DNA of 64,000 nucleotides, taken from the NCBI GenBank assembly GCA_021463865.1, contig JAJTXY010000003.1:1-64000 (forward strand), given 5' to 3'. Both the position numbers and the translations under genes were made by a program. How positions within the stretch are numbered: position 1 is the first letter of the stretch; the number at the start of each line of letters is the position of its first letter. Shown here one piece after another: positions 1 through 64,000 of this stretch. Under the pieces are notes generated by a model. That model was not told where the DNA came from. It searched no databases and was given only the letters and a program-made list of their open reading frames with translations. Source of the DNA: Anaerolineae bacterium (GTDB lineage Bacteria > Chloroflexota > Anaerolineae > Aggregatilineales > J027).

Positions 1-885
1 GGGTGGGTATTTTATCAACGTGGACGGATTTATTTAAGCGAAAATCGCGTAGATGAAGCAATTGCCGATTTTGAAGAGAGCCTCCGCCGCGAACGCCGCC
101 CCTATGCCCTGCACGCCTATTGTTACGAACGCCTCGGCTTTATTGCGATGTACGAGCAGCGCCAAGTGGCCCAAGCCCTTGATTATTTAGATCGGGCTAT
201 TGATGTTTATCCGACAGGCGAAAACGCGGCGTGGCTGGTGCAGGTACACATCCTACGCAGTCGGGTATTACGTGAACTAGGGGATTATGAGGCAGCATTG
301 ACAGCGGCCTCCAAAGCCCTCAATGCTTTAGATACAGGTGCGCCGAATTACCGCGAAGCCTTAACGGAGGCCCATCTCGCCGTTGGTGAAATTTTGGCTC
401 TCATTCCCCGCCGCGAAAACGAAGCCCTTGAGCATCTATTGGAATTTTTGCAGGCCAGCAAACGCCCATTGGGGGTGGATGTGACATGGAGCCGCGTCTA
501 CGAAACAATGGGTGATCTCTATTTCAAATTAGAGAAATCGGAGCAGGCCGTCGAAGCCTATCAAACCTGTCTGGTCTTTAACCCGCTACATCCACTGGCG
601 GTTAATGTGCATTATCAAATTGCCCGCTGTCATTATCGGATGCGGCAATATGAAAAAGTGATCGCCTCGATTGATAAACTGCTGGAAACTGCCGAATCAG
701 ACATGCAATGGATTGGCGACTATCGGGTGTTTAATGTCTTGGGGAATGCCCATTTCGCGCTAGAGCATTATCAAAAAGCCGCCCAAGCCTATCGCCAAGC
801 GGTTGATCTTGCCCCGTCCAACGCCGAGGGGTTAGATAAAATCAAGAAATACTTGCAATTTTCGGAAGAACTCGCCGGGACATAA
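1..885 (+). CDS. TPR-repeat protein, 5' end outside window
   Basis: The frame is open from base 1 through the TAA at 883-885, so this is the C-terminal 294 residues of a longer protein; the first in-window ATG (148) lies inside the repeat region and is probably not the start. The sequence consists of helical pairs of the TPR type, with typical spacing such as GDLYFKLEKSEQAVEAYQ and a last unit reading LGNAHFALEHYQKAAQAYRQAV. No signal peptide or membrane segment is visible in this part. TPR arrays mediate protein-protein contacts; the partner is unknown. The gene ends three bases before the convergent LCP gene, with no obvious terminator between them. Confidence 0.8.
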   Translation, partial: GWVFYQRGRIYLSENRVDEAIADFEESLRRERRPYALHAYCYERLGFIAMYEQRQVAQALDYLDRAIDVYPTGENAAWLVQVHILRSRVLRELGDYEAALTAASKALNALDTGAPNYREALTEAHLAVGEILALIPRRENEALEHLLEFLQASKRPLGVDVTWSRVYETMGDLYFKLEKSEQAVEAYQTCLVFNPLHPLAVNVHYQIARCHYRMRQYEKVIASIDKLLETAESDMQWIGDYRVFNVLGNAHFALEHYQKAAQAYRQAVDLAPSNAEGLDKIKKYLQFSEELAGT

Positions 886-888
886 TTT

Positions 889-2523
889 CTATTCCACCTG
901 TGGCAACCCAGTGCATGGATAATAGGCCTGCCCCAAAACAACCCGATAATCTACGGTGCGGTCAGGGTCTGGCTCAGTAATCACATCTGAGTTTTGCAGC
1001 CCCATCGCCCGCACTAGCACATCCACACTGCTGCCTTTGGTATCGCCGGTAAAATCATAAATTTTGCTCTGTTCAGCGGTTTCTTCAACAGCCTCCGAAT
1101 GGATAGTGGCGACAATCCCTTCCCACGCCAAACGTTCCTGCGCCACGACATCCATGCCTTCAACCCCACTGGCATTCAGGATTTCGATACGGGGATTTTC
1201 GCGGAATAGCCGATTTTCAGTGGGGGGCGTCAAAAATTCTTCGACAATTTGGCGGATAGCAGTAGGCCGCATTTTTAAGACCATCGCGCCCTGATTGGTC
1301 GTGAAATCGGTCACGGCGTTATGGCTGATATAATGGCTTTCAATCAGGCGTGGATTAAGATTCGCCCCAATGGAGACCAGCGATAAAATTTCGTCCAGCG
1401 ACAGATCGGTATCCACCGTATTCTGAAATTCATTCCACAAATCGGGAATAGTGGCCCACATATTTTGGGTTTGGAACTGCTGCCACATCGCCCGCAGCAA
1501 CAATTGATGACGGCGGTTGCGGTCAAAATCGCTGGTGGTGGCACGCGAACGGGCATACCACAAAGCGGTTGAGCCATTCATATGATGCAAGCCGGGAGTC
1601 AGCGTCACTAAGACCCAATTAGCGGGTAAATTGGGATTCAGATCATCGGCTTTGAGGCGGTAATCCTCCAATTGGCAGTCTACGACAATATCTACTCCAT
1701 CCAGTGTATCAATGATGCTCTGAAACCCGCTGAAATTGACTTTGGCGTAGCGGTCAACCGTGATACCCAAATTGTATTCAATCGTGTCTTTCAATAGGGC
1801 CGTGCCACTGCCGTCGTAATCCATCAAATCGCCATGCTGTGAGGCGGTATTGATCCGGTCATAGCCATATTCAGGAATATACACATATAAATCGCGGGGC
1901 AGGGATAACATATTGACTGTGCCACGTGTTTTATTGACCAGCACGATTACCAAGACATCCGTGCGATAGGCCGGGTCATTGGGACGTTTATCACTGCCTA
2001 TCAGCAAAACCGTCAGGGTATCATCTTCACCCGTTGGGGTCACCCCCTCAACCGAGGTAGGTATAAGGCTCGGTTGAATCAGCGTCGGCGTAATGGAAGG
2101 CGTCAACGTCGGGGAAGGAGTCTCGGTCACGGTTGGCGTGTGGGTCGGGGTGGGGGTTTCGGTAAAGGTGGCTGTCGGCGTATGGGTGTCCGTCGGAGTG
2201 TAGGTCAAGGTCGGGGTTAGTGTACCTGTCAACGTCGCGGTGGGGGTGGCGCTTGGCGTAAAGGTCAACGTTGGGGGCAATGGGGTATGCGATGGAATCG
2301 GAGTGCTGGTATAGGCCGCCGCAATCGCAAATGAGGTTTGCGTGGCGTCCAATTGCGCCAGACCTTGATTAATAGCATCGGCGGTAGAGGTGCTATCGGT
2401 TTGTCGCAGTTCGCGTACCCGCCACGCATAGGCCACCGCAAATAGCCCCGCCACAAGGCCGACCACGGCTAGACTTATCAAGATAACCAGACTCGATTGT
2501 GATGATTTTTTTGAGGATGCCAT
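889..2523 (-). CDS. LytR-CpsA-Psr (LCP) family protein with Thr/Pro-rich stalk
   Basis: LCP enzymes transfer undecaprenyl-linked glycopolymers onto peptidoglycan outside the membrane. Reading from the ATG at 2523 (MASSKK...) gives 544 residues: a membrane anchor at about 12-35, a Thr/Pro-rich low-complexity stalk at about 73-165, the LCP catalytic domain from about 170 ([19 protein letters not shown], and the Arg-rich [17 protein letters not shown]) and a LytR_C domain near 445-535 ([12 protein letters not shown]). An in-frame ATG 66 bases upstream would put a non-hydrophobic tail before the anchor, so the inner start is preferred; its ribosome site is weak. The gene points towards the upstream TPR gene and away from trmFO. 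The polymer it attaches is not indicated by neighbours. Confidence 0.9.
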
Positions 2524-2646
2524 AGAACTATAAAGTGTCCAAAAATGTCCGATACTGTTCCAAATCATATAACGGCGTAGGCAATCCACGCCAATCGCAG
2601 TACAATAACCTTAAATATTGGAATAAGGTATAGGTCACACAGTCGA

Positions 2647-3990
2647 ATGCCAGTATTGCACATCATTGGGGGCGGATTGGCGGGTTCAGAAGCCGCATGG
2701 CAGGCCGCCGAACAGGGCATTGATACGATTTTGTATGAGATGCGCCCCAAGAAAACCACCCCGGCCCATATGACAGATCGGTTGGGTGAATTGGTGTGCA
2801 GCAACTCGTTAGGGTCGGATTTACCTGACCGCGCCTCTGGTTTACTAAAAAATGAACTGCGCCGTTTGGGTTCGCTGTTGATGCGTGCTGCCGAAGCCGC
2901 CTCCGTTCCAGCAGGTGGGGCATTGGCGGTGGATCGTCAAAAATTTGCCGACGAAATTGAAGGCGCGATTCAGGCCCATCCGCGCATCACCCTAATCCGC
3001 GAAGAAGTCACCCAAATCCCGCATGAACCTACCATTGTCGCCAGCGGGCCATTGACCTCCCCGGCATTGGCAACGGATATTGCACGACTGATAGGTGAAG
3101 AATATCTCTATTTTTACGATGCCCTGACCCCGCTGATTACGGGTGATTCGATCAACATGGACATCGCGTTTCGGGCGAATCGGTGGGGACGGGGTGACAC
3201 CGAAGAGGGCGATTATATCAACTGCCCGATGAACAAAGACGAATATGAGGCGTTTGTTGCGACCCTGCTTTCGGCAGAGCGCATTCAACTGCGCGACTTT
3301 GAACAGGAAGACCCTCATTTTTTTGAGGGCTGTCTGCCTGTCGAACAAATCGCCAGTCGGGGTGAAAAAGCCCTCGCGTTTGGCCCGATGCGTCCGGTTG
3401 GAATCTTTGACCCCCGCACTGGCAAGCGCCCCTATGCGGTTGTCCAGCTTCGTCAGGATAATCTGGCAGGCACGCTTTACAATTTGGTTGGCTTTCAGAC
3501 CAACCTTAAATGGCCTGAACAAGAACGGGTCTTTCGCATGATACCGGGTTTGGAAAATGCCAAATTTTCACGGTTGGGGCAGATGCACCGCAACACATTT
3601 ATCAACTCCCCCAGTCTGCTGCACCCTACTTTGCAATTTAAAACCCGCCACGACTTGTTTTTCGCGGGGCAAATTACGGGTGTCGAAGGCTATGCCGGCA
3701 ATATCGCCACTGGATTATTGGCAGGGATTAACGCCGCTAATTTATTGAATGACAAGCCGCTGTGGACACTCCCCAATACCACCATGATCGGCGCGTTGTG
3801 CCATTATGTCACTCATACCGACCCGAAATATTTCCAGCCTATGAAGGCGAATTTTGATTTGCTACCCAAATTTGCTGACCTCATCAAAGATAAACAGAGG
3901 CGCAAGATGGCCTATGTGAATCGGGCGCTGCATGATCTTGAACAGTATGCCTCCGAACATGGTTTTGCAATACTCTCTCCAACCAACTAA
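2647..3990 (+). CDS. trmFO: FADH2/methylene-THF-dependent tRNA (uracil-54-C5)-methyltransferase
   Basis: TrmFO makes m5U54 (ribothymidine) in the tRNA T-loop, using 5,10-methylene-tetrahydrofolate as carbon donor and FADH2 as reductant. The 447-residue length is normal. The N-terminus is a GidA-type FAD-binding Rossmann motif ([14 protein letters not shown], residues 5-18). The two family cysteines are visible at about residue 51 ([10 protein letters not shown]) and about residue 229 (FEGCLPVE), and the end contains the family signature [16 protein letters not shown]. It is divergent from the LCP gene and is followed 16 bases later by the M28 peptidase start, so the two may be cotranscribed, although their roles are unrelated. 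Confidence 0.95.
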
Positions 3991-4006
3991 AGGAACTTTT
4001 CGTACT

Positions 4007-5074
4007 ATGTTAAAAGGAACTCGTTTACTGGTTTTAATGCTTGTATTGTGTGGCTTGGTCATGATTGGAGTAGTTGTCCTCCAAAATGATTCTGATACGC
4101 CTCAATCCGTGCGGGCACAAGATAATACACCCATTCCCACCGATGAAACGCCTGAAGAGCCGCCGTATTTCGATGGTGAACGTGCATTGGAATTTGCTGC
4201 TATGCAGGTGGAGTTTGGCCCGCGTCCAGTCGGCAGCGAAGCCCTCACCCAAACAGGGGATGCCATTATTGAAGCCCTAGAGACGACAGGATGGGAAGTC
4301 GTAACCCAAGAATTTCCCTATGATGCCAACGGGCAGACCTATCCGGTGCGAAATATCATTGCCAAGCGCGGCACTGGTCCCATCACAATGTTGGCCTCGC
4401 ATTATGACACCCGCATGATTGCCGATAATGACCCTGACCCGCTATTACAGGGTGATCCCGTGCTGGGTGCAAACGACGCCGCCAGCAGTGCCGCCGTGTT
4501 ATTGGAAATGGCGGAAATGGTCAACGACCACTACGAAATCACCGAAAATAATCAAATCTGGTTGGTGTTTTTCGACGCGGAAGATAACGGACGTATCCCC
4601 GGTTGGGATTGGATTCTGGGGTCACGCTATATGGCAACCCACCTCGATCAGTTGGGGGTCACACCTGAAGATTTTAATCTCATGATCTTGTTCGATATGG
4701 TGGGCGAGGCCGACACTGACCGTGAATATATTGGTTTTAACATGGAAACCCAAAAGGTCGGTCAGCAGTTCTATTACGAAAATAATTCACTCAACAATGC
4801 CCCTGAACAAACCGAGACACTTTGGCAGATTGCGGCTGAATTGGGATACGAAGATCATTTTATCCCCCAACCGCGCTATACCATCACGGATGATCATCTG
4901 CCATTCATTCAACAGGGCATTCCAGCAGTGGATTTTATTGACTTTGACTATCCCTATTGGCACACCACCTCCGACACGCTGGATAAATTGAGTGCGACCA
5001 GCCTAGATCGGGTGGGCAGTGTCGTAGAGATCTATTTACTTCAAACCGGAGTTTTACAAGTCGAGGCACAATGA
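4007..5074 (+). CDS. M28-family zinc peptidase / glutaminyl-cyclase-like, exported
   Basis: The start ATG at 4007 follows AGGA at 3991 and gives 355 residues beginning with a hydrophobic export or anchor segment (about 5-25), then an acidic/Pro linker. The M28 metal ligands are in order: ASHYDTR (about 130), GANDAASSAAV (about 155), DAEDNG (about 190), FDMVGEAD (about 228) and a late His in YWHTTSD. The LGSRYMATH segment after the Glu pair is reminiscent of the glutaminyl-peptide cyclotransferase branch of M28, so either an aminopeptidase or a cyclase is possible. An upstream in-frame start at 3932 would overlap trmFO and is not supported. The stop overlaps the aminotransferase start by four bases (ATGA). 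Confidence 0.88.
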   Translation: MLKGTRLLVLMLVLCGLVMIGVVVLQNDSDTPQSVRAQDNTPIPTDETPEEPPYFDGERALEFAAMQVEFGPRPVGSEALTQTGDAIIEALETTGWEVVTQEFPYDANGQTYPVRNIIAKRGTGPITMLASHYDTRMIADNDPDPLLQGDPVLGANDAASSAAVLLEMAEMVNDHYEITENNQIWLVFFDAEDNGRIPGWDWILGSRYMATHLDQLGVTPEDFNLMILFDMVGEADTDREYIGFNMETQKVGQQFYYENNSLNNAPEQTETLWQIAAELGYEDHFIPQPRYTITDDHLPFIQQGIPAVDFIDFDYPYWHTTSDTLDKLSATSLDRVGSVVEIYLLQTGVLQVEAQ

Positions 5075-6252
5075 TCAAAAACTTTTCCCTTGCTGCGCGG
5101 GTCGAGAATCTACCCGACTATCCCTTTGCTATCATCGGTCAGCGGTTGCATGAATTACGAATGCAGGGCCGCGACATCATCCAAGTGGATATGGGCAGTC
5201 CCGATCTGCCGCCGCCAAGTGCTGTGATTGAAACCCTTGCCACCGTTGCCAGCCAGCCGAATAAACACGGCTATGCGGGGTACCGCGGCACGCCTGCTTT
5301 TCGTAAGTCTGTCTCGCGTTACTATGACAACCGCTTTGGGATTGAATTAGACCCGGAACACGAAGTTTTGCCCTTGATCGGCTCGAAAGAGGGCATCGTC
5401 AATTTTATGCTGGCGATGGTCGGGCCGGGGGATGTGGTACTTGTACCCAGCTTGGCCTATCCCGCCTATGCGATGGGCGCACAATTAGCCGAGGCCGAAG
5501 TTTATATTATGCCAATGCGGGCCGAGACGAATTTCTTGCCTGTGCTGGAAGATATTCCTGAAGACATCCGCCATCGGGCCAAACTGTTGTGGCTGAATTA
5601 CCCCAATAATCCTACGGGAGCACTGGCCTCATTAGACTATTATGAAAATGCCGTCGCGTTCTGTCGCAAATATGGCATCCTGCTGTGTTCCGACAATCCC
5701 TATTTTGAACTGGTCTATGATGGCGAACCGATTGCGCCAAGTGCCTTGCTACCGGATAATGCCAAAGACATCACCATTGAATTTATGAGCCTCTCCAAAT
5801 CACATAACATGGCGGGTTGGCGGCTTGGTGCAGCAGTCGGCAATGCCGAAGCGTTAGCGGCCCTGTTGAAAGTCAAAAGCAATGTAGACAGCGGTCACTT
5901 CCATGCCATTTATGAGGCTGGGATTACCGCGCTTGATACGACGCCGCACGAATGGATTGCAGAGCGTAATCTGCGTTATGCCGTTCGTCGGGATAAAATC
6001 ATTGCTGCCCTACCACAAATCGGCCTCGAAATTGATGCGCCGCCGCGTGGGTCGCTTTATGTGTGGGCACGTGTGCAAGATGGTAACGATGTGGGCTATA
6101 CGGATCGCTGTCTGATGGAAGCCGGGATTTCAATGGCGGCAGGCTCGATTTATGGCGAAGATGGACGTGGCTACGTCCGTATGAGTTTGGGTATCCCGGA
6201 CGATGTGCTGGATGTTGCGCTGGATAAACTCATCCGCTGGTGGAATTCCTAA
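5071..6252 (+). CDS. PLP-dependent class I/II aminotransferase (DapL/alanine aminotransferase-like)
   Basis: This 393-residue fold-type I aminotransferase starts with the ATG of an ATGA overlap, so translation is probably coupled to the M28 gene. Visible motifs are GYRGTPAFRKSVSRYY near the N-terminus, YPNNPTGA (aspartate-aminotransferase signature region), SDNPYFEL with the cofactor-binding Asp, and SLSKSHNMAGWRLG with the Schiff-base lysine at about residue 243. The pattern most resembles LL-diaminopimelate aminotransferase-type enzymes, which would make it a lysine/peptidoglycan precursor enzyme, but alanine or aspartate aminotransferases of the same subgroup cannot be excluded. No other lysine gene is next to it. 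Confidence 0.85.
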   Translation: MIKNFSLAARVENLPDYPFAIIGQRLHELRMQGRDIIQVDMGSPDLPPPSAVIETLATVASQPNKHGYAGYRGTPAFRKSVSRYYDNRFGIELDPEHEVLPLIGSKEGIVNFMLAMVGPGDVVLVPSLAYPAYAMGAQLAEAEVYIMPMRAETNFLPVLEDIPEDIRHRAKLLWLNYPNNPTGALASLDYYENAVAFCRKYGILLCSDNPYFELVYDGEPIAPSALLPDNAKDITIEFMSLSKSHNMAGWRLGAAVGNAEALAALLKVKSNVDSGHFHAIYEAGITALDTTPHEWIAERNLRYAVRRDKIIAALPQIGLEIDAPPRGSLYVWARVQDGNDVGYTDRCLMEAGISMAAGSIYGEDGRGYVRMSLGIPDDVLDVALDKLIRWWNS

Positions 6253-6322
6253 AAATCAACCGGGGTGGGTCGTCATAACCCATCCTTCACAACATTCGCA
6301 CAAGAGTAAGGAGTAAAGGCTT

Positions 6323-7663
6323 ACGGCTAAATACACCAATACAGACAGCCTCGCCGAACGGGCTTTTTTGGTCGGGATTGAACTGCGTGGATCGCGCCCC
6401 TTGCTTTCTGTGCAGGATTCGCTGGAAGAACTCAAATTGCTGGCGGATACGGCGGGCATGGTTGTGGTGGGCCAAACCAGTCAGCGGCTCAATCGGATTG
6501 TCCCCGGTACGTTTATTGGCCCCGGCAAGGTCGAAGAAATCAAAGAAACGATTACCGAATTACCCGCCGATGTGGTCATTTTTGATGATGAACTTTCGCC
6601 GCGTCACCAGCGTGAATTAGAAGAGGCATTTGGCGAAAACATCAAAGTCCTTGACCGTTCAGCGCTGATCCTCGACATCTTTGCCCAACACGCCACCACG
6701 CATGAAGGCCGTTTACAGGTCGAATTGGCGCAGTACGAATATCGTCTGCCGCGCCTGACCCGTCAATGGACACACCTTGCCCGTCAAGCAGGCGGTGGCG
6801 GTGGACGCAGCGGAAATGGCGGGGTTGGGTTGCGTGGGCCGGGTGAAACACAGTTGGAAGTTGACCGCCGTGAAGTTGGCCGCCGCATCAGCAAACTTAA
6901 AGATGACTTGGAAAACGTGCGGGGGCATCGTCAGCGCCAACGCCAACAGCGCGAAAAAGCCGGGCTACCCGTCATCGCCTTAGTAGGTTATACCAACGCG
7001 GGCAAGTCCACCCTGCTGAACACATTAACTGGGTCGGATATTTACGTCGCCAATCAGTTATTTGCCACCCTTGACCCGACCACGCGCAAAACGGTGCTGC
7101 CGGGGGGGAAGGCGGTGCTGTTTTCCGATACGGTAGGGTTTATTCAAAAATTACCAACGACCCTGATCGCGGCGTTTCAGGCCACATTGGAAGGGATCAC
7201 CGAGGCCGATTTGCTGCTGCATGTGGTAGATGCGACCCATCCCAATCTGATGCAGCAAATTGAGGCCGTCGAGGATACACTGGCCGAAATTGACGTGCCG
7301 CGCATCCCCAAGATTCTAGTCCTCAACAAAATTGATATGGTCGAGGGCGGCAAACCCGACAGCGAGAAATTTGCTGGCCTCGGGTACAATGCGATTGTGG
7401 GAGTATCGGCGCTCGAGAAACTGGGTATCCAAGACCTGCTGCAAGCAGTAGAAGATGTGATGAAAACTACTCTTGTGCCCATTCGTGTGCTGCTGCCCTA
7501 TAGCCAAGGCGAATTGCTGTCATGGATTCATACGCGGGGTGTGGTGGATCGTGAGGAGCATACCCAAGAGGGTGTGCTGATTGAAGCCCATTTACCAGCA
7601 CGGGCCGTCCAACGTGTCGAGCAGTTTTTTGAATCTACCTCGCCGGATATTGAGGAGATTTGA
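6323..7663 (+). CDS. hflX: GTPase HflX, probable non-canonical ACG start
   Basis: HflX is a ribosome-associated GTPase that splits stalled 70S ribosomes. Motifs are the Gly-rich hinge GGGGGRSGNGG followed by GLRGPGETQLE, then P-loop GYTNAGKST, G3 DTVGF, G4 NKID and G5 SALEKLG. The only canonical in-frame start is TTG at 6368, which would remove the family N-terminus and has no Shine-Dalgarno. The in-frame codons upstream encode TDSLAERAFLVGIELR, a typical HflX beginning, and the frame is closed by TAA at 6314. A strong AAGGAG at 6308-6313 sits nine bases before ACG at 6323, giving 446 residues. Start confidence is moderate; a sequencing error (ATG to ACG) is the alternative. A GGGTGGGT/ACCCATCC hairpin precedes it. 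Confidence 0.88.
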   Translation, partial: TAKYTNTDSLAERAFLVGIELRGSRPLLSVQDSLEELKLLADTAGMVVVGQTSQRLNRIVPGTFIGPGKVEEIKETITELPADVVIFDDELSPRHQRELEEAFGENIKVLDRSALILDIFAQHATTHEGRLQVELAQYEYRLPRLTRQWTHLARQAGGGGGRSGNGGVGLRGPGETQLEVDRREVGRRISKLKDDLENVRGHRQRQRQQREKAGLPVIALVGYTNAGKSTLLNTLTGSDIYVANQLFATLDPTTRKTVLPGGKAVLFSDTVGFIQKLPTTLIAAFQATLEGITEADLLLHVVDATHPNLMQQIEAVEDTLAEIDVPRIPKILVLNKIDMVEGGKPDSEKFAGLGYNAIVGVSALEKLGIQDLLQAVEDVMKTTLVPIRVLLPYSQGELLSWIHTRGVVDREEHTQEGVLIEAHLPARAVQRVEQFFESTSPDIEEI

Positions 7664-7740
7664 ACAAATGCACAAACCTGATGCTTGAGTCAGGACGTAT
7701 TTTCCTGTAGCGTAGTAAGACACATTTTAAAAATGTAATA

Positions 7741-8103
7741 CGTTGATGGCGAAAAGTACGAAAGTTTGCACAGTCCAGAGAGTGGTCGCCGCTGGGAATA
7801 CCACCTGTCGCCCTTTCCGAAAGACACGCCGGAGTTGCCAGAGTGAAACAGGCGCTCGTTTTCAAAATGATTGACCCAAGAATCTAAATTCAGCACAGTG
7901 GCTTTAGCCACGTGTCAGGAATCAAGTTGAGAATGGTGCCGGAGTAACTCAAGGTCGGGAGCGCCCGTTATCGCGCCGAGTTGTTAAATTATTTGAAGAA
8001 TTTAAAACTCAGTGAGGTCGCACGCTGGCAGGCGGCGACAAATCAAGGTGGCACCACGAGCATTCACGCCCACTCGTCCTTGAATGGATGGTTGGGCGTT
8101 TTT
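7741..8103 (+). promoter_or_regulatory. T-box leader (tRNA-Asp sensing) of aspS
   Basis: The leader binds uncharged tRNA and then lets aspS transcription continue. Stem I can be drawn by hand: GGCG 7748-7751 pairs CGCC 7827-7830; the specifier loop follows; GAAAG 7760-7764 pairs CTTTC 7813-7817; ACAG pairs CTGT at 7805; the AGAGAG bulge is at 7776-7781; GTGGT 7782-7786 pairs ACCAC 7800-7804. The 3' strand of the specifier loop holds GAC at 7823-7825 followed by A, an Asp codon. The T-box itself (AAGGTGGCACCACG, 8045-8058) carries TGGC at 8049-8052, whose last base would pair with discriminator G73, as expected for tRNA-Asp. The antiterminator CAAGG/CCTTG competes with the terminator listed next. 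Confidence 0.9.
8066..8103 (+). terminator. T-box attenuator terminator
   Basis: ACGCCCA at 8066-8072 pairs with TTGGGCGT at 8093-8099 and is followed directly by a T run (8099-8103) and a second T-rich stretch. It overlaps the 3' arm of the antiterminator (CCTTG 8078-8082), so the two structures are mutually exclusive, as in other T-box leaders. Confidence 0.8.
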
Positions 8104-8173
8104 GTTTCTCTGTTTTTTCTGTAAAGCGTGTGGTGCAAACAAATTAGAGCCGTAGAAGGAGTTTAAATCGCAG

Positions 8174-9490
8174 ATGCAACGCATATTAGCCACAGAAATT
8201 GGGGCGCATGTGGGTGAGCGAGTCCGATTGCAAGGGTGGTTACACATCCTGCGAGCGCTGGGAGAGGTCAATTTCCTCGTCCTACGAGACCGTTCTGGCA
8301 TTGCCCAAAGCGTCCTCACCCCTGCTGAACTTGCCCCGTTGGAGGGCCTCGCCGTCGAATCGGTCATCGAAATCGAAGGCAAAGTCATCGCCGCACCACC
8401 TGCCCCCGGTGGCTTTGAACTGCATGAAGTCAAGGTAAGTGTCATTACCCCAATTGCCGAAGCTCCCCCCATCGAAATCAACAAAAAGCAGATTAACGCC
8501 TCCCTCCCCGTGTTTCTTGACCATGCCGTCGTCGGGCATCGCAATCCGGAAAAACGGGCGGTGTTGAAGTTGGCAGCGGGCGTGATGCAAGGTTTCCGTT
8601 CGACCCTTGCCGGATTGGATTTTACTGAGATTCAGACCCCTAAGTTGGTGGCATCTTCCACCGAAGGCGGAGCGGAAGTCTATGCAGTAGAACATTTTGA
8701 CAAGATGGCCTATCTTGCCCAAAGCCCTCAATTTTACAAGCAGATCATGGTTGGCGTGTTTGAGCGTGTATTTGAGGTCGGGCCAGTCTTTCGCGCCGAA
8801 AAACACTCCACCCGCCGCCACGCCAATGAATATGTCAGCCTTGACGTGGAATTTGGCTTCATCGAAAACCACTTCACGGTCATGCGCTTGTTGACGCAGG
8901 TGATTGAAGGGATTTTAAATCACCTGACCGCTTGTTATGCACCCGAATTGGCTGCACTAAAAGTGGTCATGCCCAAAGTTGCCCATGATGCTGAAAAGCA
9001 GACCTTCCCACATATCCGTTTCCATGAAGCCCAAGTGATGTTGACGGAAAAATATGGCGTAACAGATGCTATTGGGGAGCCAGACTTGACCCCCGAACAC
9101 GAGCGTCTATTAGGGCAATGGGCGTTGGACACCTATAGCAGCGATTTCGTGTTTGTAGTGGGCTATCCGATGAAAAAGCGCCCGTTCTATACCCACCCCA
9201 ATCCCGAAGAACCGGAATTCAGTAATTCGTTTGACCTACTGTTTCGCGGGACGGAATTGGTGACGGGGGGGCAGCGACTGCATCGGTACGAGGACTACAT
9301 CAACTCGGCCCAAAAACGTGGCTATTCGCTTGAACCCTTTGAGAAATATTTCGAGGCGTTTAAATACGGGATGCCACCACACGGAGGATTCGCCATCGGC
9401 CTAGAACGGTTTGTGATGCAGCTTTGCAATCTGGATAATATCCGGCTGGCGACGCTCTTCCCGCGTGATATTCATCGCCTAACACCTTAA
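8174..9490 (+). CDS. aspS: Aspartyl-tRNA synthetase, archaeal-type (probably non-discriminating)
   Basis: This class II synthetase attaches Asp to tRNA-Asp and, in non-discriminating forms, to tRNA-Asn for later amidation. At 438 residues it lacks the large GAD insertion of bacterial AspRS (about 590 residues) and so belongs to the archaeal/eukaryotic-like type. An N-terminal OB-fold anticodon domain (about 1-100, VRLQGWLHILRALG) is followed by the catalytic core with motif 2 (FRAEKHSTRRHANEY) and motif 3 (GGFAIGLERFVM). A ribosome site AAGGAG lies 12 bases before ATG 8174. Regulation by the Asp-specifier T-box upstream supports AspRS over AsnRS. Whether it charges tRNA-Asn is inference; no gatCAB genes are in the window. 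Confidence 0.9.
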   Translation: MQRILATEIGAHVGERVRLQGWLHILRALGEVNFLVLRDRSGIAQSVLTPAELAPLEGLAVESVIEIEGKVIAAPPAPGGFELHEVKVSVITPIAEAPPIEINKKQINASLPVFLDHAVVGHRNPEKRAVLKLAAGVMQGFRSTLAGLDFTEIQTPKLVASSTEGGAEVYAVEHFDKMAYLAQSPQFYKQIMVGVFERVFEVGPVFRAEKHSTRRHANEYVSLDVEFGFIENHFTVMRLLTQVIEGILNHLTACYAPELAALKVVMPKVAHDAEKQTFPHIRFHEAQVMLTEKYGVTDAIGEPDLTPEHERLLGQWALDTYSSDFVFVVGYPMKKRPFYTHPNPEEPEFSNSFDLLFRGTELVTGGQRLHRYEDYINSAQKRGYSLEPFEKYFEAFKYGMPPHGGFAIGLERFVMQLCNLDNIRLATLFPRDIHRLTP

Positions 9491-9512
9491 TCTTCAGATA
9501 TGCCTAGAAATG

Positions 9513-9541
9513 AAAAAGGGCGGTGTTGAGCCGCCCTTTTT
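9513..9541. terminator. Bidirectional intrinsic terminator
   Basis: A perfect 11-bp stem, AAAAAGGGCGG at 9513-9523 and its complement at 9531-9541, with a seven-base loop. It has a T run on both strands and lies between the convergent aspS and PA14/SH3b genes, so it can end both transcripts. Confidence 0.9.
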
Positions 9542-9559
9542 GTTTTCCGTGTATTTGAG

Positions 9560-10555
9560 CTATTTCACGACAGGGATGTCATACTGTTTGATGCCCGCTG
9601 GCAAACCGACATAGGGTGAGTAAACCCAGCCCTGTACGCCCTGATAGCTGATGTAATACCATGCGCCGTTGTTGTTGCGACCCAACACCGTGAAATCGGC
9701 ATCTTGAGGCAGCAAGCCAATAATTTCGGCGCGGCTGGTTGCGCCATTCCGAATATTCAATTCTGCAAAAGCTACCCCCGCGACACCCGTGAACAAGTCA
9801 CTTTGGGGTTGATCGGTAACAGGCACAGTCGAAAGCGTCCCACTGACGGCGATAAAGCGTTTCGACACCCAACCCGTGCGACCATCTTTGAGGTCAATCA
9901 ACAGCCATGATTCGTCATTGGTCTTGCCCAGAATCGGGAAGCGTTGATAGAGGAAAATCTGCGCGATACGGGTAAATTGCAGGCCGGGGCCACTGCGGAC
10001 ATTCAAAATATCCGCGCCAACATTGGCAATCGGGCCAGCCGGAACGGGGGTAATGGTCGCTTGCAAGGCTGGACGAGCCGCACTCACAGGCTCCCAATCT
10101 AGCGAGACACCCGCGAAGCCACCCGCGTCATAATATTCAACCCGCAGATTATGATCGCCACCCTTGAGGGTTTTCTGCACACTGTAGATGGTAAAATCAC
10201 CTTTCGGCTGCCACTGATCAATCACCAATTCATCATCTACCCACAGCCGGATACCATCATCTGCCCCTGCCGAAAACTGCCATTGACCGCTTTCAAAGGT
10301 AAACGTCCCTGTCCAGCGGGCTGAAAATTGATCAGCGGGCAGCAGTGTGTCGGGGCTGTTGGAAGCCCAGTTGAAGTTTAGATTGCGTTCGTTACGGGTG
10401 ACGATGGGGCTGCCTAGTAATTCAGTGTTGTCGAAATAGGTCGCACGCCAAGGAGTGGTTAAATTTGCTTGACTGTCACTCGGTTTGACCAATAATCCAA
10501 AAAGGAAGGCTACTACTAGTAGGCCTGAGAGGATAAATGCTGTCCATTTTTGCAT
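9560..10555 (-). CDS. Exported PA14-domain protein with two bacterial SH3 domains
   Basis: The 331-residue protein starts with a short basic end and a hydrophobic segment (about 4-23), so it is secreted or membrane-anchored. A PA14-type beta-sandwich follows (about 35-155; ATYFDNTELLGSP, FSAGADDGIRLWVDD, YYDAGGFAGVSL), a fold that usually binds carbohydrate. Two SH3b domains come after it (about 175-240 with LNVRSGPGLQFTRIA and GWVSKRF; about 255-322 with LNIRNGATSRAEIIG and GWVYSPYVGLP), which commonly bind cell-wall peptides. A surface glycan- or wall-binding role is likely; no catalytic domain is visible. The start ATG has AAGGAT upstream. The gene is divergent from the tail-tube-like gene. 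Confidence 0.85.
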   Translation of the reverse strand: MQKWTAFILSGLLVVAFLFGLLVKPSDSQANLTTPWRATYFDNTELLGSPIVTRNERNLNFNWASNSPDTLLPADQFSARWTGTFTFESGQWQFSAGADDGIRLWVDDELVIDQWQPKGDFTIYSVQKTLKGGDHNLRVEYYDAGGFAGVSLDWEPVSAARPALQATITPVPAGPIANVGADILNVRSGPGLQFTRIAQIFLYQRFPILGKTNDESWLLIDLKDGRTGWVSKRFIAVSGTLSTVPVTDQPQSDLFTGVAGVAFAELNIRNGATSRAEIIGLLPQDADFTVLGRNNNGAWYYISYQGVQGWVYSPYVGLPAGIKQYDIPVVK

Positions 10556-10771
10556 GTGACGTATCCTTAAGTTTTAGTTCCCAAAAGCAGCGCCATTATT
10601 TGCGATGAATGCTGTAGTCATGATGTCAACCTTGACCATATTTTGAGAATACATCGGCACAAACTAAAGCGCAAGTCTTGTCAGGTATGAACCCGCCAAG
10701 AGCAGGGCAACATTATAGCGTACAAAATTCTAACCACAAGTATTCAATCGGCTAACTTATACAAATGTTGT
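10556..10771. other. Intergenic region between divergent genes
   Basis: About 300 bases separate two divergent starts. Apart from the rightward promoter listed next, I see no ORF, repeat or strong hairpin. A TTGACA on the minus strand (plus-strand 10624-10629) lacks a matching -10 at normal spacing. Confidence 0.5.
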
Positions 10772-10801
10772 TTGTCGGTGATCGTCAGCCTAGTGTATAC
10801 T
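10772..10801 (+). promoter_or_regulatory. Sigma-70-type promoter of tail-tube-like gene
   Basis: TTGTCG (10772-10777), an 18-base spacer and TATACT (10796-10801). The predicted start is about 50 bases before the ATG at 10860, which has AGGAG seven bases upstream. The same TATACT hexamer appears in other promoters in this window. Confidence 0.6.
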
Positions 10802-10859
10802 CCCTAGATGGTCAGGGTAGAATTCAGGCAAAAAGTCGCTAATTTTTAGGAGCATAATC

Positions 10860-11459
10860 ATGACGGATCAATATCAAGGGTATACACCACCACCCGGTCA
10901 ACAGTATCCGCAGCAGCAGTATCCACAACAACCCGAATACCAACAGCAGCAGCCCCAGTATTACCAACAACCTGCGGCCCAACATCAGCCTGCCCCACAA
11001 ACCGAGTTCTATCAGCAGCAAGCGGTTGGTAGCACGGCGGGTATTTCCAGCGTAGATAGTCTGTCCTCCAATGAATTTGTGGTCGAGATTGATGGTGAAC
11101 GTGCCAGTGGCATTTTTGCGGTCGCTGGCCTCAGTTCATATAGCTTGAAAATGGAAGAGGGCAAACCCGTCGGCATGGATTTCCCAGCCATTGTTGTCAC
11201 CAAGATGGTACAGCAAGATTCCAATTTGGCGTTTAATCGCTGGACACGCGAAACGGTTGCGGCACGCGGAACACGGCTACCTACCCGCACGGTAGCGATT
11301 ATTGCGATGGATGAGGGCGTCGAGACCCGCCGCTGGATTTATCACAAGGCATGGATTAGCAATATCCGCTTCTCCGATTTTGATACCGCGCTGGATTTTC
11401 TGATCGAAGAGAAAATCACCATTCAGCACGGCGGGGTCGAGGAAGTCTGGACGCGCTAA
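10860..11459 (+). CDS. Orphan phage tail-tube (gp19)-like protein with Gln/Pro/Tyr-rich N-terminus
   Basis: The 199-residue protein has two parts. Residues 1-60 are low complexity and rich in Gln, Pro and Tyr. Residues about 70-199 resemble the T4 gp19 / contractile-system tail-tube family: NEFVVEIDGERASGIFAVAGLSSYS at the start, a WTRETVAARG segment in the middle, YHKAWISNIRFSD, and an end of the ITIQHGGVEEVW type. No sheath, baseplate, ATPase or other phage gene is nearby, so it is not part of a visible tail module. It may be a domesticated tube-fold protein that assembles on its own; function is unknown. It has its own promoter and a good ribosome site. Confidence 0.55.
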   Translation: MTDQYQGYTPPPGQQYPQQQYPQQPEYQQQQPQYYQQPAAQHQPAPQTEFYQQQAVGSTAGISSVDSLSSNEFVVEIDGERASGIFAVAGLSSYSLKMEEGKPVGMDFPAIVVTKMVQQDSNLAFNRWTRETVAARGTRLPTRTVAIIAMDEGVETRRWIYHKAWISNIRFSDFDTALDFLIEEKITIQHGGVEEVWTR

Positions 11460-11557
11460 ATTTCTGAACGCCGCGACCAATCACTATATGAACGGGGGCA
11501 GGGTGTCAACCACACAACACTCAAGCCCCGTTTTGCTTTAATTATGAGGATGTACTG

Positions 11558-12448
11558 ATGCCTGCAAAACGATCTATCTATCTTCTCGTGGCAATTGCCG
11601 TAATGCTGATAGGAGCATCCTTAAGTGCCTGCGAAGCTCCGGCCACACCAACCCCTACCGAACCCATTATGCAACCGAGCAAAACCATTGACCCCATTTT
11701 GCCTACCGAGCGCCAAGATGTGTCAGTAGGCCGCAGCGACCCAACGAGTGCTGCACTTGCCAGTGAAGGTGAACCCAGTCAACCTGCCCAAACCCCAACC
11801 CCGCTGCCGACTTTGGATGTTTTGCCGCTCCAAGCCGTTGCAGAGGACGGCACAGTGCTGCAATTTGTTTTTTATGCCGGACGGTCACCACAAGCACCGA
11901 TTATCCTGCTGCTGCACGATGATGAAAAAGATGGTGAGGAGTGGGCGAATTTTGCCATCCCACTCCAAGCATTGGGCTATAACGTGTTTGTCCCGGATCA
12001 ACGTGGCTATGGGAACAGCGGCGGTTCAGTAGATTGGGCATTGGCCGTCAATGATGTGCAGGCTACCGCCAGTTCGGTTGTGCGGTTGGGGCTGGTTTCA
12101 GCTAATCCTATTGCCATAATTGGTGCAGGCACAGGGGCAAACTTGGCAGTAGTGGCCTGTGCCGAAATGACAAACTGTGTCACGGTGATTGCCTTAAGTC
12201 CTCAACCCAGTGCAACCAGTCTGGCAATGAATACCTCGGCGTTGGGTAATCGTAGCCTGCTTATCATCAGCGCCGATGATGATGAAATTGGCACAGCAGT
12301 GGCAGAGCAATTAAATAGTAGTTTTGGAGGAGATCATTTCTGGCAACGTTACAGCGGTGGTGGACGGGGAACTAGCCTGTTGATGAATCAACCGGAACTC
12401 CCACAGCGCATGGCTGAATGGATACAAGCCCGCCTCGCACTTCCGTAG
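11558..12448 (+). CDS. Lipoprotein with alpha/beta-hydrolase fold, catalytic residues missing
   Basis: The 296-residue protein begins with a lipoprotein signal (basic end, hydrophobic core, LSAC with Cys25), then a Thr/Pro-rich linker to about residue 90. The rest follows an alpha/beta-hydrolase pattern: ILLLHDDEKDGEEW, NVFVPDQRGYGNSGG and AIIGAGTGANLAVV. At the nucleophile elbow the usual G-x-S-x-G reads GAGTG, so the serine is Gly, and the expected C-terminal His is absent (SGGGRGTSLL). It therefore probably does not hydrolyse esters and may be a binding or scaffold protein on the outer face of the membrane. An SD-like GAGG precedes the ATG. Confidence 0.75.
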   Translation: MPAKRSIYLLVAIAVMLIGASLSACEAPATPTPTEPIMQPSKTIDPILPTERQDVSVGRSDPTSAALASEGEPSQPAQTPTPLPTLDVLPLQAVAEDGTVLQFVFYAGRSPQAPIILLLHDDEKDGEEWANFAIPLQALGYNVFVPDQRGYGNSGGSVDWALAVNDVQATASSVVRLGLVSANPIAIIGAGTGANLAVVACAEMTNCVTVIALSPQPSATSLAMNTSALGNRSLLIISADDDEIGTAVAEQLNSSFGGDHFWQRYSGGGRGTSLLMNQPELPQRMAEWIQARLALP

Positions 12449-12489
12449 AAAACAGAAAACCCCGGTGTGTTTAAGTATTGACCGGGGTT
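12446..12489 (-). terminator. Intrinsic terminator downstream of tRNA-Asn
   Basis: A nine-base perfect stem, AACCCCGGT (12458-12466) with ACCGGGGTT (12481-12489). Read on the minus strand it is followed by TTTTCTGTTTTC, whereas there is no T run on the plus strand. It lies 42 bases beyond the tRNA 3' end and so fits the tRNA transcript. Confidence 0.75.
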
Positions 12490-12530
12490 CCTGCCAGAAT
12501 TTTTTAAGAAAATCTAATTTTTAAAACAAG

Positions 12531-12602
12531 CTCCTGAGGAGGGACTCGAACCTTCAACCCATCGGTTAACAGCCGATTGCTCTGCCATTGAGCTACTCAG
12601 GA
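12531..12602 (-). tRNA. tRNA-Asn (GUU)
   Basis: Read on the minus strand the 72-base sequence folds as a cloverleaf: acceptor TCCTGAG/CTCAGGA, D-stem GCTC/GAGC, anticodon stem ATCGG/CCGAT around loop CTGTTAA with anticodon GTT, variable loop GGGTT, and T-loop TTCGAGT. The discriminator is G. CCA is not encoded. The T-stem GAAGG/CCCTC has one A-C mismatch at its third pair. If the AspRS upstream is non-discriminating, this tRNA would be one of its substrates. Confidence 0.95.
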
Positions 12603-12624
12603 ATATCAAACTATGCTATGGGAA

Positions 12625-12653
12625 AAGATACCAGAACGAATTAGGGCTGTCAA
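12625..12653 (-). promoter_or_regulatory. Promoter of tRNA-Asn
   Basis: On the minus strand: perfect TTGACA (12653-12648), 17-base spacer, TATCTT (12630-12625) preceded by TGG, an extended -10. The predicted start is about 15-20 bases before the mature tRNA 5' end. This is one of the strongest promoter matches in the window. Confidence 0.8.
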
Positions 12654-12686
12654 GAGTTTTTTGAGATGATCCGTTGTTAAATCAAT

Positions 12687-12716
12687 CGAAAAGAGCCGAG
12701 ATAAGGGCCCTTTTCG
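12687..12716 (-). terminator. Hairpin terminator of the DUF2917-like gene
   Basis: CGAAAAG-A-GCC pairs with GGC-C-CTTTTCG around an eight-base loop; on the minus strand the 3' arm ends in TTTTCG and a T/A-rich stretch. It lies about 30 bases beyond the stop of the 12748-13035 gene. Confidence 0.5.
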
Positions 12717-12747
12717 GATAATTGCAGGTAAGTTGGAAGACGGTCAT

Positions 12748-13035
12748 TTATTTCAGCGCATAGGTTACAGGTTTGCCCCCCAATGACGACACACAAACCG
12801 GAAACCGATCTTTGCCGGTGGTGAGCACGCAGTAATCACCCGCTTTGACCACGTAATCTTCACCATTCATCGTTACCCATGCCGCCCCATCAATAACCAC
12901 CAACTGCTGCGAATCAGCCTCAATAAAGGCATTTTGGTGAGGTTTTAGCTCAACTAATTCAACCACCAATTCCATCTCGGATGTGGTTAAATTGAAGGGC
13001 ATGGAACGGAATTGGGCGCGATTTTGCAGTGTCAT
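12748..13035 (-). CDS. Small DUF2917-like beta-barrel protein
   Basis: The longer frame back to 13197 is not supported; the ATG at 13035 (MTLQNRAQF...) has AAAGGATCC a suitable distance upstream and gives 95 residues. The body alternates short beta strands: FIEADSQQLVVIDGAAWVT, then NGEDYVVKAGDYCVL, then KPVTYALK. The pattern G-x-x-W-[VL]-T followed by G-D is that of the DUF2917 group, a cupin-like small domain of unknown role. It has no signal peptide or membrane segment. It is divergent from the solute-binding protein gene. Confidence 0.6.
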   Translation of the reverse strand: MTLQNRAQFRSMPFNLTTSEMELVVELVELKPHQNAFIEADSQQLVVIDGAAWVTMNGEDYVVKAGDYCVLTTGKDRFPVCVSSLGGKPVTYALK

Positions 13036-13232
13036 GATCTTGGATCCTTTACCCATCTCATTTGGCGTACATTCTTTATGTCGGAGATGGTCAGCGAAAG
13101 AATGCCTTGTCAGTCCTATCCCCCTAAATACTGGGAGCTTTATTGGGCAAGGCGACCCTTTATCAGAAAAGACCACAGCATATCCATGCTGAACCATATA
13201 TAATTAGGGCCGATTCAAGGAGTTTATAAGGC

Positions 13233-14519
13233 ATGGGCAAAAAACACTTTCCCCTTATCCTATTGGTCTTTTTTCTTCTGATCGGGACAATACCGAGCTA
13301 TGGGCAGGGCAGTCGCGTTCGGTTTGTTTCTACCCAATTTAATACAGCTGAAGAAGGTGTTAAATTCCGCGAAATCTTGGCGGGTTATGGCGATGTCGAA
13401 TTCATTGGTCAGGAAGAAATTCCCTTATTGAATATGATGGACGCCGAAGCCGCGATGGGTGAAGGCACGATTGATGTGGTGGGGGCACTACATGGCACAT
13501 TCCCCACCCTCGCTGAAAATGAGTATCTGACCAACCTCAGCGGTCTACTGCGTGAGATTGATACCGAAAATGATGTCATTGACGATTTTGAAGAATTTGG
13601 TCAGTTGGGCACGGCTAATAATCAATACTATATTCCTTGGATGTTGGCGACCTTCCTGATGGCGGCCAATGTCAAAGCCCTACCCTATCTGCCAGATGGC
13701 GCGGATATCAACGCCCTGACATGGGAGCAGTTGGCGGAATGGGGACAAAATATCTACGCGGCGACAGGTGAGGCCCAAATTGGCTTCCCGGTAGATGGCT
13801 TGATGCATCGTTTTGTTCAGGGGTATTTATATCCTTCTTTTACGGGCGGCATGGTTACAGGTTTTCGTAGTCCCGAAGCTGTCAGCATGTTTGAATTCGT
13901 GCGTGACGACCTTTGGCCGTATGTAGACCCGGATTCGCTCACCTATAGCTTTATGCACGAACCGCTGCTTTCGGGTGACGTATGGATTGCGTTTGACCAT
14001 GTGGCGCGGTTGGTAGATGCGTTTCAGCAGCGGCCCGATGAATTTGTGGCCTTCCCAGCACCAGCCGGGCCAGCGGGTCGCGCTTATATGGGGATTATCG
14101 TGGGGCTGGCAATTCCCCAAAATGCGCCTAATCCAGACGGGGCGGAAGATTTGATCCGCTATTTGCTGTCCCCAGAAGTACAAGGCCAAATATTAACAGA
14201 ATTAGGCTTTTTCCCCGTCATCAATAATCTCAATTTCACCAGTCTGCCCGAAGGGATTGTTAAAGAAGCCACTGCGGTCAGCATCATGAGCAGCGCCCCC
14301 GATACTATTGCAGGATTATCACCTGTCGGCTTGGGAGATCGGGCTAATGATGTCAATCAAATTTACCGCGATACCTTCTTGCGAATTGTGATTGATGGGG
14401 AGGATATTCAGACGGTGCTCATTGAAGGCACTGCCGAATTACAGGCTATCTTAAATGAAACAGGCACTCCCTGTTGGTTGCCCGACCCCTCCAGTTTTGG
14501 GGCATGTCAGATTGAATAA
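13233..14519 (+). CDS. Extracellular solute-binding protein (family 1 type), orphan
   Basis: The 428-residue protein has a cleavable-type signal (KKHFPLILLVFFLLIGTIPSYGQ) and the layout of an ABC-importer binding protein of the sugar/extracellular family 1 class: LTWEQLAEWGQNIY, a GDVWIAFDHVARL segment, PAPAGPAGRAYMGIIVGLAIP and a C-terminal AEDLIRYLLSPEVQGQ motif. There is no lipobox, so it may be released or held by other means. No permease or ATPase lies next to it; the following gene is a beta-CASP nuclease. AAGGAG lies upstream of the ATG, and a TATAAT at 13199-13204 may be the -10 element. Substrate unknown. Confidence 0.8.
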   Translation: MGKKHFPLILLVFFLLIGTIPSYGQGSRVRFVSTQFNTAEEGVKFREILAGYGDVEFIGQEEIPLLNMMDAEAAMGEGTIDVVGALHGTFPTLAENEYLTNLSGLLREIDTENDVIDDFEEFGQLGTANNQYYIPWMLATFLMAANVKALPYLPDGADINALTWEQLAEWGQNIYAATGEAQIGFPVDGLMHRFVQGYLYPSFTGGMVTGFRSPEAVSMFEFVRDDLWPYVDPDSLTYSFMHEPLLSGDVWIAFDHVARLVDAFQQRPDEFVAFPAPAGPAGRAYMGIIVGLAIPQNAPNPDGAEDLIRYLLSPEVQGQILTELGFFPVINNLNFTSLPEGIVKEATAVSIMSSAPDTIAGLSPVGLGDRANDVNQIYRDTFLRIVIDGEDIQTVLIEGTAELQAILNETGTPCWLPDPSSFGACQIE

Positions 14520-14540
14520 CAACGGAAAGAATCATAGACG

Positions 14541-17480
14541 ATGAAGTTAACCTTTTTAGGCGGCGCGGATGAAGTCGGCGCCAGCAGCACTTTAATCGAA
14601 ATCTCCGGCAAACGTTTATTGGTAGACGCTGGGATTCGAATTTCCAGTAGGTCAACGCGCGGCATTGAAAGCGATCAACTGCCGGATTTGCGCCAAATCA
14701 GCGAGGCAGGTGGGCCGGACTATCTGCTTGTTACCCATGCCCACACCGACCATACTGGCGCACTGCCCCTGATTTTGGAGCAGTATCCGCATGTCCCAGT
14801 CATCGCCACAGCCCCAACCCTCGCATTGGTGCGGGTGCTACAAGCCGACGCGCAGATGATTATGAAAAATCGGCATGAGGAAGAAGGCGAACTGCCCCTG
14901 TTTGATGAAATCGCCGTCCAACGCTTACTCGATGCGTTTCAACTGGTCGAATTTCGCCAACCTGTGCGCTTGGGTGACGGTCTACAAGTGACCTATCATC
15001 CGGCGGGGCATATCCTCGGCGCGGCGACACTGGTGATTGAAAGCGATGAGGGTATCCTCACCATGTCTGGCGACCTTTCGATGACTTCCCAACGAGCCGT
15101 CGTCAAGGCCAATCTGCCGCGTGTCAAAAGCGACTTTTTGGTATTAGAAAGCACCTACGGCGGCAAACTCCACGCCAATCGTTCAGCGGAAGAAAAACGC
15201 CTGATTGAAACCCTCAAGGGTGTTGTCGAGCGGGGTGGCAAAGCCATTATCCCGGCGTTTGCATTGGGACGTGCCCAAGAAGTGCTGCAAATCTTGTTGA
15301 ACTTTCGAGATGAAATTGACGCACCAGTGTGGGCCGATGGCATGGTGCGTTCGGTCTGCCGCAGCTATAACCAATTTCGTGACCTGCTACCAGAAAAAAC
15401 GGTCAAATTGGCAGGTGAGGAAGACTTATTTTTCCGCAAAAATGTCAAAGCCGTGCAAAGCCCCGTCCAGCGAGAAGAAATCGCCCGTTCTGAAGGGCCG
15501 GCAATTATCGTGGCAAGCAGTGGGATGCTGACAGGTGGACCATCGGCGGCGTTTGTGCGCTGGTTAGCGGATGATGAACGCAACGCCATTTTCCTGACTG
15601 GGTATCAAGATGAAGAATCACCGGGGCGCTTTGTGCAGCGCATGGTCAAAGAGCGCCAAGAGGGGCAGGAAGTCACACTGCGAATTGATGATGCTTCGGT
15701 TCAATTGCGCTGTGAAATCGGCACCTATTCGCTGTCGGCCCATGCGGATGATTCCGAGTTATTGACGATTGCCGATTCGTTAGGGGCAGAACACGTCGCG
15801 CTGGTACACGGCGACCCCGGCGCACGCAGCACCCTCGCCGCCCATTTACGCGAACGGGGCAAGCATGTCCATATGCCCGTTTCTGGTCGCAGCATCGAAA
15901 TGAAATTCGCGGCACGGCCTTGGGCCTTGGGGGCATTGAAAAAAGGTGGGGAAGCCCGTCCGCTTAATCCGGCCCTGTTATGGGAATCCCTCAAGGAATC
16001 CGCAGGGAGCTATTTTAGTTCACGTGAACTCGCCATCGCATGGTGGGGGGATGAAAACCGAGCCAGTGAAGCAAACGCCATTTTGGAAACCGATGGGGTC
16101 TATTTTGCGGCGGATTGGCGGCGCACCCATACCTACAAAGTTCGCAGTGAGGAGCAGGTCAAACGCACCCAACGCCAGCGTGCGATTATGGCAGCCTATC
16201 CCGACATTGTGGGCAAAATTGTGGTGCTGCGTGATGTCAATGGCAAACCGCGTGTGGGCATTGTGGAAGAAGCCGCGATTGATTCTTTTAAGGCGACGGC
16301 TCTCAAAGCAAAGGGGCGCAATTACCCCGGTGATGCCTTGCTGTGGGTGATCGGCAAAATGGATGATGCGCCGAAAATGGAGGGCAAGGGGCGGATTGCG
16401 ACGCTGAATGCCATGCTGCAACAAGCCGAAGCTATCCGCGATAAGCTTTTGCCATTTGATAAACGCCAAACGCTGGTACGGGCCGCCCAACCGATTGACC
16501 CAACGACGCTTGTCCCCACCCATTTACCAGAAGATGTCCACCCGATGACGGCACTACTGGCGGTAGTGTTATCACTGGCGAAGGATGGGGCAAACAATGT
16601 TGAAGGCAAGTTGCTGCCCTTGCAAGCGCAGGCCGAAGAACCGATGGAAATGAACATCGCCCGCAAGACGGCTGTGGCGGCATTTCCACCGGAGGCCCGT
16701 CTGCGAAAAGCAGGCATGGATACCCTACGCAAGCAGTTGACGCTCTATTTCGATTTCCCCAATCGCGCCACCGAACTCTACAATGAGCAGGTGGAAATGC
16801 TGGCGGAACTGACAAAATGGGAAGTCGTCATTTCGCCGGATGTCAATCAACAAGCCCTCGGCACGGCCCTGATTGAACTACTGCCCCTCGGCGCACAGAT
16901 TGTCAAAGGGCCATCGTTTTTTATTGACAAGGGCGAGGTCGGCGCGGAAATCAGTGGATTAAGCGACCCGGCGGCCTTGATACAGACCTATGAAAATCTG
17001 ACGGGGTTCCGCTTGCTGCTGAATGCCAAAGGGGATAATAATGCCCAAGTTGCCAATATCGGCACAAGCAAGTCACCCGCCAGCAATACTCAAATGGAAA
17101 TCAACGCGGCGTATAAGGTACTTAAAGAGGCCCTTGAACCCTACGGCCTCTATAAAACCAGTCTCAAACAGGGGACGATTGTGTTATCGTTCACTTCGCC
17201 CCAAGTCGGCAGTCGCCATCTGGACACGATTCAACAGTTGGCCGAACAGACGGGTTACGAATTGACGATTCATCCTCACCCCAACCAAAATGCCATTTTG
17301 CAGGTCGCCCAACAGTTGGTACGCCAAGCGAATTTGGCAATCCGTAAAGGGCCAAGCATCCATGTAGATCGTGCTGAGGTGGCCTTCGCGGTGGCGGGTG
17401 AACCGGACGAACAAGATGTGACCCAAATCCAACAGGTTTTTGAAGAAATGACAGGGTATAAGTTGGTGATTACCGTATAG
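14541..17480 (+). CDS. Beta-CASP metallo-beta-lactamase-fold hydrolase with long C-terminal extension
   Basis: The first ~450 residues are a complete RNA-type MBL/beta-CASP nuclease core: THAHTDH (His66, His68, Asp70, His71), HPAGHILGAA, SGDLSM, the RNA-specificity segment IIVASSGMLTGGPS, YSLSAHADD and LVHGDPGA. A 530-residue extension follows. It holds a middle domain (about 475-600; SYFSSRELAIAWWG, YFAADWRRTHTYKVRS) and two copies of a ~105-residue domain (about 723-827 and 872-979) that share NQ-x-A-L/I, KGPS-[IF]-x-[IV]-D and an E-x-x-TG-[FY] ending. Usual family members are 450-550 residues, so 979 is exceptional. RNA or DNA cleavage is likely; the role of the extension is unknown. It lies 21 bases after the binding-protein gene and 11 before the hydrolase. 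Confidence 0.85.
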   Translation: MKLTFLGGADEVGASSTLIEISGKRLLVDAGIRISSRSTRGIESDQLPDLRQISEAGGPDYLLVTHAHTDHTGALPLILEQYPHVPVIATAPTLALVRVLQADAQMIMKNRHEEEGELPLFDEIAVQRLLDAFQLVEFRQPVRLGDGLQVTYHPAGHILGAATLVIESDEGILTMSGDLSMTSQRAVVKANLPRVKSDFLVLESTYGGKLHANRSAEEKRLIETLKGVVERGGKAIIPAFALGRAQEVLQILLNFRDEIDAPVWADGMVRSVCRSYNQFRDLLPEKTVKLAGEEDLFFRKNVKAVQSPVQREEIARSEGPAIIVASSGMLTGGPSAAFVRWLADDERNAIFLTGYQDEESPGRFVQRMVKERQEGQEVTLRIDDASVQLRCEIGTYSLSAHADDSELLTIADSLGAEHVALVHGDPGARSTLAAHLRERGKHVHMPVSGRSIEMKFAARPWALGALKKGGEARPLNPALLWESLKESAGSYFSSRELAIAWWGDENRASEANAILETDGVYFAADWRRTHTYKVRSEEQVKRTQRQRAIMAAYPDIVGKIVVLRDVNGKPRVGIVEEAAIDSFKATALKAKGRNYPGDALLWVIGKMDDAPKMEGKGRIATLNAMLQQAEAIRDKLLPFDKRQTLVRAAQPIDPTTLVPTHLPEDVHPMTALLAVVLSLAKDGANNVEGKLLPLQAQAEEPMEMNIARKTAVAAFPPEARLRKAGMDTLRKQLTLYFDFPNRATELYNEQVEMLAELTKWEVVISPDVNQQALGTALIELLPLGAQIVKGPSFFIDKGEVGAEISGLSDPAALIQTYENLTGFRLLLNAKGDNNAQVANIGTSKSPASNTQMEINAAYKVLKEALEPYGLYKTSLKQGTIVLSFTSPQVGSRHLDTIQQLAEQTGYELTIHPHPNQNAILQVAQQLVRQANLAIRKGPSIHVDRAEVAFAVAGEPDEQDVTQIQQVFEEMTGYKLVITV

Positions 17481-17491
17481 GAGAGGGCAAA

Positions 17492-18259
17492 ATGCCTTTT
17501 GTATCCACTCCCAATGGCAAGCTGTTTTACGCCGAAAAAAACGAACCCCTCTCGCCCTATCCGCCGCTGATTTTGGTGCATGGGGCGGGGGTTGACCACA
17601 GCGGTTGGGCAGCCGAGATTCGCCGCCTGACTGATATGCGTGTCTTGGCGGTGGATTTGCCGGGGCATGGTCAATCGGAAGGGGCGGGCTATCAAAGTGT
17701 CGTCGCCTATGCCGAAAGCATCAAAGCCTTGATGGATGCGCTCAAAATCGAAAAAGCCATCATCGCCGGACACAGCATGGGGGGTGCGATTGCCCAGACA
17801 ATGGCGGTTTCCATGCCCGCACGGGTGGCAGGGATTATTTTGGTCGGCACGGGGGCAAAACTAGGCGTCAATCCATCCCTACTCGAGACCATCAAGAACG
17901 ATTACCCCGCCGCCGCCGAATTGATTACCAAATGGGAATGGGCCAAAGAAACAGGCGATGACCTGCGCCGCATAGGTCGAAAACAACTGCTTGCTACCCC
18001 GTCCGCCATCACCTATGGTGATCTTGTAGCCTGCAACCTTTATGATTTGTCAGATGCCGTCGCCAAAATCCAAGCACCCACTCTGATTATTGGCGGGGGA
18101 GCAGATAAGATGACCCCATTTCCCTTGAGTGAGAGTTTGGCGGCGCAAATCCCGAACAGCACACTGGTCAAAATTGAGGGTGCAGGTCATAAAATGCCGA
18201 TGGAGCGTCCACAGGAAGTAGCACAAGCCATGACTCAGTGGATCGAGGCTTGTTTTTGA
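17492..18259 (+). CDS. Alpha/beta hydrolase
   Basis: This 255-residue cytoplasmic alpha/beta-hydrolase has an intact triad pattern: oxyanion region ILVHGAGVDHSGW, nucleophile elbow AGHSMGGAIAQ (Ser about 94), Asp in GGGADKMTP and His in GAGHKMPMERP. Length and motifs are those of the large esterase/lactonase/haloperoxidase-like group, so the substrate cannot be named. It starts 11 bases after the beta-CASP gene, with GGAG upstream of the ATG, and its TGA overlaps the next start by one base (TGATG), so these genes are probably one operon. Confidence 0.85.
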   Translation: MPFVSTPNGKLFYAEKNEPLSPYPPLILVHGAGVDHSGWAAEIRRLTDMRVLAVDLPGHGQSEGAGYQSVVAYAESIKALMDALKIEKAIIAGHSMGGAIAQTMAVSMPARVAGIILVGTGAKLGVNPSLLETIKNDYPAAAELITKWEWAKETGDDLRRIGRKQLLATPSAITYGDLVACNLYDLSDAVAKIQAPTLIIGGGADKMTPFPLSESLAAQIPNSTLVKIEGAGHKMPMERPQEVAQAMTQWIEACF

Positions 18260-18930
18260 TGGATAAGCCGCTGGTACAAGATTTGCGAACAGGAGCAATT
18301 CTTCGCACGATTGCTCATGCCATTTTTGTTGCTTCAAATCCAACTCTGGCTTATGAAGTAAGTTGGGATGGGCCAAATTATCTTCGCAATAATTCAATGG
18401 GTACACGCGGAGTTGTTACGATCAAAAATGATGCTTTAATTGGGGCTTTTTCTGATATTCATAGCTCTCGCAGCCCTTTTAGATTTGGTGAGAAAGAATA
18501 CGACATCAATATGTTTTTCAGGGGGATTGAACCAAGCCTATTTTCAATGGCTCAAGTGGAGACTTTGAGTTATTTGATAGAGGAATATCACCAAAAGGTC
18601 GCTCCTGCTGTGACATCGGCTTTTTGGAGTTCGGGCGATTACTTGGTAGGTGCTGAATCTTGGGATACTATTTTTGAGAATGGGGCGCATCTAATAAAGA
18701 CTGAGTTGTTGCCTACTCATAAGGCAATCCCACTTATCGAAGAAGATTATGAATTCAATGCAAAACAGGCGGGCTTGCTGAAATCATTATTTCGGAGACG
18801 AATGGACTCTGAATCACCACTTACCCTTACATCTGATGAGCTTCAAGTGCTTTTTGCAGAAGGCCGCGAAGGGATTGAAGTCAGTAAAACCCTTCTAAAA
18901 TCAATAAACATCTCGCTTGATGTTATTTAG
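18259..18930 (+). CDS. Hypothetical protein, A+T-rich
   Basis: I do not recognise this 223-residue protein. The ATG at 18259 overlaps the previous stop; an ATG-like start further upstream (18238) would lie within the hydrolase gene. It has no signal peptide, membrane segment or known motif; the C-terminal half is charged (SLFRRRMDSESPL, LFAEGREGIEVSKTLL). Base use is visibly richer in A+T than the flanking genes, with many third-position A/T codons, suggesting late acquisition into an existing operon. It overlaps the next gene by 11 bases. Confidence 0.6.
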   Translation: MDKPLVQDLRTGAILRTIAHAIFVASNPTLAYEVSWDGPNYLRNNSMGTRGVVTIKNDALIGAFSDIHSSRSPFRFGEKEYDINMFFRGIEPSLFSMAQVETLSYLIEEYHQKVAPAVTSAFWSSGDYLVGAESWDTIFENGAHLIKTELLPTHKAIPLIEEDYEFNAKQAGLLKSLFRRRMDSESPLTLTSDELQVLFAEGREGIEVSKTLLKSINISLDVI

Positions 18931-19435
18931 AAGAAAGGCACCTAAAAATACCTTGAACCTGTCGCAGCCGTCCTCTAACCCATCTGAAAACACACCACTT
19001 GTAAAACTCCGCCCGCGTACACTACTGCGCGTTTTTCCGGTTAGGCCACCCGTCACCGTGTTTGTACGCGCCAGTCAATGCCAAGTGACCGTGCATTATC
19101 ACGATCTTGACCATGTTGAACTACATGCCAGTTTATATGCCGGATTTGGAATGCGCTTGGTGGTGGAACAAGACGAAGCGGGGGTCTATGTGGTAGCACG
19201 GCGGCGGCGTTTATTGGGATTGCTATCACGCTGCGAATTTACCATCACCGTGCCGACTTACTGCCATCTGGCGTTTAATCTGACCCCCGGTACGGTACGC
19301 TTGCAAGATTTGAATGGCCCTCTGGAAATTCCACCGCTGTCGCCTCAAACCACCACACCACCACTGGTCACAATTCCACCAACCAAATCACTGCCTAAGC
19401 AGCGTTTGGATCAATTGGAGGGTGGGCGGTCATAA
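18920..19435 (+). CDS. Hypothetical protein with DUF4097-like beta-strand region
   Basis: The ATG at 18920 lies inside the end of the previous gene and gives 171 residues. After a polar N-terminus, residues about 40-135 form alternating strands (TVFVRASQCQVTVHYHD, VELHASLYAGFGMRLVVEQD, CEFTITVPTYCHLAFNL, GTVRLQDLNGPLEI). This is the style of putative adhesin / DUF4097 beta-helix proteins, where short strands with a V-x-V pattern repeat. The C-terminal ~35 residues are Pro/Thr-rich. No export signal is visible. Function unknown; it probably belongs to the same transcript as the preceding hydrolase. Confidence 0.55.
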   Translation: MLFRRKAPKNTLNLSQPSSNPSENTPLVKLRPRTLLRVFPVRPPVTVFVRASQCQVTVHYHDLDHVELHASLYAGFGMRLVVEQDEAGVYVVARRRRLLGLLSRCEFTITVPTYCHLAFNLTPGTVRLQDLNGPLEIPPLSPQTTTPPLVTIPPTKSLPKQRLDQLEGGRS

Positions 19436-19483
19436 TATTTCCCCAGTGAAGAGTGTAAAAATCCGGTAAAAAAGTCCTGTTGC

Positions 19484-19513
19484 TTGAAAGCCAATTTAGA
19501 CATACGCTATACT
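19484..19513 (+). promoter_or_regulatory. Promoter of Roadblock/LC7 gene
   Basis: TTGAAA (19484-19489), 18-base spacer, TATACT (19508-19513), each one mismatch from the sigma-70 consensus. It lies about 65 bases before the chosen ATG at 19580 and after the stop of the preceding gene. Confidence 0.7.
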
Positions 19514-19579
19514 GAATATTGTTTGTGGCCTCCAATGCTCGCCACATCCCTATTTCTAGCCAACTGTGAGGTTTCTTCC

Positions 19580-20002
19580 ATGACGGCCAATACACAGGAA
19601 TACCGCAGCGAAAGCCTTGAAAAAACACTGCGTAAGCTCCATCTGGCGGTGTCGGGTGTTAAAGCGTCGGTCATTGTGAATTTCGACGGTCTACTCGTTT
19701 CGGCTTTTCCCGCTTTCGACGACGAAAATTATGAGGAGCATCCTACCAGTAGCCCCCAAGTTGCGGCGATGTCGGCAACTCTGGTCGGTTTGGCCCAACG
19801 CACCCTGCGTCGCTTGGCACAAGGTGAATTGGAACGCTTGATGATGTTTGCTGAGGCAGGCGTCATGATTGTGTATCCGGCAGGCGAGGCGATGTTAGCC
19901 GTCTTGGTAGATAAAGAAACCAAGCCGGGGATGCTGCTCTATGCTGCTTCAAGGGCCTGCGATGAAATTAAGGAAATTCTTGGGTTTGCCGACAAAAAAT
20001 AG
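19580..20002 (+). CDS. Roadblock/LC7-domain protein (MglB-like)
   Basis: Starting at ATG 19580 (GAGG nine bases upstream, downstream of a good promoter) gives 140 residues; the longer frame from 19484 begins within the promoter. The sequence is a Roadblock/LC7 fold: LHLAVSGVKASVIVNFDGLLVSAFP, a helix AAMSATLVGLAQRTLRRLAQGELERL, then MIVYPAGEAMLAVLVD. Bacterial members are often GTPase-activating partners of MglA-like Ras-family GTPases or regulators of unknown type. No GTPase gene lies beside it here, so its partner is encoded elsewhere, if it has one. Confidence 0.8.
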   Translation: MTANTQEYRSESLEKTLRKLHLAVSGVKASVIVNFDGLLVSAFPAFDDENYEEHPTSSPQVAAMSATLVGLAQRTLRRLAQGELERLMMFAEAGVMIVYPAGEAMLAVLVDKETKPGMLLYAASRACDEIKEILGFADKK

Positions 20003-20008
20003 GCTACC

Positions 20009-21175
20009 CTAGAGTGTTTCTGATGCCGCTGCGAGCAACAAAACCAACTGCCACAGACCATCCTTCAATAAACGGGTTTCAATAAATTCATCTTGGCGGT
20101 GTGCATTCCCGCCTTGAGTGATACCAACAACCACCGCCGGGACATCGTGCGCCAAAAGCATATTGGCGTCGGTACTGCCACTTTCCAACCCCGCCGCAAT
20201 CCCAATTTCGGCCTGTGCGCCAAGTGCCAATTGAACAAGCGGGTGATCACTCCGTAAATGACCAGAAGGCCGATTGCCTGCGATACTCACTTCAAACGTC
20301 AGGCCATCCTGACTATGCCGCTCAATTAAGTCTCGTACCCGTTCTTCCAACTTTTCAAGTGTCGCTAATTCCGTCGAACGCAAATCGAGCAAACACACCG
20401 CCTCGGACGCGATAGAATTAACCGAATGCCCCCCTTCAATCACCCCAATATTAAAGGTGGTACGTGGTGTATAGGGGACTTCCAATTGGGTAATATCCGC
20501 GCACAGTTGCACCAACCCATGAATGGCGCTGGGGCGACCAAAATGCAACCAGCTATGACCACCCTCGGCATGACTGCTAATTTTCAGACGGCGCACCGCA
20601 ATCCCGCCGTTATACACCCGCCCCAATGCGATGCCCTCTATCACAATTGCCCCGATAATTTGTGGGGGGGGAATGTAATCTAATAGAGCGCGGATGCCAT
20701 CTAAATTGCCTAACCCTTCTTCACGGGTGTTGGCAACAAAACAAATCGAGTGTCGCCATGTCCGTTTTTCGCGGAGAAAAATCTCGGCGATCAGCAGTAA
20801 GCCCGCCACCCCCAAACTATTATCCCCTAGTCCCGGCCCATAGACGCGCGTTTTTTCTTGGCGGGTGGTTAAATCCGTTTGCATAGGGAAAACCGTATCA
20901 AGATGGGCAGAGAGGATAATGGTGGTGCGATTACGTCCATTCGGTTCTAGCCAGCCATAGACATTTCCCAAGCCATCCCGCCAGACATCGTGCAGCCCCA
21001 ATGATTGAAATTGCTCCTGTATATAATCAGCCCGCTTGGTTTCGGCAAAGGTCGGGGCAGGAATTTGCTGCACCGCAATCGCTTGATTCAAGATTTTCTC
21101 GACAGTCAGGCCATTGCGGATATGCTGCCACTCTTTGGATAGGCGTGCCAAAACAGCTTGGGGTGTCGTCTGCAT
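20009..21175 (-). CDS. M20-family zinc peptidase
   Basis: This 388-residue cytoplasmic metallopeptidase has two-metal M20 ligands in order: ILSAHLDTVF (His-x-Asp), GPGLGDNSLG (bridging Asp), NTREEGLGNLDG (general-base Glu and ligand Glu), an Asp/Glu ligand in IVIEGI, and late His in GNAHRQDEF. The dimerisation-domain insertion is also recognisable (ISSHAEGGHSWLHFGRPSAIHGL). It resembles PepT-like/ArgE-like aminopeptidases or deacylases; substrate cannot be assigned. The gene is convergent with the Roadblock gene, six bases apart, and its start is 230 bases from the divergent response-regulator gene. Confidence 0.85.
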   Translation of the reverse strand: MQTTPQAVLARLSKEWQHIRNGLTVEKILNQAIAVQQIPAPTFAETKRADYIQEQFQSLGLHDVWRDGLGNVYGWLEPNGRNRTTIILSAHLDTVFPMQTDLTTRQEKTRVYGPGLGDNSLGVAGLLLIAEIFLREKRTWRHSICFVANTREEGLGNLDGIRALLDYIPPPQIIGAIVIEGIALGRVYNGGIAVRRLKISSHAEGGHSWLHFGRPSAIHGLVQLCADITQLEVPYTPRTTFNIGVIEGGHSVNSIASEAVCLLDLRSTELATLEKLEERVRDLIERHSQDGLTFEVSIAGNRPSGHLRSDHPLVQLALGAQAEIGIAAGLESGSTDANMLLAHDVPAVVVGITQGGNAHRQDEFIETRLLKDGLWQLVLLLAAASETL

Positions 21176-21408
21176 CTAGTATTTGATCTCCAAAAAATAA
21201 AATTTATCCCATTCGATTATGCCGCAAGTGTGGTTAAATTGCAGGTTTAGAACGGATGGTCTTATTCATGTTGCCCAGTTGCTAAGTTTTGGAAGGCGCT
21301 AAAGTTGGATATAATGCTCTCATCAACCAAGTTGGGTGCTCGACCCTCCCAGTTTTATCAACCACATGGTATACACTAAACCGTCGCTCATGAAAGCGAG
21401 TCAGACTG

Positions 21409-22143
21409 GTGGACAAGCCAAAAGTGCTGCTGATTGAAAGCAAGCAAAACAATAAAAAACCGAGCGAGGTGCCGGAATCGTCCTTCTCCATCGTCCTGCG
21501 GCGCAGTTATCAGGTTTGTCTTGCCCACAGTGCAAAGATGGCTGTTGATGTTGCTGTCGAACACCATCCCGCTGTTGCTATTTTGGATTCGGTCTCGATG
21601 CGAACGACTGGCATTCGTGTTTGCCAATCGCTGCACCGACATGCTCCTCATTTACCCATTATTCATATCATTCCCGCCCCGGAAACGGGCCAAAAAATCC
21701 AGAGCGGGGCAGATGTCATGCTGCCTATGCCGTTTACCCCTCGCAAGCTAATCAACCGTATCGAGCGCTTTTTGTCCACCCCTGTCGAGCAGTCCAACAC
21801 CTTAGACGTCGGCCCATTCAAACTCGATTTTCAGCGCAATATGCTCATTACCCATAAAGGCGAATATCGGTTGACCCCTAAAATGGCGACTCTGCTGGAA
21901 GAATTTTTGCACCACCCCAACGAAGTGCTGGCACGGGGGCACTTGATGTCAAAAGTGTGGGAAACGGATTATATGGGGGATACGCGCACGCTCGATGTGC
22001 ATATCCGCTGGATTCGAGAGGCGGTAGAAGAAAATCCCGGTAAGCCGCTCTACATCAAAACAATGCGAGGCGTGGGTTATCTGCTCGATTTAAAGGCATG
22101 GCAGATTGAACAAGCTAAAAAAGCCAGCGACGGCAGCAGTTAA
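21409..22143 (+). CDS. OmpR-like DNA-binding regulator with degenerate receiver domain
   Basis: A GTG start gives 244 residues. Residues 5-118 have receiver layout, with Asp60 in VAILDSVSM, but the acidic pocket at the end of the first strand is reduced to one Glu (VLLIESK), and the conserved Lys of the K-P-F motif is Met107 (LPMPFTP). Phosphorylation switching is therefore doubtful. Residues about 130-230 are a typical winged helix (YRLTPKMATLLEEFL, RTLDVHIRWIREAVE, IKTMRGVGYLL). No histidine kinase is adjacent. A perfect TATAAT lies at 21310-21315 without a good -35. Its end overlaps the convergent TPR gene by four bases. Confidence 0.85.
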   Translation: MDKPKVLLIESKQNNKKPSEVPESSFSIVLRRSYQVCLAHSAKMAVDVAVEHHPAVAILDSVSMRTTGIRVCQSLHRHAPHLPIIHIIPAPETGQKIQSGADVMLPMPFTPRKLINRIERFLSTPVEQSNTLDVGPFKLDFQRNMLITHKGEYRLTPKMATLLEEFLHHPNEVLARGHLMSKVWETDYMGDTRTLDVHIRWIREAVEENPGKPLYIKTMRGVGYLLDLKAWQIEQAKKASDGSS

Positions 22144-22940
22144 CCTTTATTTCCAGATTCCGCAGCGGCAATATGCTGCAAATACACCAACGCCTCGTCT
22201 TTTGCGCCAAACGCCATCAACACTCCCGCCGCTTCTTTCCAACACGTGATTGCAGCAGGCAGATCATTTAATGCTTGATACACCAAGCCAAGATTCCCCT
22301 GTGTCATCGCATAGGGCAGGGGTGCATCCAGCGGCGTATAGATTTGCAGGGCTTCCTGATAAGCCGTCAGTGCCCGTTGCAAATTCTGGGAGCGGTTTTG
22401 GGTTAATTGGCGACAGACATTCCCCAAGCCAAATTGCAGAGTCGCGTAGGCGACTTGCCCCGGTGGACAATACAACAGGGCTTGGTCATAGGCCGTCAGC
22501 GCCAAATTCAGATAATGGTCGCGGTCTTGAATCTCAGCCAACAGTGTATAAATATGTCCCCGATTGATTTGCGCTGCGGCATAAACTCCGCCACTAGTTT
22601 GTGGATTGATGTGCTGTAAAGCGGCCTCAAAAGCGTGGACGGCCTTCTGCAAATTTTCTAATCGCGCCTCGACTTCCGACAATAGGATATATAAATTGCC
22701 GAGGCTGTTTTGAATCAGCACATAATCCACAACGGATAATTCGGGTGGGCAATGGCTTAGGGCAGCTTCATAGGCATTACGCGCTAGACCCAAATTAACT
22801 GTCAGCGCTTCAATCTGAGCAAGGTCGGTATACAAATTACCTAGCTCATATTGAATCCGCGCATAGGCTAATGGCTCAACCGCAGGATCAAGTTTATTTA
22901 ATGCCTCTTGATTCGCTCTAATCATTCGACCATGAACCAT
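22140..22940 (-). CDS. TPR-repeat protein
   Basis: The start at 22940 (MVHGRMIR) is preferred because GAAGGTG lies just upstream; the frame also stays open to 23027. The 266-residue protein is made of tandem TPRs of the kinesin-light-chain-like pattern with a regular unit: YA-x-I/T-Q-x-x-LGN-x-Y followed by L-x-x-A-x-x-A-Y-x-x-AL and P. At least six units are visible. No export signal. It would act as a scaffold or ligand-sensing repeat; the partner is unknown. The gene is divergent from the gene at 23086, with a promoter between them for the latter. Confidence 0.75.
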   Translation of the reverse strand: MVHGRMIRANQEALNKLDPAVEPLAYARIQYELGNLYTDLAQIEALTVNLGLARNAYEAALSHCPPELSVVDYVLIQNSLGNLYILLSEVEARLENLQKAVHAFEAALQHINPQTSGGVYAAAQINRGHIYTLLAEIQDRDHYLNLALTAYDQALLYCPPGQVAYATLQFGLGNVCRQLTQNRSQNLQRALTAYQEALQIYTPLDAPLPYAMTQGNLGLVYQALNDLPAAITCWKEAAGVLMAFGAKDEALVYLQHIAAAESGNKG

Positions 22941-23015
22941 GTTTGCACCTTCGCTCCTTACTTTGGAGAACACCTTCGCAATAGTAGCACGAAAGGGCAG
23001 GATGCCGAAAAGATT

Positions 23016-23044
23016 TTGCAAATCCACGCAAGGTGTACGATACT
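23016..23044 (+). promoter_or_regulatory. Putative promoter of the 23086 gene
   Basis: TTGCAA (23016-23021), 17-base spacer, GATACT (23039-23044). The start would fall about 35 bases before the ATG at 23086, which has GGAGG upstream. Confidence 0.5.
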
Positions 23045-23085
23045 CGCTTGAGTGGGGAGCGCAGGATAGCCGAAATGGAGGTTAT

Positions 23086-23607
23086 ATGGCGGAAGTAAGT
23101 CCCTATGCAGAGCATTTTCGGGCGGTGGTGTTGGATAACGCCAGCATGACCGATGGGCTGAATGATACTGAAGCCCAAGCCTTGATTGATTGGGCACTCA
23201 AATTAGCCGAGCAGGTCGGCGCGAACGTTGCCGATGATGCCGACGCCGAAACCAAACAAGGCTCATTGACTCGCTTTTTATCGGGGATAGGTCGCATGGT
23301 AACACGCCGCCATGAACACCCCGAACCGGAATGGGCTACCGAAAAATTGCAGGGCCAGATGGAACACAGCGCGGTCATTGGCGGGCCGACGATTTCTGCG
23401 GAACAAATCAGCGCGTTAGCAATGGCGATTAATGACCACGCCCTCTCGAATATGGAGGTATTGCAGCAGATTCTGGCGGCCTATGGCCCAAGTGAACCTG
23501 CTGCTTCCATCCCATCTGCGCCAACTGAACCTGCACCTAGCGACGCACCAAACCAAGAACAGCCCCTAAGTGGCTTGCGTAAATTTACCAAGAAATTGGG
23601 TTTTTAA
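23086..23607 (+). CDS. Hypothetical protein, 173 residues
   Basis: I do not recognise a family. The ATG at 23086 has GGAGG four bases before the spacer and follows a putative promoter; the longer frame from 22939 would run through the promoter and the divergent gene. The N-terminal 130 residues are mostly helical and acidic (DTEAQALIDWALKLAEQVGANVADDADAE split by a loop), followed by an Ala/Pro-rich linker and a short basic C-terminus (LRKFTKKLGF). No signal or membrane segment. It is 16 bases upstream of the PLD gene, so they are likely cotranscribed. Confidence 0.55.
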   Translation: MAEVSPYAEHFRAVVLDNASMTDGLNDTEAQALIDWALKLAEQVGANVADDADAETKQGSLTRFLSGIGRMVTRRHEHPEPEWATEKLQGQMEHSAVIGGPTISAEQISALAMAINDHALSNMEVLQQILAAYGPSEPAASIPSAPTEPAPSDAPNQEQPLSGLRKFTKKLGF

Positions 23608-23623
23608 TTCAGGAAAGTTAGGC

Positions 23624-24853
23624 ATGACCAAAAAATCTACCAAGAGTACCCGAAGCCGTACCAAAAGTTCTTCAAAGAGTTCTTCCAAACGCTCAACAAC
23701 CAGCGTTTTGGGCTTCATCGTTATTCTAGCGATTGTTCTGTTCGCGCAATACGTCCTCGGCATTGATGTCCTCAATCAGGGAGAAACCACCGAGAATGAT
23801 AACAACGGGGCAGACAATGAAAATCCCGTTGTAATAGATAATACGACACCGGGCAGTTCATGGTACAACTTCAATTTTACTGAACCCATCAACACCAATG
23901 ATGTCAGCCGCCAAGTCAACGCCCCGATGGAAAACGCAATGGTAGACGCCATCAACAGCGCAACCAAGACACTCGATGGGGCGCTGTATGAAATCAATTT
24001 GCCGCGCGTGGTGGAAGCGCTGATTAATGCCAAAAATCGTGGGGTGCAGGTGCGGCTGGTGTTGGACGACGAATATGCCATTGAAGATGACGATAGTCTC
24101 GCGGGTGATTTAGAAGCGGCGGGTATTCCGATTGTCAGTGATGAACGCAGTGCCTTTATGCACCACAAATTTTTGGTGATTGACGGATTAGCGGTCTGGA
24201 TGGGTTCGACCAATTTTACACGCAATGATGTTTATAACAATAACAACAACGCGCTGTTTATCCGTTCGACCCAATTGGCGCAAAATTACACTGCCGAATT
24301 TGAGGAGATGTTTACGGATAGGGTTTTTAATGCCCGCGATGACAGCCGCGATACTCCCAACCCTGTCCTGACCATCAACGGGGTGAGAGTCGAAAATTAC
24401 TTTTCACCCGAAGATGGCAATGTCATCGAACTGCGCCTCGTAGATTTGGTAAACAACGCAACGTCGTCGGTACGTGTGATGGCCTTCAGCTTTACGATTG
24501 ATGAACTCGCCAACGCCATGATTAGCCGCCGTAATGCCGGGGTAGATGTCATGGCTCTGTTTGAGGCACGTGGTAGCCTTCAAGGGGCGATGCGTCCATT
24601 AGCGTGCGCGGGTATCCCAGTCAAGCAGGATGGTAATCCTCAAACTCTACACCATAAGGTCATTATTATTGACAACCAAATCGTCGTGACGGGATCGTTT
24701 AACTTTAGCAAGAATGCCATCGAGCAAAACAGCGAAAACATGCTCATCATTTATGATGCACAACTGGCCCAACAGTATACTGCTCAGTTTGATAAGCTCT
24801 ACAACGATTCGCGGGCCGTCGTGCCAACCGCATCTGATTTAAATTGTTCCTAA
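23624..24853 (+). CDS. Phospholipase D-family protein with two HKD motifs, membrane-anchored
   Basis: The ATG at 23624 (MTKKSTKSTRSR...) follows AGGAAAG and gives 409 residues. A very basic Ser/Thr/Lys/Arg N-terminus (1-25) is followed by one membrane segment (about 28-47), placing the enzyme outside the cell. Both HKD motifs are intact: HHKFLVID with GSTNF at about 179-195 and HHKVIIID with GSFNFS at about 342-360. The two half-sites together form a PLD active site acting on phosphodiesters, either lipid or nucleic acid; the compact size fits the nuclease-like branch (Nuc/cardiolipin synthase-like). The next gene, a cell-wall peptidase, starts 19 bases later. Confidence 0.85.
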   Translation: MTKKSTKSTRSRTKSSSKSSSKRSTTSVLGFIVILAIVLFAQYVLGIDVLNQGETTENDNNGADNENPVVIDNTTPGSSWYNFNFTEPINTNDVSRQVNAPMENAMVDAINSATKTLDGALYEINLPRVVEALINAKNRGVQVRLVLDDEYAIEDDDSLAGDLEAAGIPIVSDERSAFMHHKFLVIDGLAVWMGSTNFTRNDVYNNNNNALFIRSTQLAQNYTAEFEEMFTDRVFNARDDSRDTPNPVLTINGVRVENYFSPEDGNVIELRLVDLVNNATSSVRVMAFSFTIDELANAMISRRNAGVDVMALFEARGSLQGAMRPLACAGIPVKQDGNPQTLHHKVIIIDNQIVVTGSFNFSKNAIEQNSENMLIIYDAQLAQQYTAQFDKLYNDSRAVVPTASDLNCS

Positions 24854-24872
24854 TTTGAAGAAGGGGGTTTTT

Positions 24873-26267
24873 ATGGCGAATTGTGAAGCAATCATCGTAG
24901 CAGATTCGGCAAATGTACGTCTCCAGCCCAACACCACCAGTGGGGTTGTTGGAGTGTTATTACTCGGCAATCGTGCCCCGGCTCATCAAGTCACCGACCC
25001 GGACGCCCAGAATTTTCGTTGGGTCAGAGTCACCGTGCCTGCCAATGGCCTTCAGGGTTGGGTGCGCGGTGATTTAGTGCAATTAAGCGGAGATTGTGCA
25101 GATTTAGGAACATTAAGCACCACCGTCACCCCATCGAATGTCCCCACCTCTACCACCACAGCAACAAACACTACCCAGACACAACCTATTGTGTTGACAG
25201 GCGATTGTCAGGCGGAGGTCTCGGTAGCAGCAGCCAATGTGCGACGTGAACCGACCAGTGCCAGTGGAATATTGGGCCTGATTTTGCGCGGCACAAAATT
25301 TGCCGTGAAATCGGTTTCGACGCCTGACAGTGGAGGTTTTTGTTGGTGCTGCCTCGATTTTCAGGGCCAAACGGGATGGATACGTCAAGATTTATTACGT
25401 ACCACTGGCGATTGCCTTGACTCCGCCAGCCATGAAACAACCACTTCAACTACGACAACGACCAGCACCACAACTACTACGACTACTACATCTACGACTA
25501 GCGGGGATTGCCAAGCAGTAGTTGGATTACCCAAAATCAATGTGCGAGCACAGGCTGCTTCTACATCTGGATTAGTAGGTAGCGCGACAGCAGGTGAAAC
25601 CATGACTGTCAAAGATGTGACCGCTGCTCAAGCCGATGGATTCCGCTGGGTAAAGGTAAATTTTCGAGGGCAAGATGCGTTTGTACGTTCCGATTTGGTG
25701 ACACTCATTGGTAATTGTGCAGCTTTGACCGGGGATGACCGACTGGCCGCTCCTGTCGCTGCAACCATTACACAGGGTTTCAAAGCGGGTCATCCGGGTA
25801 TGGATTTCGGCGCGACGATTGGAATGGAACTGCGGATTGCTGCCCCAGCAACGGTATTCAGGGCACACACTTGTACCAAATGCACCGCCCAGCAGCCAAA
25901 TATTAAGCCGAAAAATGAGGCGGAACGCAATCAGATTTTTTCTGATCCGGGGTGGGGCTTTGGGTATGGCAATCACATCATTGTCCGCCACGAATTTCAA
26001 GACCTGCCGCGTTCGATCCAAGAACAGATACTCCTAAATGGAGGTAAGACCTCGAACGCTGTTTTTGTGTTGTACGCCCATCTCAGTCGAATGGATGTGC
26101 AGGTCAATCAAAAAATTGCTGCCGGAATGGTCATTGGCGCTACGGGCCACACTGGAAATTCGACAGGCCCACATTTGCATATCGAAGTAGCAGTGGGCGA
26201 TCAGTGGGGCACGGCCAAAAAAGTTCATCCGATGCTTTTGTTCGCCGGGCCAAATATCACCACTTAG
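24873..26267 (+). CDS. M23 peptidase with three SH3b domains and Thr-rich linkers
   Basis: ATG 24873 follows AAGGGGG and gives 464 residues. Three SH3b modules (about 5-75, 115-180 and 215-285; each with N-V-R-x-[EQP]-x... and GW[VI]R or FVRSDLV) are separated by Thr-rich linkers, one nearly pure Thr/Ser. The C-terminal M23 domain (about 300-464) keeps the zinc ligands: GHPGMDFG, HLSRMD region and GPHLHIEV. It should cut peptidoglycan cross-links. Oddly, no signal peptide precedes the first SH3b; the N-terminus MANCEAIIVADSANVR already is the first strand. Export would need another route, or the protein is released by lysis. Confidence 0.88.
   Translation: MANCEAIIVADSANVRLQPNTTSGVVGVLLLGNRAPAHQVTDPDAQNFRWVRVTVPANGLQGWVRGDLVQLSGDCADLGTLSTTVTPSNVPTSTTTATNTTQTQPIVLTGDCQAEVSVAAANVRREPTSASGILGLILRGTKFAVKSVSTPDSGGFCWCCLDFQGQTGWIRQDLLRTTGDCLDSASHETTTSTTTTTSTTTTTTTTSTTSGDCQAVVGLPKINVRAQAASTSGLVGSATAGETMTVKDVTAAQADGFRWVKVNFRGQDAFVRSDLVTLIGNCAALTGDDRLAAPVAATITQGFKAGHPGMDFGATIGMELRIAAPATVFRAHTCTKCTAQQPNIKPKNEAERNQIFSDPGWGFGYGNHIIVRHEFQDLPRSIQEQILLNGGKTSNAVFVLYAHLSRMDVQVNQKIAAGMVIGATGHTGNSTGPHLHIEVAVGDQWGTAKKVHPMLLFAGPNITT
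25436..25500 (+). repeat. ACN-codon low-complexity tract
   Basis: A run of about 22 ACN (Thr) codons with a few TCN (Ser) codons forms the second linker of the M23 peptidase. It is an in-frame, repeat-prone stretch that may vary in length between strains. Confidence 0.7.
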
Positions 26268-27145
26268 TCCACGAGTTCACTCATGCGATAAGTCGGCGTT
26301 TCAAACAGGGCGCGTATCTGATCAAGATGGCGCTCTGTTTCTTCAATCCCAGCCGTCATCGGCCCTTGCACATCCCGAAAATCTAGCGACCCATAATCAT
26401 TGACCGCAGGTCTCAGCAGTACATGGGGCGCATGATGGTGAAGGCGCTCCTCATGGAGATGCCACGCCATAACACGGGTAGCCCGCCAGATCGAGGCCAA
26501 CATACTCGGTGTTCTGGTTTGCAGGCCCGCGCTACCCACCAACCCAAAGGGAAGTTGAAAGCCCATAATCGCGCTCATCGGGTCAATCCAAGGGGTTTCG
26601 ACTTCTAGCGGCGGATAGACATCCACTGCGATCACCCGTTCCGCACCGTGTTCAAAGGCGATATGGGTTGCAAGACTGTCAATGACGCCACCATCCAACA
26701 ACTGCATTCCGTTAATTTCAACAGGAGGGAATACCGCAGGCACCGCACTTGTGGCTAATAGGGCGGGAATCAGCGGCCCCTCGGCAATTGGCACTTCACG
26801 CCCATTGACCATATCCACCGTCATAACAGTCAGGGGGATTTTCAAATCGGCAAAGGTTTTGTCTTGCAGCACCTCATTCAGTTGCGTTTCGATATTTCGC
26901 TGCCGGGCACGGGCGCTAAATAGATTCATGCTGAACAGGGTGGTTCCTCGCAACGAGGCAATACGCTTGGCTAATTGATGGGGCGTGATTCCAAAAGCAA
27001 ACAACGCTCCAACAATGCCACCCATGCTCGTGCCGACAATCAGATCAATCGGGATATGCTCGCGGGCGAGGACTTCTAAGACCCCGATATGAGCCAAGCC
27101 CCGGCTTCCTCCCCCCCCTAAAACCAAGCCAATTTTAGGCCGCAC
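26264..27145 (-). CDS. Patatin-like phospholipase (RssA-type)
   Basis: The 293-residue protein starts with the patatin oxyanion hole GLVLGGGGSRGLAHIGVL and has the Ser of GTSMGG at about residue 41 and the Asp of LLDGGVIDS at about 154, so the Ser-Asp dyad is complete. It matches the RssA/YlbK group of bacterial patatins, thought to hydrolyse lipid acyl esters in the cytoplasm. It overlaps the convergent M23 gene by four bases and lies 17 bases downstream of the acyl-CoA ligase fusion gene on the same strand, which suggests a shared lipid-turnover transcript. Confidence 0.9.
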   Translation of the reverse strand: MRPKIGLVLGGGGSRGLAHIGVLEVLAREHIPIDLIVGTSMGGIVGALFAFGITPHQLAKRIASLRGTTLFSMNLFSARARQRNIETQLNEVLQDKTFADLKIPLTVMTVDMVNGREVPIAEGPLIPALLATSAVPAVFPPVEINGMQLLDGGVIDSLATHIAFEHGAERVIAVDVYPPLEVETPWIDPMSAIMGFQLPFGLVGSAGLQTRTPSMLASIWRATRVMAWHLHEERLHHHAPHVLLRPAVNDYGSLDFRDVQGPMTAGIEETERHLDQIRALFETPTYRMSELVD

Positions 27146-27162
27146 TCCTAATCCTCCTTTTC

Positions 27163-29673
27163 TTATTGATGTTCTTCCACCAACAGGCGGCGCAATACCT
27201 TACCAATAAATGACTTTGGCAGTTCTTCTCGGAATTCAATATCCCACGGCACAGCATAGGCTTCTAGGCGGCGGCGGCACAAATCCAACAATTCCTCTTT
27301 GCTCAGGCTTGTCCCCGGACGCGGTACAACAAACGCCTTTACTTTTTGTCCGTTGCCAACATTCGTAACCCCAACAACTGCTGCTTCAAGGACTTTGCTA
27401 TTTTCATAGAGGACTTCTTCAACATCACGGGGATACACACTATATTCGCCTGCCATAATTGTATCGCGTTTGCGGCTGATAATTTGGAAATAGCCATCCG
27501 TATCCATCACTGCCACATCGCCTGTATATAACCAACCATCTTTCAGCACCGATTCGGCGTCTTGATCTGTCTTGTCCTCACCCCAATAACCCGGCATGAC
27601 CTGTGGCCCACGCACGACCAATTCACCAATCTTACCGGGGGGGACATCTTCGCCTGTCACCAAATCCACAATTTTTGCATCAGTATTGGGAATCGGGATA
27701 CCAATCGAGCCAACCTTGCGCACCCCCAATAATGGATTGGCATGGGTCACTGGCCCAGCTTCGGTTAAGCCGTAGCCCTCCACCAGATGACCCCGTGTCA
27801 ATTTTTCAAATTCCTCTTGCACCTCAACGGGTAAAGGGGCAGAACCGCTAATACAGGCTTTGATACTTGACAACCCATAAGAGCGGACATCCGGCGCGTG
27901 ATTGATCGCGGTATACATCGAAGGCACACCGGGGAAAATGGTTGGCTTATACTGTTTAATCGTCTCCAACACGTGTTGTAATTCAAAAACAGGCAGTAAA
28001 ACAATCGTCGCCGCCATCGCAATCGGGATATTCATGGCGGTGGTCATGCCATAGCTGTGCAAAAATGGCAGCACAGATAGGAATGTCTCCTGTCCATACT
28101 TAATATCAGGGACCCAATGGCGGGTTTGCAGCGCATTCGCCACTAAATTGAGGTGGGTCAGACACACGCCTTTGGGTTCATCCACTGTCCCACTCGTAAA
28201 CAAGATCGCGGCAAGGTCGTTGTAACTCACCTTAACCTTTGGCTCGGTTTTGACCGCATCCGCCATTAAAGCAGCCATGTTGTGTCCTAATTGGGCAAGT
28301 TGATTCTCGTCTTTCGCGCCATGTTCCTCACCCCAACGGGCCAACAGGCGTTTGTAGACATGCCCCGATACGGCGTTACGAATATCGGCGAACACGATGG
28401 ATTTTACTGCCGTGTTTTTTTTGGCGGATTGTGCCAACCCAATAAAATCATTGAGTGTAACCAAAATTTTCGCTTGGGTACGCTGAATTTTCTCAACAAT
28501 TTGGGCGGTATTAGCATCCGGGTTGGGCATGACGACCACGCCACCTACTTTTAAGGTCGCGTAGTAAGCGATAATCATCTGAGGGATATTGGGCAGCACC
28601 AACATCACCCGATCTTTGGGCTGCACCCCCAAGCCAATCAACGTATGGGCAAATTGGTTGACCTGCTCATTCAACTGCTGATAGGTCAAGACCGTGCCAT
28701 AAAAAATCACCGCCTTTTGTCTAGGCAGCCAATCGGCAGCACTTTCCAAAAATCGGTGGACGGGTTGGCGTGGAATGGGAATCGTGCGCGGCAAATCTTT
28801 ATGATAGCTGGCAAGCCATGGGCGGCGGTTGGCGATTTCCAATGTTTGCGTGCCAATCGAACGCCACGATTTACGCTGGTTGCTTTCTTCGATAAACCGC
28901 TCGATAGCACGATTAACCGCATTATGCCGCTCTAGCTGCACTTTATGTTTGGCCGATCCTACATCATAGATTTCCGCTCCGGGAACCATTTTGCCGACTT
29001 CTTCAAAAACCGCACGTGGGAAATAATTATCACGCTCTCCTGTGATAATCAGTGTCGGAGTTTTGATATTACGGAGCAGCGGCCAACCCTGCCAGCGGCG
29101 CATATTATTCGACATCATGCGTTTCATGACATGAATTTCGGCATTCCAGCGGGGACGATAATCCCACACTAAGCGATAGAGTGCGGTGGGTACGCGGTTC
29201 AGCATCGCGGCGGCACGGGGCAAAGGATATTCGCCTGCGGTGGCAATCAAGACTAATTTTTCAAGCCGTTCGGGGTGAGCATTAGCATATTCCACACAGA
29301 TCGAGCCGCCAAAAGAATGACCGACCAAGACAAAGGTTGGCGGCAGGCCCAACATCTCGACGATGGTGTGCAAATCTTCAACCATCTCCGCCATCGTATA
29401 CTGCGTGTAGGGTGCATCGCTTTGCCCATGTCCGCGCAAATCCGGTACGACCACGCGATAATCCCGCGCAAAGTGATTAATTTGATATTCCCATGTCTCA
29501 GCACACCCCGCATAGCCATGCACGAACAGGATCGTTTTATCCACGCCTTCGGGCCATAGGTCAATCACACTCAAATTCGCGCCCGAAATGCCGCGAATGG
29601 GCACATCCATACGATATAAATCAAAGTCTAGTTGAATCGCGTCCCGTTTAATGCCGCGTAATTTCTTTTTCAT
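27163..29673 (-). CDS. Fusion of alpha/beta hydrolase and acyl-CoA synthetase
   Basis: From ATG 29673 the protein has 836 residues (a GTG at 29703 would add ten). Residues about 1-275 form an alpha/beta hydrolase with LFVHGYAGC, Ser120 in VGHSFGG and a late His region (GSAKHKVQLERH). Residues about 300-836 are an adenylate-forming acyl-CoA ligase: ATP loop ILFTSGTVDEPKG, EGYGLTEAGP, YTGDVAVMDTDGYF, hinge SRKRDTIMAG and the catalytic Lys of FIGKVLRR near the end. A likely reading is that the first half frees a fatty acid from an ester and the second activates it as acyl-CoA. The patatin gene downstream fits this. No carrier-protein domain is present. Confidence 0.9.
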   Translation of the reverse strand: MKKKLRGIKRDAIQLDFDLYRMDVPIRGISGANLSVIDLWPEGVDKTILFVHGYAGCAETWEYQINHFARDYRVVVPDLRGHGQSDAPYTQYTMAEMVEDLHTIVEMLGLPPTFVLVGHSFGGSICVEYANAHPERLEKLVLIATAGEYPLPRAAAMLNRVPTALYRLVWDYRPRWNAEIHVMKRMMSNNMRRWQGWPLLRNIKTPTLIITGERDNYFPRAVFEEVGKMVPGAEIYDVGSAKHKVQLERHNAVNRAIERFIEESNQRKSWRSIGTQTLEIANRRPWLASYHKDLPRTIPIPRQPVHRFLESAADWLPRQKAVIFYGTVLTYQQLNEQVNQFAHTLIGLGVQPKDRVMLVLPNIPQMIIAYYATLKVGGVVVMPNPDANTAQIVEKIQRTQAKILVTLNDFIGLAQSAKKNTAVKSIVFADIRNAVSGHVYKRLLARWGEEHGAKDENQLAQLGHNMAALMADAVKTEPKVKVSYNDLAAILFTSGTVDEPKGVCLTHLNLVANALQTRHWVPDIKYGQETFLSVLPFLHSYGMTTAMNIPIAMAATIVLLPVFELQHVLETIKQYKPTIFPGVPSMYTAINHAPDVRSYGLSSIKACISGSAPLPVEVQEEFEKLTRGHLVEGYGLTEAGPVTHANPLLGVRKVGSIGIPIPNTDAKIVDLVTGEDVPPGKIGELVVRGPQVMPGYWGEDKTDQDAESVLKDGWLYTGDVAVMDTDGYFQIISRKRDTIMAGEYSVYPRDVEEVLYENSKVLEAAVVGVTNVGNGQKVKAFVVPRPGTSLSKEELLDLCRRRLEAYAVPWDIEFREELPKSFIGKVLRRLLVEEHQ

Positions 29674-29729
29674 CCCCGTAAACTCACTTCCACAAGTACG
29701 CACTTATTTAGTACCCCATTATAAACCTT

Positions 29730-29759
29730 TTGACAGTGCGGCCTAGACTGCGGCAAAAT
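29730..29759 (+). promoter_or_regulatory. Promoter of Cas4-like gene
   Basis: Perfect TTGACA (29730-29735), 18-base spacer, CAAAAT (29754-29759). This explains the open frame upstream of the chosen GTG start and argues against the TTG at 29730 being a start codon. Confidence 0.55.
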
Positions 29760-29798
29760 GAAAGGCGGGATTTTATTGATGCCGGGAAAGGATTAGCC

Positions 29799-30371
29799 GT
29801 GCCGTATCAGCGCGAAGAAATGATTACTGCCAGCGAGGTCGCCCGTTATGTGTATTGCCAGCGGGCATGGTGGTACGACCACGAGTTAATCCGAACGGGA
29901 AAATTTAGACGTCACGCGCATCGGAGGGGTCGGCTAGGCAAAGGGCAGGTCACTTATCAGGGCCAGTATGCCGAACGGCTGAACCGCCAACTGGTTTCTT
30001 ATGATTATGGGGTCACAGGACGCCCCGATTACGTCATTGACCGTGACAGTCTACCCGTACCCGTTTTACGTAAAATTGGACACGCGCCGGATGCACCCTA
30101 TGACAGCCATGTTGCTCAAATATTGGTACACTGCCTTTTGATTGAAACCACTGTGCGTGTACCGCCGCCTTTCGGTATCGTTCGTTATAATGAACGCACT
30201 TTCGAGGTGGATTATGACCCACCCGCGTTTGATGCGCTGATGCACCTCTTAGAGGAAATCCGGTCTGAGAAAAAGCATACGACCACCCCGCATCGCTCGC
30301 ATGAAATTCGGCGGCGCTGCTTCGGGTGCAGCCATCAAGGCACATGTGATGAGTCGTTGGTGCAGGGCTAA
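29799..30371 (+). CDS. Solo Cas4/RecB-like PD-(D/E)XK protein with Fe-S cysteines
   Basis: The GTG at 29799 has AAAGGA six bases upstream and lies after the promoter, giving 190 residues; ATG 29820 is an alternative. Cas4 hallmarks are the N-terminal ITASEVARYVYCQRAWWY (Cys20), GRPDYVID (Asp77), a Gln-containing helix SHVAQILVHCLL, and a C-terminal cluster C-x2-C-x5-C (Cys174, 177, 183), four cysteines suited to a 4Fe-4S cluster. In the usual E-x-K motif the Glu position is Leu90 (PVLRK, Lys92), so nuclease activity is uncertain. No CRISPR array or other cas gene is in the window. Its end overlaps the convergent NUDIX gene by four bases. Confidence 0.7.
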   Translation: MPYQREEMITASEVARYVYCQRAWWYDHELIRTGKFRRHAHRRGRLGKGQVTYQGQYAERLNRQLVSYDYGVTGRPDYVIDRDSLPVPVLRKIGHAPDAPYDSHVAQILVHCLLIETTVRVPPPFGIVRYNERTFEVDYDPPAFDALMHLLEEIRSEKKHTTTPHRSHEIRRRCFGCSHQGTCDESLVQG

Positions 30372-30835
30372 CGCACAAATGTTGCGGCACGCCCTTCCAG
30401 CGCGTCAGTAATCCGTTCACGGTGATGCGCCATCAGATCAAGATTGGCTATTTCGTCGGGGGTAAAATAGCCAAATTCTGATACTTCGTTATTGAGGGTC
30501 AGTTCGCCTCCCATTACATCTACCGCAAAACTATGGGCTACCAACTGGACCCGATTGCCATCCTGATATTGAATGATGCGGTGTGGACTGGAATAAACCC
30601 CAATCAATCGCAGCACCCGTACATGCAGTCCTGTTTCTTCAAATACTTCACGGATACAGGCTTCGGATAGGCTTTCACCCGCTTCCATTGCGCCCCCCGG
30701 CAAACACCACTGCCCATTATCCGTGCGGCGGGTCAACAGAATTTTTTCACCCGCATCGTCATAGATAATCGCCGAGCAGCCAACGCTGAGATGTGCTTCT
30801 GCGCCAATACGTTCGCCCTCAATAATTTTTGCCAT
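30368..30835 (-). CDS. NUDIX hydrolase
   Basis: This 155-residue protein contains a complete Nudix box from GGAMEAGE through REVFEETGL, with the metal-binding Glu residues, after a strand reading LSVGCSAIIYDDAGEKILLTRR. The family hydrolyses nucleoside diphosphates linked to another moiety; the substrate (ADP-ribose, oxidised nucleotide or other) cannot be told from sequence. It is 10 bases downstream of the murJ start-side neighbour on the same strand, that is, it starts upstream of murJ's stop side in the convergent arrangement, and it may share transcription with murJ. Confidence 0.9.
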   Translation of the reverse strand: MAKIIEGERIGAEAHLSVGCSAIIYDDAGEKILLTRRTDNGQWCLPGGAMEAGESLSEACIREVFEETGLHVRVLRLIGVYSSPHRIIQYQDGNRVQLVAHSFAVDVMGGELTLNNEVSEFGYFTPDEIANLDLMAHHRERITDALEGRAATFVR

Positions 30836-30845
30836 AACGCCTCCC

Positions 30846-32480
30846 TTATGCCTTACCGAACCGAGCCATAATCATATGTGGAAAATGGCTGGCCTCTTTG
30901 ACCTTTAATCCAAACGCGAGCGCAAAAAAACTGCCCGCGCCAATCATCATGCCAACGACAAGCTGAATTAATGCTGACAGTCCATCCCCCACTGTCAGCC
31001 ACACATACACCAATGCCACCATGCCGAGCGCTGCCAATCCGGTGCGACTGGCAGTCTGCAAAACCGGACGGGGATTCAGCGACGGGATTTTGCGCCGCAA
31101 CCACACCCACAACATTAGACTTTCAAGTGCCGTCGCTAAACTGTTGGCAAGCGCTAATCCGGCATAGGGGCCATGCGAAAACGTGTTCGCGCCGAGGCTC
31201 TCGAAGATTTGGACAAACAGCAAACTAAACACCACGTTCAACAGCATCGCCGCCCCACCCACGATTACAGGCGTCCACGTGTCGTGCAGAGCATAATAGG
31301 TACGGGCCAAGATTTCGAGCGAGGCATGACCCATCAATCCCACTGCATAAAAAACGAGCGCCCATGCCGTCGCCGACGTATCCGCACTTGTCCATTCACC
31401 CCGTTGGAACAGTACCTGCACAATCGGCACGGACAAAATCATCATGCCCAACCCGGCGGGGATACTCAAAAATAGGACATTGGCGAGGGCATTGTTGAAA
31501 GTGCGCTGAAATCCGACCTCATCTTTTTGGGCGTATAAGGCCGAGAGTGAAGGAAAAACCGCTGTCCCCACACTCTGGCCCAACACTCCCAAAACGGTAA
31601 ACATCAAGGCAAATGAGGTATTCAATGCCGTGATGCTACCGCTGACCATCGCACTTGCTAAGGCGATATTGACCCAAAAATTAACTTGTACCACCATCAA
31701 GCCGATCAAGCGCGGCCCCATCAATTTGAGGACTTCGACTACACCGGGGACTTGCAGATTAGGCAGAATCTGGAGATGCATATTCGGCAGGCGAAGCAGC
31801 ACCGGAATTTGTACCACTAGATGTAATCCCGCCCCAATGACGGCTCCCCATGCCAATCCGCGTATATCCATTGAGGGGGTTAGAAAAATCGCCCCAAAAA
31901 TGATTCCGATGTTATACATGCTGGGGGCAAGGGCCGGGCCAACAAAGTGCTGATGGGAATTCAGTATCGCCATTAGTAAACCCGATAGACCAAAAATCAC
32001 TACCGTGACCAGCATAATCCGCATCAATTCAACCGTCAGGGCTTGTGTGGCATGGCTGGCGTCGGGTAGGAGTAAATTTTCAACTAGGGGGGTGGCGAAA
32101 ATAAAGCCCACGATGGCGCTTAAACTGGCGGCAATTGCCACAAATGTTAGGGCCGCGCTCGCTAAACGCCACGCCCCTTGGAGGTCATCTTTGTTCAAAA
32201 AAGTCGAAAAAACTGGAATAAAGGCCGATCCCAATGCGCCGCCCGCCACCAAAACAAACAGAGTTTCGGGCAAACGTAGCGCCGCATAAAAGGCATCGAG
32301 GTCACGGCCTGCCCCAAAGGTCGAGGCTAAGACAATTTGGCGCACAAGGCCCAAGACCCCACTGAGGACAAACGAGGCCATCACAATGAGGGTCGCCAGC
32401 GCGATTTCTCGTCCCGACAGTGCCTGCCCTGCCTTGCTATTCTCTTCGTGAATTTCCGTAGAAGGTGTTGAGTTTGTCAT
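30846..32480 (-). CDS. murJ: Lipid II flippase MurJ
   Basis: MurJ (MviN) moves lipid II across the membrane for peptidoglycan synthesis. The 544-residue protein has about 14 hydrophobic helices after a short polar N-terminus. Family signatures are seen: the first helix ends in VLGLVRQIVLASTFG, then DAFYAALRLPETLFVLVAGGALGSAFIPVF with the conserved Arg and Gly-rich segment, and AWGAVIGAGLHLVVQIP. Together with the LCP protein and M23 peptidase it shows that the organism makes peptidoglycan. The gene is followed by the NUDIX gene on the same strand and is divergent from the ABC importer operon. Confidence 0.92.
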   Translation of the reverse strand: MTNSTPSTEIHEENSKAGQALSGREIALATLIVMASFVLSGVLGLVRQIVLASTFGAGRDLDAFYAALRLPETLFVLVAGGALGSAFIPVFSTFLNKDDLQGAWRLASAALTFVAIAASLSAIVGFIFATPLVENLLLPDASHATQALTVELMRIMLVTVVIFGLSGLLMAILNSHQHFVGPALAPSMYNIGIIFGAIFLTPSMDIRGLAWGAVIGAGLHLVVQIPVLLRLPNMHLQILPNLQVPGVVEVLKLMGPRLIGLMVVQVNFWVNIALASAMVSGSITALNTSFALMFTVLGVLGQSVGTAVFPSLSALYAQKDEVGFQRTFNNALANVLFLSIPAGLGMMILSVPIVQVLFQRGEWTSADTSATAWALVFYAVGLMGHASLEILARTYYALHDTWTPVIVGGAAMLLNVVFSLLFVQIFESLGANTFSHGPYAGLALANSLATALESLMLWVWLRRKIPSLNPRPVLQTASRTGLAALGMVALVYVWLTVGDGLSALIQLVVGMMIGAGSFFALAFGLKVKEASHFPHMIMARFGKA

Positions 32481-32590
32481 GCGCGGGAGTGTATAGCAGG
32501 TCGGGGTATATCGTCAACTTTGGAGCAGAAAATTAAACGGGGTTAACTTTTTTCGATAGCAGGGGTTAAGTCGGCGGTTAACGAACGCCA

Positions 32591-32619
32591 TTGTCAGGGC
32601 TTGCGGCGGGCCGTATACT
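32591..32619 (+). promoter_or_regulatory. Promoter of the iron-type ABC importer operon
   Basis: TTGTCA (32591-32596), 17-base spacer, TATACT (32614-32619). The start would lie about 45 bases before the ATG at 32673. No clear Fur-box-like inverted repeat is visible around it. Confidence 0.7.
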
Positions 32620-32672
32620 GCGAAAGTGAAATTTGGTACAAGACACTGTTGTAAGGAAATCTGATTAACCCA

Positions 32673-33389
32673 ATGTTTCGTCCCCGTGCTGTCCTGAGTT
32701 GTGGAATTTTCGCTGCCGCCCTTACTGCTATTATCATTCCACTACCCGGCAAGAATACCGCTCATTTATTAACCACCGCCGAGGCCAATGACAACACACT
32801 GGTGATTGTAACGACGGGTGATGCGGCTCTGCTGACGCCGTTGGTGACAGAATTTGAAGCGGTTGTTGAACAAACCATGCCCGACAGCGGCGTGACAGTT
32901 CTCATCGAGCCGATAACACAGGATGAGTTAAATTCCGACACACTGAAAAATATGCACGTCGATCTCGTGCTGGCTGAAAATGTAGCGGATTTGGTCGGGG
33001 CAATGGAAAGCCATTTGCTGGACACTCTGCCCGCCGATGCGCTGTGGAATGTTCTGCCAGATTACGTTGACCCCGCCGGACGCTGGATGGGTTTTTATGG
33101 CAATCTGGACGGCGACCAATTGAATATTAGCGCTCTAGCAATGGCCCAATCCTCCAACAGCAAACCTCTAGCCGAATTATTTGTCGTGACCGTCTATGGA
33201 ATGCGTTTGCAGCGATTGATGGTCGAAAACGGCGCGGTCTATTCGCTGTTGGCCTTCGGTGTTGAAGCTCCGAGCGGTCAACCACCCCTAGAATCACTTA
33301 CCCCGCCGCGCTATACCCAAATTTATGACAGCGACAATTTCTACCGTCCATCCGAGAATTCTTCAGGTACAATAGCCTCCACTCGCTAA
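32673..33389 (+). CDS. Shortened iron-type ABC substrate-binding protein
   Basis: The position at the head of a permease/ATPase operon and the N-terminal pattern (signal segment; LVIVTTGDAALLTPLVTEFE; VDLVLAENVADLVGAMESH; LPDYVDPAGRWMGFYGN) point to the FbpA/Fut family of Fe(III)-binding proteins. Full members have 320-350 residues; this has 238. The sequence after GFYGN jumps to LAELFVVTVYGMRLQRLM, so the second-lobe region that normally follows (kGk/ dPkwkG type and Tyr ligands) is missing. The frame is intact, so this is an internal shortening and not a frameshift. Iron binding may be lost; it could act as a docking remnant. Confidence 0.65.
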   Translation: MFRPRAVLSCGIFAAALTAIIIPLPGKNTAHLLTTAEANDNTLVIVTTGDAALLTPLVTEFEAVVEQTMPDSGVTVLIEPITQDELNSDTLKNMHVDLVLAENVADLVGAMESHLLDTLPADALWNVLPDYVDPAGRWMGFYGNLDGDQLNISALAMAQSSNSKPLAELFVVTVYGMRLQRLMVENGAVYSLLAFGVEAPSGQPPLESLTPPRYTQIYDSDNFYRPSENSSGTIASTR

Positions 33390-33410
33390 CCCACATCTGA
33401 AAAGTCGGTC

Positions 33411-33761
33411 ATGGATTGGAATAAAATACTCCCGGTCATCATTTCAATTGCCATTATCATTTTTGTCGCCATCGTGCGGCAATATTCGCGCACCGTCGCC
33501 GCCATCACCGCCACCATGCCGTTGAATGTGCCATTGGCTTTGTGGATCGCCTACAGCGCCGAAGACAACAGTCCCGAAAAATTGGGCGAATTTAGCACGG
33601 GGTTGTTTATCGGCATTATCCCCACCGTCATTTTTATTGGCATCGCTGCCCTAACCGTGAATGCCGGGTGGTCGCTCGGCCCGGTCTTGGGAACAAGCTA
33701 CGCCGGATGGGGCATCACACTCGCCCTGCTGCTGGCGGTTCGCCATTTCCTCACCCTCTAA
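33411..33761 (+). CDS. Small membrane protein, DUF3147/GlpM-like
   Basis: This 116-residue protein has about four hydrophobic segments (5-22, 30-50, 66-84, 90-113). The loop after the second segment, ITATMPLNVPLALWIAYS followed by an acidic DNSPEK stretch and a second GIIPTVIFIGIAAL, resembles DUF3147/GlpM-type small membrane proteins. It sits between the binding-protein gene and the permease gene, 21 bases after the former and 5 before the latter, so it is cotranscribed with the importer. Its role there is unknown. Confidence 0.55.
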   Translation: MDWNKILPVIISIAIIIFVAIVRQYSRTVAAITATMPLNVPLALWIAYSAEDNSPEKLGEFSTGLFIGIIPTVIFIGIAALTVNAGWSLGPVLGTSYAGWGITLALLLAVRHFLTL

Positions 33762-33766
33762 CGCTG

Positions 33767-35335
33767 ATGCTGCCGACTACACGCCGTCAAATCGTAGGAT
33801 TAGGGGCCGTCAATATTGTCTTGGTGGCTTTGCTATCGCTCCCGCTGGTCTATTTGATTCTGCGGGCAACTTCCGACACCGCCGACGGATGGGCCTATAT
33901 CACCCAAGCCAACAAACTGCGTGTATTGTGGAACAGCATTTCGCTAGCGGGAGCAGTCGCATTAACTACCACCCTGATCGCCGTCCCACTGGCATGGTTA
34001 GTCGTGCGGACAGATTTACAGTGGAGGCGCTGGTGGACGATTTTGTTGACTGTGCCACTAGTGATCCCTTCCTATGTCGGGGCATTTGCGCTCATTGGGG
34101 CATTCGGGCCAAAAGGCATGGTGCAGGGTTGGTTAGAAAATTTGGGAGTTGAACGCCTGCCGAGCATTTACGGTTTTTTCGGCGCGTGGCTCTCCATCAG
34201 CCTATTTTCCTTTCCCTACGTTTTTTTGAGTGTACGGGCAGGCTTGCGCGGTCTCGATCCCCAATTGGAGGAGGCCTCGAAGATGCTGGGGCGGGGCACA
34301 TGGACGACCTTTTTTAAAATCACCCTACCTCAATTGTTGCCCTCCATCCAAGCGGGGGTATTGCTGGTCATCCTGTATACGCTCAGTGATTTTGGGGCGG
34401 TGGCCTTTATGCGTTTTAATGCCCTAACCCGCGACATCTATATTCAAAATTCCCAGTCCTTTCGTAATAATCGCGTGGCAATGTTGGGCCTAGAATTGGT
34501 CATATTGGCAGCGCTCCTTCTGTTGATTTCTCGCCGATTAGAGGGCAATGCCAAAGCCTATCAGCGGCAAAGTACCCGCAAAAACACAACCCGGTTGCGT
34601 TTGGGGAAATGGCAAATCGCCGCCCAACTGTTTTGTGGGCTGATTGTGGTGCTGGCACTGGTAGCGCCGATTGGCGTGACCCTTTATTGGCTCATCAATG
34701 GCTTGGAGCGTGGTGAGACGTTTAATGAACTGCTCGGCCCATTGCAGCGTTCGATGCGTTTGGCGGGAATTACGGCAGGGGTGGCAGGATTAGTTGCCTT
34801 GCCACTGGTGATAATGCAGGTGCGCTATCCCAGCAAATTATCCCGCTGGTTAGGATTTGGGGCATATGTGGGGAATGCCTTGCCGGGGGTCGTCGTAGCA
34901 ATTGCGCTAGTGTTTTTTGCAACGCGCTATGTTTTCGACTTATACCAAACCCTGCCCCTGCTGATTTTCGCTTATTTGGTGCGTTTTTTGCCAGAGATGC
35001 TTGGCCCGCTGCAAGCCTCGATGCTGCAAGTCAATCCGCATCTCGAAGAAAGCGCCCTGACGTTGGGACGAAATCGGCTGCGGGTGCTGGCGACCATTAC
35101 CGTGCCATTGGTGCGCTCAGGGTGGGTGGCAGGGGTGGCGCTGGTCTTTTTGACGGTTATGAAAGAACTGCCTGCCACGCGCATCCTTGCCCCGATTGGT
35201 TATGATACACTGGCGACCCAAATCTGGTCAGCCACCCAAGAATTATTTTATGCCCGTGCCGCCGCACCCTCACTCATCTTAGTGATTGTTTCGGCCCTAT
35301 CGCTCATTTATATCCTTGAACCCGAAGATGATTAA
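33767..35335 (+). CDS. Iron-type ABC transporter permease (two-domain)
   Basis: ATG 33767 (MLPTTRRQ...) lies five bases after the previous stop and gives 522 residues; the longer frame from 33668 lies within the preceding gene. It contains two copies of the BPD_transp_1 fold, each about six helices, with EAA-type loops ASKMLGRGTWTTFFKITLPQLLP (about 170-195) and ALTLGRNRLRVLATITVPLVRSG (about 425-450). The doubled permease is typical of FbpB-type Fe(III) importers. The ATPase start overlaps its stop, so translation is coupled. Confidence 0.9.
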   Translation: MLPTTRRQIVGLGAVNIVLVALLSLPLVYLILRATSDTADGWAYITQANKLRVLWNSISLAGAVALTTTLIAVPLAWLVVRTDLQWRRWWTILLTVPLVIPSYVGAFALIGAFGPKGMVQGWLENLGVERLPSIYGFFGAWLSISLFSFPYVFLSVRAGLRGLDPQLEEASKMLGRGTWTTFFKITLPQLLPSIQAGVLLVILYTLSDFGAVAFMRFNALTRDIYIQNSQSFRNNRVAMLGLELVILAALLLLISRRLEGNAKAYQRQSTRKNTTRLRLGKWQIAAQLFCGLIVVLALVAPIGVTLYWLINGLERGETFNELLGPLQRSMRLAGITAGVAGLVALPLVIMQVRYPSKLSRWLGFGAYVGNALPGVVVAIALVFFATRYVFDLYQTLPLLIFAYLVRFLPEMLGPLQASMLQVNPHLEESALTLGRNRLRVLATITVPLVRSGWVAGVALVFLTVMKELPATRILAPIGYDTLATQIWSATQELFYARAAAPSLILVIVSALSLIYILEPEDD

Positions 35336-36365
35336 TCCACCGACTCCCGCCCTTGTTTGTACACATGTGACCAAGATGTTTGGCAAAACCGCCGCCGTGC
35401 GTGATCTGACATTTACACTCGGCCCCGGTCAATTTTTTGCGCTATTGGGGCCAAGTGGCTGTGGCAAAACAACTTCACTGCGGCTGATGGCAGGCTTGGA
35501 AACCCCAACCTCCGGCCAAATCGAGATCAGCGGGCTGGTGGTGGCATCCGAAAACGCATGGCTTTCCCCCAATCGGCGGCGCGTGGGATTGGTTTTTCAA
35601 GATTATGCCCTGTTCCCGCATTTGGATGTATGGCATAACGTCGCCTACGGGTTGGATGGTACGCGCCAATCCAAAGGACAGCGGGTTGAGGAAGTTTTAA
35701 CATTGGTCGGGTTAAGCGGCCTAGAAAAACGGCTACCACACCAATTATCCGGCGGTCAGCAGCAGCGGGTGGCACTGGCCCGTGCATTAGCCCCTGCTCC
35801 GGCGATTATGCTGTTGGATGAGCCGTTTTCCAATCTGGATGCCGCTTTACGAGCGCAGGTACGGGAAGATGTCCGGCAAATTTTGAAAACAGCGGGTATC
35901 AGCACGGTGCTAGTGACGCATGACCAAGAGGAGGCGCTCAGTTTGGCGGATGTGGTCGGGGTCATGTTTGACGGTGCATTGGTACAGGTCGCGCCGCCGC
36001 CTGTGCTCTATCAATCGCCTGCCACCGCTGCCGTTGCCCGATTTGTCGGAGATGCCAATCTCATCGCGGGCGAGGCCAATGGGGACACCGTGCAATGTGC
36101 ATTGGGACGGCTGCCCCTCCAAAATTCGGTGTGGGGTCGGGTGGAAGTGATGATTCGACCTGAAGCGGTCAACCTCACCCCAACGGATTTGGGTCATGCG
36201 GCAATCCTCAGCACGACCTATTTTGGGCACGATCAAATGGTAGTGCTGCGATTGGTGAACAGCGCGGAAATTTTTAGGGTACGGTTGGGGCCGAATGACC
36301 ATTTTACGCCCGGCACCCAAGTGAATATCGTTACGAAAGCACCGGTGCTGGCTTATCCTGTTTAA
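35328..36365 (+). CDS. Iron-type ABC transporter ATP-binding protein
   Basis: ATG 35328 lies inside the end of the permease gene (eight-base overlap); the longer frame start at 35286 is not needed. The 345-residue protein has Walker A GPSGCGKTT, Q-loop VFQDYALFPH, signature LSGGQQQRVALARAL, Walker B MLLDEPFSNLD and H-loop VTHDQEEA. A TOBE-like domain fills the last ~100 residues. This layout matches FbpC/PotA-type ATPases, and the operon predicts ferric-ion import; thiamine or 2-aminophosphonate import is the alternative. Its last 35 bases overlap the convergent exporter gene. Confidence 0.9.
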   Translation: MINPPTPALVCTHVTKMFGKTAAVRDLTFTLGPGQFFALLGPSGCGKTTSLRLMAGLETPTSGQIEISGLVVASENAWLSPNRRRVGLVFQDYALFPHLDVWHNVAYGLDGTRQSKGQRVEEVLTLVGLSGLEKRLPHQLSGGQQQRVALARALAPAPAIMLLDEPFSNLDAALRAQVREDVRQILKTAGISTVLVTHDQEEALSLADVVGVMFDGALVQVAPPPVLYQSPATAAVARFVGDANLIAGEANGDTVQCALGRLPLQNSVWGRVEVMIRPEAVNLTPTDLGHAAILSTTYFGHDQMVVLRLVNSAEIFRVRLGPNDHFTPGTQVNIVTKAPVLAYPV

Positions 36366-38175
36366 GAATATACTCTGCCACCAAACGCGCTTCGGCGTCA
36401 CGGAACTGCATGGTATATAACTTGGCGTATAGGCCATTTTGCGCCATCAATTCATCGTGTGTGCCCATTTCTACGATCTGGCCTTGATCCAGAACGATAA
36501 TGCGATTAGCAACCTTAACCGTACTTAAACGGTGGGCAATCATGACGGTGGTGCGCCCCTGCATCATCCGTTCGAGCGCCTCTTGCACCAATGCTTCGGA
36601 TTCGTTATCGAGTGAACTGGTGGCTTCATCCAACAGCAAAATACGCGGGTCTTTGATAATGGCACGCGCAATCGCAATGCGCTGGCGCTGACCCCCACTC
36701 AATTTGACGCCGCGCTCACCGACAATGGTTTGATAACCATCCGGGAAGGCCGCAATAAAATCATGGGCATTGGCGGCTTTGGCAGCTTCAATAATTTCGG
36801 CTTCCGTCGCGTCTAACCGACCATAGGCAATGTTGTCATAGATCGTACCGCCAAACAAGATAGTCTCTTGTGGAACCATGCCGATTTGCTGACGCAGGCT
36901 CTCCTGTTTGACACTGCGCAAATCAATGCCATCTATCCGCACGGTATTTTCGGTGGGGTCATAGAAGCGCGGAATAAGATTAAACACCGTGCTCTTACCC
37001 GCACCCGTCTGACCGACTAATGCCACAATCTCACCGGGGGCGATGTCGAGGCTGATATTTTTCAAAACGGCCATGCGCTCATCATAGCTAAAGGAGGTGT
37101 TGTCAAAGGTAATGCGCCCTTCAATATGGGGCATCTCTTGAGCATCGGGAGCATCGGTGATCGTTGGCGTGGTATCCAAAATTTCAAATACCCGCGTGAC
37201 CGCTCCAATCGCGCTACGAAATTCGGTATAGAGTCCTGCCAAACTGCCTAAACTTGCCGCGATGCTGATCCCGTAGATCAAAAACCCGCTGATTTCGGGC
37301 AGCGTCAAACGGCCTGCAATGACCTCGCGTCCCCCGAACCACAAAATCGCCGCGATGGAGCTAAATCCCAAGAAGGCCATTGTTGAGCCAAACAGACCAC
37401 GTAGCAATACCAAGCGCATGGATTGGCGGAAGGTGCGCTGCATGGCGGTTTCGTAACGATTGACCTCATAATTTTCGCGGGCAAAACTTTTGATAATGCG
37501 CACGTTTTGCAAGCCTTCTTCGGCAACCGTCGTCGCGGCGGCTAATTCATCCTGCACTTTGGTGCTCATGCGTTCAAAGGGCCGACCAAACACAATCGCA
37601 ATAAACAGCAAGGCCACAATCAACCCCAAAACAAAACCCGTCAGCGAGGGGTTGAGCGCAAACACCACCACAATCGAGCCAACCAGCGTAATCAAGTTAT
37701 TGATAAAGCTGGTAACGCTGTTGGTCAGCACATTTTGCACTTTGGTCACGTCGTTGGACATGCGCGACACAATCTCGCCCACCCGCCGATTAGCATAAAA
37801 CTCCAACGAGAGCTTTTGCAAATGCCGGTACAACTGGGTTCGCATATCGAGAACGATTTTTTCCCCGATGTATGACAGCATATACGTCTGCACAAAATTG
37901 AGGGTGGCAGAAATGAAAAATAAGGCCGTCAATGCCCCGGCGAGGGTGTTCAATTTGCTATAGCTGGCATCGTTCAATACTGAAGTCAGCAGGCGCACAA
38001 TCACCAATGGAAAACCGACGTTAATGACGCTAGTGATGGCAAGGGTGATTAACACGATCATCATGCGCCCCAAGTGGGGTCGGAGATAACTCAATAATCT
38101 GCGCCAACTGACCGAGCGCACGACTTCCGAGAATTTTTCGGATGATTTGGCCTGAGTTTCAGGTGTGGAGGTCAT
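36331..38175 (-). CDS. ABC exporter (homodimeric type, transmembrane + ATPase)
   Basis: This 614-residue half-transporter has an N-terminal six-helix ABC_membrane domain (about 40-320) and an ATPase domain with Walker A GQTGAGKST, signature KLSGGQRQRIAIARAI, Walker B LLLDEATSSLD and H-loop IAHRLST. All catalytic residues are present, unlike the first gene of the pair at 39004, so it can work as a homodimer. It matches the MsbA/BmrA drug or lipid exporter group. It is divergent from the TetR gene, and both could respond to the operator between them. It overlaps the importer ATPase gene tail to tail by 35 bases. Confidence 0.88.
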   Translation of the reverse strand: MTSTPETQAKSSEKFSEVVRSVSWRRLLSYLRPHLGRMMIVLITLAITSVINVGFPLVIVRLLTSVLNDASYSKLNTLAGALTALFFISATLNFVQTYMLSYIGEKIVLDMRTQLYRHLQKLSLEFYANRRVGEIVSRMSNDVTKVQNVLTNSVTSFINNLITLVGSIVVVFALNPSLTGFVLGLIVALLFIAIVFGRPFERMSTKVQDELAAATTVAEEGLQNVRIIKSFARENYEVNRYETAMQRTFRQSMRLVLLRGLFGSTMAFLGFSSIAAILWFGGREVIAGRLTLPEISGFLIYGISIAASLGSLAGLYTEFRSAIGAVTRVFEILDTTPTITDAPDAQEMPHIEGRITFDNTSFSYDERMAVLKNISLDIAPGEIVALVGQTGAGKSTVFNLIPRFYDPTENTVRIDGIDLRSVKQESLRQQIGMVPQETILFGGTIYDNIAYGRLDATEAEIIEAAKAANAHDFIAAFPDGYQTIVGERGVKLSGGQRQRIAIARAIIKDPRILLLDEATSSLDNESEALVQEALERMMQGRTTVMIAHRLSTVKVANRIIVLDQGQIVEMGTHDELMAQNGLYAKLYTMQFRDAEARLVAEYILKQDKPAPVLS

Positions 38176-38290
38176 AAAATTTGGATGTCCTCAAAGTACA
38201 GAATCTACGATGTTTAACATTACACGATTACGTGTTAGAAATGAATTGGTTTCAGGTGAGCGCTTCGTGAAAATTACCAAAAAGCCCCTC

Positions 38291-38320
38291 TTGACAACTA
38301 AACTCATTCGACAATAAAAT
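38291..38320 (+). promoter_or_regulatory. Promoter of tetR-exporter operon
   Basis: Perfect TTGACA (38291-38296), 18-base spacer, TAAAAT (38315-38320). The predicted start (about 38327) falls inside the inverted repeat listed next. Confidence 0.75.
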
Positions 38321-38353
38321 TTACTGATTAGTAGGAATTCTACTTTCCAGTAA
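38321..38353. promoter_or_regulatory. Candidate TetR operator (33-bp inverted repeat)
   Basis: TTACTG (38321-38326) and CAGTAA (38348-38353) are perfect inverted arms, and an inner near-palindrome GTAGGAATTCTAC (38331-38343) shares the same centre (38337). The site directly follows the -10 box and covers the start point, an ideal position for repression and autoregulation by the adjacent TetR protein. Confidence 0.65.
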
Positions 38354-38373
38354 AATTAAATTCTAGAGGCAAT

Positions 38374-38973
38374 GTGGTGTCTTATAAAGAACGAGCCAAA
38401 CGGCAGCGTGAAATCGAGATTTTAAAAGTCGCCAGTGACTTAATGTACGAGCGCGGCTTTGCCAACTTTAATATGGATGAACTAGCCGAGGCAGTAGGGG
38501 TCTCGAAACCGACCCTGTATCAACATTTCGCCAGCAAAGATGAACTCTTGGTGCAGGTGGTGTTACAAGGACATGAAGAAATCGAGGCATTATTTGATGC
38601 TCCACCGCAAGGTACAGCCCTTGAACGTATTGAGGCTGTCATGCGGATGATGCTGCAACGGCGACATATTGCCAAAGGGGGAATGGCGAATTTTGGCTTG
38701 ATATTTCCCATTCTCAAGGCCAGTCCACTTTTTAATGAACATCAAGAACGTCTCCGCAACCGTCTGTATGCCCTCGTCGAAGCAGCTAAACAAAACGGCG
38801 AGATCGTAGCAACTTTGCCAACCCCGCTGGTGGTTAGTGCTATGTTTGTGTTACAGGGATCGGTTGCCGAACACCATATGCCAGAACGGGCCAATTGGAC
38901 AGAAGAAGAAACCGCTCAGATGGCCGAACACGTCGTTCAACTCTACCTGCGTGGGATCACCCCGCGTTCTTAA
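38374..38973 (+). CDS. TetR-family transcriptional repressor
   Basis: A GTG start with AGAGG upstream gives 199 residues. The N-terminal helix-turn-helix is canonical (FANFNMDELAEAVGVSKPTLYQHFASKDELL, split here at about 25-55). The C-terminal half is a helical ligand domain without a recognisable subfamily. It lies between a divergent ABC exporter and, 30 bases downstream, the heterodimeric exporter pair, so it most likely represses one or both efflux systems and itself until a drug-like ligand binds. Confidence 0.9.
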   Translation: MVSYKERAKRQREIEILKVASDLMYERGFANFNMDELAEAVGVSKPTLYQHFASKDELLVQVVLQGHEEIEALFDAPPQGTALERIEAVMRMMLQRRHIAKGGMANFGLIFPILKASPLFNEHQERLRNRLYALVEAAKQNGEIVATLPTPLVVSAMFVLQGSVAEHHMPERANWTEEETAQMAEHVVQLYLRGITPRS

Positions 38974-39003
38974 TATCTATAGCCCAACTGAGGAGAAAAC
39001 AAA

Positions 39004-40941
39004 TTGCAAGGGCAAGCAGCACAAAATTGGGGAGGGGGTCGTCCGGGGGGCGACTCATCAAAGGCAAGCCGAGGCAGTTTGGGGCGTGCCATTCGCTATC
39101 TCGCAAAACAACGTCGTTCCACACTCATCGCTTATGGCGCATTGTTGATTGCGTCGCTGGCGCAGTTGGCTGTGCCACAGTTGGTCGAAAATATGACCGA
39201 CGCCATTACCAACAAACTTATGGCGGACGGTATCTTGGGATTACCCGCTCAAGCCCAAGCCCCTGCCGCAGAACAGGCCGGAAAAACGATCAGCCAACTG
39301 CGCGACTATCAAAGTGGGGCAGAAGGCGCTCTCTTAGCGGCAGGTCTATTTATAGTCGTTTTCGCTGCCACACGCGGGGTGTTTTCGTTTGTGCAGGCAT
39401 ATATGGCGGAAAAGACCTCACAGGGGGTCGCGTTCGATTTCCGCAATGAGATTTTCACCAAGATTCAGCGCCTATCGTTCAGCTACTATGATCAGAACCA
39501 GACTGGGCAGTTGATGATTCGCGCTACTGATGATGTTGAAAAGGTGCGTTTGTTCATCGCGCAGGGTTTGGTATTGACAGCTCAGGCGTTTATTTTGCTG
39601 ATCGGCACGATCATTATTTTGCTGCTGACCAACTTCAAACTGACCCTCGTCGTACTGCCAATTCTGCCAGTCGCTTTGGTTGTATTTATGTTATTTGGCA
39701 AAATCAGCCAGCCTCTCTTTGTTGAGTTCCAAATCAAGCTGTCCCGCCTCAATACCATCCTGCAAGAAAATATGGCGGGCGTCAAAGTTGTGAAGTCGTT
39801 TAATCGAGAGGCATTGGAACAAAAACGTTTTGATGTCGCCACCGATGACCTGTTCGATCAAGGCATGAAAGTGGCCCGCACGTTCTCGGTGCTGTTCCCG
39901 GTAATTTTCCTGATCGCACAGGTGGGGCAGGTCGCCATTTTGTATTTCGCCGGACGACAAATTTTCAATGGCACACTGAATTTGGGGGAATACCAAAAAT
40001 TCAGTCTGTATGTCATCTATATCTTTTTCCCGCTCGGTCAATTGGGGTTCATTATCTCCTTAATGGCACAAGCCGGGGCATCCGCAGACCGTATCTTCGA
40101 TATTTTGGACACCGACAGTGACATCAAAAACAAGCCGGGGGCGATTGAACTACCAGAAATTCGTGGCAAAGTCGAATTCCACGACGTGACCTTCCGTTAC
40201 TTCCATTCCGGTGAACCCGTACTGCGTAAGGTCAGTTTTAGCGCCGAACCGGGCCAGACCGTCGCACTGTTGGGGGCGACGGGCAGCGGCAAGACCACCA
40301 TCATTAACTTGATTCCACGTTTCTATGACGCCAGCGAGGGGACGGTGTTGATTGATGGACATGACGTGCGGGATGTCACGCTTGACAGCCTGCGTTCGCA
40401 AATCGGTATTGTGCTGCAAGAAACCAATCTGTTCAGTGGAACGATTCGGGACAACATCGCGTTTGGCCGACCTCATGCCTCCTTAGAACAGGTCACAGAA
40501 GCCGCCAAAGCCGCCGCCGCCCATGACTTTATTATGAGTTTCCCCGAAGGGTATGACACCGAAGTGGGTGAACGCGGTACGACTCTTTCTGGTGGTCAAA
40601 AACAGCGTGTTGCGATTGCGCGTGCCCTGTTACTGAATCCCAGCCTGCTGATTTTGGACGATTCGACTAGCAGTGTTGATCTTATGACTGAGTATCACAT
40701 CCAAAAAGCGCTGGATCGTTTGATGAAGGGTCGTACCAGTTTTGTGATTGCCCAGCGCATCACGACGGTTTTAAACGCCGACAAGATACTCGTTTTAGAT
40801 AAGGGCAGCATCGTGGCGGAGGGTACTCATGCCGAATTGATGGAAACCAGTCCCATCTACGCCGAAATCTATCATTCACAATTGGTTGGTGACGTCGAAC
40901 TCGACGAAGCAGCCGCACAGGAGGCACAGAAAACATTATGA
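39004..40941 (+). CDS. Heterodimeric ABC exporter, subunit with degenerate ATPase site
   Basis: A TTG start with GAGGAG eight to ten bases upstream gives 645 residues; the N-terminal ~25 residues are Gly/Ser-rich. The six-helix membrane domain is followed by an ATPase with intact Walker A GATGSGKTT and signature LSGGQKQR. The Walker B Glu is Asp (LILDDSTSSVD) and the switch His is Gln (IAQRITT). These are the changes of the TM287/LmrC-type partner in heterodimeric exporters, where one of two ATP sites is non-hydrolytic. It is 30 bases after tetR and overlaps the partner gene by four bases. Confidence 0.9.
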   Translation: MQGQAAQNWGGGRPGGDSSKASRGSLGRAIRYLAKQRRSTLIAYGALLIASLAQLAVPQLVENMTDAITNKLMADGILGLPAQAQAPAAEQAGKTISQLRDYQSGAEGALLAAGLFIVVFAATRGVFSFVQAYMAEKTSQGVAFDFRNEIFTKIQRLSFSYYDQNQTGQLMIRATDDVEKVRLFIAQGLVLTAQAFILLIGTIIILLLTNFKLTLVVLPILPVALVVFMLFGKISQPLFVEFQIKLSRLNTILQENMAGVKVVKSFNREALEQKRFDVATDDLFDQGMKVARTFSVLFPVIFLIAQVGQVAILYFAGRQIFNGTLNLGEYQKFSLYVIYIFFPLGQLGFIISLMAQAGASADRIFDILDTDSDIKNKPGAIELPEIRGKVEFHDVTFRYFHSGEPVLRKVSFSAEPGQTVALLGATGSGKTTIINLIPRFYDASEGTVLIDGHDVRDVTLDSLRSQIGIVLQETNLFSGTIRDNIAFGRPHASLEQVTEAAKAAAAHDFIMSFPEGYDTEVGERGTTLSGGQKQRVAIARALLLNPSLLILDDSTSSVDLMTEYHIQKALDRLMKGRTSFVIAQRITTVLNADKILVLDKGSIVAEGTHAELMETSPIYAEIYHSQLVGDVELDEAAAQEAQKTL

Positions 40942-42842
40942 TGGGTGGAGGCTTGGATGGCGCTCGCCGTATTATGAGCGGGGAGCAGCTAAAACCGCGT
41001 AATCTTAGGGCAACCCTGCGGCGCTTTGGCTACTATTTCAGCCGTCATTGGCAAGGTATGGTGGCGGCCCTCATCCTAGTTTTTCTCTCCACATGGGCGC
41101 AGGTGACATCTCCCGACCTGATTGGTCAAGCGGTAGACTGCTATTTGCTGCCGAATAATGATGCCTGCTGGTATACCGATGCCAATGTCGCCACCCTATC
41201 AAAGGCCGACAAGATCACAGGGCTGGGTGGCTTGTCTGTGCTCCTCTTGGGGCTATTCGTGGCGGCATCGGTGATGCAGGGGGCGGCGTTTTTTGCCATG
41301 CGCTGGTCAGGTAATCATGCCCTGCGTCACATACGGCAGGATTTGTTTAACAAAATTCATCGTCTATCCCTCAACTACTATAGCAAACATGAGGTCGGCA
41401 ACATCATGAGCCGCCTCACCAATGACACCGACACCATCAATCAAGCGCTCAGTTTCGCCTTGATGAGTGTCATCAGCGGTACGTTGTTGATTATCTGGAT
41501 TGGCATTAAGATGCTGCGGGCCAATGTCCCTTATGCGTTGGTAAGCTTGTCCGTCGTGCCCGTCATGTTTGTAGCAACCGCCTATTTCTCCAACCAAGCT
41601 CGTAAAGCCTTTCGCAAGAGTCGGCAGGAAATGGGCAGTGTCAACGCCGACCTACAACAGAGCATCGCTGGCGCACGTGAAGTCCAAGCCTTTAACCGCG
41701 AAAATGCCACCATCGAGCAATTCAAGCGCGTCAATGCTGCCAATCGGGATGCCAATATTCGGGCAGCGACCTTTACCAGCGCCTTAAACCCGATGTTGGA
41801 AGCATTGGGCTATGTCGCAGTGGCAATTGTGGTGGTAGTTGGTGGCTTTTCGGTACTGCGTAATGAGCCACTTTTGGGAACATCCGTCATTTCGGTGGGG
41901 ACGATTATCATGTTCCTGCAATACGTCCAGCGCTTTAATCAACCCGTCCAGCAAATCGCGGTGCTGTGGACAAATATCCAGAGCGCCATCGCGGGTGGGG
42001 AACGCATTTTTGAACTGCTGGATGAGCCGATTGAGATTGAAGACAAGCCGAACGCCCAGCCGATTCCCGCCATCACCGGAAAGGTCGAGTTTCGAAATGT
42101 GCGTGCTGAATATGAAAAAGGCCAGCCTGTTTTGAAAGGCGTCAATTTCATCGTTGAACCCGGCCAGATGGTAGCGATTGTCGGGCCAACTGGGGCAGGC
42201 AAAACGACCATTATCAATCTACTGCCGCGTTTTTATGATGTCACCGATGGTGCAGTCTTGATTGATGGACACGATGTGCGCGATGTGACGATGGCAAGCA
42301 TCCGCCAACAAATCGGCATTGTGCTGCAAGACACCTTTCTGTTTTCCGAAAGTGTCATGGAGAACATCCGTTATGGGCGCTTGGAGGCTACCGATGAGGA
42401 GGTCATCGCCGCCGCCAAGATGGTCGAGGCCGATTCGTTTATCGAGCGCTTGCCGCAGGGGTATCAAACCGTTTTGGGTGAACGGGGCAGTGGATTAAGT
42501 CAGGGGCAGCGCCAATTGATTGCCATCGCGCGAGTGGCCTTGATGAATCCGCATATCCTGATTTTGGACGAGGCGACTTCCAGCGTTGATACCCGTACTG
42601 AGCGACTCATTCAAAAAGCATTCGAGAACTTGTTGGCGGGTCGTACCAGTTTTGTGATTGCCCATCGCCTCAGCACTATTCGTAATGCCGATGTCGTGCT
42701 GATGATAAAAGACGGCGAAATCATTGAAAGAGGAACTCATCGGGAGTTGTTGGAACATCGCGGCGCATACTATGAGTTGTATATGAGCCAATTCCGCCAA
42801 GAAGAAACCGAAGAACCCACCCCCAGCATTGCCCAACCATAA
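40938..42842 (+). CDS. Heterodimeric ABC exporter, catalytic subunit
   Basis: This 634-residue partner begins in an ATGA overlap with the previous gene. Its membrane domain carries an insertion between helices 1 and 2 (about 60-90; CYLLPNNDACWYTD). The ATPase has Walker A GPTGAGKTT, Walker B LILDEATSSVD with Glu and H-loop IAHRLST, but its signature is LSQGQRQ. In a heterodimer that altered signature faces the degenerate Walker B of the first subunit, while its own Walker sites face the normal LSGGQ, giving one degenerate and one consensus site. The substrate is unknown; drug or lipid export is usual. Confidence 0.9.
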   Translation: MMGGGLDGARRIMSGEQLKPRNLRATLRRFGYYFSRHWQGMVAALILVFLSTWAQVTSPDLIGQAVDCYLLPNNDACWYTDANVATLSKADKITGLGGLSVLLLGLFVAASVMQGAAFFAMRWSGNHALRHIRQDLFNKIHRLSLNYYSKHEVGNIMSRLTNDTDTINQALSFALMSVISGTLLIIWIGIKMLRANVPYALVSLSVVPVMFVATAYFSNQARKAFRKSRQEMGSVNADLQQSIAGAREVQAFNRENATIEQFKRVNAANRDANIRAATFTSALNPMLEALGYVAVAIVVVVGGFSVLRNEPLLGTSVISVGTIIMFLQYVQRFNQPVQQIAVLWTNIQSAIAGGERIFELLDEPIEIEDKPNAQPIPAITGKVEFRNVRAEYEKGQPVLKGVNFIVEPGQMVAIVGPTGAGKTTIINLLPRFYDVTDGAVLIDGHDVRDVTMASIRQQIGIVLQDTFLFSESVMENIRYGRLEATDEEVIAAAKMVEADSFIERLPQGYQTVLGERGSGLSQGQRQLIAIARVALMNPHILILDEATSSVDTRTERLIQKAFENLLAGRTSFVIAHRLSTIRNADVVLMIKDGEIIERGTHRELLEHRGAYYELYMSQFRQEETEEPTPSIAQP

Positions 42843-42857
42843 CCTATGCTTGCATTT

Positions 42858-42904
42858 AGAGGCGTTTCCGCATATAAATAGATGTGGGAACACCTCTTTG
42901 TTTT
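42858..42904 (+). terminator. Intrinsic terminator of the exporter operon
   Basis: AGAGG-C-GTTTCC-G-CAT (42858 onwards) pairs with ATG-T-GGGAAC-A-CCTCT (to 42897), about 15 pairs with one mismatch, followed by TTTGTTTT. It lies 16 bases beyond the stop of the second subunit. Confidence 0.85.
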
Positions 42905-42958
42905 CATAAAATTCCCCTTTATGTGCAAAAATTGATTACGGAATTTAGATAGACATTC

Positions 42959-42967
42959 TGCTACAAT
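42959..42967 (+). promoter_or_regulatory. Extended -10 promoter of AAA ATPase gene
   Basis: TGCTACAAT: TG, one base, then TACAAT, with no convincing -35 hexamer at normal spacing. The start would be about 30 bases before ATG 43006. The identical nonamer precedes the TIR gene. Confidence 0.55.
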
Positions 42968-43005
42968 GTCAACTGGTATAGTCACATAGGGATTGAGTCA
43001 TTTAA

Positions 43006-44304
43006 ATGCCTTACTACAACGAATATGGGGAAGCGTTGGATAACAGCCAGACCTTAAAAATCGAAGTCATGGGGCGTTGGATTGATAAGGAATGGATCGA
43101 GAAGCGGCCTGATGAGCAGTTAATCACGCTTCTTATTCCCGATTCATGTCTCCAGCAAGAGGCCCTTAAAGATTTTGACAAATCCATGAATTTGCAGGGT
43201 GGTTATCATTTTCGTGGAACACAACCGATTGAGTGTTCCGTAGTCGTCAGCATCGCAGCCGCGTCCTTGCATACAGGGAAATTAACCGAAAAAACTGGTG
43301 CCTTTATCTATACATTTGACCCGGTTGAAGGAGAGGGCAATCCAGTTGAAACACTGGTGATGGCATCCTATTTTACCGATGATGGGCATGTGGTCAGTGT
43401 CGCCTGCATTCCTGAAGCCTTCCTTCCAACATGGCTGGCATTTGCCAATGAATGTGTACGGTTGGCAAGTGCGCTCTCACCCACTTCGCAAGTCATGATT
43501 ATTGGTGGACGTGCGCCCTCGTTTGTCCCTACCGTTGAATGGGACGATGTAATTCTGCCTGCCAAACTAAAAAATGAATTGATGCAGGATGTGGAATCCT
43601 TCTTTAGCACAGGCATTGAGGTGTATCGCCGTCTTAAATTGAAACCGTTTCGCAAACTCCTGTTGGCAGGTGTGCCCGGTACAGGCAAAACGATGCTCTG
43701 CTCTGCTCTTGCCAGATGGTCACTAGGACGCGAATATTTAGTCATTTACGTCTCTGGGGCAGATCGCTCCGGATCATCTTTTTGGAAAATTGAGCAAGCT
43801 CTCTCCATTGCAGCTCGTTCCAAAGTCCCCACTCTGATTTTGTTGGAAGAGTTGGACGCCTATCTGCACGAAGAAGAAAAAGCAATGGTCTTAAACGTGT
43901 TAGATGGGGCAGAATCGGCAGAAAATGAAAAGGGCACCTTACTGATTGCGACCACCAATTACCCGGAGGCGATTGACGAGCGTATTTTGAAACGCCCCGG
44001 ACGCCTTGACCGCATCTATATTATCCCCGAAACCCGTGAGCGCGAAGATGCTGAACGTATGTTGCAGCAGTATTTGGGGACGATGTGGAAAGAAGAGCAC
44101 CGCACAATGGCGCATGAATTGGTGGGCTACCCCGGCGCGTTTATCCGCGAAGTAGCGGTGTATGCCCTGACGCAGGTGGCCTATGAAGATTTACAGGAAC
44201 TGTCGCTGGAACTGCTTGAACAATCATTTGACCGCCTACAAGAACAGATTGAAGCCCGTGATGACTTTTTGACCAAGCGTGCCCGCGTCGGCTTCTCGTT
44301 CTAA
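43006..44304 (+). CDS. AAA-family ATPase with unknown N-terminal domain
   Basis: The 432-residue protein has an N-terminal domain of about 180 residues that I do not recognise, then an AAA module: Walker A GVPGTGKT (about 223-230), Walker B LILLEELDAY with Glu in place of the usual first Asp, sensor-like LLIATTNYPEAID and arginine-finger region KRPGRLDRIY. It resembles the classical AAA (FtsH/proteasome-ATPase/Bcs1-like) group in the second half. No membrane segment or protease domain is seen, so it could be an unfoldase or remodelling factor with an unknown client. It has its own promoter and terminator and stands alone. Confidence 0.85.
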   Translation: MPYYNEYGEALDNSQTLKIEVMGRWIDKEWIEKRPDEQLITLLIPDSCLQQEALKDFDKSMNLQGGYHFRGTQPIECSVVVSIAAASLHTGKLTEKTGAFIYTFDPVEGEGNPVETLVMASYFTDDGHVVSVACIPEAFLPTWLAFANECVRLASALSPTSQVMIIGGRAPSFVPTVEWDDVILPAKLKNELMQDVESFFSTGIEVYRRLKLKPFRKLLLAGVPGTGKTMLCSALARWSLGREYLVIYVSGADRSGSSFWKIEQALSIAARSKVPTLILLEELDAYLHEEEKAMVLNVLDGAESAENEKGTLLIATTNYPEAIDERILKRPGRLDRIYIIPETREREDAERMLQQYLGTMWKEEHRTMAHELVGYPGAFIREVAVYALTQVAYEDLQELSLELLEQSFDRLQEQIEARDDFLTKRARVGFSF

Positions 44305-44325
44305 AATTTCCATTTTGGGATATTC

Positions 44326-44354
44326 AAAAAGGATGGCTTTGGCTGTCCTTTTTT
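44326..44354 (+). terminator. Intrinsic terminator of AAA ATPase gene
   Basis: AAAAAGGA-TGGC pairs with GCTG-TCC-TTTTTT around a TTTG loop, ending in a six-T run, 22 bases after the stop. It separates the ATPase transcript from the TIR gene. Confidence 0.75.
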
Positions 44355-44398
44355 GTTTGTTGGCCTCTAAAGAGTTCTTCCACTGGGGTAATAATGCG

Positions 44399-44407
44399 TG
44401 CTACAAT
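44399..44407 (+). promoter_or_regulatory. Extended -10 promoter of TIR gene
   Basis: TGCTACAAT, the same nonamer as upstream of the AAA gene, 33 bases before ATG 44440. No clear -35. Confidence 0.55.
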
Positions 44408-44439
44408 GGACTCAACATTGAATAGCTTGAGGGGCGATT

Positions 44440-45429
44440 ATGAAACTTTTTATCAGCTACAGCAGCCGCGACCGTGATAAAGTACGGCTATTTGCCGAAG
44501 ACCTCAAACAAATTGTGAAGGTTGTCTCCCATAATGAGGGCGGCGATGTGTGGTTCGACCAAGAATTAATCGGCGGGCATGATTGGTGGGAAAATATCCT
44601 CAGTAAAATCCGGGCCTGCGATGTATTTTTGTTTGTCCTGACCCAAGATTCTTTGCGTTCCGACCCCTGCCGCCTCGAATATACCTATGCCCACAGCCTG
44701 AATAAGCGCATTTTGCCGATTTTGTTAGGGGATGGCATTAATGTAACGCTTTTGCCAGAACCCTTACAGCGGATTCAGTTTGTAGATTATCGCAATCGGG
44801 GACTCGATTCGTATCAAAGTCTGTCGGGCGCAATGGCAAGCCTACCCCCAGCCGTTCCCATGCCCGATCCTTTGCCCAAACCACCATCCGCCCCGATTTC
44901 GCCTTTGGCCCAATTCCAACAGCAGCTTGAGTCGAAAAATCTGAGTCTCGAAGTTCAGACCTCATTGGTTTTTCAACTCAAGCAATATCTCGCCGATCCC
45001 CAGCATACCGAATCGGCCCGCTATTTGTTGATGGAACTACGCAAGCATCCCGATACCCGCGCCCAAATTGCCGATGAAATCACCAGTATCTTAAAGGATA
45101 CACCGCCGCCGCGCCCTGCCAGCGCACAGGGGTTCTCAGATTTGATGAATCGCGGCAAAGAAATGCTGCAACCGAAACCTAGCAGCAAACCGCCCGTAAT
45201 GGGTAATGTGCAGCCGCCGCCACCCGCCAACCAGCCGTCCTATGGAATGCCGATGGGAAATACCTATCCGGCTTCTCCAAAATTGAGTAGTGGCCTGATG
45301 GGGTGGTGGAGCAAACAGACGCAGACAACTCAGATAGTGCTGGCTGTGTTCGTACTTGGTATACTATCATGTTGTATATGTTACTGTCTCTATGCGTTGG
45401 CGCTTTCAGGGTCTAGCACTACCTACTAA
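44440..45429 (+). CDS. TIR-domain protein with C-terminal membrane anchor
   Basis: Residues 1-140 form a TIR domain (MKLFISYSSRDRDKVR; DVWFDQELIGGHDWW; DVFLFVLTQDS). The probable catalytic Glu is Glu80 in SDPCRLEY, so NAD-cleaving activity is possible. A Pro-rich linker, a helical middle part (about 160-235) and a second Pro-rich stretch lead to one membrane segment at about 297-320, rich in Cys, placing the TIR domain in the cytoplasm. No Argonaute, SIR2 or other known defence partner is adjacent; the gene is monocistronic or cotranscribed with the glycosyltransferase gene 41 bases downstream. Defence or signalling is inference. Confidence 0.85.
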   Translation: MKLFISYSSRDRDKVRLFAEDLKQIVKVVSHNEGGDVWFDQELIGGHDWWENILSKIRACDVFLFVLTQDSLRSDPCRLEYTYAHSLNKRILPILLGDGINVTLLPEPLQRIQFVDYRNRGLDSYQSLSGAMASLPPAVPMPDPLPKPPSAPISPLAQFQQQLESKNLSLEVQTSLVFQLKQYLADPQHTESARYLLMELRKHPDTRAQIADEITSILKDTPPPRPASAQGFSDLMNRGKEMLQPKPSSKPPVMGNVQPPPPANQPSYGMPMGNTYPASPKLSSGLMGWWSKQTQTTQIVLAVFVLGILSCCICYCLYALALSGSSTTY

Positions 45430-45470
45430 GCCTATCGTCGCCATTTCAACCCAACATCGAAAGAATTCTA

Positions 45471-46658
45471 ATGTCAGATACGACCCAACTATCTAACGAT
45501 CAACTGCGCGTTGCCATTTTTACCGAAACTTTCTTACCCAAACTCGACGGCGTGGTCACGATTATTTGCCTAACACTTGACCATCTGCGTTCCATTGGGG
45601 CTGAAGCAATCGTTTTTTCACCGGGCAAACACGTCGAGAGCTATAATGGCTTTCCGGTGGTCTCCATTACTCCCGGTGTACCCATGCCGATGTACCCCGA
45701 AGTGACCATGTCCGTCCCCATGCGAAAATCTCATCAAAGGTTCGTTGAGTTCAACCCCAACGTGGTACATCTGGCAAACCCTTGGTGCGCCGGATTGATG
45801 GGCATTCGTTTTGCCAAAAAGATGGATATTCCGATTGTGATGTCCTTCCACACCCATCTTATGGAAATGGCAAAATTTTATAAACTCGGTTTTTTGGAAA
45901 AACCGCTATGGGGATTACATCGCTATTTCTATAAAAGAGCCGATTATCGGCTGGCAACCTCCAAGCGTATTAAAGATGAACTTGAGGCGCATCATTTTGG
46001 CCCAACAGGATTATGGCGGCGCGGCGTGGATAGCAGTGTGTTCGCCCCCGGTACGGATGTAGCAGAAGATCGTCGTCAATTGACCAATGGTAATCCGGAT
46101 AAAACCCTCCTATTATTTGTAGGACGGGTCGCCCCTGAAAAACAAATTGAGCAAATTCGCCCTGTTTTGGAAGCTATTCCAAACACCCATCTGGCAATCG
46201 TGGGTGATGGCCCCTATCGGGACAAACTTGAACAATTGATGGCAGGAACCTCGACCACCTTTGCGGGCTATCTCAAAGGGGAAGCACTCAGTGCCGCTTA
46301 TGCTGCCGCCGATATTTTTGTTTTTCCATCCGCAATCGAAACCTTTGGGTTGGTCGTGGCGGAAGCGATGGCCGCCGAACTACCGGTAGTGAGCAGTCGA
46401 GTGGGGGGCGTACCTGAACTGATTGAAAATGGAGTCAATGGGTTTATCTTTGAACCGAATGATGTTGACCAAATGATTACCCATGTACGCCAGTTAGTCG
46501 AAAACCCAACCCTGCGCAAGGAGATGGGACAAAAGGCCCGCCAGTCAGTGCAAGCCCTCACATGGAAATCAATTATGGATGATCTTGTAACCGATTATCA
46601 CCGCGTAATCACCCAGCATCGCAGTACCGCCACTAATAACACGCTATCTTCTGGCTAA
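45471..46658 (+). CDS. GT4-family glycosyltransferase
   Basis: This 395-residue GT-B enzyme has the N-terminal acceptor half with VAIFTETFLPKLDGVVT and the C-terminal donor half with LLFVGRVAPEKQIEQI, GDGPYRDKLE and the E-x7-E segment in FPSAIETFGLVVAEAMA. It resembles the MgtA/PimB group of GDP-mannose-type transferases that build phospho- or glycolipids at the inner membrane face. The exact donor and acceptor cannot be fixed. It is 41 bases after the TIR gene on the same strand without a visible terminator between. Confidence 0.88.
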   Translation: MSDTTQLSNDQLRVAIFTETFLPKLDGVVTIICLTLDHLRSIGAEAIVFSPGKHVESYNGFPVVSITPGVPMPMYPEVTMSVPMRKSHQRFVEFNPNVVHLANPWCAGLMGIRFAKKMDIPIVMSFHTHLMEMAKFYKLGFLEKPLWGLHRYFYKRADYRLATSKRIKDELEAHHFGPTGLWRRGVDSSVFAPGTDVAEDRRQLTNGNPDKTLLLFVGRVAPEKQIEQIRPVLEAIPNTHLAIVGDGPYRDKLEQLMAGTSTTFAGYLKGEALSAAYAAADIFVFPSAIETFGLVVAEAMAAELPVVSSRVGGVPELIENGVNGFIFEPNDVDQMITHVRQLVENPTLRKEMGQKARQSVQALTWKSIMDDLVTDYHRVITQHRSTATNNTLSSG

Positions 46659-46743
46659 CAGGAGTAAAAACCCAAAATTTAAAGATTTCGTAGCATTTTG
46701 GATACAAACCGATTTAAAATAAAAACATTGGCAGGAGGCGCTA

Positions 46744-46764
46744 ATGTTTTTTTGTATTGGATAA
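46744..46764 (+). CDS. Possible six-codon leader ORF (MFFCIG)
   Basis: A perfect AGGAGG (46733-46738) lies five bases before ATG 46744, followed by only six codons and TAA at 46762-46764, ten bases before the next start. The Shine-Dalgarno is much stronger than that of the downstream gene, so ribosomes may load here and re-initiate. It may equally be a misplaced ribosome site. Confidence 0.3.
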   Translation: MFFCIG

Positions 46765-46773
46765 TGGAAGGGC

Positions 46774-48171
46774 ATGATGAACAACAACACCCCCCCAGAT
46801 GATTTTGGCTTCCCAGATGACGATGAGTCACAAAATGATGAACCGATGGATGAGCTAACACAAGGCTCGAATAACGGTAATCATCAAGATGGGAAGGATG
46901 GGCATGACATTCTCAGCGACAACGATGGTTTGCCAGAGGATTGGGAGCCTAAACATATCCCCAACGAAAAAGATTTTACAACTGTAGGGGCACGACGCTT
47001 GGGGGAGCTTAAGGATAACCTCGATCAAACAAATGATCACAAGGATATTGCCAAACTCCTAGAGGCCATCAAAGAAACCATCCGCCAGACCCATTGGCTA
47101 CCCAAACTAGTTCCGCTGGTAGTAGAAACTGGTCTCGCCGCCCGGTCTCCATGCCAAAAAATAGGCCGTATAGATATTTGGGAAGACATCATTTTTTTAT
47201 TATTCCACACCATTCATGATCAGCTTAAAACTCTCGAAGAGCGCAGCGATTATTTTAAACGCATCTTTACAAGTTTGTCCGACTTCAAGGCAGTTGCAAG
47301 TTCTAAATTCCCGACAGAATCTGCCATGAAAGCACTGGCGAGGGAATACGGTATGGATGATTCAAACCAGAGCGATTGGCTTTTGGCGAGAGCCGCCTTC
47401 TTAAATGCGGTTATTCTGGACTATCCACTCGAAAATGCCGTGTCTATGGCCGATGAATTGATTTGGCTCGCTCGCCGCAATCATGACTTAATAACTGAAA
47501 TGCGGGTCTATGTTTCAAAAGCGCGTCGTTATATTCAAGAAAACGACTACCGTCGGGGATTTGTGTTAAGCCAGCAGGCCCTTACGATTGCAGTTCAGAT
47601 CAGCGCCGAGCGTTTCTATAGTGATATCCTCTCCTACATGCTCTCCTGTGCCATAGTCGAGCATCGGACAGAATATGTCGAAGCGCTGTTTGACTACTGG
47701 CAGCAGTTGCGTCCCCATTTGGAAGAAAATGTCTACGAAAAAGGACCATTCCTCAGCCTACGAGGGAAATACTACTTTGACCGCAAAAAAGACTATCACC
47801 GTGCGGCTGAGGCTTTTGAAGGGGCCTATGAATGCGACAAAATTCAACAAAAGGCTGTTGCCCAAGCCACCCAGCTACTGGGATGGGGGATGTCTATGAC
47901 CAAAGCTGGCGAATACGAGATTGCCCAAGAACTTTATCACCAAGCCCTAAATATCCATCGGAAAGAGGGCAATGGGGAAATGGAAATTTGGATTCGCCAT
48001 GCCATCGGGTGGAATGCGAAAGAAAGTGGCGACGTTCATATGGGGATTTTACATCTTGTGGATGCCCTAGAGCGAGCACTTGACCTGCCAATGACAGCGC
48101 GGCTTGAAAACATTTGCAAAGGAATCAAGGAAGACCTTGACTTGTATCGGTCTTCCTTGAGCAGGGCATAG
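46774..48171 (+). CDS. Helical-repeat (TPR-like) protein with acidic N-terminus
   Basis: The 465-residue protein has an acidic, disordered N-terminus (about 1-65, rich in Asp, Asn, Gly) and then all-helical sequence. The last third shows TPR-like units (YHRAAEAFEGAYECDK; EYEIAQELYHQALNIHRKEG; GILHLVDALERALDL). There is no signal, membrane segment or enzymatic motif. It resembles long TPR proteins of regulators of the SMALTALK/LuxR-like type but has no DNA-binding or ATPase part. ATG 46774 is followed by a second ATG at 46777; GGAAGGG lies upstream. Confidence 0.6.
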   Translation: MMNNNTPPDDFGFPDDDESQNDEPMDELTQGSNNGNHQDGKDGHDILSDNDGLPEDWEPKHIPNEKDFTTVGARRLGELKDNLDQTNDHKDIAKLLEAIKETIRQTHWLPKLVPLVVETGLAARSPCQKIGRIDIWEDIIFLLFHTIHDQLKTLEERSDYFKRIFTSLSDFKAVASSKFPTESAMKALAREYGMDDSNQSDWLLARAAFLNAVILDYPLENAVSMADELIWLARRNHDLITEMRVYVSKARRYIQENDYRRGFVLSQQALTIAVQISAERFYSDILSYMLSCAIVEHRTEYVEALFDYWQQLRPHLEENVYEKGPFLSLRGKYYFDRKKDYHRAAEAFEGAYECDKIQQKAVAQATQLLGWGMSMTKAGEYEIAQELYHQALNIHRKEGNGEMEIWIRHAIGWNAKESGDVHMGILHLVDALERALDLPMTARLENICKGIKEDLDLYRSSLSRA

Positions 48172-48176
48172 GGGAA

Positions 48177-48377
48177 TCAGCAGCCAGAACCGCCCCCACT
48201 CGTATTGGGGCAGGTAGGATCAGCGACCACATTTTTTGGCCCCATGTTGAAGACTTTGGCGACATGGGTGCCACCATCCAAGCCGATGGATGTCCCAGCG
48301 ACGGTCATCAGGGTAGGGATTGCCAAAGACAGAATGAAAACGAGCGCGACGGCGAACAGAACGACTTTACGATTCAT
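48177..48377 (-). CDS. Small secreted peptide, 66 residues, Cys-containing tail
   Basis: ATG 48377 (MNRKVVLFAV...) has GGAGG nine bases upstream; the longer frame to 48464 has no ribosome site. Residues 1-27 are a classic signal peptide (two basic residues, then a long hydrophobic core ending in VAGTS), leaving about 40 residues that end TCPNTSGGGSGC. The two Cys near the end could form a disulfide or be modified. I do not recognise a family, and no modification enzyme is adjacent. The gene is convergent with the helical-repeat gene, five bases apart. Confidence 0.6.
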   Translation of the reverse strand: MNRKVVLFAVALVFILSLAIPTLMTVAGTSIGLDGGTHVAKVFNMGPKNVVADPTCPNTSGGGSGC

Positions 48378-48442
48378 AATGAGTTGCCTCCACAAATTCA
48401 GATTTTGGATTTTTGAAGAGGCAGTCTCACTTAGGCCTAAAT

Positions 48443-48472
48443 TTGACTGCGATGCCCTTATCATCGCATAAC
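48443..48472 (+). promoter_or_regulatory. Putative promoter of a small RNA
   Basis: TTGACT (48443-48448), 18-base spacer, CATAAC (48467-48472), divergent from the secreted peptide gene and not followed by an ORF before the terminator at 48515-48554. Confidence 0.4.
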
Positions 48473-48478
48473 AGGTGA

Positions 48479-48554
48479 CATAAATCCGTTCGTAGCGGAC
48501 AAAAAACAGACAATAACTGGACAGGTTTTGGTCAACTTGTCTGGTTCTTTTTTT
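48479..48554 (+). ncRNA. Candidate small RNA (~75 nt)
   Basis: Between a putative promoter and an intrinsic terminator lies a short untranslated stretch with two hairpins: TCCG/CGGA (48485-48499) and a terminator stem AACTGGACAGG (48515-48525) with CTTGTCTGGTT (48536-48546; three G-T pairs), then seven T (48548-48554). No ORF with a ribosome site fits. A second GC-rich hairpin (48567-48600; AAGGG...CGATAA with TTATCG...CCCTT) with a T run near 48608 follows and may be a back-up terminator. Transcription is not proven. Confidence 0.35.
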
Positions 48555-48641
48555 GCGACAATCTAAAGGGCGCGCGATAATTGGAATTTATCGTGCCCTT
48601 AAGCGTGTTTTTCAGATACAGATAGCGATGCCCCTTTCCCT

Positions 48642-49793
48642 ATGATCCGCCTTCCTCGTCCTCAATTCATCAGTCAAGCACGTGCCTTAAAAAACGTGAT
48701 AGAACAACTTCAGGACATATCCCTTTTGGCGATAGACACCGAATCGAACAGTATGTTCGTGTATCAGGAACAAGTCTGTCTGATTCAGCTATCGGCTCGA
48801 CGGGAGACCAATGGCAAAGCCCAAATTTTGGACTTTATCATTGACCCACTCGCAATTCCTGATGTAAGCGCGTTGGGGGAGCTATTTGCCAATCCTGCTA
48901 TCGAAAAAGTTTTCCATGCCGCCGACTATGACATCACCTGTATGAAACGCGACTTTGGGTTCGAATTCGTGAATATCTTCGACACCTATTTCGCCGCACA
49001 GACTTTGGGATGGACACGGGTGGGACTCAGTTCACTCCTTGAAGAACATTTCAGCGTGGCCTTAGATAAGCGTTTTCAGCAAGCAGAATGGCATCACCGA
49101 CCACTAAGCCACGAAGAACTCCAATATGCCCAGATGGACACGCATTTTCTGCCTGCCTTACGGGATATTCAATTGAATGAGCTACAACGATCCGGTTATT
49201 TGGAAGAAGCCCAAGAGGGATTCCGTGAACTTGCCAGTTTGCCCGCCACAGATCGATCCTTTGACCCGGAAGGCTTCTGGCGGCTTAAAGGGGCCTATTT
49301 GCTGACGGGTTCATCACTTGGAATTTTGCGGCAGCTTTATCTCTGGCGCGAGAAAACGGCCCAAAAGCGAGATATACCCAGCACTAAAGTAATCTCAGAC
49401 TCCACCCTTGTTGACATAGCGGCGATCTGTCCACTATCTACCTCTGCTCTCCAACAGATTTCCGGTATCACCAAGCAAATCGTCAAGCGTGATGGGAAGG
49501 CTATACTAGAGACGGTTGCTCGTGGGAAAAATGAAATACCCCCTCGTCGCAATCCACAGTCACGCACATCTCCCGAAGTGATTGCACGTTATGAGGCGCT
49601 GCATACGTGGCGCAAAGAAAAAGCCTTGTCACGTGGCGTGGAAAGCAATGTTATCCTTTCCAAAAATGCGCTATGGGTGCTGGCCCTGCGACATCCCAAA
49701 ACCGAGGAAGAATTAGCGGTGATTCAAGAGATTGGCCCACACCGTCGTGCCAAATATGGCAATGAGTTATTAAACCTACTGAAAGGGGTTTAG
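48642..49793 (+). CDS. rnd: Ribonuclease D
   Basis: RNase D trims tRNA 3' ends and other RNAs. The 383-residue protein has the DEDDy exonuclease core: LLAIDTESNS (Asp, Glu), FHAADYDITCMKRDFG (Asp) and YAQMDTHFLPALRD (Tyr, Asp). Two HRDC-like helical domains follow (about 215-290 and 305-383; LYLWREKTAQKRDIPSTKV, TWRKEKALSRGVESNVIL). It is five bases upstream of the beta-CASP gene at 49798, so these two RNA-processing genes are likely cotranscribed. Confidence 0.92.
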   Translation: MIRLPRPQFISQARALKNVIEQLQDISLLAIDTESNSMFVYQEQVCLIQLSARRETNGKAQILDFIIDPLAIPDVSALGELFANPAIEKVFHAADYDITCMKRDFGFEFVNIFDTYFAAQTLGWTRVGLSSLLEEHFSVALDKRFQQAEWHHRPLSHEELQYAQMDTHFLPALRDIQLNELQRSGYLEEAQEGFRELASLPATDRSFDPEGFWRLKGAYLLTGSSLGILRQLYLWREKTAQKRDIPSTKVISDSTLVDIAAICPLSTSALQQISGITKQIVKRDGKAILETVARGKNEIPPRRNPQSRTSPEVIARYEALHTWRKEKALSRGVESNVILSKNALWVLALRHPKTEEELAVIQEIGPHRRAKYGNELLNLLKGV

Positions 49794-49797
49794 GACT

Positions 49798-51207
49798 ATG
49801 CAAATTTCGTTTCATGGGGCAGCCCGTACTGTGACCGGTTCGCAGCATCTCATTGAGGTCAATGGTTATCGTTTACTCCTCGATTGTGGCATGTATCAGG
49901 GCAAACGCAGCGAGGCCAATGAGCGTAACCGTCGCCTACCCTTTGACCCCAAAACACTGGATGCGATGGTACTTTCTCATGCCCACATTGACCATTCAGG
50001 GAATATTCCCACCCTTGTCAAACGGGGGTATCAAGGGCCAATTTATGCCACTCACGCTACCCGTGATCTTGCGGCGGCGATGCTGCCCGACAGCGGCCAT
50101 ATCCAAGAAAAGGACGCGGAGTTTGTCAACAAAAAGCACAAACGTCGTGGGGAAGCTCCAATTGAACCGCTGTATACTCAACAGGATGCCTTTAATAGCC
50201 TGCGTAATTTTGTCGGGATTAGCTATCAGCAGTCACGGGAGATTTTGGAGGGTGTTCACCTGTCATTGGTAGATGCAGGCCATATGCTCGGTAGCGCGAT
50301 TGTGATGCTCGATATTGAGGATAAAGACGCCGGACGGGACATTCGACTAGTCTTTAGCGGCGATATTGGACGAAAAGGATTGCCCATTTTGCTCGACCCC
50401 ACACCAATTGACTACGCGGACGTGCTGATTATGGAGAGTACCTATGGAGGACGGACGCACGAACCCATTGCTGACCTTGAGGCGGAATTCGCTGAATTGA
50501 TTAATACGGTCTATCAAAAACGGGGCGTGTTGATTATTCCCGCCTTTGCCGTTGGACGCACCCAGCAAATTGTCTACCTTATTCAAAAATTGCACAGCGC
50601 AGGCAAAATTCCCGTACTGCCCGTCTATGTGGACTCGCCTTTAGCGATTGATGCCACGTCGGTATTCAGGCTGCATCCCGAAGCTTATGACTCGGATGTG
50701 CGCGATTATATGCTGACCTATGGGGACGATGATATTTTTGGGTTTGAAAAATTGGTGTATACACGGCGCGTTGAAGAGAGTAAAGCCCTCAACGACATGA
50801 CGGGGCCATTTATCGTGATCAGCGCCAGTGGGATGTGCGAAGCGGGACGTATTCTGCATCATCTTCGCAATCGTATTGAAGACCCCAACAACACCATTTT
50901 AATCGTCGGTTGGCAAGCCCCCGATACGCTAGGCCGTCGTTTAGTAGATCATATCTCACCCGTTCGCATTTTTGGTGAGGAGTACCCCGTCCGAGCAAAA
51001 GTAGTCAAAATGAACGGCCTCTCTGGTCACGCTGATGGTAATGAATTAGTGGATTGGGTCAAGACGATGAAGAAACCGCCACGTCACACATATTTGGTAC
51101 ATGGTGAGATGGAACAGGCCAATGCCCTTTCGCAGCGACTCACTAATGAGCTAAATTTGGAAAAGGTCTCCATTCCCGATTTGCATGAACAAGTCCATTT
51201 CCCATGA
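49798..51207 (+). CDS. Beta-CASP metallo-beta-lactamase-fold RNase
   Basis: At 469 residues this is a standard-size RNA-type beta-CASP protein, a paralogue of the 979-residue protein at 14541. Zinc ligands and motifs are LSHAHIDHSGNIP, DAGHMLGSAIV, FSGDIGRKG, the specificity segment VISASGMCEAGRILHHL and GLSGHADGNEL plus LVHGEMEQ. It should be an endo- and possibly exoribonuclease of the CPSF73/YSH1-like bacterial group. It overlaps nothing and follows rnd by four bases, which supports a joint role in RNA maturation or decay. Confidence 0.9.
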   Translation: MQISFHGAARTVTGSQHLIEVNGYRLLLDCGMYQGKRSEANERNRRLPFDPKTLDAMVLSHAHIDHSGNIPTLVKRGYQGPIYATHATRDLAAAMLPDSGHIQEKDAEFVNKKHKRRGEAPIEPLYTQQDAFNSLRNFVGISYQQSREILEGVHLSLVDAGHMLGSAIVMLDIEDKDAGRDIRLVFSGDIGRKGLPILLDPTPIDYADVLIMESTYGGRTHEPIADLEAEFAELINTVYQKRGVLIIPAFAVGRTQQIVYLIQKLHSAGKIPVLPVYVDSPLAIDATSVFRLHPEAYDSDVRDYMLTYGDDDIFGFEKLVYTRRVEESKALNDMTGPFIVISASGMCEAGRILHHLRNRIEDPNNTILIVGWQAPDTLGRRLVDHISPVRIFGEEYPVRAKVVKMNGLSGHADGNELVDWVKTMKKPPRHTYLVHGEMEQANALSQRLTNELNLEKVSIPDLHEQVHFP

Positions 51208-51217
51208 AATATGCCTA

Positions 51218-51245
51218 TTGATGCACAATAAGAGCCTGCTATGAT
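51218..51245 (+). promoter_or_regulatory. Promoter of surE
   Basis: TTGATG (51218-51223), 16-base spacer, TATGAT (51240-51245) with TG one base before it (extended -10). The start is about 33 bases before ATG 51284. Confidence 0.6.
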
Positions 51246-51283
51246 TGGATGGCTCATCCATTTACCAACTATGAGGTACAGGC

Positions 51284-52108
51284 ATGGTCAATATCCTTGT
51301 CTCCAATGATGATGGCATTTTTGCCCCCGGTCTCTATGCGCTGGCAACCGCCATGTTAGATTTAGGGCAAGTTTGGGTGGTGGCTCCGGAAAATAATCAG
51401 AGTGCCAGTGGGCATCGCAAAACGCTGACTCGTCCGCTGCGGGCTGTGCCGACCTTTCAAGTATTCCCGCCAGAAATAAAAGCCTTTGCGGTAGATGGTG
51501 CACCCTCGGATTGCGCCGCCCTTGCCGTGATGGGGTTGATTGAAGAGAAGATGGATATTGTGGTATCCGGCATCAACAGCGGGGCCAATTTGGGCCAAGA
51601 TTTGACCTACAGCGGCACGGTTAGCGTGGCCCTTGAAGCGGCGATTTTTGGCCTACCTGCTATCGCCTTTTCGTTGGACAGCCGTACTCCCGATTCGGAT
51701 TACAGCGCTGGGGCGGAACTGGCAAAAGGCATCACCAAAGAAGTGCTGCGACATGGCCTGCCCTATCACACCTGCCTAAACGTCAATTTTCCCAACCGCA
51801 AAGTGGATCAGATCAAGGGCATCCAAATTACGACACAAGGTGTCCGTGACTATCGGGATGTCTTAGATAAACGCATTGACCCCTTTGGCCGCCCCTATTA
51901 TTGGATCGGCGGTGTCGAACCATCCGGTGATGTCAAAGCTGAAGGCACGGACATCTGGGCGGTGTATGAAGGGTTCGTTTCCATTACACCCATTCATGTG
52001 TATATGACCCGTCATGATTTTATCGCCCCACTCGCTGCGTGGAAATGGCGTGAACAAAGCGTCACCCCCAAATCGGACGTGACCACACCCTCTGAAACGG
52101 AGTCCTAA
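51284..52108 (+). CDS. surE: 5'/3'-nucleotidase SurE
   Basis: SurE is a metal-dependent phosphatase acting on nucleoside monophosphates and short polyphosphates. The N-terminus ILVSNDDGIFAPGL holds the Asp-Asp metal ligands, VVAPENNQSASGH and VSGINSGANLGQDLTYSGTVSVALEA are family signatures, and the C-terminal part ends with VSITPIHVYMTRHD. The 274-residue length is normal. Its stop overlaps the next start by one base (TAATG), so translation of the following oxidoreductase-like gene is coupled. Confidence 0.93.
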   Translation: MVNILVSNDDGIFAPGLYALATAMLDLGQVWVVAPENNQSASGHRKTLTRPLRAVPTFQVFPPEIKAFAVDGAPSDCAALAVMGLIEEKMDIVVSGINSGANLGQDLTYSGTVSVALEAAIFGLPAIAFSLDSRTPDSDYSAGAELAKGITKEVLRHGLPYHTCLNVNFPNRKVDQIKGIQITTQGVRDYRDVLDKRIDPFGRPYYWIGGVEPSGDVKAEGTDIWAVYEGFVSITPIHVYMTRHDFIAPLAAWKWREQSVTPKSDVTTPSETES

Positions 52109-52881
52109 TGCCGGGGCGAGAATCAGGCCGTGTCTTGGTGACGGGTGGAACAGGATTTTTGGGCTTTCGAGTAGTTGCCGCGTTGGTTGAGGCTGGAGCA
52201 AGCGTCACAGTCATGGTGCGGCCCGGTCAGGAAGAAAAACTGCAAGCCCTCGGTGATCGCATCCAACTCAGTTATGCCGATGTCTGGAACAAGGCCAGTC
52301 TTAAAGGTCGAGCACGTGGTCACGATGTTATGTTGCATCTGGTCGGTAGCACACGGGCCGAACCGGAGCGCGGCCTGACCTATCAGCAGATCAATCTGGT
52401 CTCGGCGCGAAATGTGACAGGCATGGCGGTCAGTGATGGTGTACCACGCATGATTTTGCTGAGTGCTGTCATCCGTCCCTTGATAGGCGAATATATTCGC
52501 AGCAAACGCGAAGCTGAGGAGTATTTGCGGAATAGCGGCCTCAACTGGACAATCGTTCGTGCCCCCAGCCTGTTTGCCCCCAGTGGTCGCAACTTAGGTA
52601 TACAGTTTCTTTCGTTCTTTGGTGCAATTTTTCCCTTCAGCCTCTTGGCTAGTCGAATGCTGCCCTTGCCGGTGGATATTGCGGCACGTGGCATGGCCCA
52701 ATTAGCCCTCAAACCAGATGCTTATGAAGATCGCATCATTTTTGCACGACACCTGCGCCAACTTGCCAAAGGCAGCAAAGCCACTCGTCAGCGCCGCCCC
52801 TTGCTCCAACCCCAGCAACGTTTTGATGCCGACCCTGAAGGTCTAGATGAGCCTCCATTTGGCTGGCTTCCCCCGCATTGA
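52108..52881 (+). CDS. NAD(P)-binding SDR-like protein (NmrA / complex I NDUFA9-like)
   Basis: The 257-residue protein starts with a Rossmann motif VLVTGGTGFLGFRVVAALVEAG followed by a basic NADP-type segment VMVRPGQEE. It has no SDR-type Tyr-x3-Lys catalytic pair at the normal place (ILLSAVIRPLIGEYIRSKREAEEYL contains Y-x3-K as YIRSK) so limited catalytic function is possible. The layout matches NmrA-like sugar-epimerase relatives, sometimes annotated as complex I NDUFA9 family. It is translationally coupled to surE. A perfect seven-base hairpin (ATGATTT TGCC AAATCAT, 52881-52898) begins at the stop codon but lacks a T run. Confidence 0.75.
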   Translation: MPGRESGRVLVTGGTGFLGFRVVAALVEAGASVTVMVRPGQEEKLQALGDRIQLSYADVWNKASLKGRARGHDVMLHLVGSTRAEPERGLTYQQINLVSARNVTGMAVSDGVPRMILLSAVIRPLIGEYIRSKREAEEYLRNSGLNWTIVRAPSLFAPSGRNLGIQFLSFFGAIFPFSLLASRMLPLPVDIAARGMAQLALKPDAYEDRIIFARHLRQLAKGSKATRQRRPLLQPQQRFDADPEGLDEPPFGWLPPH

Positions 52882-53503
52882 TGATTTTGCCAAATCATAA
52901 GTTGTATAAATTTTGATTTTAAGGCATAATTTTACATAAGATTAACAATCTGAAATTTGCATTGCAGTCACCACTGCAATCTCACATTAGACATCAAGTG
53001 CCAGACAAAAAGTTGTCGGTCAAAACAAATTTCCCGTTTATAGGGAATAGGGTATAGGTAGCCTTATCCCTCCCTCAACCATCATGTTTATAATGGGGTG
53101 GGATGAGAATAAAACTATCCGGTGCCGTGCGATCATCCGGATTAGCGTAAAACAGTTGGAAGCCCTCTGTATCTAGGGGAATTACCCAACTTACTGCGAA
53201 GGCGATTAGCAAATATTAGACATCTCAAAAACTATTTATCCTTTGTGAGTCTTGACCCTATTTGCACCGCCGAACTAGACCCATGATAAACAATCCACAG
53301 CCCTTATTTGCGGTTGTGAGAGCATTGATTCGATAGTCGAGAGATTAGGAGCGCGTACTTTTCTTCAGAAAGCAATCTGGGCGAGATTGGAATTTTAGGT
53401 ATTTGGCCTATTCTATAGTCCTATGTAAACGCTTTCGATGAACTAGGCGTGTTTTCATTTATCTAATTTCTCGTGGCTGGTCATAAGTATAATGTGTGGA
53501 TTG
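52882..53503. other. Long intergenic region upstream of recX
   Basis: About 600 bases hold no convincing ORF. A perfect hairpin ATTGCAGT-CACC-ACTGCAAT lies at 52961-52980 without a T run. TATAAT at 53089-53094 has a weak -35. The stretch 53115-53210 can pair in several places (CCGG/CCGG around 53120-53140; AGTTGG with CCAACT, enclosing CCCT/AGGG, about 53155-53192), so a structured RNA is possible but no known class is recognised. A second TATAAT at 53488-53493 may start recX transcription. Confidence 0.4.
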
Positions 53504-53530
53504 CAGCCGGGGTGGCTACACCTGCGGCTG
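53504..53530 (+). promoter_or_regulatory. Strong hairpin in the recX leader
   Basis: CAGCCG (53504-53509) with CGGCTG (53525-53530), and inside it GGTG (53511-53514) with CACC (53519-53522) around GCTA. It lies between a TATAAT at 53488-53493 and ATG 53563 and could act as an attenuator or protect the transcript end; the T-rich stretch after it (TTTGCGTTTT) is weak. Confidence 0.45.
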
Positions 53531-53562
53531 TTTGCGTTTTAGTGGTGAGAGGTATCGGACGC

Positions 53563-54240
53563 ATGGCAGGCAAAATAAGTGGGCTGGAAATCCAGAAAAA
53601 TAACAAGAACCGTGTGAATATATTTCTCGATGGAGAATATGTGTTCAGCTTGGGATTGATGGAAGCCGCCCCACTTCGTAAAGGCCAACACCTCAGCGAT
53701 GCCGAGATCCAACAATTACAAGATGCCGACCATTTGACGCAGGCCTATGAACGTGCTGTGCGATTTTTGGCGACCCGTCCGCGCAGTATCAGTGAGGTGC
53801 GCCGCAAGCTGGCTGAAAAGAAGACCCCGACCAGCATTGTGGATATGGTCATCGGGCGCTTGGAAGCGGCTGGCTATCTGAATGACACTGAGTTTGCCCA
53901 TTATTGGGTAGAGAACCGCCAAGAATCTAGTCCGCGTGGGGCAATGGCCCTACGTATGGAATTACGCGAGAAAGGCGTGCCTTCCAACGTCATTGATGAA
54001 GCGTTGCGCGATCAAGATAGTGAATCAGTGGCTTTGCGTGCCGCTGAGAAAAAAGCACGCACCCTGCGCCGCACCGATAAACGTGATTTTCGACAGAAGA
54101 TGACCAGTTTTCTGATGCGACGTGGTTTTGACTATGAGACCGTCCGCACGGTGATAGATCAGCTTATTGAACAGCTTGAGACGGACGGCGACCCGTTTTT
54201 TACGGATTTAAATGGGGATGACGACACAATTGAGGAGTAA
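53563..54240 (+). CDS. recX: Regulatory protein RecX
   Basis: RecX inhibits RecA filament extension. The ATG at 53563 ([11 protein letters not shown]) with AGAGG upstream gives 225 residues; a GTG at 53473 would place the hairpin and -10 box inside the gene. The helical repeats are recognisable: [23 protein letters not shown], then [25 protein letters not shown] with the family G-Y-[LI]-[ND]-D-x-x-[FY]-A motif, then a third repeat near the end. No recA lies beside it. The rny gene starts five bases downstream. Confidence 0.88.
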
Positions 54241-54245
54241 AGATC

Positions 54246-55775
54246 ATGGAAATCATCACGGCGGTGGTCGGCCTAGTCGTAGGTCTGATTGCTGCCACTG
54301 TTTGGATCACCACCAATCAGAAACGGCAAGGAACGAATAAAATTCAACAGGCCGAAACCGCAGCCCAACGAATTGTGAGTGAGGCGGAAGCCAATAAAAA
54401 CAAAATCGAAATTGAGGCCAAAAACGAAGCCCTACGTATTCAGGAGGAAAACGAACGCAACGCCAAAAAACGACGCCTTGAATTAGATCGGGAAGAAGAA
54501 CGGCAAACCAAACGTCGTGAGGAATTTGACAAGCGACTGGAGAAATTTGAACAGCGCGAAAAGGAATTGAATCGCCGTCAGAGCAATCTCGACAAGCGCA
54601 ATAACGAACTGCAAAAGCTGTGGGATGAACGCACCGCTGAATTAGAACGTGTCGCCGAAATGACCCGAGATGAAGCCCGACAGGAATTGTTGGCGGCAGT
54701 GGAAAAAGATACCCGCCAAGACATGGTACGCCTCATCCGCCAAATTGAAGAAGAAGCCAAGTCCGAGGCCGATAACCGTGCCCGTGACATTATCGCCCTC
54801 TCAATTCAGCGCTTGGCTTCCGATCAGGTCAGCGAAATCGCCGTCTCAGTGGTGCCGCTGCCCTCCGATGATATGAAAGGGCGCATTATTGGCCGTGCCG
54901 GGCGTAATATCCGCGCCTTTGAGCAAGCGACAGGCGTGGACGTGGTAGTAGACGATACCCCCGAAGCCGTCACGATTTCCAGCTTTGACCCCGTGCGGCG
55001 TGAAGTCGCCAAACGTGCGCTTTCTAAACTGGTGCTCGATGGGCGTATCCACCCGGCTCGCATTGAAAAATTGGTAGAGGACACCCGCAAAGAAGTCGAA
55101 CGGGCCATCCGTGAAGAAGGCGAACGCGCCTCATATGAAGCAGGTGTCCCCGGTTTGCACCCCGAAATTCTGAAACTGCTCGGTAAGCTGAAATTCCGCA
55201 CCAGCTATGGGCAAAATATGCACGCCCACGCCATCGAAACCGCGCATTTAGCTGGTATGATCGCGGCAGAATTGGGGGCGGATGTCAATCTTGCCAAAGC
55301 AGGCGGTCTGCTGCACGACATCGGCAAAGCGATTGACCACGAAGTTGAAGGCCCCCATGCCATCATCGGCGCGGAATTCTGCAAGCGATACGGCGTTCCA
55401 GAAAAGATTGTGAACTGCATCGCCAGCCATCACCATGAAGTCCCACAGGAATCGGTTGAGGCGCTCATTGTCGAGGCCGCCGACGCCATTTCTGGTGCTC
55501 GTCCGGGGGCACGCCGCGAAAGTTTGGATGCCTATATCAAGCGTGTGCGGATGTTGGAAGACATCGCCAACGCCTTCACCGGAGTCGAGCAGTCCTATGC
55601 ACTACAGGCCGGGCGTGAGGTACGCATTATGGTGCGACCCGACGACATTGACGACCTCGCCGCTGTGCATCTGGCCCGTGACATCTCCAAGAAAATCGAG
55701 GAGACCATGCAATATCCCGGTCAGATCAAGGTGACGATTATCCGCGAAACACGGGCGGTTGATTACGCTCGGTGA
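54246..55775 (+). CDS. rny: Ribonuclease Y
   Basis: RNase Y is the membrane-bound endoribonuclease that starts mRNA decay in many Gram-positive-type bacteria. The 509-residue protein shows every part in order: membrane anchor (about 5-23), long charged coiled coil (about 30-200), KH domain with [19 protein letters not shown] (about 210-270) and HD domain with [19 protein letters not shown] and [10 protein letters not shown] (about 330-430). It follows recX by five bases and ends in a clear terminator. With RNase D and two beta-CASP proteins it forms a notable set of RNA-processing genes. Confidence 0.95.
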
Positions 55776-55803
55776 TCCAAGCCCTCTCAAATCTGAAATC
55801 AGC

Positions 55804-55831
55804 AAAGGCAGGCGTCAAAGTCTGTCTTTTT
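55804..55831 (+). terminator. Intrinsic terminator of recX-rny
   Basis: AAAGGCAG (55804-55811) pairs with CTGTCTTT (55822-55829; one G-T) around a ten-base loop, followed by a T run, about 30 bases after the rny stop. Confidence 0.75.
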
Positions 55832-55871
55832 GTTTTCATTTGGCAGATTTTTAAAGAGAGGAGATACTTAT

Positions 55872-56315
55872 GTGTATAAAACATTGTGCTACTACTGGGG
55901 ACTAGGGAAAATGGCACGATTGCGGCGATGGCTGGCAATTCTGGTTGGGATGCTGATTATCTGTGTAGTCTTCTGTCTTGGTCTATATATCGCCGTACTA
56001 CATAGTAAAACGTGGCAAGTGCGAGTATGGGTTGGATCAGATGATGCCGACACTCTGCTTGATTACAAGATACTTTGCAAGGGGTCACAAGCGGAAAATT
56101 ATACACGCTACCTTGCAGCCAATTATGGCCCGGATATAGAAAACTCCGTGCGTGATTATTACGAAGAAGGTGATGTGGTTCGGGCCAAAGGCAAGGTCGC
56201 AGGACAGGATTTTGAGGGCATATTTACGTTTCAAGAACAAGACGGCTTTCTAGGGACAGGTGGAACGTGCATTGATACCATTACTCCGATTATTGGGCCA
56301 CCTCTACCTGAGTAG
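55872..56315 (+). CDS. Hypothetical protein with one membrane segment
   Basis: GTG 55872 has an AGAGAGGAG ribosome site about eight bases upstream and gives 147 residues; ATG 55911 is the alternative. A basic start (ARLRRW) and a hydrophobic segment (about 20-40) suggest an N-terminal anchor with the rest outside. The outer part (about 100 residues) is polar with two Cys (ILCKGSQ, GGTCIDTI) that could form a disulfide. I do not recognise the family. The gene lies between the rny terminator and comEC, 21 bases before the latter. Confidence 0.5.
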   Translation: MYKTLCYYWGLGKMARLRRWLAILVGMLIICVVFCLGLYIAVLHSKTWQVRVWVGSDDADTLLDYKILCKGSQAENYTRYLAANYGPDIENSVRDYYEEGDVVRAKGKVAGQDFEGIFTFQEQDGFLGTGGTCIDTITPIIGPPLPE

Positions 56316-56336
56316 ATTTAGACTTTTGAGCTAATC

Positions 56337-58688
56337 ATGACCATCATCTACTTAACCCTCTGCTGGACAGGCGGGATTGTCTTTGCCGAACTGCTCGATG
56401 AACGCTGGCCCTATGGCATCGCCGCGACCATTTTGGCTTGCCTATTAGTGGTGTTCCGAGATCGCAAAGACTGGCGACTGTACATCGCTTGTGGCCTCTT
56501 TTTCGCGTTAGGGGCATTGCGTTTACAGGAGGCTCTACCAGAAAAATCACCTGACCACATCTCCCACCTCAACAATCAGGGCATCGTGACAATTTTTGGC
56601 GTGGTATGGGATGCGCCGGATGTCCACGAGACCTATACCAACGTGCGGCTCAAAGCCGATGAAGCCATCTGGTTAGGCAAACAGCAACCCCGTGAAGGTT
56701 TGGTTTTGGTGCGCCTACCTGCCAACACCCATGTACAATATGGAGATCGGTTGTTGGTGACAGGGCAGTTATTCCCTCCACCCGAACTTGACACCTTCTC
56801 GTATCAGGAAAAACTGGCCCGTGAAGGCGTTTTCAGCACCATGCAGCTTCAGACGTTCCAAAAATTGGATGAACATCAGGGGCGCTGGTGGAAAAAAGAC
56901 CTATTGGATTTACGCGACCAGACACGTGGTTTTATTGAAGACGCCCTGCCCGAACCCCAAGCCAGTTTACTCAGTGGCATTTTGTTGGGGGATGATTCAC
57001 GTCTATCTGAAGAAGTGCGTGATTCTTTTAACACCACCGGGACATCTCATGTAATTGCGATTTCGGGTTTCAACATGACCCTCATCGCCGCCATCGTCAA
57101 ATCGCTACTCAGCAGTTTGCTACCGAAAAAATCATGGGCAATTTTTTTCAGCCTCGTCGTGATCGTTCTTTATACCATTTTTGTCGGGGCGAATGCGGCA
57201 GTTGTCCGGGCAGCCATCATGAGCGGCCTCCTCATCACTGCCGATGGGATGCGACGTAAAACCTATGCCCCTGCCTCGTTAGCGTTTGCCGCGCTGCTCA
57301 TGTCCCTATTAAACCCTTATGTACTGTGGGACATCGGCTTTCAATTGAGTTTTGCAGCGGTGTTGGGGCTGGCTCTGCTTGTAGCACCCGCTGATAAAGC
57401 CTTCCGCAAGTTCATGCAGCACCATTTTGGAAAATCAGCCGGAGGGGAAGCCTCTAAATTCCTATCCGAGCCGCTGGTCGTCAGTATGGTGGCCCAAGTC
57501 TCGACCCTGCCCGTGATTTTATTCTACTTTGGACGCTTATCGGTTTACGCGCCTGTGGTCAATTTGTTAATCGTGCCTGTGCAATCCTTCGTGTTGATTT
57601 TAGGGGGCATGGCAACCTTGATCAGTTTCATATATGCACCCGCCGGAACGCTGCTGTATCAGGCGGCATGGCTGTTTTTGACATGGACAACCACGATGGT
57701 ACGCACTTTTGCCAAATTACCGGGGGCATCCCTCGAAATCTTCTTACCGGGGTGGTTTTTGATGTTATGCGGGATGTCCGCGATTGGGTTGGCATTTTTG
57801 ACTGCCACCCGTCCACGCTGGTATGAAAATCTGCTCAAAGAGCGCCGCCAGCAACTCAACTTGATTCCCAAATTCGTGCTACCTGTGATTGGCACAGTGA
57901 TTTTGGGCCTCATCGTCCAAGCATTGATACGCCAACCCGATGGTGAACTGCATGTGGTATATCTGGATATGGGGCAAAGTAACAGTGCCTTGATTGAATC
58001 ATCGGATGGGGCAGTCTTTTTGATTGATGGGGGGCGCTATCCTACACGACTATTGACTGAATTAGGCGATCACCTGCCGCCGAATAATCGCCAGATTGAT
58101 GTGCTGTGGATTACCAGCGATCAACCGGAGGACATCAGCGCCCTGTTGACCGTTGTGGAACGCTATGAAATCAAAGCTGCCATTACCTCTGTCGGCGATA
58201 CCACTGAAGCAGATTATTACAACCTCATTCAAGCCTTGCAACAGGACAAAACCCCGATTATCCAAGCCGAGGCAGGCTATCAAATTCAAACCGGGGATGG
58301 CGTCCAAATGACCGTTGTCGCGCCCCAAGTGGATGCGAATTCATTAGTGCTCCGCCTGCAATATGGCGAATCAGTGTTCCTATTTACCAACAGCCTAGAT
58401 GAAGACGAGGAACAGGCATTACTGACTGACAGTCGTCATCTGGTTCAGGCAAATGTGCTGCAAACCGCCGATCACGCCGCGCCGGATAGTAACAGCGCCG
58501 CGTGGGTTGAGGCCGTCAATCCGCAGGTGGTTGTCGTTCAATATGACCCCGCCAGCCGCGACCCCGGTGCTGATTCAGGCGTGATGGCGCGTTTCAGCAA
58601 CCGGAGCGTATATCGGACTGACCGGAATGGCACGATTGAACTGGTAAGTGATGGTAAGCGGCTTAAAATCTATACGGAAGAAAACTAG
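56337..58688 (+). CDS. comEC: ComEC/Rec2-type DNA uptake channel protein
   Basis: ComEC carries single-stranded DNA through the membrane in natural transformation. The 783-residue protein has an N-terminal DUF4131-like OB region (about 1-190), the Competence membrane domain (about 210-510; LLSGILLGDDSRLSEEV, AISGFNMTLIAAI, GANAAVVRAAIMSGLLI, WDIGFQLSFAAVLGLALL) and a C-terminal metallo-beta-lactamase-like domain (about 540-783). In the latter the H-x-H-x-D-H site reads ITSDQPEDI (about 590), so metal binding is probably lost. Its end overlaps the convergent cmk gene by four bases. Confidence 0.88.
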   Translation: MTIIYLTLCWTGGIVFAELLDERWPYGIAATILACLLVVFRDRKDWRLYIACGLFFALGALRLQEALPEKSPDHISHLNNQGIVTIFGVVWDAPDVHETYTNVRLKADEAIWLGKQQPREGLVLVRLPANTHVQYGDRLLVTGQLFPPPELDTFSYQEKLAREGVFSTMQLQTFQKLDEHQGRWWKKDLLDLRDQTRGFIEDALPEPQASLLSGILLGDDSRLSEEVRDSFNTTGTSHVIAISGFNMTLIAAIVKSLLSSLLPKKSWAIFFSLVVIVLYTIFVGANAAVVRAAIMSGLLITADGMRRKTYAPASLAFAALLMSLLNPYVLWDIGFQLSFAAVLGLALLVAPADKAFRKFMQHHFGKSAGGEASKFLSEPLVVSMVAQVSTLPVILFYFGRLSVYAPVVNLLIVPVQSFVLILGGMATLISFIYAPAGTLLYQAAWLFLTWTTTMVRTFAKLPGASLEIFLPGWFLMLCGMSAIGLAFLTATRPRWYENLLKERRQQLNLIPKFVLPVIGTVILGLIVQALIRQPDGELHVVYLDMGQSNSALIESSDGAVFLIDGGRYPTRLLTELGDHLPPNNRQIDVLWITSDQPEDISALLTVVERYEIKAAITSVGDTTEADYYNLIQALQQDKTPIIQAEAGYQIQTGDGVQMTVVAPQVDANSLVLRLQYGESVFLFTNSLDEDEEQALLTDSRHLVQANVLQTADHAAPDSNSAAWVEAVNPQVVVVQYDPASRDPGADSGVMARFSNRSVYRTDRNGTIELVSDGKRLKIYTEEN

Positions 58689-59374
58689 GCGGGCTGCCAG
58701 ATTTCCAATTTTTCCCCGATTTCATCCAGCACCTGCTCGATAGTTTTGTTATCGGTGCTGATGTAAATGGCATCTTCAGCTTGACGCAATGGGGATACTT
58801 CGCGCTGGCTGTCAATACGATCTCGCTCAATCATGGCGGCTTCAATGTCCTTCAAATTGGCGGTTTGGTTCTTGCTGAGGCGTTCATGATAACGACGACG
58901 GGCACGTTCCTGAATTGAGGCGTCAATATACAACTTCACATCGGCATTTGGCAACACAACCGTGCCAATATCGCGGCCTGCCATAATGATTTTGCCTTGC
59001 GAGGCAATCCGGCGCTGCTGTTCGACTAAAGCGGCTCGGACGCTACCAATAGCGGAGAGGGTGGAAACCCACGCTTCTACCTGCGGGCTACGGATTTGGT
59101 CAGTGACATCTTCGCCTGCGACAAGGACGGTATAGGGGTGAGCCGAATCCCCATTTTTGGGATGTATATCAATGCGGGTTTGGTGTGTAAGAGTGGTGAG
59201 GGCTTCAGCGTCCGAAAAAGCGATGTTGGCGCGGAGGGCCACGAGAGTCATCGTGCGATAAAAAATACCCGTGTCAATGAACAAATACCCATAACGTTCA
59301 GCCAATTGGTGGGAAATAGTGCTTTTCCCGGAACCTGCCGGGCCGTCAACGGCGATAATGCTGGGTAGTGACAA
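58685..59374 (-). CDS. cmk: Cytidylate kinase
   Basis: Cmk phosphorylates CMP and dCMP to the diphosphates. The 229-residue protein opens with the P-loop IIAVDGPAGSGKSTISHQLA and contains FIDTGIFYRTMTLVALR (CMP-binding), GRDIGTVVLPNADVKLYIDA and RRRYHERLSK of the family. The length is normal. It is convergent with comEC (four-base overlap) and divergent from the sigma-factor gene. Confidence 0.95.
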   Translation of the reverse strand: MSLPSIIAVDGPAGSGKSTISHQLAERYGYLFIDTGIFYRTMTLVALRANIAFSDAEALTTLTHQTRIDIHPKNGDSAHPYTVLVAGEDVTDQIRSPQVEAWVSTLSAIGSVRAALVEQQRRIASQGKIIMAGRDIGTVVLPNADVKLYIDASIQERARRRYHERLSKNQTANLKDIEAAMIERDRIDSQREVSPLRQAEDAIYISTDNKTIEQVLDEIGEKLEIWQPA

Positions 59375-59579
59375 TTTGGGAACTCCCCCTTTAGGCTAGA
59401 TTGTCAAGGTGCAGGGTAAAAAACCTTTAAAACTATAACCGAGAATACCCCCTTCAGACAACCTAATTTCTTATTAAAAGTCAGCTAGAAAATTGAAACG
59501 CAGCTTGCCCGTATCTCTTGAGCCGACTGTGCGTCTTAAACAACAGAACTCAATAACATCATTTTTGGGGACTGAAATT

Positions 59580-60152
59580 GTGGAGAGCGAAATACAGCTT
59601 TTACGCCGCGCACGTAAATTTGATGAACAAGCCTTAGCCGCTATTTTTGATACCTACTATCGCCCTTTATATCGCTATCTCTATCACCAAACTGGACATG
59701 TCCAAACAGCCGAGGATTTGACCGCGAAAGTATTTCAGCGCTTTTTGGAAGCACTGCATAAAGGTCAGGGGCCAGAAAAAAACCTCACGGCGTGGTTATT
59801 CAAAATCGCCCATCATTTGGCAATTGATGAGTCACGTCGTTTGGTTTTTCGAGATCATATCCCATTAGATGAAAACCTTGCAGATGCCCAAGCAGGTATG
59901 GATGAACACCTTTATATTACCCATGAAACCGAGCGTGTCCATCTTGCTCTGAATAAGCTAACCCCTCAGCAAAGAGCCGTCATTATCTTGCATTTTCTAG
60001 AAGGTCTAGAGAACACTGAAATCGCCCATATCCTACATTCCACGATTGGGGCGGTTAAAGCCCTCCAACATCGTGCCCTTGCCGCGCTGCGCTGCCAACT
60101 TGACCCTCAACAACAAATCGAAGGAGAACCTCATGAACAACCAGCCCTTTGA
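59580..60152 (+). CDS. ECF-type sigma-70 family factor
   Basis: GTG 59580 (with GGGGA nine bases upstream) gives 190 residues; TTG 59493 is a longer alternative. Region 2 is seen as ALAAIFDTYYRPLYRYLYHQTG with QTAEDLTAKVFQRFLEALH, and region 4 as KLTPQQRAVIILHFLEGLENTEIAHIL (split) followed by the recognition helix STIGAVKALQHRALAALR. It lacks regions 1 and 3, as ECF factors do. Its last 20 bases overlap the start of the membrane-anchored WD40 gene, the usual arrangement for a sigma factor and its anti-sigma partner. Confidence 0.88.
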   Translation: MESEIQLLRRARKFDEQALAAIFDTYYRPLYRYLYHQTGHVQTAEDLTAKVFQRFLEALHKGQGPEKNLTAWLFKIAHHLAIDESRRLVFRDHIPLDENLADAQAGMDEHLYITHETERVHLALNKLTPQQRAVIILHFLEGLENTEIAHILHSTIGAVKALQHRALAALRCQLDPQQQIEGEPHEQPAL

Positions 60153-62433
60153 AGAACAAATCACAAACGCCATGCGGAATATCCCCGAACCTAATCCAGC
60201 ACATGAAAGTGCCACCCGTGCTGCATTTATGGCTGAAGCCCGCCGCCTACGTGAACATCCCTATCGCCTTTGGCAGCGTTCCCAAAGCCGCAAATGGATG
60301 ATAGCTGCCGCTACAATTCTTATGATTTTGATTGGGGGATTCGCCCTATCGGTACAGAATTTACACCAAGCCGACTCCGACGCAACCGTGCAAGCCGAGG
60401 TTATCCGGCCCAGCAACAATCCTAGCCTGCACCAAGATCTAACCCTAACTCCCAATCAAGAGCAGACTGGCGTCTCCCCTATCACTGCTGAAAACGCTAC
60501 TCAATTGGTCGAATTGCAGCGGTTTGGGACAGGCACCATGAACGGGGCAGTTTGGTCGCCTGATGGAAAAGAATTAGCCTTGTATGGGGCACTGGGCATT
60601 TGGTTCTATGACACAAGCGATTTTGATACGGCACCGCATTTTGTTGAGAGCGATACTTACATCAATGATGCGGCCTACAGTCCTGATGGTTCATTATTTG
60701 CAGTTGCTACCAACGATGGATCAGTGAATCTTCTGGAAACAAATACCAACACACTAAAAATGAAAATCGAAGCCCATCAAGGGCGGGCACTGCATCTTGC
60801 TTTTAGCCCAGACAGCCAAATTATCGCATCTACCGGGGACGAAGATAAAAGCGTGCGGGTTTGGTCAGTAGAAACAGGTCGTGAATTGATTGTATTTAGC
60901 GACTTTTTTGCCAACCCAATAAGTATTGAAGCGCTAAGTTTTTCACCTGACGGCATAACCCTTGCGGCGGCTGGCATGAGAGATATCTACACACCTGTAG
61001 ATCGTGAAGGTTTTTCACGTTGGAGTGTTCAGCCCGCCGTCTTAGTATGGGATATCGAGCAGAAAAATTTGGTCACTACCCTGCTTGGTATGGATAAACG
61101 TATCTCCGGCCTTGCCTATAGTAATGATAGTAAGCAAATTGCAGCATCAACTTGGAACGGCTCAATTTACATTTGGAACATTGCTAAAAATAGCCCCGCA
61201 ATCCAAAACAAGCCTCTGATAAGTCTCAGGGATTCGGTTAATCAACTAAACGGTATAGATTACAGTCCAACTGAGGATATCCTTGCCTCGGTATCTTTCG
61301 GCGGGCAAGTACAGCTTTGGAGTGTCGCAGACCAAGAAACGACAGAAACACTGCCGGTAGAACTTGACGGGGAATCTATACGTTTCGATAACCCCGTTGG
61401 TGTCGAGTTTAGCCCCGATGGTCAAAAACTAGCTACTTGGGATCTAAATGGCACCGTGATAATCTGGAACATTTCAGCCAACGGCGACTCTAAGGTGGCG
61501 ACGATTATCCACGCTTTTAATGATCCCTTTACCATGATTTCAGCCAGTTCCGATGGTTCAAGGGTGGCCGCTGGAACGCAGATTGGTTATGTCGCTGTAT
61601 GGGATTTACAGACAGGTGAGTTAACCACCAATTGGTCGCCTGATGAACCAAATACCTTTTTATATGATATTCAATTCAAGCCGAACAGCCCTCTTTTAGC
61701 AATAGGTTTGCAAGGCGGGGAAAAAGGTTTAGACCTTTGGGATACAAGCAATTCCGGTCTAGGAGTGCCTGATTTTGCCACAGATTATCTAAACCCAACC
61801 ACCATTTCGACAGGTTATATTGCTGCTCAGGTGGCCTTCAACCCAGATGGCAGCCAAATGGTATCCGCTGGGGCATTTTCGGAAGACATATTAACTTTGT
61901 GGGATGTGGCGTCTGGGGAGCCGAGAGGGTCATTAAACATTCCAAATTCCTCGAGTAGTTTCTATCTGATCAGTGACCTTATCTTCAGTCCAGATAATAA
62001 GACGGCTATTTTTGTGCAAACCGAGAGCCGTGCTCTGATAGTTTGGGATAGTACCAACCCTGAAGAGTACCATTTGGTCGAGGGTCATAGCGGATATGTG
62101 AGGGCGATTGCGATCACGGCTGATGGAACGATGCTGGCCTCAGTAGATAGGGAACAAAATCTCATTTTGTGGGATACCGCTACATGGCAGGAAAAAGCGT
62201 ATGTCAAGCATATCGGTGGAAACAGCGCCCTCGCCTTTAGCCAAGATGGAGGGCTATTAGCGATAGCTGGCTATGACGGAGAAATTTATCTGTGGAATAT
62301 CAGCTCTCAGTCTCTAGTAACGACCCTTCATGGACACACCACGCAAGTGACCAATATGGTTTTTACACAGGATGGCACACGCTTAATTTCGAGTAGTTTT
62401 GACGGCACGGTTCGGGTATGGGGTCTGCAATAG
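60133..62433 (+). CDS. Membrane-anchored WD40 beta-propeller protein, likely anti-sigma sensor
   Basis: ATG 60133 has AAGGAG six bases upstream and gives 766 residues. Residues 1-52 are cytoplasmic and helical, residues about 55-74 a membrane segment, and the rest outside. The outer part, after a polar linker, is built from at least eleven WD40-type repeats with recurring F-S-P-D-G and W-D/W-N endings (for example LAFSPDSQIIASTGDEDKSV, split), enough for more than one propeller blade set. The cytoplasmic tail overlapping and following an ECF sigma gene suggests it holds the sigma factor and senses an external signal with the propeller. The tail lacks a zinc-finger anti-sigma motif (no HxxxCxxC). 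Confidence 0.8.
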   Translation: MNNQPFEEQITNAMRNIPEPNPAHESATRAAFMAEARRLREHPYRLWQRSQSRKWMIAAATILMILIGGFALSVQNLHQADSDATVQAEVIRPSNNPSLHQDLTLTPNQEQTGVSPITAENATQLVELQRFGTGTMNGAVWSPDGKELALYGALGIWFYDTSDFDTAPHFVESDTYINDAAYSPDGSLFAVATNDGSVNLLETNTNTLKMKIEAHQGRALHLAFSPDSQIIASTGDEDKSVRVWSVETGRELIVFSDFFANPISIEALSFSPDGITLAAAGMRDIYTPVDREGFSRWSVQPAVLVWDIEQKNLVTTLLGMDKRISGLAYSNDSKQIAASTWNGSIYIWNIAKNSPAIQNKPLISLRDSVNQLNGIDYSPTEDILASVSFGGQVQLWSVADQETTETLPVELDGESIRFDNPVGVEFSPDGQKLATWDLNGTVIIWNISANGDSKVATIIHAFNDPFTMISASSDGSRVAAGTQIGYVAVWDLQTGELTTNWSPDEPNTFLYDIQFKPNSPLLAIGLQGGEKGLDLWDTSNSGLGVPDFATDYLNPTTISTGYIAAQVAFNPDGSQMVSAGAFSEDILTLWDVASGEPRGSLNIPNSSSSFYLISDLIFSPDNKTAIFVQTESRALIVWDSTNPEEYHLVEGHSGYVRAIAITADGTMLASVDREQNLILWDTATWQEKAYVKHIGGNSALAFSQDGGLLAIAGYDGEIYLWNISSQSLVTTLHGHTTQVTNMVFTQDGTRLISSSFDGTVRVWGLQ

Positions 62434-62442
62434 ACACAAACA

Positions 62443-62465
62443 GGGGAGGTTATAGTGACCTCCCC
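62443..62465 (+). terminator. Hairpin after WD40 gene
   Basis: GGGGAGGT (62443-62450) pairs perfectly with ACCTCCCC (62458-62465), ten bases after the stop. There is no T run, so termination is uncertain; it may stabilise the transcript end. Confidence 0.45.
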
Positions 62466-62503
62466 ATATGTCTTCTTATGGTATCGAGACAGCCCAAGCC
62501 AAA

Positions 62504-62821
62504 TTAGACTTTTTGACCGTTCGAAGCAGATTCGCTGCTGGAAGGTGTGTCACTCTTGACCTTGACCGCTTTATCGGTGGCCGCAGCCACTTGTTCGTCC
62601 TGATCTTCCCAACTGACAATCCAGATACACAAGCCAGACACGACAATCGAAGCGACGATCAGCGCAATCCAGTTTGTGGTGGTGAGGCCCACATCACGGG
62701 CTTCATAAATCAAAATGGCAATGATGCCAACCGACAATACCACCCATGCCGAAATGCGCGGATAGCGATCAATAATCGCAATCACATTACTCAGGCCGGG
62801 GATTTGCTTTAAGCGTTCCAC
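62504..62821 (-). CDS. Small membrane protein with two transmembrane segments
   Basis: The 105-residue protein has two hydrophobic segments (about 24-41 and 50-70) joined by a short polar turn, and a charged, Ser-rich C-terminal tail (about 72-105). There is no recognisable family. The ATG at 62821 lacks a strong ribosome site. It lies 55 bases downstream of the coaE fusion gene on the same strand and is convergent with the WD40 gene. Confidence 0.55.
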   Translation of the reverse strand: MERLKQIPGLSNVIAIIDRYPRISAWVVLSVGIIAILIYEARDVGLTTTNWIALIVASIVVSGLCIWIVSWEDQDEQVAAATDKAVKVKSDTPSSSESASNGQKV

Positions 62822-62876
62822 AAGTCATTACACCTTTGATTCAGAATACGGTCTTGGAAATAGGCCACCCACAACA

Positions 62877-64000
62877 TCAAATGGGGGTCAATACGCGCTC
62901 TTCACGCAGTTTCTTGGATAGGATAATCGTCCCTTGTGGCTGCGAACTGCGAACGGCCTCACGCCATGCCGGGAACTTAATTTCTTCAATTTTGGTGACC
63001 TGATAACCCAATTTATCTTTGAGCAATTGGATAATCGGGGCAGACTCGGCCTCGCGCAGATAGACAAAGGCGACTTCGCTTTGTAGCAATTTGGATGCCT
63101 CTTCCATTTCTTCGATGAGCGGCCCCAATACGGGCGCAACCGGAATACCCGGAGGCAGGATCATTTCGCGCGACTGGGTGATCAGATTTTCGACCACAAA
63201 ACTAATCGCGCCAATAATATTATGCTTGGATTCAGCCACCAAATAGGAGGTCTCGCTGAAACTGAGCATAATATCGGCATCGGTTAGGCGAGTATTTTTG
63301 GTCTTATTGATAAAGGTTGCAATTCGGCTCATGTCTTCGCGCCGAGGCCGACGAATGACGACCTCACCAATTTCCTGATCGGTAACGGTTCGCATCGTGT
63401 CGGTGGTGCGCTTAGGAGCGGGTGTACCCGGTGCGGCGCTGTTCATCTTGGCCCATGCCGCCTGCACTTGTGCCCATGTTTCATTCGGAGTACCAGAATT
63501 TTTTATGACTACCGACGCGGCACGCAGTTTATCAACCTGTGGATTCTGAATAGCAATCCGCTTACGAGCTTCTGTCTCAGAAAGGCCGCGTGTCTTCATG
63601 AGGCGCTGCAATTGAACTTCTAGCGGCGCATCCACGACCCAGATTGCATCTACCCCGCTTCCCAATTGGCCTTCGAGCAGCTTGATAGCCTCCACCACAA
63701 TGACTTTTTGTGGCGCACGACTAATCAAGGTATCAATCGCACGACTGATAACGGGATGGGTGATCGCTTCTAGCTGCTTGAGGGCTTCGGGATGAGAAAA
63801 CGCCACCGCCCCAAGACGGCCCCGATCAATGCGACCATCGGGCGACACAATCCACTTGCCAAACCACTCAATTACGGGACGATAGGCAGGAGCATTGGGA
63901 GCCATTACTTGATGCGCTAATCCATCCGCATCAATTGTATAAGCGCCGAGATGCTGAAGCATATTCCGCACCAGACTTTTGCCGGTGGCAATATTGCCAG
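62877..64000 (-). CDS. coaE: Dephospho-CoA kinase fused to acetyltransferase-like domain, 5' end outside window
   Basis: The frame is open to base 64000; the first residues seen are the P-loop GNIATGKSLV (the codon at 63971 is an internal GTG). The N-terminal ~200 residues are CoaE, the last enzyme of CoA synthesis: YTIDADGLAHQV, GRIDRGRLGAVAF, LEAITHPVI and VDAPLEVQLQRLMKTRGLSETEA. After a Pro/Thr linker comes a ~165-residue domain with GNAT-like features (EVVIRRPRREDMSRIATFI; SYLVAESKHNIIGAISFVVE; APIIQLLKDKLGYQV). A CoaE fused to this domain is unusual; the added part might use acetyl-CoA or sense it. Confidence 0.85.
   Translation of the reverse strand, partial: GNIATGKSLVRNMLQHLGAYTIDADGLAHQVMAPNAPAYRPVIEWFGKWIVSPDGRIDRGRLGAVAFSHPEALKQLEAITHPVISRAIDTLISRAPQKVIVVEAIKLLEGQLGSGVDAIWVVDAPLEVQLQRLMKTRGLSETEARKRIAIQNPQVDKLRAASVVIKNSGTPNETWAQVQAAWAKMNSAAPGTPAPKRTTDTMRTVTDQEIGEVVIRRPRREDMSRIATFINKTKNTRLTDADIMLSFSETSYLVAESKHNIIGAISFVVENLITQSREMILPPGIPVAPVLGPLIEEMEEASKLLQSEVAFVYLREAESAPIIQLLKDKLGYQVTKIEEIKFPAWREAVRSSQPQGTIILSKKLREERVLTPI

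Follow-up and report, generated by a model that had tools for sequence, protein, structure and literature searches.

A bacterial beta-CASP nuclease with a C-terminal array of duplicated KH-like domains related to the N-terminal module of aCPSF1

The window that we analysed is a stretch of 64,000 nucleotides from the genome of an Anaerolineae bacterium (contig JAJTXY010000003.1). It contains a gene whose product combines an N-terminal nuclease core with a long C-terminal region made of repeated domains; the open reading frame is the one given in a preliminary description of the locus, and its features are collected in the table.

Features of the beta-CASP nuclease gene (coordinates are those of the window)
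Feature	Residues	Position	Strand	Remarks
Whole gene		14541..17480	+	979-aa beta-CASP nuclease, C-terminal KH-like array
Metallo-beta-lactamase / beta-CASP / RMMBL catalytic core	1-446	14541..15878	+	Pfam above cut-off
HAHTDH metal-binding motif	66-71	14736..14753	+	sequence; conserved in family
Winged-helix-like segment	478-545	15972..16175	+	sub-threshold Pfam wH_RNase_II; helix-strand pattern in model
Five-stranded small beta-barrel, SH3/KOW-like	~555-606	16203..16358	+	model strands
Helical linker	~618-681	16392..16583	+	model
KH-like unit K1	702-766	16644..16838	+	copy 1, first half
KH-like unit K2	767-828	16839..17024	+	copy 1, second half
Low-confidence inter-copy linker	829-850	17025..17090	+	pLDDT <50; poorly conserved
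KH-like unit K3	851-914	17091..17282	+	copy 2, first half
G-S-R-H at the position of the KH GxxG loop	890-893	17208..17219	+	putative placement, from alignment to aCPSF1 KHb
KH-like unit K4	915-979	17283..17477	+	copy 2, second half; bears the KGPS strand

The core matches Lactamase_B (PF00753), Beta-Casp (PF10996, residues 245-363) and RMMBL (PF07521, residues 387-446), all above the Pfam cut-offs, which upholds the earlier assignment of the protein to the beta-CASP nucleases. The beta-CASP motifs 1-4 and A-C are present, and the motif residues of the core (D29, H66, H68, D70, H71, H157, D178, E203, H401 and H423) are retained in every full-length core sampled, including those of distant members of the family. 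Motif C is a histidine, which is typical of RNA-specific beta-CASP members, as opposed to DNA nucleases. Judging from these motifs, the protein is most likely an RNA nuclease of the beta-CASP family. Two homologues (L122:3496-6496 and L127:1337-4983) are split into two overlapping frames, with the break within the nuclease core, as a result of either a frameshift mutation or an assembly error.

The window contains a second beta-CASP gene (49798-51207, + strand), which codes for a YSH1/TTHA0252-like protein of about 470 residues that consists of the core only. RNase J is also encoded in the same genome, on another contig.

After residue 446, searches of the C-terminal half against the Pfam and NCBIfam profiles return nothing above cut-off. 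The end of the protein is made of two tandem copies, residues 702-828 (16644-17024) and 852-979 (17094-17477), whose relationship is detected by BLASTP (E 1e-12, 28% identity), by shuffling (the score is 123 for a shuffle mean of 28, Z ~19) and by profile-profile comparison (Prob 99.5, E 1.8e-22). The duplication noticed in the preliminary description is thus real, but the length of about 105 residues that was proposed for each repeat has to be revised to about 127, the previous bounds (16707-17021 and 17154-17477) omitting the first helix of each copy. A further, degenerate duplication lies within each copy (comparing first and second halves over 69 diverse copies gives P 7.8e-8), and four alpha-beta-beta-alpha-beta units, two per copy, are predicted in all. 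In profile comparisons K1 matches K3 (Prob 96.5) and K2 matches K4 (Prob 98.9), while K3 and K4 match each other weakly only; since the equivalent units of the two copies match strongly and the halves are also related, the ancestral event was the formation of a pair, which was duplicated later.

The "unfamiliar domain" reported ahead of the repeats does exist, and it resolves into three parts: a winged-helix-like segment, a small beta-barrel and a helical linker. The wH_RNase_II profile (PF25255) is found below threshold in 13 of 23 orthologues (best E 2.3e-4), and the window protein, with 14.9-17.3 bits, does not reach the cut-off of 27. The barrel gives a weak match to Spt5-KOW which is not significant (E 0.53). 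This middle region has no relation to the repeats. The whole region 475-690 is absent from the orthologue L012/L045 (ACE_CHL13), which retains both KH-like pairs; the middle region is therefore dispensable, and the two parts are independent modules.

We modelled residues 458-979, excluding the nuclease core, with AlphaFold (AF2) from the sequences of nine orthologues. The model (pLDDT 83) consists of the winged-helix-like segment, the five-stranded barrel, the helical linker and the four alpha-beta-beta-alpha-beta units; copy 2 modelled alone, from 45 sequences, reaches a pLDDT of 96.4 and a pTM of 0.86. When the 458-979 model is compared with 350,542 PDB chains using Foldseek, the best seven matches are all aCPSF1/FttA (E 1.7e-6 to 2.1e-4), with NusA lower in the list. 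With the model of copy 2, aCPSF1 occupies ranks 1-4, followed by CnfU and the ring-building domain of PrgH, and then by BON proteins (OsmY, DolP) and NusA. The matched regions of aCPSF1/FttA are their N-terminal double-KH modules. The superposition of a whole pair on aCPSF1 is poor (TMq ~0.4, rmsd 8-11), which shows that the halves fit singly and are arranged differently from those of aCPSF1. The predicted structure conforms to the type II KH fold, although other folds of the same topology match it too.

The relation to KH domains is also apparent in sequence profiles. The search of the PDB with such profiles places aCPSF1 near the top, at E values that are not significant alone (0.91 and 0.44), and a narrow profile of the repeats matches aCPSF1 with P ~0.03, 4 of 200 shuffles being equally good. 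The sequence support became decisive once the family was widened to 69 diverged copies, less than 70% identical to each other, which we compared with aCPSF1 N-terminal sequences taken from PDB chain alignments. With this broad profile, the alignment of the first half to aCPSF1 KHb runs from end to end and spans 59 columns, with P 2.5e-6 (100 column shuffles give nothing as good), and the match to aCPSF1 KHa has P 1.3e-4; as a yardstick, the comparison of aCPSF1 KHb with a true KH domain, NusA KH2, gives P 8e-6. The controls run with the repeat profile are far less close: P is 0.009 for BON, 0.1 for NifU and 0.19 for NusA KH1. K3 aligns in register with aCPSF1 KHa. Profile evidence thus relates the first half to KH domains above the level of the control families, and the second half indirectly, solely by way of the first. 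The suggestion, made from the sequence of the window, that the repeats could have a KH-like fold agrees with both the structural matches and the broad profile.

As KH domains, the repeats would nevertheless be atypical. No copy reaches the Pfam KH cut-off, none of the 69 first halves has a GxxG loop, and no correctly placed one is found in the second halves. At the corresponding position of copy 2, the alignment suggests that most Anaerolineae orthologues have G-x-R-[HY] instead. The copies carry a small net negative charge, of -4 each, but the KH pairs of aCPSF1 and NusA are similar in this respect, so that charge fails to separate the copies from genuine KH pairs.

A copy-specific profile finds the pairs in 19 of 396 genomes sampled across the class and in 30 of 400 sampled across the phylum, and every copy examined is part of a beta-CASP protein. 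The architecture is present in several classes of Chloroflexota; a scan of named genomes with strict patterns returned Chloroflexota records only, mostly titled Anaerolineae. A search for plasmid copies of the array found none. In a tree of the cores with two aCPSF1 rows, one Cas14 and seven paralogues as outgroups, all members (43 rows) form one clade on a long branch, with support 100/100, separate from aCPSF1, Cas14 and the bacterial YSH1-like proteins; this is a Chloroflexota clade. The gene neighbourhood is not conserved beyond close relatives and indicates no pathway.

The number of KH-like pairs that follow the winged-helix-like region is 2, 3, 4 or 4.5, depending on the member: two pairs are found in Anaerolineae and several other families, and 3, 4 or 4.5 in the family f78 and its relatives. 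Some genomes encode two such proteins. In four cases (L103, L105, L113 and L115) a protein of 1416-1465 residues has four full pairs and a terminal half pair, that is nine KH-like units, alongside which the same genome encodes another paralogue, with two or three pairs.

In a sister branch, made up of Anaerolineae members (L089 and L091-L096), about 90 additional residues that resemble ParB_N follow the last KH-like pair (for example L095:2123-2401 and L089:5252-5581), and L090 has the same tail according to the alignment. This tail is above the Pfam cut-off in five of seven sequences (best E 3.6e-8) and matches ParB in the PDB (E 1.6e-6), with a DGLYRLRAA motif at the site of the ParB GERR motif. 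In the literature that we searched, we found no ParB-like tail described for a beta-CASP nuclease. A gene coding for a ParA-like ATPase lies near the nuclease gene in L040, L041, L042, L097, L099 and L118, which may bear on the ParB-like tail that other members carry.

The support for the architecture is good. Computation shows the intact core, the duplication, the KH-like fold, the relation to the KH domains of aCPSF1, the spread and the variation in copy number; RNA cleavage by the protein, and contact of the array with RNA or a partner, are inferred. By analogy with aCPSF1, the most probable role of the array is to direct the nuclease to certain RNAs or to partners bound to RNA. We propose, with a probability of about 60%, that the protein is an RNA nuclease equipped with an array of GxxG-less KH-like domains, homologous to the N-terminal module of aCPSF1, which guides the choice of substrate or partner. 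The core would cut RNA endonucleolytically, and perhaps also in the 5' to 3' direction, while the KH-like array would capture and orient a particular class of RNA by multivalent contacts or, alternatively, dock the enzyme on an RNA-bound partner; the number of KH-like pairs would set the choice of substrate. The idea put forward in the preliminary description, that of an RNA-binding clamp which sets substrate choice, is plausible on the same analogy (PMC8716108).

It may be, on the contrary, that the array is a protein-protein scaffold, used for oligomerisation or for docking to the ribosome, RNA polymerase or a degradosome partner, that it makes no contact with RNA, and that the choice of RNA resides in the core and the winged helix. 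We find this rather unlikely, and yet it is a serious rival, for the GxxG motif is missing in all copies; in addition, the ring-building and BON domains that resemble the repeats in structure are modules for assembly, the length of the array varies freely from 2 to 4.5 pairs, and the charge is slightly negative. That charge, however, is like that of real KH pairs, the nearest relative in sequence is an RNA-binding KH pair carried by the same class of enzyme, and copy 2 of the window protein has, at the GxxG site, the G-x-R-[HY] loop with its conserved arginine. A reading in which the repeats merely resemble KH domains, and have an unrelated alpha-beta-beta-alpha-beta fold of the BON or ring-building type, would account for the matches of the models to PrgH, CnfU, OsmY and DolP and for the absence of a Pfam KH match, but it is improbable considering that aCPSF1 comes on top in both Foldseek searches and that the profile match to aCPSF1 KHb is specific with respect to the BON and NifU controls; a BON or NifU identity of the repeats is rejected on sequence.

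It is even less probable that the protein is a bacterial orthologue of aCPSF1/FttA which acts as a transcription-termination nuclease. Both building blocks, beta-CASP and double KH, are common to the two proteins, and aCPSF1 is roughly as near to the core as any beta-CASP protein of solved structure. But this core belongs to its own long-branch clade, apart from aCPSF1, the KH module lies at the other terminus, in repeated form, Rho is present in 29 of the 30 carriers, and the patchy distribution (30 of 400 genomes) argues against an essential general factor, as does the variable gene neighbourhood against a direct role in termination. The replacement of Rho by the nuclease was also considered, and is rejected on account of the same 29 genomes.

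Returning to the reading of the array as a guide to RNA or to RNA-bound partners, we note that in the literature searched the fusion of KH and beta-CASP domains is described only for the archaeal aCPSF1, whose KH pair binds U-rich RNA, recognizing U-tracts, and drives termination, for which it is needed (PMC8716108). The occurrence of homologous KH-like pairs in bacteria, at the other end of the protein and in several copies, suggests that CPSF73-like nucleases acquired substrate guidance more than once. The natural series of 2, 3, 4 and 4.5 pairs makes the contribution of the KH-like repeats to the specificity of a nuclease measurable, and it also bears on whether KH domains that lack GxxG still bind RNA. 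A much more speculative proposal is that Chloroflexota have evolved, in parallel to the archaeal aCPSF1, a KH-guided beta-CASP nuclease which acts on nascent or 3'-end RNA beside Rho, the number of KH pairs being a tunable ruler of specificity, and that in one branch the ParB-like, NTP-binding tail could tether the enzyme to the chromosome.

As far as the searched libraries go, the claim is correct that this architecture is foreign to standard RNase J and CPSF-like proteins. RNase J is a bacterial beta-CASP nuclease too, but the match is limited to the first ~100 residues, and the C-terminal domain is different. The bacterial YSH1-like RNases of the TTHA0252 type belong to the same core family (the match to TTHA0252 is 138 bits), but they stop after the core, at about 430-480 residues, and form a separate branch of the tree. 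Cas14 of type VII CRISPR systems, also a beta-CASP protein, is the best PDB match of the core (E 4e-57, residues 3-444) and matches nothing outside it; the tree gives no support to close kinship with Cas14, which it places on a separate branch. NusA KH1-KH2 has the tandem type II KH fold, with a lower Foldseek match, but NusA has no nuclease and its sequence match covers just 12 residues.

The closest parallel is aCPSF1/FttA (TIGR03675; PDB 3af5, 2ycb, 2xr1 and 9bct), in which a metallo-beta-lactamase/beta-CASP core is likewise combined with a double type II KH module; aRNase J and aCPSF2 have the nuclease domains only (PMC8716108), and the structure of FttA shows the nuclease located where RNA leaves the polymerase (PMC11616081). 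aCPSF1/FttA is an archaeal transcription-termination nuclease, whereas the present protein is bacterial; its core scores 264 bits with TIGR03675, over the core only and below the cut-off of 580.2, and lies outside the aCPSF1 branch in the tree. aCPSF1 has one KH module, at its N-terminus, while in the present family the module is C-terminal, occurs 2-4.5 times, lacks GxxG and is accompanied by the extra winged-helix and barrel segment. We found no description of a repeated, C-terminal KH-like array on a bacterial beta-CASP protein in the open-licence literature that we searched. Since aCPSF1 already joins a double KH to a beta-CASP core, the concept has a precedent: a KH-beta-CASP nuclease is known, and what is new here is its occurrence in a bacterium, with a reiterated KH module that stands at the other terminus.
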